Source: a virus. Taken from it: a DNA stretch of 21,047 bases. This document shows positions 1-21,047 of the stretch, piece by piece. Made by a program: the position numbers and the translations under genes. The stretch covers positions 1 to 21,047 of IMG/VR virus record IMGVR_UViG_3300037827_000443; one strand, written 5' to 3'. Under the pieces are notes generated by a model. It was not told where the DNA came from, did not search any database, and worked only from the letters and a program-made list of their open reading frames with translations. Numbering within the stretch: position 1 is the first letter of the stretch; every line of letters starts with the position of its first letter.

Positions 1-15
1 AAACAAGGATTTGTT

Positions 16-315
16 ATGAATGAGAATACACAAGCAGAGCCAACAGTTCGACCCGACGTTACGGGGGACAAATTATCACAATTAAAGCATGATTTAGCGA
101 CTGAACTGTCTAAAAATTATGGTTTATTAGTTGATTTTCTTAAAAAATTACCAAATTCTCCTATGAAAGACCACGGCATTTTGAATTTTGACCAAGGATT
201 TCTTTGGATACGCGAAATGATTTTAACACAGTTACAATTATCCCCAGAACCGACTGGATCGAATTTATCAAATTCAACACCGGCATCATCTGCTCCCCCT
301 GCTCCACCCGTATAG
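16..315 (+). CDS. Small hypothetical protein, two-helix hairpin with Pro/Ala/Ser tail
   Basis: This 99-residue protein is not assigned to a family. Its start is set by AAGGA seven bases upstream, the same leader style as the phage genes on the other strand. Residues about 18-46 look like one amphipathic helix and 50-75 like a second, containing an FDQGFLWIREMI segment; residues 76-99 are a disordered Ser/Pro/Ala tail. No signal peptide or membrane segment is visible. The two-helix layout with a GF-hydrophobic motif in the second helix loosely resembles the Acb2/Tad1 hairpin fold of phage anti-CBASS proteins. However, the Tyr and Lys/Thr positions I recall as binding the nucleotide are not evident, so that is only a hypothesis. 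It is transcribed toward the minus-strand late operon and has its own terminator 16 bases after the stop. Confidence 0.75.
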   Translation: MNENTQAEPTVRPDVTGDKLSQLKHDLATELSKNYGLLVDFLKKLPNSPMKDHGILNFDQGFLWIREMILTQLQLSPEPTGSNLSNSTPASSAPPAPPV

Positions 316-330
316 ATTTCATCATGTTCC

Positions 331-361
331 CCCCAGGTTCACAGTCCTGGGGTCTTTTTAT
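331..361 (+). terminator. Intrinsic terminator after the 99-residue gene
   Basis: A perfect 7-bp GC-rich stem (CCCCAGG at 331-337, CCTGGGG at 346-352) with an 8-base loop is followed by TCTTTTTAT. On the minus strand the hairpin has no T-run after it, so it is directional and ends plus-strand transcription. The T-run contains the stop codon of the convergent 83-residue gene. Confidence 0.88.
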
Positions 362-609
362 AAGCGCAAGAGCTTTTGAATGATAGGGGCAAGCGGTAAT
401 AAAATACCTAAGATAATTAAGCCCAATGTCCATTTAAAATGACTGTCTATTTTTGAATCCATTTTGATAAATCTTTGATCGACTTTATCAAATGATGACT
501 TCATGTCTTGTCTTAATTCGCCGATAGCGGTCAAGACGTGACTCATATTGTTTTCTAAAACGGCCATCTTTGTCTTATTACTTTGTTGTTCTTCTTTATG
601 ATTATGCAT
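358..609 (-). CDS. Coiled-coil protein with C-terminal membrane anchor
   Basis: This 83-residue protein has a charged N-terminus, a helical heptad-like region at about 15-58 (ENNMSHVLTAIGELRQDM onward) and one hydrophobic segment at about 60-77, with a basic tail. AGAGG lies 7 bases before the ATG. The layout matches XhlA-like and other small phage coiled-coil/anchor proteins, some of which work with holins; a lysis role is possible but not shown. It is the last minus-strand gene of the late unit, 44 bases after the fibre gene. Its junction motif D-x-H-F-K-W resembles D-F-Q-F-K-W in the 97-residue protein at 12140-12433, so the two are probably related. Confidence 0.75.
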   Translation of the reverse strand: MHNHKEEQQSNKTKMAVLENNMSHVLTAIGELRQDMKSSFDKVDQRFIKMDSKIDSHFKWTLGLIILGILLPLAPIIQKLLRL

Positions 610-653
610 AAAATAACCTCTTATTGTTGTAATGAGGCTATATTAGCATGGTT

Positions 654-2501
654 TTATCGTGCGCGCCTTGCGTATATCGCCCCGCATACGGTTGAAGTGC
701 CGCTTGTAGCGCTTACTTCGCAACTTAAATAAATAGTCGTCGTCGTTGATAAACTATATCTTGCATAAGGAACACTGATTCCAGCTGTTGCATTTAACGT
801 TCCTGTTGCTAACGCGAAATTATTATATAAAGGGGTGGCGGGTATTGTTGCACTAGTGGCACTTGTCCATACAGTTAAAGCTTGGGTACTTGCCTGTAAA
901 GCGACACCCAATACATTTCCATAAACGTCCCAGTCGCCGGCTGTTAAAGAAATACTCGTCACATCCGTCGCCGTAGCGTTATTGCATGTAACGGATGATC
1001 CACTGACTATAACGCTTGAAATAAATTCGCCGACATATCCGGCCGCCGCATTATCGTTCGTTCCTGTGCCTTTAATGGCAGCGCCCCCTGTTCCTTTTCC
1101 GAGTAATTCAAGTGTAATATTCGTATCTGCACCTTGTGCGCTAATAGCACAAGGGTTATTTGTCGAATTATTAATAAAATTAATATAATTAACAGCAGAA
1201 GCATTATGTCCGAATGAAATAATCAAATTACTATTTGGATCTAGAATGGATGTAGGTGCTTTTAATGCACCTGTCAATCCCGTCATAGATATAATAGTGG
1301 TATTGATGGGAGCATCGGCAACCGTAGAAAAAGATAAAACAGCCGATCCATTTGTCGTAATAGCTTGCCCTGAGCTTCCATCCGCTACCGGTAGAGAAAA
1401 TACGATATTACTCGAAGCTCCAACTCCAGCTTTGATTCCTGTATATTGATTATGTATCGCATTATAAAATATCATCGCAGGCGCGATCGTTTCGGTAATA
1501 TCCTCTAATATGATATTTCCTGCTTTTGTAATCACATTTAGACTTATATTACTATCACTTCCAGTTGCATAAATAGACGGAAAACCCCCAGATTCTGCAT
1601 TTTCTATTATTATATAATTAACCGCATTAACTTCAGATTCAAATTGGGCAATCGTATGAGTGGCAGAAAGAAAAATAGATGATGTTTCCCCTTTAGAGGC
1701 AATAGTGATGTTAATGCTGCTATCAGAACCTTGTGCTTCTAAAAATAAAGGAGTAGTCGTAGCCGAATTAAATAAAACCCAATAATTCACAGAAGATGCT
1801 TGATAATCTAAGACAAGTAACCGATTTCCTGAACTATCTTCAATAGCAGTAGGGGCTTGTAATGCTCCCGTTAATCCCGTCATCGACGTGATATTAGTAT
1901 TAACCGGAAAATTAGCCCCACTCGTGACAGTAGAAAATGATAAATGCCCTGCCCCATCGGTTCCCAGAAATTGACCGGAAGAACCATCGGCCGTGGGAAG
2001 TGTAAATGTAACTGAGCCTACTTGTGAAGAACTAACAGTTAATCCTACATAAGAACCATTTTGATTATAAAAATTAACAATTGCTGATGCTGACGTATCT
2101 TTTATACTTAAAAAACTGGAGCCAGCCGTTCTTAAATAAATATTTCCTACTCCTGAGGCATATAATCCAATGCCAGCACTTCCCGTCATGATCAGTGTTT
2201 GATGATCTGCGTTACTGAAAGTAACCGTACCTGAAGATGAGGTCGTTCCAGAGAAAATGAGCAGAGGCGTTCCAATTGGATTGTTAATTCCCGTTGGCGC
2301 ATCAAGAGTTCCTGTAAGACCCGTCATCGATGTGATATTGGTATTGGCTCCTTTATTTGCAAATTGCGCTGAAAAATTCGTAAATGTCATCGCCGCATCA
2401 TTCCCTGTCCCATAAGGCGATTGGCCAAAATACATCAAATCCGTTCCGGTATTAGAGGTAATCGGGTTGGCCGTATATATTTGATCTATATTGCTTGACA
2501 T
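654..2501 (-). CDS. Tail fibre-like protein with three repeats and shared C-terminal domain
   Basis: This 615-residue protein is rich in Ser, Thr, Gly and Asn, typical of beta-structured phage fibres. Three units begin with NTNITSMTGLTG or a close variant at residues about 53, 201 and 400. Two further internal repeats carry ADGSSGQ followed by LSFSTV at about 168-192 and 369-393. Residues about 479-615 (NDNAAAGYVGEFISS to the basic end ARRAR) are homologous to the C-terminus of the protein at 5358-6398, including VTSISLTAGDWD. The N-terminal 50 residues are unlike the other fibres, so virion attachment may differ. AAAAGGA precedes the ATG. No enzymatic motif is seen. A role in receptor binding or as a fibre subunit is inferred from composition, repeats and position. 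Confidence 0.83.
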   Translation of the reverse strand: MSSNIDQIYTANPITSNTGTDLMYFGQSPYGTGNDAAMTFTNFSAQFANKGANTNITSMTGLTGTLDAPTGINNPIGTPLLIFSGTTSSSGTVTFSNADHQTLIMTGSAGIGLYASGVGNIYLRTAGSSFLSIKDTSASAIVNFYNQNGSYVGLTVSSSQVGSVTFTLPTADGSSGQFLGTDGAGHLSFSTVTSGANFPVNTNITSMTGLTGALQAPTAIEDSSGNRLLVLDYQASSVNYWVLFNSATTTPLFLEAQGSDSSINITIASKGETSSIFLSATHTIAQFESEVNAVNYIIIENAESGGFPSIYATGSDSNISLNVITKAGNIILEDITETIAPAMIFYNAIHNQYTGIKAGVGASSNIVFSLPVADGSSGQAITTNGSAVLSFSTVADAPINTTIISMTGLTGALKAPTSILDPNSNLIISFGHNASAVNYINFINNSTNNPCAISAQGADTNITLELLGKGTGGAAIKGTGTNDNAAAGYVGEFISSVIVSGSSVTCNNATATDVTSISLTAGDWDVYGNVLGVALQASTQALTVWTSATSATIPATPLYNNFALATGTLNATAGISVPYARYSLSTTTTIYLSCEVSATSGTSTVCGAIYARRAR

Positions 2502-2520
2502 AAAAAATCCTTTTTATGGT

Positions 2521-2700
2521 TCATAATAATAAGAAATTTGTTCCATTTAAAAGCAAAAATGATGATCCGTTTAATAATAAAAAATTTTGCGTTACAGGTG
2601 GCGCACTCGGCGAATAATCCGATTGGGGTTGCGTAAAGACGCCCGTCGTTCCGAAATTATAATTTGGCGAAAACATGAAATTAGGGGTATGAGACAGCAT
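2521..2700 (-). CDS. Small protein with FLLLNG repeats
   Basis: I place the start at 2700 (MLSHTPNF), not the ATG at 2718, because GGAG lies 9 bases before it; this gives 59 residues and a 20-base overlap with the end of the upstream gene. The N-terminal 35 residues are rich in Asn, Phe, Pro and Ser. The C-terminus has three copies of an NFLLL/SFLLL unit separated by NG-S/T, ending in LLL. It is too polar between repeats to be an obvious membrane helix and looks like a short beta-repeat. Its place between fibre genes suggests a virion or fibre-assembly role, but the function is unknown. Confidence 0.6.
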
Positions 2701-3034
2701 ATAGCGATACTCCAACATCGGCGGTCGTGCTATCCGTAATCATACTGATCTTCCCGCCTGCGTAAACAGTCCTTGCGGCAGGGTTCAATTCTGCCGTGGT
2801 AGATGCTAATGTAGCGCCGGCAGGCACTGCCGCAGTCGCCCCCGTTAAATCCACCCATACATCCGTACCAGGTTGATATGAGAAAACAACAATCCAGACT
2901 TGATGATTAGATGGTACCGTAATCGATGTGGCGCTGCCCGTCGTTAATCTTACAGACCATTTATCTGTTGCTGTTACCGGTGCATAGGCATTATATCCTT
3001 GCGTATCCCGTCCGAAATTCAAAAATGTCGACAT
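2681..3034 (-). CDS. Small phage virion-type protein
   Basis: This 117-residue protein begins [19 protein letters not shown] and is predicted to be mostly beta-strand, with many Thr, Val and Ala residues and no membrane segment. A strong AAAGGAG lies 6 bases before the ATG. It sits in the fibre module between the 765-residue fibre and the FLLLNG protein, whose start lies inside its 3' end. The composition suggests a small beta-sandwich structural protein (cap, decoration or fibre partner). I do not recognise a named family. Confidence 0.72.
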
Positions 3035-3047
3035 AAAAACTCCTTTT

Positions 3048-5345
3048 CTATGCTGCTTTAATTATAACCCATGAATAAGTGGATGCATCTAATGCATTGC
3101 TGGATGTTAATGTAAAAGACACGCCATTTGATATAGTCACAGTGGGTTCACCGAATCCAATGGTTCCCCCTGTTGCTGTTCTACTCGTTAAAATAATATC
3201 ACCCGTTGCAACGGCAGTGGTTGAAACAGTAACAGTCCCTGCAACCATAGTAGCCCCCGTTCCAGCGCAAGCATTAGACCCTTGTTTAATTTTTAATGTT
3301 TTACCTACGGTTGTAATTGACAATGAACCCGAATCAACATTGACATTAGCGGTGAAATCAATCGTATTAGACGCACCAGGCGTAATATTCATGGACATAA
3401 CAGCATTGACGGCGTCGTATATGATAAAATTGGAACTTCCCGAGCCTAATCCATTCTGCCAGATATTTGTGCCGGCATTATTATATATAAACAATGCTTG
3501 TCCCGTGGTATCGGCACGCTGAATAACAAAAGAAGCCGTATTTCCCGTTCCGGTCGTCCTAAACGATGCCGCGACACTGGTACTTAAAGCACAATCAAAG
3601 GTATTAAATGGAAACGTACCGATGCCTAAACGAACGGGCGAATCTAAAAAATAAAGGTTTGCGTTGTCTTGCGTGAAAACGCCGCCCGCGCTAATAAACG
3701 GAATAGAGCCTCCCGTCCATGTAATGCCCGTTCCCGTCCCCCCGTTTGCGGTCGGCAATATGCCCGTAATGCCTGTGGTAAGCGGCAATCCCGTCGCGTT
3801 CGTTAAAGTAACAGACGTCGGCGTTCCAAGAATAGGGCTTACTAATGTAGGGCTTGTTGCAAGAACAGGGGCGCCTGATCCAGTAAAAGCGACCCATGCG
3901 GGCACCCCTGAACCATTCGTCAATAATCCCGAGCTATTCGCGGAGGCCAATGCTGCCATTGTGTTGGCGGCTGATGCATAAAGTAATGTATTAATGGCAT
4001 TCGTCGAAGGATAAGTCGAAGTCGACCAAGAAGGAGTCGTGCTTGCGCCAGAAAGCAGTAATTGTCCTGCCGTAGCTGTTCCTGATAATATCGCTAATGC
4101 TGATGCCGTGCTGAAAACGATCCCACCATTAGAAGCCGAAAGTGAGGCAGCCGTACCGCCCCGTGATAAAGCAAGTGTTCCAGTCCAGCCAGCTGTGATC
4201 TCCACCGCTTGCAATAATGCCGCTGAAGGTGTTCCAGTTAATGTCAATGTCACGTTGGTATCATTGGCTTCTGTCAAAGCCGCGGGAGTCGGAAGTTGCG
4301 ACGTAGTTGCCAAAGTACCGGATGTAGGGAATGTTACTGTCGTATTGCCTGTTATCGTTCCAGTAAAAGTAAACGCACCAGAAAAAGCAACATTGCCTCC
4401 GATTGTGATCGTACTTGCTCCATTATTGATGCCTGTTCCGCCACGAGTTCCAGAAAGTGTTCCAGTCCAGCCCAACGTCATAGATACGGCTTGCAATAAA
4501 GCAGTCGAAGGCGTTCCGCCAAGCGTTAATGTGACATTCGTATCGTTTACTTCGGTTAATGCCGCCGGTGTAATCGTCGTTTGGTATCCTGGAATAGTCA
4601 AGCCAGATGGTAATGTTGTTGAAATACTAGGCACAGAACTTGCCGAAGTAACCAAAACGCCTGAAGCACTTGTTCCGAGCCCGCTTACCGTATCACCTGA
4701 TGCGGCATACCAGGTTAATTCATTAATCAAGCCAGGGCTGACCGTTCCGGATCCTGTTGATATGGGAATGTCGACAACACCTGTTATTCTACCTTTACCA
4801 TCCACTGAAAATTGCGGAATGTGACTGGCATCGCCGAATGTTCCTGTCGTTGCGTTGACCGTATTTAAAGTAAGCGTTCCGCCAGGGCCCAACGTGGCAT
4901 CGCCGCCTAAGGTTTGCGTTACCCATGCCGACCCATTCGCGATTAATAAATTAGCAGAGACCGGCAGCGTAGAGCCTAACAAATTGCCATTAATTTTAGC
5001 GACAGTTGGGTTGGGATAAGTTCCACTTAGATCTCCTCCGGCGGGCCCCGTTGGCGCAATAGAACTACTCGTAATTTGTAGCCAAACTGTACTTACAGCA
5101 GTTCCGGTCGTGACGGCGATCCACAATACTTTATCAATGGTATCCCACAATAACTGATAAGTGGTCCCTGCAACAAATCCATTGGGATCCCCTGGATAAT
5201 TCAAGATGACTTGCTGGGTTAGAAGTTGCGATACTTGTAACAAAGATTCTTGGACAGTAACGCCGCCTTGAACGGCAGGGATGATATCGGTCAAAAGTGC
5301 ATTTGCAACAGTGGGTAGTTGAATGATTTTAATCTCGCCCGTCAT
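3048..5345 (-). CDS. Tail fibre protein, modular, with PAALTE repeats
   Basis: This 765-residue fibre-like protein starts after AAGGATTTATT. Residues 1-95 form an N-terminal domain ([17 protein letters not shown]) nearly identical in layout to that of the next upstream gene. It is followed by [13 protein letters not shown] (103-115), a widespread phage fibre motif, and by [11 protein letters not shown] (179-189). Two long repeats start with TPAALTE (259 and 353), each with [20 protein letters not shown] and RGGT. Residues 489-537 contain another common fibre module ([20 protein letters not shown] then TANGGTG). The C-terminal 80 residues ([17 protein letters not shown] to WVIIKAA) form a beta domain often seen ending such fibres. 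The shared N-terminus probably docks both fibres to the same virion partner, with different distal parts contacting the host. Confidence 0.87.
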
Positions 5346-5357
5346 AATAAATCCTTG

Positions 5358-6398
5358 TTAACGTCTTCTTCTCGCCCCAATAAATCCATAAGCACCCATT
5401 GTTGATCCTGTAAAAAATATAAGACCGGACAAATAAACCGTCGTGGTTGTCGCTAAGCTTAATCGCATGGGGCCTATCGGAAATCCATTGATTGCGCCTG
5501 CTGTCGAATTATTTTCTTGTATAAGAGTTTCTCCTCCGTTATTAGGCGAAGTTGGAATTGTTGCAGAGGTCGTGCTAATCCATGCGCGCATTAAAGCAGT
5601 GACGGTTGTTCCTGTCGGCGCACTATAGAAACTGGCGCTTATATCCCAATCACCTGCGGTTAGAGAAATAGAGGTGACATCGGCAGGCGTATTGTTAGTC
5701 AATGAAACAGCTGATCCTATTAATACGGTTGAGCTGATAAATTCCCCAACATTACCTGTATTCGCATTATCATTTGTCGTTGTTCCAGGTAGTTGTGCGC
5801 CGGATACTGTAATAGCAATATTCGACGCCCCCGTGATTAATCCTTTTGAATTAACGCTAAATTGCGGGACCATGTTCGCGTCCCCGAATGTGCCCGTATT
5901 GGCATTTACGGTTTTAAATACGATTTGATTACTTCCGTTAATCGACGCATCTAATCCAGTAATAGTCGTAGAACTCCAAGAAGTTCCATTCGCCATTAAT
6001 AAGTTTCCTGCTGTAGGGGTGACAACACCTAATGGAACTCCATTTAATTTCAATACACTTGGATTCGGGTAAGTGGCGCCCAAGTCACCACCGGAAGGGC
6101 CGGATGGTGCGCCTCCTCCGCCATAAAATATACCAGTCCATACGGTACTAATCGCAGTACCTGTGGTCGTTGCTATATATAATTGCTTGTCCGTTGTATC
6201 CCAAAGTAATTGATATGTCTGTCCTGCGACGTTTCCGTTTGGATTTCCTGGATAATTTAAAATGACTTGCTGGGTTAAAAGCTGTGATACTTGCAACAAA
6301 GATTCAGAAACAGTAACCCCGTCCTGATCAACAGGAAAAATATCCGTAAGGAGCGCGTTCGCCACAGTGGGTAATTGACTAATCTTAATATTTGCCAT
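5358..6398 (-). CDS. Short tail fibre paralogue
   Basis: This 346-residue protein has AAGGA 7 bases before its ATG. Residues 1-200 are homologous to the start of the 765-residue neighbour: the same [16 protein letters not shown] opening, [33 protein letters not shown] and QFSVNSKGLITG. Residues about 206-346 instead match the C-terminus of the 615-residue protein at 654-2501 (NDNANTGNVGEFISS, VTSISLTAGDWD, STTSATIPTSP), ending in GARRRR. It is thus a natural hybrid of the domains of its two neighbours, without their long repeats. The likely role is a short fibre or fibre base; no enzymatic residues are visible. Confidence 0.85.
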   Translation of the reverse strand: MANIKISQLPTVANALLTDIFPVDQDGVTVSESLLQVSQLLTQQVILNYPGNPNGNVAGQTYQLLWDTTDKQLYIATTTGTAISTVWTGIFYGGGGAPSGPSGGDLGATYPNPSVLKLNGVPLGVVTPTAGNLLMANGTSWSSTTITGLDASINGSNQIVFKTVNANTGTFGDANMVPQFSVNSKGLITGASNIAITVSGAQLPGTTTNDNANTGNVGEFISSTVLIGSAVSLTNNTPADVTSISLTAGDWDISASFYSAPTGTTVTALMRAWISTTSATIPTSPNNGGETLIQENNSTAGAINGFPIGPMRLSLATTTTVYLSGLIFFTGSTMGAYGFIGARRRR

Positions 6399-6420
6399 TT
6401 CAACGTCCTTGTTGAAAAAA

Positions 6421-8448
6421 CTATAATTTAAAAAATATGTTATAAAATGTTAATGGTTGTACATTATTATGTGGTTGATTTCCGCCTTGGTTCGATACGG
6501 TGGCCGTTGCATGAGAAGCGGTATTTGCAACGAAATTAGTGCCAGCACTTGTAGTACCTAATTGACCCGCTGTTGTCGTTAAAGGATCAGGCAATTCAGG
6601 GCGAGTTAATATATGTCCATATTCTCCGATTTCTGCGCCTTGCACATTAAGATGAATAACCGTACCACTTCCAGCACTTGATACCCATGCAACAACGGGT
6701 GTCCCTGTTATTGCATCTGTATAACTTATCGCTAAATTAAAAGTGGAACTAGCAATATTTGTCACATAATAAATAGCATTAGCAACAATACTATCAGGCA
6801 AAGTCCCTGTTGTTGTAAATGAAACCGGTTGTCCTTGATAAAATAAATTTCCATTACCGGATATTAATAAATTTCCACCAGAGTTAGAAGCAACAATAGC
6901 ATTATTGAATGAAGGCAATAAAGCAGAAGCAGGAATAGTCCCAGCCATCACCCGTCCAAACATACTTGTCAATTGTAATTGTTTATTCGCATTAAAATCG
7001 GTAACAGCGCCTAAGGGCCCTGCCGCCGAGAAATTCGTTTTGGCGCCAAGACTGGTATACATCTGGCATATCGGATTAGAATCTGATCCTGAATCATAAG
7101 GCTGCGCTATGTTCCATAACAATTGATATAATTGAAAAACTTCAGGACTTTGTAAAGTTGTCGCATTTGATGCGTAATTTCCTATCGTGCCATCATTGGC
7201 CGGAACATATCCAAACATATATGAACTATTCGATATTTTAATATCACCTGTTCGAGAAGAACTTATGATCGCATTGATCTGGTCATCATCATCAAAATCA
7301 TTGGTGGGCGGCACAGTACCTAGATATAACTTCGGAAAAGCAATGTTTATATTACATGTTAATTTAATGGGAAAACGTATTTGTATATACCAAGCATCGT
7401 CTGAAGGGCCTCCGGTAGACGAACTTGACGCAAGCGTTAAACCCATCATATTAGGGAAAGGAAAGGGAATTTGATAAAATTCCCAATTATCGTTTAATGA
7501 GATATTTCGTAAAGGTTGTTGTACTGGTGATATCACGCCCGTTCCTAGAAAAGGTATAATGAATACGGATATTTCGCCGTTAACACCCAGGTTCTGTGCC
7601 CAGAACGTAAAGACACCATTAAGATTCGTGAAGTTTTGAACATTAAGTGCGATTGGCCATTGAATATATTTATAACTTTCCGTTCCCTGCGCAGTGCATT
7701 GCAAATTAAAATACCATTTTGGTGTGACACTATTCGGTATAGGTGCGCCAGGTACTTGCATGGCTTGTAAAACGGTCGACCCTAATGGAAATTGTTGAAA
7801 AGAAATTAAATCGACACCTGTTGTTGCCGGCACACCATTTACATCTTTTACAAAAATCATATCCGGCATCGAAAACCCATCATGTTGACTAGGCGCGACC
7901 GTCGCATAATTATACGGGACTCCATTAAGAGAAAATTGATTAGGCAATACGGTCGCATTGAATGATTGCGGGACGCTTGCCGAATAATTCGGCGCGATGT
8001 TTCTCCAGAATTCTCCATTCACTAAATAATTCTTAAACGTTTGATTAATGGCAGGAACGGGCATGCCTTGCGAGATAAATGGAAAATTCTGACGTATGAA
8101 TTTCTGCGCCCCAAATTGGTCTTGTACGGTAATATAATAAGGCTGAAAACTTCCCTCTTCTATATCGCCCACTGTTTGTTCGGCATAAGGATAATAGAAA
8201 GGATCGGTATCGTTACCATTATTGTCGGTAATGGCCCCTGCTGCGTTTAACGTTAGGGGATTGGGTAACGGTATATAGGTATAATTTCCCGCCGTGCCGG
8301 ATTGGTAATACCAATTTTTGGGCGTCGTACGGGCATTATCTTGATAAAGCCATATAATGCCATTGGCTAATGGCAATCCCGTTTGATCGTCCAGTATCGC
8401 ATTCTGCAATACCGGCGCACTTACTAATCGACTTATCGTAATCGGCAT
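6421..8448 (-). CDS. Tail fibre with tailspike-like N-terminus and collar-like C-terminus
   Basis: This 675-residue protein follows AAGGA eight bases before the ATG. The N-terminal ~125 residues (GIIWLYQD, NPLTLNAAG, then YYITVQDQFG) share the pattern of the P22 tailspike head-binding domain, in which a kiosk of strands with LxINAAG and VTVQ-G docks to the tail. The middle (about 125-385) is beta-rich, perhaps a jelly roll (FYQIPFPFP, AWYIQIRFP). The C-terminus resembles a phage tail collar domain: FNANKQLQLTSMFGRVMAGT, GEYGHILTRPELPDP and the ending GGNQPHNNVQPLTFYNI. A separate beta module (QPVSFTTTGTLPDSIVANAI through IYYVTNIASSTFNLAIS) sits inside the collar. The gene directly follows the ejection proteins, so this is probably the main tail appendage. 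Confidence 0.85.
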   Translation of the reverse strand: MPITISRLVSAPVLQNAILDDQTGLPLANGIIWLYQDNARTTPKNWYYQSGTAGNYTYIPLPNPLTLNAAGAITDNNGNDTDPFYYPYAEQTVGDIEEGSFQPYYITVQDQFGAQKFIRQNFPFISQGMPVPAINQTFKNYLVNGEFWRNIAPNYSASVPQSFNATVLPNQFSLNGVPYNYATVAPSQHDGFSMPDMIFVKDVNGVPATTGVDLISFQQFPLGSTVLQAMQVPGAPIPNSVTPKWYFNLQCTAQGTESYKYIQWPIALNVQNFTNLNGVFTFWAQNLGVNGEISVFIIPFLGTGVISPVQQPLRNISLNDNWEFYQIPFPFPNMMGLTLASSSSTGGPSDDAWYIQIRFPIKLTCNINIAFPKLYLGTVPPTNDFDDDDQINAIISSSRTGDIKISNSSYMFGYVPANDGTIGNYASNATTLQSPEVFQLYQLLWNIAQPYDSGSDSNPICQMYTSLGAKTNFSAAGPLGAVTDFNANKQLQLTSMFGRVMAGTIPASALLPSFNNAIVASNSGGNLLISGNGNLFYQGQPVSFTTTGTLPDSIVANAIYYVTNIASSTFNLAISYTDAITGTPVVAWVSSAGSGTVIHLNVQGAEIGEYGHILTRPELPDPLTTTAGQLGTTSAGTNFVANTASHATATVSNQGGNQPHNNVQPLTFYNIFFKL

Positions 8449-8471
8449 CCTTGCCTTCCTTTAAGGTTAAA

Positions 8472-10070
8472 CTATCTAAATGGTAATGCAGTTCCACGTG
8501 ATAGTATATTGGCTATTGCTCGCGATGTTTCATCTTGTTTTGATGTATTTCTGCCTAATTGATTAATCCAATCGGGATTGGTCATTAAATTTACAGCTTC
8601 AGTGTCGTATTTTTTTCCCATTGCTTTATGTACAAAGTCTTTTAAAGCATCTATTGGGTTTCTTATATCAGACGTATGTCTTTCTCCCATTCCTTTTGCT
8701 GTTTTAAAAGTCATTGGATTAGATAAATTTTTAAATGAAATCCGCATATCAGCAAGCATTTTTTGAGCTTCAGGAGCATGTTTTAATGAGCTATATAACT
8801 TATTATATGTATTGTCATTTTCAAGAAATTTTTTATAAAAAGCGCTGCCTGTTATTTGTTCATTAGGTATTTTTTCCATCATCTCTCTTTTTTTAATCAC
8901 CCTTTGAGCATTTTGTCGGGCTTTTGCATAATCTGGATTAATTTTATCCATTTCTTTAAGCATATTATCTTTTTGGCTTTTAATTAATCTAGCTTCGTTT
9001 CTATTTCCTGCTCGTAAAGCAGAGCTTCTCATGTCATCTAATGCTTTTTTTACATAATCGAGATATTTAAAGTTTTCTTCTGGAACTCCATGTAGTTCAC
9101 TTTTATAAGAAGAATTAGACTTGACATTTTTAAAAGCTTGATCAATAATTGAGTTATCTTTTAAATTTTGGACAAATTGAGGTGAAGCCGATGATGTTTG
9201 TGATTTTTTGTAGTATAATTCTGACTCTGCTTGTTGCTTCTTGGTAGCAATCTTATTTAAGAACTTTTTAATGGCCGAGCTTTCAGATTGTAAGCGTTCT
9301 TGCTCTTTTTTCTGTAAAACTTTTGCACCTTCTTCTGTTGTTCCTACTCTAGCCTCGATAGGCCCTTGCAAGCGATTTCCAGTAGCTTCACCTGGGGTTA
9401 TATATTTCAATCCTAATCTTTTTGAAGCATCCACTGTTGCTTTTACTTCTTGTGGCTCTATTCCTTTCAATAATAGATGTTGCGCTAAGGCTTGTGCATT
9501 TTTTCCCCTCATTCCAAGATAACCGCCCGCTAATACTCCTAATAAATCAGTATATTTATTTTCTCCATTTAGAGCTTTTCCTCCTAAATAAGCGGCTCCT
9601 CCTCCCAATGTTGCTCCTGCTCCTATTTTCAATAATGGATTAGAAGATGTTACGGCGCGTACTAAAGGATTCATAATTGCCGTTCCTGCGCCGCCAGCAA
9701 GAGCTCCCTGGCCAGGGGATTCACCTTCCATTGCATTCAGTCCTGCCATCCAGCCTGCATTTTGAGCGATATCTCCACCATAAGTCGCAGCACCTTTCCC
9801 AAATTTACTTAATCCTGGAAATAATTTCCCTAAATTTCCCATAGGTAATAATGATGTTAATGCAAGATCAGCTCCTAAATGTAACCAGGGATGTTTATTT
9901 GGTTCATGATGAACATCTGGATTTGCTTCATTAACGCCTATCATGTTTTTTAGAGAAAAAGATGCAGATTCGGGATTTTCTTGATTAGAACTCTTTGATG
10001 GAGAAGCATACTGTTCGAATTTATCAGGTTCTTGAATTTCATATTTAGAGAATCTATCTTTATTCTGCAT
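8472..10070 (-). CDS. Putative DNA ejection protein (P22 gp16 position)
   Basis: This 532-residue protein overlaps the previous gene by 11 bases, with its ATG inside that gene's last codons, which suggests translational coupling. The first ~65 residues are charged and flexible. Residues about 66-195 are Gly/Ala-rich with hydrophobic stretches (LGADLALTSLLPMGN, GAGATLGGGAAYLGG), as expected for a protein that enters or crosses a membrane. Residues 240-480 are highly charged and helical with many Lys, Glu and Gln. The size, layout and position (third of three ejection-type genes, before the fibre) match the P22 gp7-gp20-gp16 set, of which P22 gp16 is 609 residues. The function is inferred from context; no transglycosylase motif is seen. 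Confidence 0.75.
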   Translation of the reverse strand: MQNKDRFSKYEIQEPDKFEQYASPSKSSNQENPESASFSLKNMIGVNEANPDVHHEPNKHPWLHLGADLALTSLLPMGNLGKLFPGLSKFGKGAATYGGDIAQNAGWMAGLNAMEGESPGQGALAGGAGTAIMNPLVRAVTSSNPLLKIGAGATLGGGAAYLGGKALNGENKYTDLLGVLAGGYLGMRGKNAQALAQHLLLKGIEPQEVKATVDASKRLGLKYITPGEATGNRLQGPIEARVGTTEEGAKVLQKKEQERLQSESSAIKKFLNKIATKKQQAESELYYKKSQTSSASPQFVQNLKDNSIIDQAFKNVKSNSSYKSELHGVPEENFKYLDYVKKALDDMRSSALRAGNRNEARLIKSQKDNMLKEMDKINPDYAKARQNAQRVIKKREMMEKIPNEQITGSAFYKKFLENDNTYNKLYSSLKHAPEAQKMLADMRISFKNLSNPMTFKTAKGMGERHTSDIRNPIDALKDFVHKAMGKKYDTEAVNLMTNPDWINQLGRNTSKQDETSRAIANILSRGTALPFR

Positions 10071-11202
10071 AAGAATATCCCGCCTTTAAAGCGCCATTGA
10101 CTTCATTTTTTGGGATAGCATATTCTTTATTATTTTTATACATTTTAACACTAGAACCATTTTGTAAATTTTTATTATTATCGTGTTGTTGCATAGCTTT
10201 TGAAATACTTATACCAGCTCGTTTTCTAGCATTTAATCCTTCTTTTAACGCTTCCGTTAAATAATCCTGAGCTTCCTGTCTCGCTTCTTTAGAAAGCCTA
10301 GGATATTTCGCCTTGATAGCTTGTTGAGCTAATTGCATTAAATGTTCTGTTGATGTTACTCCCGCTTCTCCTTGCGCTATTTTAATTTGTTGTTGTGCGA
10401 TATCAAAATTTAATTGTTGCGCGGCGATGAACCTTCCCATCCGTTTTTGAGATTCCTTGTCCGATTTAAATGTATCCGATACTTGTTCCGGACTCATTCC
10501 AAAATAAGTTGTTCCATAAGGTGCCAATCCTCTTTGTGCATATTTTTGTAAAACATTCATTTCTGATTCAGCTTGATTAGCTTGTATCATCGATGTTCTA
10601 ACGGCAGCTGGCGCTGTTTGACTTGTTATTCTATCTAAGCTCGCTCTAGCGGCACCCGATAACGGATTTAATGGCGTTCCATCCGCAAGCTGCATTTTTC
10701 CTTCTCTTAAAGCATTTGCTGCTTCATAAATCTGTTCAGGCGTTTGTAACTGAGGATTATCTTTCGCCACAAAATTTTGAAACATGAGCTCTTCTTTTCC
10801 TCCAACACCAAATCCACTTTGTCCTCTTTGGTTATACATATTAATTTGTGCTTTTGTTAACTCAGGATACATTTGATTTTTTAATTGTAATTCTTTTAAT
10901 TTTTCTTGTCGCATCGTATTTAGATCTTGTGTTTGAGCTCCCATCAATCCCGTTTGTGCTCTCATATGAGGCGGTTCGGCTTGTGCTTTCTCCAATTCTG
11001 CCTTAATGAAATCAGGATAATTCGGTGCACGCAACGATTCATACTGTCTTTTATATTCGTTCAATGCGTTCGCTAATCTGCGTTGTTCCTGTTCCTGCGG
11101 AAACTTAAATAAATTCTGTCCGAATTCTTGGCCTTTTAACATGCTGGAAAGAAGACCCTGATCAGCCCCTAATGGTTGAAACGATGCGAATTTAGTTGCC
11201 AT
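10060..11202 (-). CDS. Putative DNA ejection protein (P22 gp20 position)
   Basis: This 380-residue protein starts after AGGA (9-base spacing). It is mostly helical and rich in Gln, Ala, Lys and Glu, with no membrane segment. The opening (FQPLGADQGLLSSMLKGQEF) precedes long coiled-coil-like stretches (QEQEQRRLANALNEYKRQYE) and a helical C-terminal half (QQQIKIAQGEAG, QEAQDYLTEALKEGLNARKR). Such Gln/Ala-rich helical proteins between gp7-like and gp16-like genes are typical of podoviral ejection proteins that form an extracellular or periplasmic channel. The assignment rests on position and composition, not on residue-level homology I can verify. Confidence 0.72.
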   Translation of the reverse strand: MATKFASFQPLGADQGLLSSMLKGQEFGQNLFKFPQEQEQRRLANALNEYKRQYESLRAPNYPDFIKAELEKAQAEPPHMRAQTGLMGAQTQDLNTMRQEKLKELQLKNQMYPELTKAQINMYNQRGQSGFGVGGKEELMFQNFVAKDNPQLQTPEQIYEAANALREGKMQLADGTPLNPLSGAARASLDRITSQTAPAAVRTSMIQANQAESEMNVLQKYAQRGLAPYGTTYFGMSPEQVSDTFKSDKESQKRMGRFIAAQQLNFDIAQQQIKIAQGEAGVTSTEHLMQLAQQAIKAKYPRLSKEARQEAQDYLTEALKEGLNARKRAGISISKAMQQHDNNKNLQNGSSVKMYKNNKEYAIPKNEVNGALKAGYSYAE

Positions 11203-11220
11203 AACTTATTTTCCTATTCA

Positions 11221-11808
11221 TTACATCATTCCGCCAGCGAATCCTGCGCCTATACCTAAAAGATCCATCAACATTTTGTTTTTGTTCGCGCCGCCCGCAT
11301 AGGCGTTTTCCGATTGACTATTAAGGTTCCCTGCTAATAGTTCGGCCAATGAATTAGCCGACTGGGCGCCCGTATTATACAGACCTTGTGACCCTTTCAG
11401 CCCCATGCCATACATGCCTAAGGCTTTTTGAAGCCATTCGTTATAATCTTGATTGGCAAGATTTGTTCCAATCTCCATATTCTGCTGTTCATGTTGCCTG
11501 GAACCTGCCATGCCGCCTGCCGCCGCTGCATTTCCAGCACCTTGCATCGCTTGCTTTAAAGCGAATTCAAACCCTGGCGATTGCTGGTACCCTTGGCCAA
11601 TCTGATTCATTCGACCACCAGGATCTTTCATCAATCCGCCGTATTCTTCCTCCAATCCAGGTAATTGACGGTTTCCCGCTTGAATATACGGATCATAATA
11701 AGGTTTTATCGTTCCAGGCACTTTGTTGAGATATTTGCTGGCGTCTTTAGATGGGTCTCTTACCATCTTATGCCAGCCCACTGGGTCAAATATATCCATA
11801 AATCCCAT
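11221..11808 (-). CDS. Putative DNA ejection protein (P22 gp7 position)
   Basis: This 195-residue protein has AAGGA 8 bases before its ATG. It opens with MGFMDIFDPVGW, then a PYYDPYIQAGNRQLPGLEEE segment, a Gly/Ala-rich centre (GAGNAAAAGGMAGSRQHE) and a hydrophobic C-terminus (LLGIGAGFAGGMM). This pattern, including the P-G-F-x-x-A motif (SPGFEFALKQAM), is common in small podoviral internal or ejection proteins encoded before gp20-like genes. The P22 gp7 precursor is 229 residues. It probably leaves the virion with the DNA and interacts with the membrane. Position and composition support the call. Confidence 0.75.
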   Translation of the reverse strand: MGFMDIFDPVGWHKMVRDPSKDASKYLNKVPGTIKPYYDPYIQAGNRQLPGLEEEYGGLMKDPGGRMNQIGQGYQQSPGFEFALKQAMQGAGNAAAAGGMAGSRQHEQQNMEIGTNLANQDYNEWLQKALGMYGMGLKGSQGLYNTGAQSANSLAELLAGNLNSQSENAYAGGANKNKMLMDLLGIGAGFAGGMM

Positions 11809-11821
11809 ATCGTAATTCCTT

Positions 11822-12115
11822 TTACGTTAAGGTAAATGTCTTCCATGTACCTGCTATATTACCTTTAAATTGATCATTTGTGGAGTCATACAATATATTG
11901 GCGACCGATAAAGTGCTCGTTAAAAGCGCAATATTGGAAGCGGCTTGCGAAGGAACAATGATTCCCTCCGGCTTATAATTGGTCTGCAATGCCAATATGA
12001 GATTGTCGAAAAATAATATCCAATCCGGCAGCATGTTCCCGTCTTCATCAAGGACTTTGTTCGTCCTCGGCATATCGGGAAATACCGCTTGCTGTTTTAA
12101 TGTTTGGGTTGCCAT
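11822..12115 (-). CDS. Small conserved podovirus structural-region protein
   Basis: The start is placed at 12115 (MATQTLKQ), giving 97 residues. The ATG at 12130 is rejected because its first codons (ATGCAAGGA) contain the AAGGA that serves the second ATG. The protein has a pattern I recall from podoviral tail regions: VLDEDGNMLPDWILFFDNL, then LQTNYKPEGIIVPSQ, and a C-terminal strand pair (ILYDSTNDQFKGNIAGTWKT). It occupies the gp26/gp14 interval between the gp10-like and gp7-like genes. It may be a minor tail or assembly protein; the exact role is unknown. Confidence 0.75.
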   Translation of the reverse strand: MATQTLKQQAVFPDMPRTNKVLDEDGNMLPDWILFFDNLILALQTNYKPEGIIVPSQAASNIALLTSTLSVANILYDSTNDQFKGNIAGTWKTFTLT

Positions 12116-12139
12116 GGCACGTCCTTGCATATTGAACGA

Positions 12140-12433
12140 TTAACTAAACCAATGAAATCCTTTTCCTAATATGGCCATTATTCCAACCATGATGGTTCCA
12201 AAGGTCATAATAAATTTTATTAGCCATTTAAATTGAAAGTCCATCTTGTCCGTCAATTCTTTCCGCATTTCTTTTAATTCTGATCGAAAATCTTTTAATT
12301 CGGATCGAAAATCTTTTAATTCACCTTTAATTTCAATTAAAGTTTGGTTGATATTACTTATATCTTTTTCTATTCCTACCATTCTGATTTCGGCTGCTGT
12401 TCTAATCATTATCAATTCTTTTGGTGTTTGCAT
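12140..12433 (-). CDS. Coiled-coil protein with C-terminal membrane anchor and heptad repeats
   Basis: This 97-residue protein has a coiled coil at about 22-65 containing three near-identical heptads (SELKDFR, SELKDFR, SELKEMR), then a hydrophobic segment at about 70-90 (WLIKFIMTFGTIMVGIMAIL). The start at 12433 follows AGGG with a 10-base gap; a weaker in-frame ATG lies 8 codons later. It sits where P22 encodes its needle (gp26), also a coiled-coil protein, but the membrane segment and short length argue against a needle. It resembles the 83-residue protein at 358-609 (FQFKW versus HFKW at the junction). It may act at the membrane, as XhlA-like proteins do. Function not established. Confidence 0.72.
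   Translation of the reverse strand: MQTPKELIMIRTAAEIRMVGIEKDISNINQTLIEIKGELKDFRSELKDFRSELKEMRKELTDKMDFQFKWLIKFIMTFGTIMVGIMAILGKGFHWFS
12279..12320 (-). repeat. Two 21-bp tandem repeats encoding heptads
   Basis: Two adjacent 21-bp units (12279-12299 and 12300-12320) differ at one base and encode successive coiled-coil heptads in the 97-residue protein. A more diverged copy lies on one side. The near-identity points to recent duplication by slippage. Confidence 0.85.
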
Positions 12434-12488
12434 TATAATTACCCTATTTTGATTGTATTTATGTCATTATAACGCAATTGATCTTCGT

Positions 12489-14099
12489 TTATTGCCGTAT
12501 ATTCACAATTCCATCTGTAGCAACAAACCTTCCTAAGCCCCAAAATTTGAATTGACACACGAAATCATTGGCAAGCCCTATCTGCCACCATTGTATTTTA
12601 TTCTTACGGTTACCAATCTGATTTAGCGTATATCCCATATCCGATCCAAAGCTTGCCCCTCCGTCGGTTGATATGGATAAATCGACACGAGGAAGCATGA
12701 GATAAATATTATCTTGTTCTGTGATAAGATTATTCAACCCGTCTTCCGTTAATAACAATAATCCATTTTCTGTTATAATATTTAATGGCCCTAAGTCTAC
12801 GGGCTGATAATTTGTCTCGCCTTGTTCTATCGTAAAACCCACATCATTAACCACGAAATATTCTTGGGTTGGCATGCGTATATTTTTGCATATTCGAAAA
12901 CGCGGAATTTCATTCCCATCATAAGTCGTATAGATCGTATCGAATGCATAAAGATTACCGCTGTTTTTTGTTAGAAAATAATATTGATTATTAAAAAATG
13001 CGACGCTAGATGCGATAAAATAATTTAAGTTCTCATCGCATGCATGAAAAAATTTCTGTGTATTGAAATCGTAAAATAAAGATAAGTTATCGGTATAGAA
13101 ATTAATGTGATAAATCAAATGACCATCTTGTCTATAGATAAACGCTTGCGAATCACCAGGATCTTCTAGTTGCGAAAATAAATAATCGATACCATCCGTT
13201 GTGATTTTCTCAGGCATTTGTCCCTTTGAGTACATAATAATAGGGCCCGATTTTTCATTTTGCGCAAGCCAACATACAATTTCATCGGTCGATGCAATCG
13301 TCGCAGGATTCAGACAACCATAATCAATGCTATAGGAATTATTACGTTGATAAGGAAATAATTGATATCCTACATTCATCCAAGCTTCTGTCACTACATT
13401 TCCCATTACAAATACTAGATTTCCGCGAGAAGGGAAACGTACGACTGCCTGGATATTATCCGGCTTTGTTTGCAATAAACCTTGATGTGCCGCATCATTC
13501 GGCCAGGAATAACCTTGGTTTGATTCAGATAACCGCCATGAATTATTAGCAGGCGGTGTATAGTCCGTATCGGAAAGTGCTGCGCATATAAAATATGTAT
13601 CATGAAAATCGATAAAACCAGGGATAAATGTTAAATTGGGTACAGGGCCAAATACGGGTTGACTCAGGCTTGGGTCAGGCGTTTGATCATAAATATAAAT
13701 CGCCATTCCATCTGATATCGCGATTTGCGGTTTATTATTTTCTGCGATATAGACGATTCCACTATTTGTTTGTAATGTACCGATAAGTGTTGCACTAGCA
13801 TCTTCTGTCATCAACGAATCTTGATCGAAGAAGATATCCACCAAATAGACATTTGCCCCGACAACAGCAATCATCTTTCCTAATTTCGTGCTAGTATGAA
13901 GTCCTCGTCCTTCTGGCGCATTATTAAAATACGTTAACGCATCCATCGCTAATATATATCCTGCATATGGGACTAAAAATTCGTCCGACAACAGCATATT
14001 GTATGTTCGTTCTGAATTTATTTTGGGGTATCTTCCGAACGTAGAACTTCCCGCAATATTTAGCGGTACTTGCTTAAAATTTTGTCCACGTGGAACCAT
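12489..14099 (-). CDS. P22 gp10-like packaged-DNA stabilisation / tail hub protein
   Basis: This 536-residue protein (P22 gp10 is 472) should close the portal channel below the gp4-like adaptor and form the tail hub. The N-terminus follows the gp10 pattern: FGRYPKINSERTYNML, then a segment with PYAGY and GRGLHTSTKLGKMIAVVGAN, similar to the first propeller strands of gp10. The C-terminus (LSISTDGGASFGSDMGYTLN, then KIQWWQIGLANDFVCQFKFW) matches the end of gp10, where ATTDGINYGRE is followed by a W-R-x-G-R strand. A propeller-like series of strands with VxxYD/VxxFD motifs lies between. The gene follows the gp4-like gene, as in P22. Its ribosome site AGGA lies in a small hairpin loop. Confidence 0.85.
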   Translation of the reverse strand: MVPRGQNFKQVPLNIAGSSTFGRYPKINSERTYNMLLSDEFLVPYAGYILAMDALTYFNNAPEGRGLHTSTKLGKMIAVVGANVYLVDIFFDQDSLMTEDASATLIGTLQTNSGIVYIAENNKPQIAISDGMAIYIYDQTPDPSLSQPVFGPVPNLTFIPGFIDFHDTYFICAALSDTDYTPPANNSWRLSESNQGYSWPNDAAHQGLLQTKPDNIQAVVRFPSRGNLVFVMGNVVTEAWMNVGYQLFPYQRNNSYSIDYGCLNPATIASTDEIVCWLAQNEKSGPIIMYSKGQMPEKITTDGIDYLFSQLEDPGDSQAFIYRQDGHLIYHINFYTDNLSLFYDFNTQKFFHACDENLNYFIASSVAFFNNQYYFLTKNSGNLYAFDTIYTTYDGNEIPRFRICKNIRMPTQEYFVVNDVGFTIEQGETNYQPVDLGPLNIITENGLLLLTEDGLNNLITEQDNIYLMLPRVDLSISTDGGASFGSDMGYTLNQIGNRKNKIQWWQIGLANDFVCQFKFWGLGRFVATDGIVNIRQ

Positions 14100-14101
14100 A
14101 A

Positions 14102-14135
14102 AGCCATCCTTGGCTATGTAACATTAAATTACATA
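14102..14135 (-). promoter_or_regulatory. Two adjacent hairpins around the gp10-like ribosome site
   Basis: Reading the minus strand, an AT-rich hairpin (TATGTAA / TTACATA, 14115-14135, 7-base loop) is followed at once by a second (AGCCA / TGGCT, 14102-14115). The second one's four-base loop is AGGA, the ribosome site 7 bases before the gp10-like ATG. Placing the site in a loop could keep it accessible or tune translation. There is no T-run, so it is not a terminator. Confidence 0.5.
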
Positions 14136-14170
14136 TAAACTTACGATAAAAGTGATAAACATAATAATCA

Positions 14171-14923
14171 TTAACTTGGCCGGAAACCCCTTCCAATATT
14201 GATATCGCCATAATTCAGCCCAGTCCCCTGTTGTAATATGCTCGTCTTGATGATGCTCAAATCAGGCGGCGATATGTACATTAGTTTACGTTCATATTTT
14301 TTCAAAATCTTTGATGATTCAGGATTAAATAAAATTCCATATTCAGAACACATCATCTCAGCAAGTGCATAACGTAAATATTCAATATAAGAAGTGTCAT
14401 AACCTTGATTAGAACTATTGATAAAAGTATAGGGCAATCCGACCTGGCTAATATTCGTTAAATCGGTATTCAGCTGTACATCGACTAAAAATAATTTCAC
14501 CATCATTTTTAATATATATGCGCTTTGCGGTAAAAAATATAATGATAAGTTCCCCCCGCCTAATTCACGATTATAATTCCAATTGAATGGCAATGTTTGA
14601 ATATTGTCAACACGTCCTGATCCGTAATAATGCGAACGCGTAATAGAATCCATTGGGTATCGAAGTACGTCAATATTAAATGTTAATGACTCAATAGCTG
14701 CAACATAAGGAAGAAAATAATATTCCTGACCTGGCACGCATGGCATTGTAATATACGTCCAATACGGAACAAGATCAGTTTCGATTTGTTTAAAATCGAG
14801 AAGAGAATTTAATAATAACAAACCATCATTGATTTGATCGCCTGTTACCGTTTGAAGATTTCGTGCAACAATACCGGAAAGATACCAGGAGCGCGAAATC
14901 AACGTCTGTGCAAGATACGCCAT
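14171..14923 (-). CDS. P22 gp4 / T7 gp11-like head-to-tail adaptor
   Basis: This 250-residue protein likely binds the portal and starts the tail. Of two adjacent ATGs, the second (14923) is preferred because GGAG is 6 bases before it but only 3 before the first. The N-terminal helices (ARNLQTVTGDQINDGLLLLN) match the opening of the gp4 family, where helix 1 lies on the portal. The C-terminal helical part (YIEYLRYALAEMMCSEYGIL, then KKYERKLMYIS) and the extended tail with GLNYGDINIGRGF resemble the gp4 tail with its xSFxNLN-like segment. The beta-rich insert (residues about 60-165) is larger than in P22 gp4 (166 residues) and closer to T7 gp11. The position between coat and gp10-like genes supports the call. 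Confidence 0.83.
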   Translation of the reverse strand: MAYLAQTLISRSWYLSGIVARNLQTVTGDQINDGLLLLNSLLDFKQIETDLVPYWTYITMPCVPGQEYYFLPYVAAIESLTFNIDVLRYPMDSITRSHYYGSGRVDNIQTLPFNWNYNRELGGGNLSLYFLPQSAYILKMMVKLFLVDVQLNTDLTNISQVGLPYTFINSSNQGYDTSYIEYLRYALAEMMCSEYGILFNPESSKILKKYERKLMYISPPDLSIIKTSILQQGTGLNYGDINIGRGFRPS

Positions 14924-14941
14924 CATGCGCTCCTTTTATTG

Positions 14942-15778
14942 TTAAGTAGTCGTAACGCTGTAACCTGCCACTAACAAAGTTAATGAATCACTAGAACTTG
15001 AGACAAGATAATCGATCGACGGTTCCCCTGTGGCAACACCACAAAGCACTTGAATATATTGTTGCTGTGGAACACCAGCGGCTTGCCCTGTGATCGTTAC
15101 CAAATTCGATGTGCCCGTCCCGCTTCCTGTTGGCCTCAATAATGCATAATCGCCTGCCGCTGCCGGAATAAACGTCGCATTAAGATAAACGATAACGCCT
15201 GGGTCTGTTGTAGTCGGAACAGGGGTTGTCAATGCCACGGCTGTAAAGGTCGTTGCATTTCCTGCCGATAAGACAGATATTTGCGGAGAGAGATAAAACG
15301 CCCGTGCATTTTTATAATTCAATACATCTGCCGCGATGAAATGTGCAGAACTATCTGTCGTAACAAAGCCTAATAAAACGAGTGAATCATATCCTTTTGG
15401 CATTAATGGATAGGCATTGCTATAAAGACTGATTAATCCTGCAACCGGATTATATCCGCGCGAATCACCTATCAACCAAATAAGATAGTTTGAACTCACC
15501 GCCAATGTCCCTTGGTCTAATCCATTCGCACCATTGACTGCTGAGTTTAAAAATAATGGCGGAATATAATTCAGGTACAATGTGGCAGGATAAGTCACAC
15601 CTTGCAGATTAGGAAACCCGATTGGCATGTCAATATTATCGTTCATATCTCGCGCCTGCCCTGGAGCAATCGCAAGTACGGTTGTCGACGCGACCGAAAT
15701 ATTCATGCCTTGCACATATAGATGGGGCAGCGAATAAATCGGGTCATTTTGAATCTGTACACCAGAACCGCTTAACAT
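14942..15778 (-). CDS. Virion-type protein of unknown role between coat and adaptor
   Basis: This 278-residue protein starts after AGAGG (8-base gap). It is beta-rich, with many Thr, Ser, Gly and Pro residues and no membrane segment. The opening includes ISVASTTVLAIAPGQARDMN, a motif I associate with structural proteins of environmental podoviruses. The C-terminal part has QQQYIQVLCGVATGEPSIDY then a final strand (LTLLVAGYSV). P22 has no gene here between coat and gp4 apart from small ORFs. A head fibre, decoration or neck appendage is likely, but this is inferred from position and composition. Confidence 0.75.
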   Translation of the reverse strand: MLSGSGVQIQNDPIYSLPHLYVQGMNISVASTTVLAIAPGQARDMNDNIDMPIGFPNLQGVTYPATLYLNYIPPLFLNSAVNGANGLDQGTLAVSSNYLIWLIGDSRGYNPVAGLISLYSNAYPLMPKGYDSLVLLGFVTTDSSAHFIAADVLNYKNARAFYLSPQISVLSAGNATTFTAVALTTPVPTTTDPGVIVYLNATFIPAAAGDYALLRPTGSGTGTSNLVTITGQAAGVPQQQYIQVLCGVATGEPSIDYLVSSSSDSLTLLVAGYSVTTT

Positions 15779-15799
15779 AATAAATACCTCTCAAATTCG

Positions 15800-17116
15800 T
15801 TAACCTTGGGATAGGGGAACCAAATAACGCATGGAATATTCAGGCACCAAAACCGAACCATGCACTTCGTCATAGATCATACCTGTTTGGTTTTGTCCAA
15901 ATACCGAACCATAGGTCAATCGTAAAGATGCAGCGGTTTCAGGATCATATTCATTAGCGGTATCGTAAGGTGATTGTTCAGGTAATTGGGGCAATGCCAT
16001 AAATAGAGAATCGCCGCCTGCAATGCCCCCGCAACGATGCGATGGGAAGGTCAGTAACTGCATGCCTGCCACAATCGGATTATTGAGGTTTTGATTCGCT
16101 CCCCCTGCCCAATTCAACGCAGGATAAATGGATATCGTCACATTCCCTGATGCATTGGCCCCTGCATTAGCGGTTGCCCTAAACTGCACGGGATTGGCCG
16201 ATTGATAATGACCGATAAAAGTCAGGTATCGCATATTCGGCTGGCCTGAAACACCATCTTTAAACTGAAATTCATCGCCGGCAAAAACGGCATTGGCATC
16301 CGAATCGGTAGCCCCACTCACTGTGATTTGAGTCACATTCTGACCAGTGGGATCATTGGTTGAGATTACGGTCAAAGTCTGCCCATTGACCCCTGTATCG
16401 CCCGATACATGAATCGGCATTAAATTTGACTGATAGTAATGAACGACAGGCGTACCAAAATCACCGACTTCCCATGACATCGCAATATCATTGTTTCGTT
16501 CAGGGGCGAATTGGTTCAAGCCATTACCCACGATCGCAGGAATGACGGTATCTGGCAGATAAACTTTGATGCCCTCACTCACAGCGCCATAGTTCTTGAA
16601 AAACATGATGGCTTGCGCTAATTGCTGGTAGGAAGATATGGCGGTCGAACCATCGCCGAAGAACCGATAAGGGCCTGAAAATGTATTCAATGTCCCGTTT
16701 AATTGACTCGTAACGGCAGACGCCCAATTTAATGCGATATTCCCTTCGATCAAGTTAGCTAATTCAGCAATAGCCGACTTCCCAAAGACACGCATGTAAT
16801 CTTCTTCGCCTTTTTCCAAATTAAAGATACGTTGTTGCGCGGTGACGGCGAAAGAAGTGTTATTTGATTGATCGGCGACTAATTGCAACACACGCTGTAC
16901 GGCAGGCTGCCATGACGCGACTAATCCTGCGGATGTCGTAAAACGGGGCGGCAAATCAAACGTTACCGTTGAACCTAAGTTACTTTGGATTTTGTCAAAA
17001 TCTTTGAATTTTGTATTAGCTGTTGAAATATGACAGCAAAGGTTTAATAGTAGGGCCAGACTTGAACGTTGATAAGTCTGCACCTGTTGCAAAGTATTAT
17101 TCGGAAATACAGCCAT
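15800..17116 (-). CDS. P22 gp5-like major coat protein (HK97 fold)
   Basis: This 438-residue protein (P22 coat is 430) should form the capsid shell. AGGAG lies 11 bases before the ATG. Residues 1-60 would be the N-arm and strand leading into the fold; the backbone helix is about 100-140 (NLEKGEEDYMRVFGKSAIAE), like the D/E-rich helix of P22 coat. Residues about 240-345 look like the inserted telokin-like I-domain of P22 coat (GDEFQFKDGV, RYLTFIGHYQS, QFRATANAGA, VTISIYPAL), paralleling the GDKISF, FLGQ and VEITPK strands of P22. The C-terminus (AASLRLTYGSVFGQ) matches the ending CRIALWYGVNA of P22. It lies directly after the scaffold gene, as in P22. Confidence 0.87.
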   Translation of the reverse strand: MAVFPNNTLQQVQTYQRSSLALLLNLCCHISTANTKFKDFDKIQSNLGSTVTFDLPPRFTTSAGLVASWQPAVQRVLQLVADQSNNTSFAVTAQQRIFNLEKGEEDYMRVFGKSAIAELANLIEGNIALNWASAVTSQLNGTLNTFSGPYRFFGDGSTAISSYQQLAQAIMFFKNYGAVSEGIKVYLPDTVIPAIVGNGLNQFAPERNNDIAMSWEVGDFGTPVVHYYQSNLMPIHVSGDTGVNGQTLTVISTNDPTGQNVTQITVSGATDSDANAVFAGDEFQFKDGVSGQPNMRYLTFIGHYQSANPVQFRATANAGANASGNVTISIYPALNWAGGANQNLNNPIVAGMQLLTFPSHRCGGIAGGDSLFMALPQLPEQSPYDTANEYDPETAASLRLTYGSVFGQNQTGMIYDEVHGSVLVPEYSMRYLVPLSQG

Positions 17117-17170
17117 GTTATGTCGCTCCTAACGATAAATTCCATTTATTTGTAGGATGCTGGCGTTAAG

Positions 17171-17917
17171 CTATACTCGATATTTTTTCCTATAATCAGA
17201 GACGCTCATCGCACCAGAATCCAAACCGGTGTTAGAAGGTCGCAGCTGACTTAATGGCTCTCTAGGCATCTTCACGTTTCCCGCCTCTTCATTCGCTTTT
17301 AAAGACGCAGCCAAACGCTGGGCTTGCAGGATCGCGGCACGAGGTGATCGCATTGCCATACTTTCTAAGATTTCCATCTTAGCGAGGTCTTTCCCCAATT
17401 CGTACAATACATCGTGACCATTCTCAATATGATCACCCAGTAGTTGGACAACATTAGGGAAAGAAGCAAATTCAATGTCCCCGATGACTTTCTCAAAATC
17501 CGAATATTTCTCTTTTCCCTGTGTCACTTTGGCTTGAAAGTTCTGGACTGTGCGGTGCGCCATGTCTTCCTGATGTTTGGTCTGTGCATCCTGCACCCAC
17601 ACATCACGCAGTCGTTGAGCTTCTTCAGCTGCAATTCGTCGATACTGGTTCTCGTCCAAGCCAGACTGAACGGGCTGCGGTGGGTGGATACCCACATCTC
17701 CGTATTTCTGTGCCACATACTGTGGCTGCTCGACTTGCTGCCGTCGAAATTTATCGACAGCTTCATGCCGCTCACGTTTGACGATATCAGTTACTTCGGA
17801 TTGTCTAAAAGTTCGTTCTTCTGGCGCACGTTGCGTTTCCGCAGGGGCGGGAGAAGAAACAGGGGTTGAGGGAGAAGTATCCGTATTCGCACTCAGTCCT
17901 TGTGCCATATCAGTCAT
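17171..17917 (-). CDS. Capsid scaffolding protein
   Basis: This 248-residue protein (start MTDMAQGLSAN at 17917) is preferred over a GTG start five codons earlier, because AAGGA lies 6 bases before this ATG and inside the longer form. It has a disordered Ser/Pro/Thr N-terminus, then long charged helices (residues about 40-210, rich in Gln, Glu, Arg), and a basic C-terminus (SVSDYRKKYRV) that recalls the basic helix-turn-helix by which P22 gp8 binds coat. The position immediately before the coat gene and the composition both fit a scaffold. P22 scaffold is 303 residues. No protease motif is seen, so it is probably released or recycled and not cleaved in cis. Confidence 0.83.
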   Translation of the reverse strand: MTDMAQGLSANTDTSPSTPVSSPAPAETQRAPEERTFRQSEVTDIVKRERHEAVDKFRRQQVEQPQYVAQKYGDVGIHPPQPVQSGLDENQYRRIAAEEAQRLRDVWVQDAQTKHQEDMAHRTVQNFQAKVTQGKEKYSDFEKVIGDIEFASFPNVVQLLGDHIENGHDVLYELGKDLAKMEILESMAMRSPRAAILQAQRLAASLKANEEAGNVKMPREPLSQLRPSNTGLDSGAMSVSDYRKKYRV

Positions 17918-17949
17918 ATTGCTTCCTTTCACGACTATTGAAACGCGTC

Positions 17950-17997
17950 ACCGTAAAATTGCTCCCACTACGCATGGGTCTCGGCTATTTTTACCGT
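17950..17997 (-). promoter_or_regulatory. Possible leader hairpin upstream of the scaffold gene
   Basis: An outer 6-bp stem (GTAAAA 17953-17958 with TTTTAC 17989-17994) and an inner 4-bp stem (CCCA 17964-17967, TGGG 17975-17978) enclose a 7-base loop. It lies 33 bases before the scaffold ATG in what would be the capsid-operon leader. It is weak and has no T-run; a role in translation or RNA stability is only possible. Confidence 0.3.
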
Positions 17998-18065
17998 TCT
18001 AATCCTTAAAACGTGTCACAGGCATAACTGCCTTAGCTATTCAAATACGCGCAACCGTCATGGTT

Positions 18066-18094
18066 AATCTATCATCAATAAATAGCTTAGTCAA
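18066..18094 (-). promoter_or_regulatory. Candidate sigma70-type promoter for the capsid genes
   Basis: On the minus strand TTGACT (18089-18094) and TAGATT (18066-18071) are 17 bases apart, with 5/6 and 4/6 consensus matches. Transcription would start near 18059 and leave a leader of about 140 bases before the scaffold gene. It is the best promoter I find between the tRNA-like gene and the head genes. Confidence 0.45.
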
Positions 18095-18102
18095 CGGACC
18101 GG

Positions 18103-18222
18103 TTAGTCGGGCTTATCATAATCGATCATCGGAATTAATATTAATCGGCCAATCGGATCTTCAACGTTAACATTTCTCCTATTCGGAGTACGTTGGGGCC
18201 CTACTAATGGTGGGCCTAACAT
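18103..18222 (-). CDS. Possible mini-ORF after the tRNA-like gene
   Basis: A 39-codon frame (MLGPPLVGPQRTPNRRNVNV then a hydrophobic IGRLILIPMIDYD end) begins at the 3' end of the tRNA-like gene. It has no ribosome site at this ATG, and the frame continues upstream through the tRNA. Codon choice looks ordinary for this window. It could be the remnant 3' end of a gene, or chance. Confidence 0.2.
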   Translation of the reverse strand: MLGPPLVGPQRTPNRRNVNVEDPIGRLILIPMIDYDKPD

Positions 18223-18305
18223 TTTTACGACAGGATTCGAACCTGCAAAGACCCTAAAGTCTGTCTGATTAACAATCAGATGCCTCTCCATTCGGCTGCA
18301 TATAC
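18222..18305 (-). tRNA. Class II tRNA-like gene with Asn anticodon GTT
   Basis: On the minus strand the D-arm GCC-GAATGGAGA-GGC, anticodon arm TCTGA-TTGTTAA-TCAGA, a 17-base variable region that folds (AGAC/GTCT) and the T-arm GCAGG-TTCGAAT-CCTGT are all clear. The anticodon is GTT (Asn). The long variable arm and the GCCGA-TGG D-arm are features of class II tRNAs (Ser, Leu, Tyr), most like tRNA-Ser; bacterial tRNA-Asn is class I. The acceptor stem is poor (5 of 7 pairs, two mismatches) and CCA is not encoded. It may be a working but odd phage tRNA, a decaying one, or a tRNA mimic. Confidence 0.65.
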
Positions 18306-18330
18306 ACCTTTACTGTGGTGCGCAGGCTAC

Positions 18331-18346
18331 GACACTGGCCAGTGTC
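18331..18346. repeat. Perfect 16-bp palindrome
   Basis: GACACTGGCCAGTGTC is perfectly self-complementary, without a loop. It lies in the non-coding stretch between the DIP1984-like gene and the tRNA-like gene. It could be an operator or dimeric protein-binding site; no protein that binds it is evident here. Confidence 0.6.
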
Positions 18347-18403
18347 TAAGGATTAAGGCTCCTAGCGGCCTTTTCCGTTCGCCCTAAGCTATTCCTAAAA
18401 AAA

Positions 18404-18706
18404 CTATTGTGGTTTAAAATCTTCCATTACGCTTGAATCAATGGTTACCTCACAGGTCCAATTCGAATGTTGAATAGCTGCATCAATCAATCGTAATTGT
18501 CTTGCATGCCAATCATATTCTGCTGTGACCTTGTTCAACTCTAATTTAGGGAAAGCAGCCGATAATTCGTCAAGGCCGTCTGTGACTTTTACGCGTTGAC
18601 CACGTACTTCATAAATTAAGTTATTTTGTTTGATGTTTTTTAACACTTCGACTTTTTGCTGTAATTCCTTGCGCCTTAACAATGCTTCTGCTAACTTTAT
18701 TTGCAT
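18404..18706 (-). CDS. DIP1984 / septicolysin-like family protein
   Basis: This 100-residue protein has AAGGA 7 bases before the ATG. Its opening (IKLAEALLRRKELQQKVEVL) is the hallmark of the DIP1984 (septicolysin-like, DUF6847) family, in which KLAEAL-x-R-x-x-L starts a long helix. A central segment (DGLDELSAAFPKLELNKVTA) follows and the end is beta-like (WTCEVTIDSS). Family members normally have a longer C-terminal helical hairpin of about 150 residues; this one is shorter. The biochemical role is unknown. It occurs in phage genomes near structural genes and here stands between a virion-type protein and the tRNA-like gene. Confidence 0.68.
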   Translation of the reverse strand: MQIKLAEALLRRKELQQKVEVLKNIKQNNLIYEVRGQRVKVTDGLDELSAAFPKLELNKVTAEYDWHARQLRLIDAAIQHSNWTCEVTIDSSVMEDFKPQ

Positions 18707-18729
18707 ATTAAATCCTTATAGGTATTTGT

Positions 18730-18903
18730 ATGGATTACAATTTAACGGTTAGTGAGTATAGAATAAAACATCTTAAAAGAGAACAACTTGGATATGAAAA
18801 AGATAATCTTTATAAAATAATAGATTCTAAAGCGGACACTCTTGATTTGGAAAGTCCGCTTCAAATAATAAACAATGGGGAAAATCCCATTTTTTACTAT
18901 TAA
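18730..18903 (+). CDS. Possible 57-residue plus-strand hypothetical protein
   Basis: A 57-residue frame fills the gap between two minus-strand genes. It begins MDYNLTVSEYRIKHLKREQL, is charged and helical at first and ends hydrophobic (NPIFYY). AGG lies eight bases before the ATG, a weak site. A terminator-like hairpin lies at its 3' end, and its codons are AT-rich, unlike the fibre genes but like the plus-strand genes at 20174-20724. The gap has no other coding use. I do not recognise it. Confidence 0.38.
   Translation: MDYNLTVSEYRIKHLKREQLGYEKDNLYKIIDSKADTLDLESPLQIINNGENPIFYY
18830..18861. repeat. 8-bp perfect inverted repeat with 16-base loop
   Basis: AAGCGGAC (18830-18837) and GTCCGCTT (18854-18861) are perfect complements. 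They lie in the 3' half of the plus-strand mini-ORF, 12 bases before the terminator-like hairpin. The function is unknown; it may be part of a two-hairpin end structure. Confidence 0.5.
18874..18896 (+). terminator. Candidate intrinsic terminator
   Basis: AATGGG (18874-18879) and CCCATT (18886-18891) form a 6-bp stem with a 6-base loop, followed by a T-run to 18895. On the minus strand the stem is followed by GTTTATTATT, so weak termination of the 286-residue gene is also possible. It overlaps the last codons of the mini-ORF. Confidence 0.55.
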
Positions 18904-18909
18904 ATAGCA

Positions 18910-19770
18910 TTATCCTGCCGGTGTGACAGAAATCCAAGAAACCGTTGTAGCAGCCCCTGGGTCTGCGCTAAATGTGACAGCCAATGTATTTGTTCCTGGA
19001 ACCGCCTTTGCGATAGAAACTGCATTGGTTGACGTCAAAATCACCGCCGTTACAATGCTCGATGCCGTCATATTAGTCGTGGTAAACGTATTAGTCACAC
19101 CGCCACCTGCAAATGCAGCTGTTGTGCCTGCATGTAACGCAAGCCCAGCATCAACAACTAATCCTGCCGTACCACTTGCTTTTACCAGATTGCCAGACAC
19201 CAATGCGGCGGCCGCTTCGACAATATTTGCCGTCGCACTACCTGGATCAGCCAAAGACCATGTGGTAGCTTGTCCAAGAGAGGCATTACTGATAATTCCC
19301 GCAAAATTACCGGAATTACTGACTGCTTTTAGCTCAAGATTTCCCGTTGATGCCGTTGCAGGATAAGAAATTAACGCCCCTGCCGTACCGGACAATCCAG
19401 CTTGAATATTGCCACCATTGATCGCAGTCCCAGCATCCTCGCCAATCGTGCCTGTTGTGCTTGTAAATACAGCGATATGATTAGCAATCGTAGGTAGTGT
19501 CACTGTTACTGCATTATAAACCAATGTCGCAATACCATTGTTAAATTGCACGGTAAATTCAGAATAGGTGCCGGAATTGGTAGCTTGTGCATAGCTGTAA
19601 ATAATATCAAAAATATCGGTTGGATAAATAGGATACGTACCTAAGACCTCGGACTGTAAATAACCGGCCGTCGTGATTTTTGCTAAGTTATCGGTTGTAA
19701 TAATTTTGACTCGGCGAGGATTGACATTGACCTGTCCCGTCGTGTCCGTATTGATTTGGACAATACCCAT
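18910..19770 (-). CDS. Virion-type beta-rich protein (head fibre or decoration)
   Basis: This 286-residue protein follows AAAGGA, 9 bases before the ATG. It opens with MGIVQINTDTTGQVNVNPRR, then TTAGYLQSEVLGTYPIYPTD, a pattern I associate with structural proteins of environmental phages. Its middle is rich in Gly, Ala, Thr and Ser. The last 70 residues (VILTSTNAVSIAKAVPGTNT, then a final strand with WISVTPAG) form a beta domain of the sort that ends fibre and head-decoration proteins. It is upstream of the scaffold gene and separated from it by the tRNA region. A head fibre or decoration role is inferred; no catalytic motif is seen. Confidence 0.75.
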   Translation of the reverse strand: MGIVQINTDTTGQVNVNPRRVKIITTDNLAKITTAGYLQSEVLGTYPIYPTDIFDIIYSYAQATNSGTYSEFTVQFNNGIATLVYNAVTVTLPTIANHIAVFTSTTGTIGEDAGTAINGGNIQAGLSGTAGALISYPATASTGNLELKAVSNSGNFAGIISNASLGQATTWSLADPGSATANIVEAAAALVSGNLVKASGTAGLVVDAGLALHAGTTAAFAGGGVTNTFTTTNMTASSIVTAVILTSTNAVSIAKAVPGTNTLAVTFSADPGAATTVSWISVTPAG

Positions 19771-19803
19771 GATTAAATTCCTTTTAAATCAATAAGTTAT
19801 ACG

Positions 19804-20049
19804 CTACCTGTGATGTTTATGATGCATTCCCATCTTTCCATGTTGTCCTACTTCAAGTTCACCATGACGCATCTTTACGCGTTCAATCCCTTGCTGATGA
19901 GAATCTTTTATCTCATGCAAAGAAGGATGTTCGTGATGCATAGATGCCATTTTGCTATGATGGGCTGACTTGTGGTGTTCGCGGTGCTTGTGATGTTCCA
20001 TTTCGCCTTTGCGATGATGGTGATGTTCTCCATGATGCTTCTTATGCAT
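19804..20049 (-). CDS. Histidine-rich small protein
   Basis: I place the start at 20049 (MHKKHHGEHHHH), giving 81 residues, because a perfect GGAGG lies 7 bases before it; the longer frame from 20076 has no ribosome site. About 25 of 81 residues are His, mixed with Lys, Glu and Met, and there is no hydrophobic core or signal peptide. It could bind metal ions (Ni, Zn, Cu, Co) or nucleic acid. The central HPSLHEIKDSHQQGIERVKM part is the only non-repetitive segment. It is the first gene after the minus-strand promoter at 20077-20105 and precedes the virion-type gene, so it is probably expressed with structural proteins. The function is unknown. Confidence 0.75.
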   Translation of the reverse strand: MHKKHHGEHHHHRKGEMEHHKHREHHKSAHHSKMASMHHEHPSLHEIKDSHQQGIERVKMRHGELEVGQHGKMGMHHKHHR

Positions 20050-20076
20050 TGTCAATCCTCCATGATTGTTACGCAT

Positions 20077-20105
20077 ATTATGGACAATAAAAGGGATTAT
20101 TGCAA
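20077..20105 (-). promoter_or_regulatory. Minus-strand promoter for the His-rich gene
   Basis: TTGCAA (20100-20105) and CATAAT (20077-20082) on the minus strand have exact 17-base spacing and 4/6 and 5/6 consensus matches. The start would be near 20070, about 20 bases before the His-rich ATG. The -35 box is the same palindromic hexamer used by the opposing promoter. Confidence 0.6.
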
Positions 20106-20128
20106 TGTTCTACGTGAAACATTAGAAT
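20100..20128 (+). promoter_or_regulatory. Plus-strand promoter for the two coiled-coil genes
   Basis: TTGCAA (20100-20105) and TAGAAT (20123-20128) are 17 bases apart. Transcription would start near 20135, about 39 bases before the first gene. The whole spacer holds the parS-like palindrome, so a protein bound there should block polymerase. Confidence 0.62.
20106..20121. promoter_or_regulatory. parS-like palindrome / operator
   Basis: TGTTCTACGTGAAACA differs from the chromosomal ParB site consensus (TGTTNCACGTGAAACA) at one position (T for C at position 6). The surrounding symmetry reaches 18 bases (20105-20122) with 14 of 18 symmetric. It lies wholly in the spacer of the plus-strand promoter. 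It may be a ParB site or an operator for a phage repressor with similar specificity. Confidence 0.6.
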
Positions 20129-20173
20129 GAAGCGATAAATAACAATAGGTATAAATAATAACCAGGATACAAA

Positions 20174-20428
20174 ATGAGAAATTATAATGCAAATCAACAT
20201 TCAAAAAGACTTCAAGAGGCAGGGCTTGATGAGAGAATAGCTGATATTCACGCAGAACAATTATCTGAAATCGTAACAAATAACTTGGCGACCAAATCAG
20301 ATTTGGCCAACATGAAAGAATATATCAATGGTATAAAAAAAGAAATTGAACTAACGATGCGATTAGGAGGCTTAATGATAGGATGTACGACTATACTATC
20401 AATTTTGTTAATGTATTTAAAAAAATAA
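20174..20428 (+). CDS. Coiled-coil protein with C-terminal membrane anchor (DUF1640-like)
   Basis: This 84-residue protein has CAGGATACAAA before the ATG. Its N-terminal helix (NQHSKRLQEAGLDERIADIH) and NNLATKSDLANMK motif are of the DUF1640/CCDC90-like and Bdr type, with A-x-A-x-A-E and LATKxDL signatures. A coiled coil runs to about 60, then a hydrophobic segment at about 64-81. Such proteins are often encoded by mobile elements, usually in multiple copies; their role is unclear. It is the first of a tandem pair on the plus strand, behind the promoter with the parS-like site, and is transcribed against the late genes, which suggests expression at another time. Confidence 0.8.
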   Translation: MRNYNANQHSKRLQEAGLDERIADIHAEQLSEIVTNNLATKSDLANMKEYINGIKKEIELTMRLGGLMIGCTTILSILLMYLKK

Positions 20429-20451
20429 TGAGAATATAATCAGGATACAAA

Positions 20452-20724
20452 ATGAGAGCATCCGTCACTTTCGATACATTAGAATTCATGGACGAATTAA
20501 AAAATTCAGGAATGAACCAAGCACACGCCGAAGCTATTACTAAAGCGATGGCAAAAGCATTCAATCAAATGCTTGAATCGAAAGAACTTGCTACTAAATC
20601 AGACTTATTCATTGCAACAAATCAATTAGAAATGCGGTTATCAAAATATATGGTAAAATGCACCGTGATTACCGTTGGGCTTATCGGAGGGCTAAACACA
20701 TTATTTCACTTCTTTCCCAAATAA
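20452..20724 (+). CDS. Second coiled-coil/membrane-anchor protein (DUF1640-like)
   Basis: This 90-residue paralogue of the preceding gene lies 23 bases downstream. It has the same CAGGATACAAAATGAGA leader. Its FDTLEFMDELKNSGMNQAHA opening aligns with the first half of the DUF1640 signature, followed by ELATKSDL and a C-terminal hydrophobic segment at about 67-87 ending in FFPK. Both proteins share a coiled coil then membrane anchor and may form a hetero-oligomer. It probably shares an mRNA with the first. It ends one base before the convergent minus-strand gene's stop, with no clear terminator in between. Confidence 0.8.
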   Translation: MRASVTFDTLEFMDELKNSGMNQAHAEAITKAMAKAFNQMLESKELATKSDLFIATNQLEMRLSKYMVKCTVITVGLIGGLNTLFHFFPK

Positions 20725-20725
20725 T

Positions 20726-20899
20726 CTAAAATGGATCTTTCAAATAAGCATCGATACTTTTTATTTTACTTTCTAATTTATCTATTCTATTAGATATTTT
20801 CCTATTTTCATCAATTTGATAAATATAATGTTCTTCTAATTTTCTGAGACGTTTATCCACATCTTGCAGAAAAAGTTCCATATCAGTATATGATTTCAT
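20726..20899 (-). CDS. Small coiled-coil protein, translationally coupled
   Basis: I start this at 20899 (MKSYTDMELFLQDVDKRLRK, 57 residues), not at 20959. The ATG forms an ATGA overlap with the stop of the upstream gene, and the 20 residues added by the longer form lie over that gene in another frame. It is a single charged helix with hydrophobic heptads (LEEHYIYQIDENRKISNRID) and no membrane segment. It is probably an oligomeric accessory protein; the function is unknown. Confidence 0.6.
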   Translation of the reverse strand: MKSYTDMELFLQDVDKRLRKLEEHYIYQIDENRKISNRIDKLESKIKSIDAYLKDPF

Positions 20900-21047
20900 A
20901 TAAAACGCTCTAATGTAATATTTTTCGTCATTCGAACCAAGCGATTTGCGAATGTCCAAATCTCGCCGGTCTCATTTATTGCAATCGTCCAGAATAGATC
21001 GTGATCTTGTGAATAGTCAATCAAAAATAGAGCATAACCATCACCTT
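20896..21047 (-). CDS. 3' end of a conserved phage protein (partial)
   Basis: A frame open to the window edge encodes 49 residues: GDGYALFLIDYSQDHDLFWT, then IAINETGEIWTFANRLVRMT and a short end, with a TGA stop at 20896-20898. The DYSQDHDLFWTIAINETGEI pattern (acidic and aromatic, ending with WTFAN) is one I recall from small conserved proteins upstream of podoviral structural genes; the family has no assigned function. It is missed if only ATG-initiated frames within the window are listed. Its stop overlaps the next start in ATGA, implying coupled translation. Confidence 0.7.
   Translation of the reverse strand, partial: GDGYALFLIDYSQDHDLFWTIAINETGEIWTFANRLVRMTKNITLERFI

Follow-up and report, generated by a model that had tools for sequence, protein, structure and literature searches.

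tmRNA unites a tRNA-like domain and a pseudoknot in one RNA, the nematode nev-tRNA is a class II tRNA with an odd anticodon, and RNase P and RNase Z recognise the tRNA shape irrespective of the anticodon. Structured phage RNAs with embedded tRNAs are already known and unexplained: GOLLD, which sometimes carries tRNAs in its linker, was bound to ribosomes in pull-downs (PMC12286853). The tRNA-like domain (TLD) of YrlA was proposed to be a competitive inhibitor of anticodon nuclease (PMC7790460), and anticodon nucleases have been proposed to shape the tRNAs of phages (PMC10264068).

The DNA analysed here (the window, 21,047 nt in full) is a virus record with P22-like head genes (head closure, scaffold and DNA ejection), in which an earlier note had described a Ser-type tRNA body carrying an Asn anticodon. 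This feature is very probably an exchangeable TLD within structured phage ncRNAs of a new family, which are encoded beside a small conserved DUF6847-like protein, the RNA and the protein probably forming a ribonucleoprotein.

The tRNA-like domain of the window

The earlier note had proposed a check by tRNA callers, and these were divided: the Rfam tRNA model aligned end to end with positions 18305-18222 of the minus strand (38.5 bits, gathering score 29, E 4.7e-5), whereas ARAGORN, run on the window, called no tRNA there. Read directly on the minus strand, the 84-mer (18222-18305) begins with GUAUAUG-CA-GCC(GAAUGGAGA)GGC-A-UCUGA(UUGUUAA)UCAGA and continues after the anticodon arm with CAGACUUUAGGGUCUUU-GCAGG(UUCGAAU)CCUGU-CGUAAAA-A. 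It comprises a Ser-like D-arm, an anticodon arm (18264-18280, UCUGA-UUGUUAA-UCAGA, with the anticodon GUU at 18273-18271), a foldable variable arm of 17 nt placed by the Rfam alignment at 18247-18263, and a perfect T-arm (18230-18246, GCAGG-UUCGAAU-CCUGU). The acceptor is paired at five of seven positions, with mismatches at pairs 1 and 3, position U8 is occupied by C, and no CCA is encoded. The alignment and the direct reading thus bear out the earlier description of a class II body whose D-arm and long foldable variable arm are of the Ser/Leu/Tyr class, an anticodon GTT (GUU in the RNA) and two acceptor mismatches. Judged as a functional tRNA, the module matches the cloverleaf model, lacks a 7-bp acceptor ready for CCA or charging, and has an anticodon that is not conserved at the locus.

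The 84-mer forms part of a bigger fold, and for this reason the nucleotide taken as its G1 doubles as the last pair of an upstream hairpin (P4, 18320-18305). A chance origin of the 84-mer is excluded, since at the corresponding position the relatives also have a tRNA-like module, of a kind that varies among them.

A larger structured RNA surrounds the domain

The whole ncRNA of the window, about 309 nt on the minus strand (18083-18391), is bounded by a closing helix, P1, as indicated by P1 covariation and single-strand folding. The outer 5' arm of P1 (UAGCUUAG, 18384-18391) pairs with CUAAGCUA at 18083-18090, with compensatory changes in the relatives, as in L137, where the outer helix is formed by CUAAUUCAG/CUGAAUUAG. 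The inner 5' arm (AACGG, 18375-18379), which lies 3' of a conserved GGCG, pairs with CCGUU at 18093-18097, so that the 3' arm as a whole reads CCGUU-GA-CUAAGCUA (18083-18097). Inside P1 lies PK1 (18349-18372), a hairpin AAGGC(CGCUAGGA)GCCUU whose loop AGGA pairs with a downstream UCCU, according to covariation and per-locus sequences, followed by the covarying hairpin P3 (18331-18346, GACACU-GGCC-AGUGUC) and a conserved linker GUAGCC (18325-18330; GUUGC/GUAGC in relatives).

P4, read from the sequence as CACC-ACAGUAAA-GGUG (18305-18320), ends on nucleotide 1 of the module; hairpins with the loop UCUGUAA or GCUGUAAC stand at its place in L134, L135 and L162. After the module come a hairpin GGCCC...GGGCC (18197-18216), likewise read from the sequence, and an array of CCGAYUA-type repeats (18101-18190) that terminates in CCGACUAACC and is recognised by motif enrichment in the relatives. 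At the post-module place many relatives have, by eye and without statistics, a hairpin or a second pseudoknot. From 5' to 3', the order in the family is the 5' arm of P1 and its conserved GGGCG bulge, PK1, P3, the GUUGC/GUAGC linker, often an extra hairpin, the TLD, the hairpin or second pseudoknot, the CCGAYUA array ending in CCGANURACC, and the P1 3' arm.

Statistical support for the fold

Covariation of PK1 and P3 was evaluated on a structure-blind MAFFT alignment of 45 loci (A2). Standard pairs occupied 93.9% of the PK1 and P3 cells, compared with 52.7% after shuffling (0/500 shuffles) and 33-47% when the pairing was slid, and all 11 pairs changed on both sides. For P3, 98.5% of the cells were paired, with changes on both sides in six of the six pairs. 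A search for PK1 without the P3 constraint was noisy and was replaced by per-locus and alignment-based versions.

P1 was tested by pairing in silico the 5' arm of every locus with the 3' arm of every locus (65 loci). The energy was -31.5 kcal/mol with the locus's own partner against -14.8 kcal/mol with the partners of other loci, the own partner being the best in 42/65 loci and among the top five in 58/65. Per 130 nt, the motif CCGA[ACT]T had a mean of 3.8 copies across 65 relatives and of 0.09 in shuffles. Folded as a single strand, the window RNA gave z = -3.35, a stability reached by 0/100 shuffles. No Rfam family matched the window element or its relatives except in the tRNA part. The features expected of a new family, namely covarying P1, PK1 and P3, the CCGAYUA array and linkage to an ORF, were all found.

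Distribution of the cassette and its partner ORF

The first relatives were fetched by the coat protein; among them was L011, which has a Gln(UUG) tRNA but can be aligned with the window in the surrounding DNA. The conserved 5' stretch of the region, used as query, yielded ten loci beyond L011, the 100-aa ORF yielded 28, and an ORF profile (A1) retrieved 80 phage loci together with entries from Legionella, a Desulfosporosinus MAG and a Planctomycetota MAG. More than 70 distinct phage loci carry the RNA-protein cassette. Among them are Vibrio phage isolates (Zobellviridae), where it is unannotated and lies between helicase and sigma-factor genes, and a prophage of Legionella maceachernii. Linkage of the ORF and the ncRNA holds in nearly every locus, the ncRNA being directly downstream of the ORF in most and directly upstream in L136 and L200.

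That the element is a packaging RNA linked to the coat protein was considered and rejected, since only 1/80 of the loci fetched by that protein carry it. Beside the window element, neither promoters nor terminators rose clearly above chance, and no relatives of the 100-aa ORF were found in plasmids. In the literature consulted on DIP1984, DUF6847 and embedded tRNA-like RNAs, mostly outside subscription papers, the element is undescribed. Elsewhere on the minus strand of the window, 3048-6398 and 654-2501 are paralogous tail-fibre-like ORFs with common N-terminal and repeat segments, and 19804-20076 is a 90-aa His/Lys-rich ORF of unusual composition (MHKKHHGEHHHHRKGEMEHHKHRE...). In one relative, L005, positions 11307-11371 reach the gathering score of the int-alpA RNA family.

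The partner ORF of the window (18404-18706, minus strand, 100 aa), directly upstream of the ncRNA, matched Pfam PF20935 above the cut-off of 27 (29.5 bits, E 8e-7) and scored 32.8 against NCBIfam DIP1984, below the cut-off of 70, for which reason it is assigned to a divergent phage branch. Eighteen residues are invariant in 60 relatives. The solved chain 3kdq matched the ORF weakly (E 0.0012), and the AlphaFold model of the protein (pLDDT 67) had two helices at low confidence. Three cellular DUF6847 genes had no such RNA alongside, so the RNA was rejected as a general DUF6847 partner and is taken to belong to the phage branch. Expression of the RNA and its association with the protein are our inference; that the partner protein binds RNA is our guess.

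Variation of the tRNA-like domain among relatives

Within a constant frame, the TLDs of the loci read were Lys, Ile (GAU, UAU or AAU), Thr, Arg, Ser, His, Gln or a UUA 'stop', or gave no call. Anticodon arms could be assigned in 58 loci and showed 19 anticodons. Replacement is seen in the pair L151 and L152, with 5' domains 99.1% identical (106/107 nt) and different TLDs, a class I body with GAU in the former and a GUU module with a long variable region in the latter.

Three TLD architectures were recognised: canonical order, circularly permuted, and an anticodon hairpin without D- or T-arm. Canonical-order TLDs had a mean of 4.9/7 acceptor pairs (36 script-measured modules, including a few permuted or reduced ones that the script anchored anyway), against 7/7 in ordinary tRNAs of the same records where the script anchored correctly, a comparison that is indicative because several controls were mis-anchored and the last loci were left out. 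The permuted order, found in ten loci, is anticodon arm, variable part, T-arm, hairpin-capped acceptor and D-arm; most of the caps are more stable than nearly all shuffles, with the exception of L196. As their acceptor is capped by a hairpin, the permuted modules cannot be charged. In L190 and L195 two units of T-arm, capped acceptor and D-arm flank one anticodon arm, a doubled permuted tRNA elbow. Of all parts of the TLD, these sequences retain the anticodon arm most widely and the acceptor least.

Some modules are close to ordinary tRNAs (L147, 69.9 bits; L149, 64.6; L151, 63.7), and CCA is encoded in two of those examined (L137 and L150). The module of the Legionella prophage is the weakest among the tRNA matches listed for that genome and covers model positions 6-65 only. 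Class II TLDs carry anticodons foreign to that class in the window (GUU), L134 and L168 (GAU), L145 (UUG) and L183 (UUU), whereas in these phages five free class II tRNAs have an anticodon for Tyr or Ser. The TLD anticodon seldom equals that of an ordinary tRNA in the same phage. A bias towards U36 in the TLD anticodons (43/58) was dropped as a clue to function, because the ordinary tRNAs of the same phages share it (about 22/35). The TLD of L144 (L086/L097) has the anticodon UUA, which would read UAA stop codons; as part of the ncRNA, it does not have to act as a suppressor.

The earlier note had suggested that the RNA could place Ser at Asn codons, and had tied this idea to conservation of the anticodon among relatives. 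The suggestion finds no support: the module is embedded in a larger covarying RNA, and the bodies and anticodons of homologous loci differ entirely, so that the anticodon is not a conserved property. The permuted and hairpin-only relatives, the weak acceptors and the restriction of 'wrong' anticodons to embedded class II modules also speak against it. Nor is there support for an origin from tRNA-Ser by a single GCU-to-GUU change. A better candidate for Ser at Asn codons is a free-standing class II tRNA with the anticodon GUU in L124 (1877-1961; also in L125, L127 and L128), which has a full-length match of 56.4 bits and a well-paired acceptor; no other Asn tRNA was called within its 19-tRNA array. 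DNA about 84% identical to it is annotated as tRNA-Asn in isolated Pseudomonas jumbo phages (OMKO1 and others).

Discussion

Comparison of the loci establishes, at the level of sequence, the embedding of the module, the P1/PK1/P3 fold, the linkage of the cassette, the swapping of modules and the occurrence of permuted and reduced ones. The reading that we prefer, a TLD of a new ncRNA that is displayed to host factors, is likely when taken whole. The RNA scaffold (P1, PK1, P3 and the CCGAYUA array) would display an anticodon arm, usually with the tRNA elbow, to tRNA-recognising host factors, and this display would work without aminoacylation. Charging appears to be unneeded because acceptors are often mismatched, hairpin-capped or absent, and a class II body can for that reason carry an Asn anticodon. 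As the anticodon arm is the part most kept and the acceptor the part least kept, the TLD most likely presents its anticodon side uncharged. As an exchangeable part of a larger RNA shared by many unrelated phages, the Ser-shaped tRNA with an Asn anticodon is probably a tRNA mimic and not a misreader of the genetic code. Against this reading stand the near-perfect TLDs of L147, L149 and L151, which could be excised and charged, and the rarity with which a TLD shares its anticodon with an ordinary tRNA of its phage.

The likeliest use would be mimicry or bait in phage-host conflict, in which anticodon-recognising enzymes (putative anticodon nucleases first) or tRNA-binding sites would be occupied or absorbed. 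As a mechanism, bait for tRNA-binding or anticodon-cleaving or -binding host factors is our first choice, put forward tentatively from the sequence comparison; it would explain the free choice of body, the changes of anticodon and the capped acceptors, it is in line with the proposals made for phage tRNAs (PMC10264068) and for the YrlA TLD (PMC7790460), and the frequent swap of the displayed tRNA would track changes in host factors. It is a real possibility, short of an expectation, that the cassette represents a new class of phage ribonucleoprotein, in which an RNA frame and a dedicated small protein show an interchangeable tRNA 'cartridge' that baits or blocks the tRNA-recognising machinery of the host and is replaced as hosts change; the cartridge might then be a complete tRNA module, a circular permutant whose acceptor is capped, or an anticodon arm alone.

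Second choice, and doubtful, is a mimic that docks on the ribosome, the anticodon arm and elbow entering a ribosomal tRNA site and the ribonucleoprotein holding, marking or redirecting host ribosomes in infection. Retention of the anticodon arm and elbow with a dispensable acceptor agrees with this, as does the ribosome binding of GOLLD, whose linker at times holds tRNAs (PMC12286853); some members, however, lack the D- or T-arm, and with anticodons varying freely, different phages would pair with different codons.

An unlikely explanation is a precursor role of the scaffold, with host RNase P, Z or E freeing from it a working tRNA that supplements or recodes translation; Ser at Asn codons would be a special case of this. 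The canonical modules with good scores and the two encoded CCA ends would suit such a cargo, but permuted, capped and hairpin-only modules cannot yield a tRNA, TLD acceptors are weak compared with those of free phage tRNAs, the five free class II tRNAs have matched Tyr or Ser anticodons, and in the window module U8, an encoded CCA and two of the acceptor pairs are missing.

It is improbable that the tRNA shape serves only to attract a tRNA-processing enzyme, RNase P or some other, for maturation or stabilisation of the ncRNA or a flanking mRNA. In favour of this is the indifference of RNase P and RNase Z to the anticodon. Against it, the anticodon hairpin is retained more widely than any other part, also in members without elbow and acceptor, and RNase P has no need of it; capped acceptors, moreover, remove the usual cleavage sites. 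The earlier note had also allowed for decay or a non-translation role (decoy, RNase bait or attachment-site relic). Of these, a functionless decayed tRNA gene or attachment-site relic is very improbable, for the two acceptor mismatches, the loss of U8 and the moderate score are set against a conserved covarying frame, regular replacement by other intact modules and a constant position next to this ORF across diverse phages.

The more than 70 cassettes are a natural experiment in which the anticodon arm is kept most, the acceptor can be lost and the module is swapped while the frame stays. Since Vibrio phage isolates and a Legionella strain in culture are among the carriers, the function can be tested. 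A warning also follows: tRNA calls in phages, and the miscoding or codon supplementation deduced from them, may describe tRNA mimics within larger RNAs.

Comparison with known systems

GOLLD and ROOL are, like the new RNA, large structured RNAs of phages and prophages with unknown function, and the embedded tRNA module recalls the tRNAs sometimes found in the GOLLD linker (PMC12286853). The new RNA is similar to GOLLD in kind and fails the GOLLD sequence test: the Rfam GOLLD and ROOL models had no match to the window element at E up to 10 and none at gathering score in the relatives. It is also shorter (about 300-400 nt against 600-800 nt or more), has a tRNA part in most members, in permuted and reduced forms too, and is tied to a DUF6847-like ORF.

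The bacterial Y RNA YrlA with Ro60/Rsr is likewise an ncRNA with a TLD adjoining a protein gene. The partner here is DUF6847/DIP1984-like and not Ro60 (TROVE), the fold differs (long P1, PK1 and CCGAYUA array), and no Rfam Y RNA family matched in the window element. With tmRNA, which neither ARAGORN nor Rfam called, the new RNA shares the combination of a tRNA-like domain and a pseudoknot; its kept anticodon arm and dispensable acceptor are the opposite of tmRNA. With free phage tRNAs and odd class II tRNAs such as nev-tRNA, the window module has in common a class II body with an anticodon other than Leu, Ser or Tyr, and it differs from them in being embedded in a structured RNA, in its weak acceptor and in being swapped wholesale among relatives.
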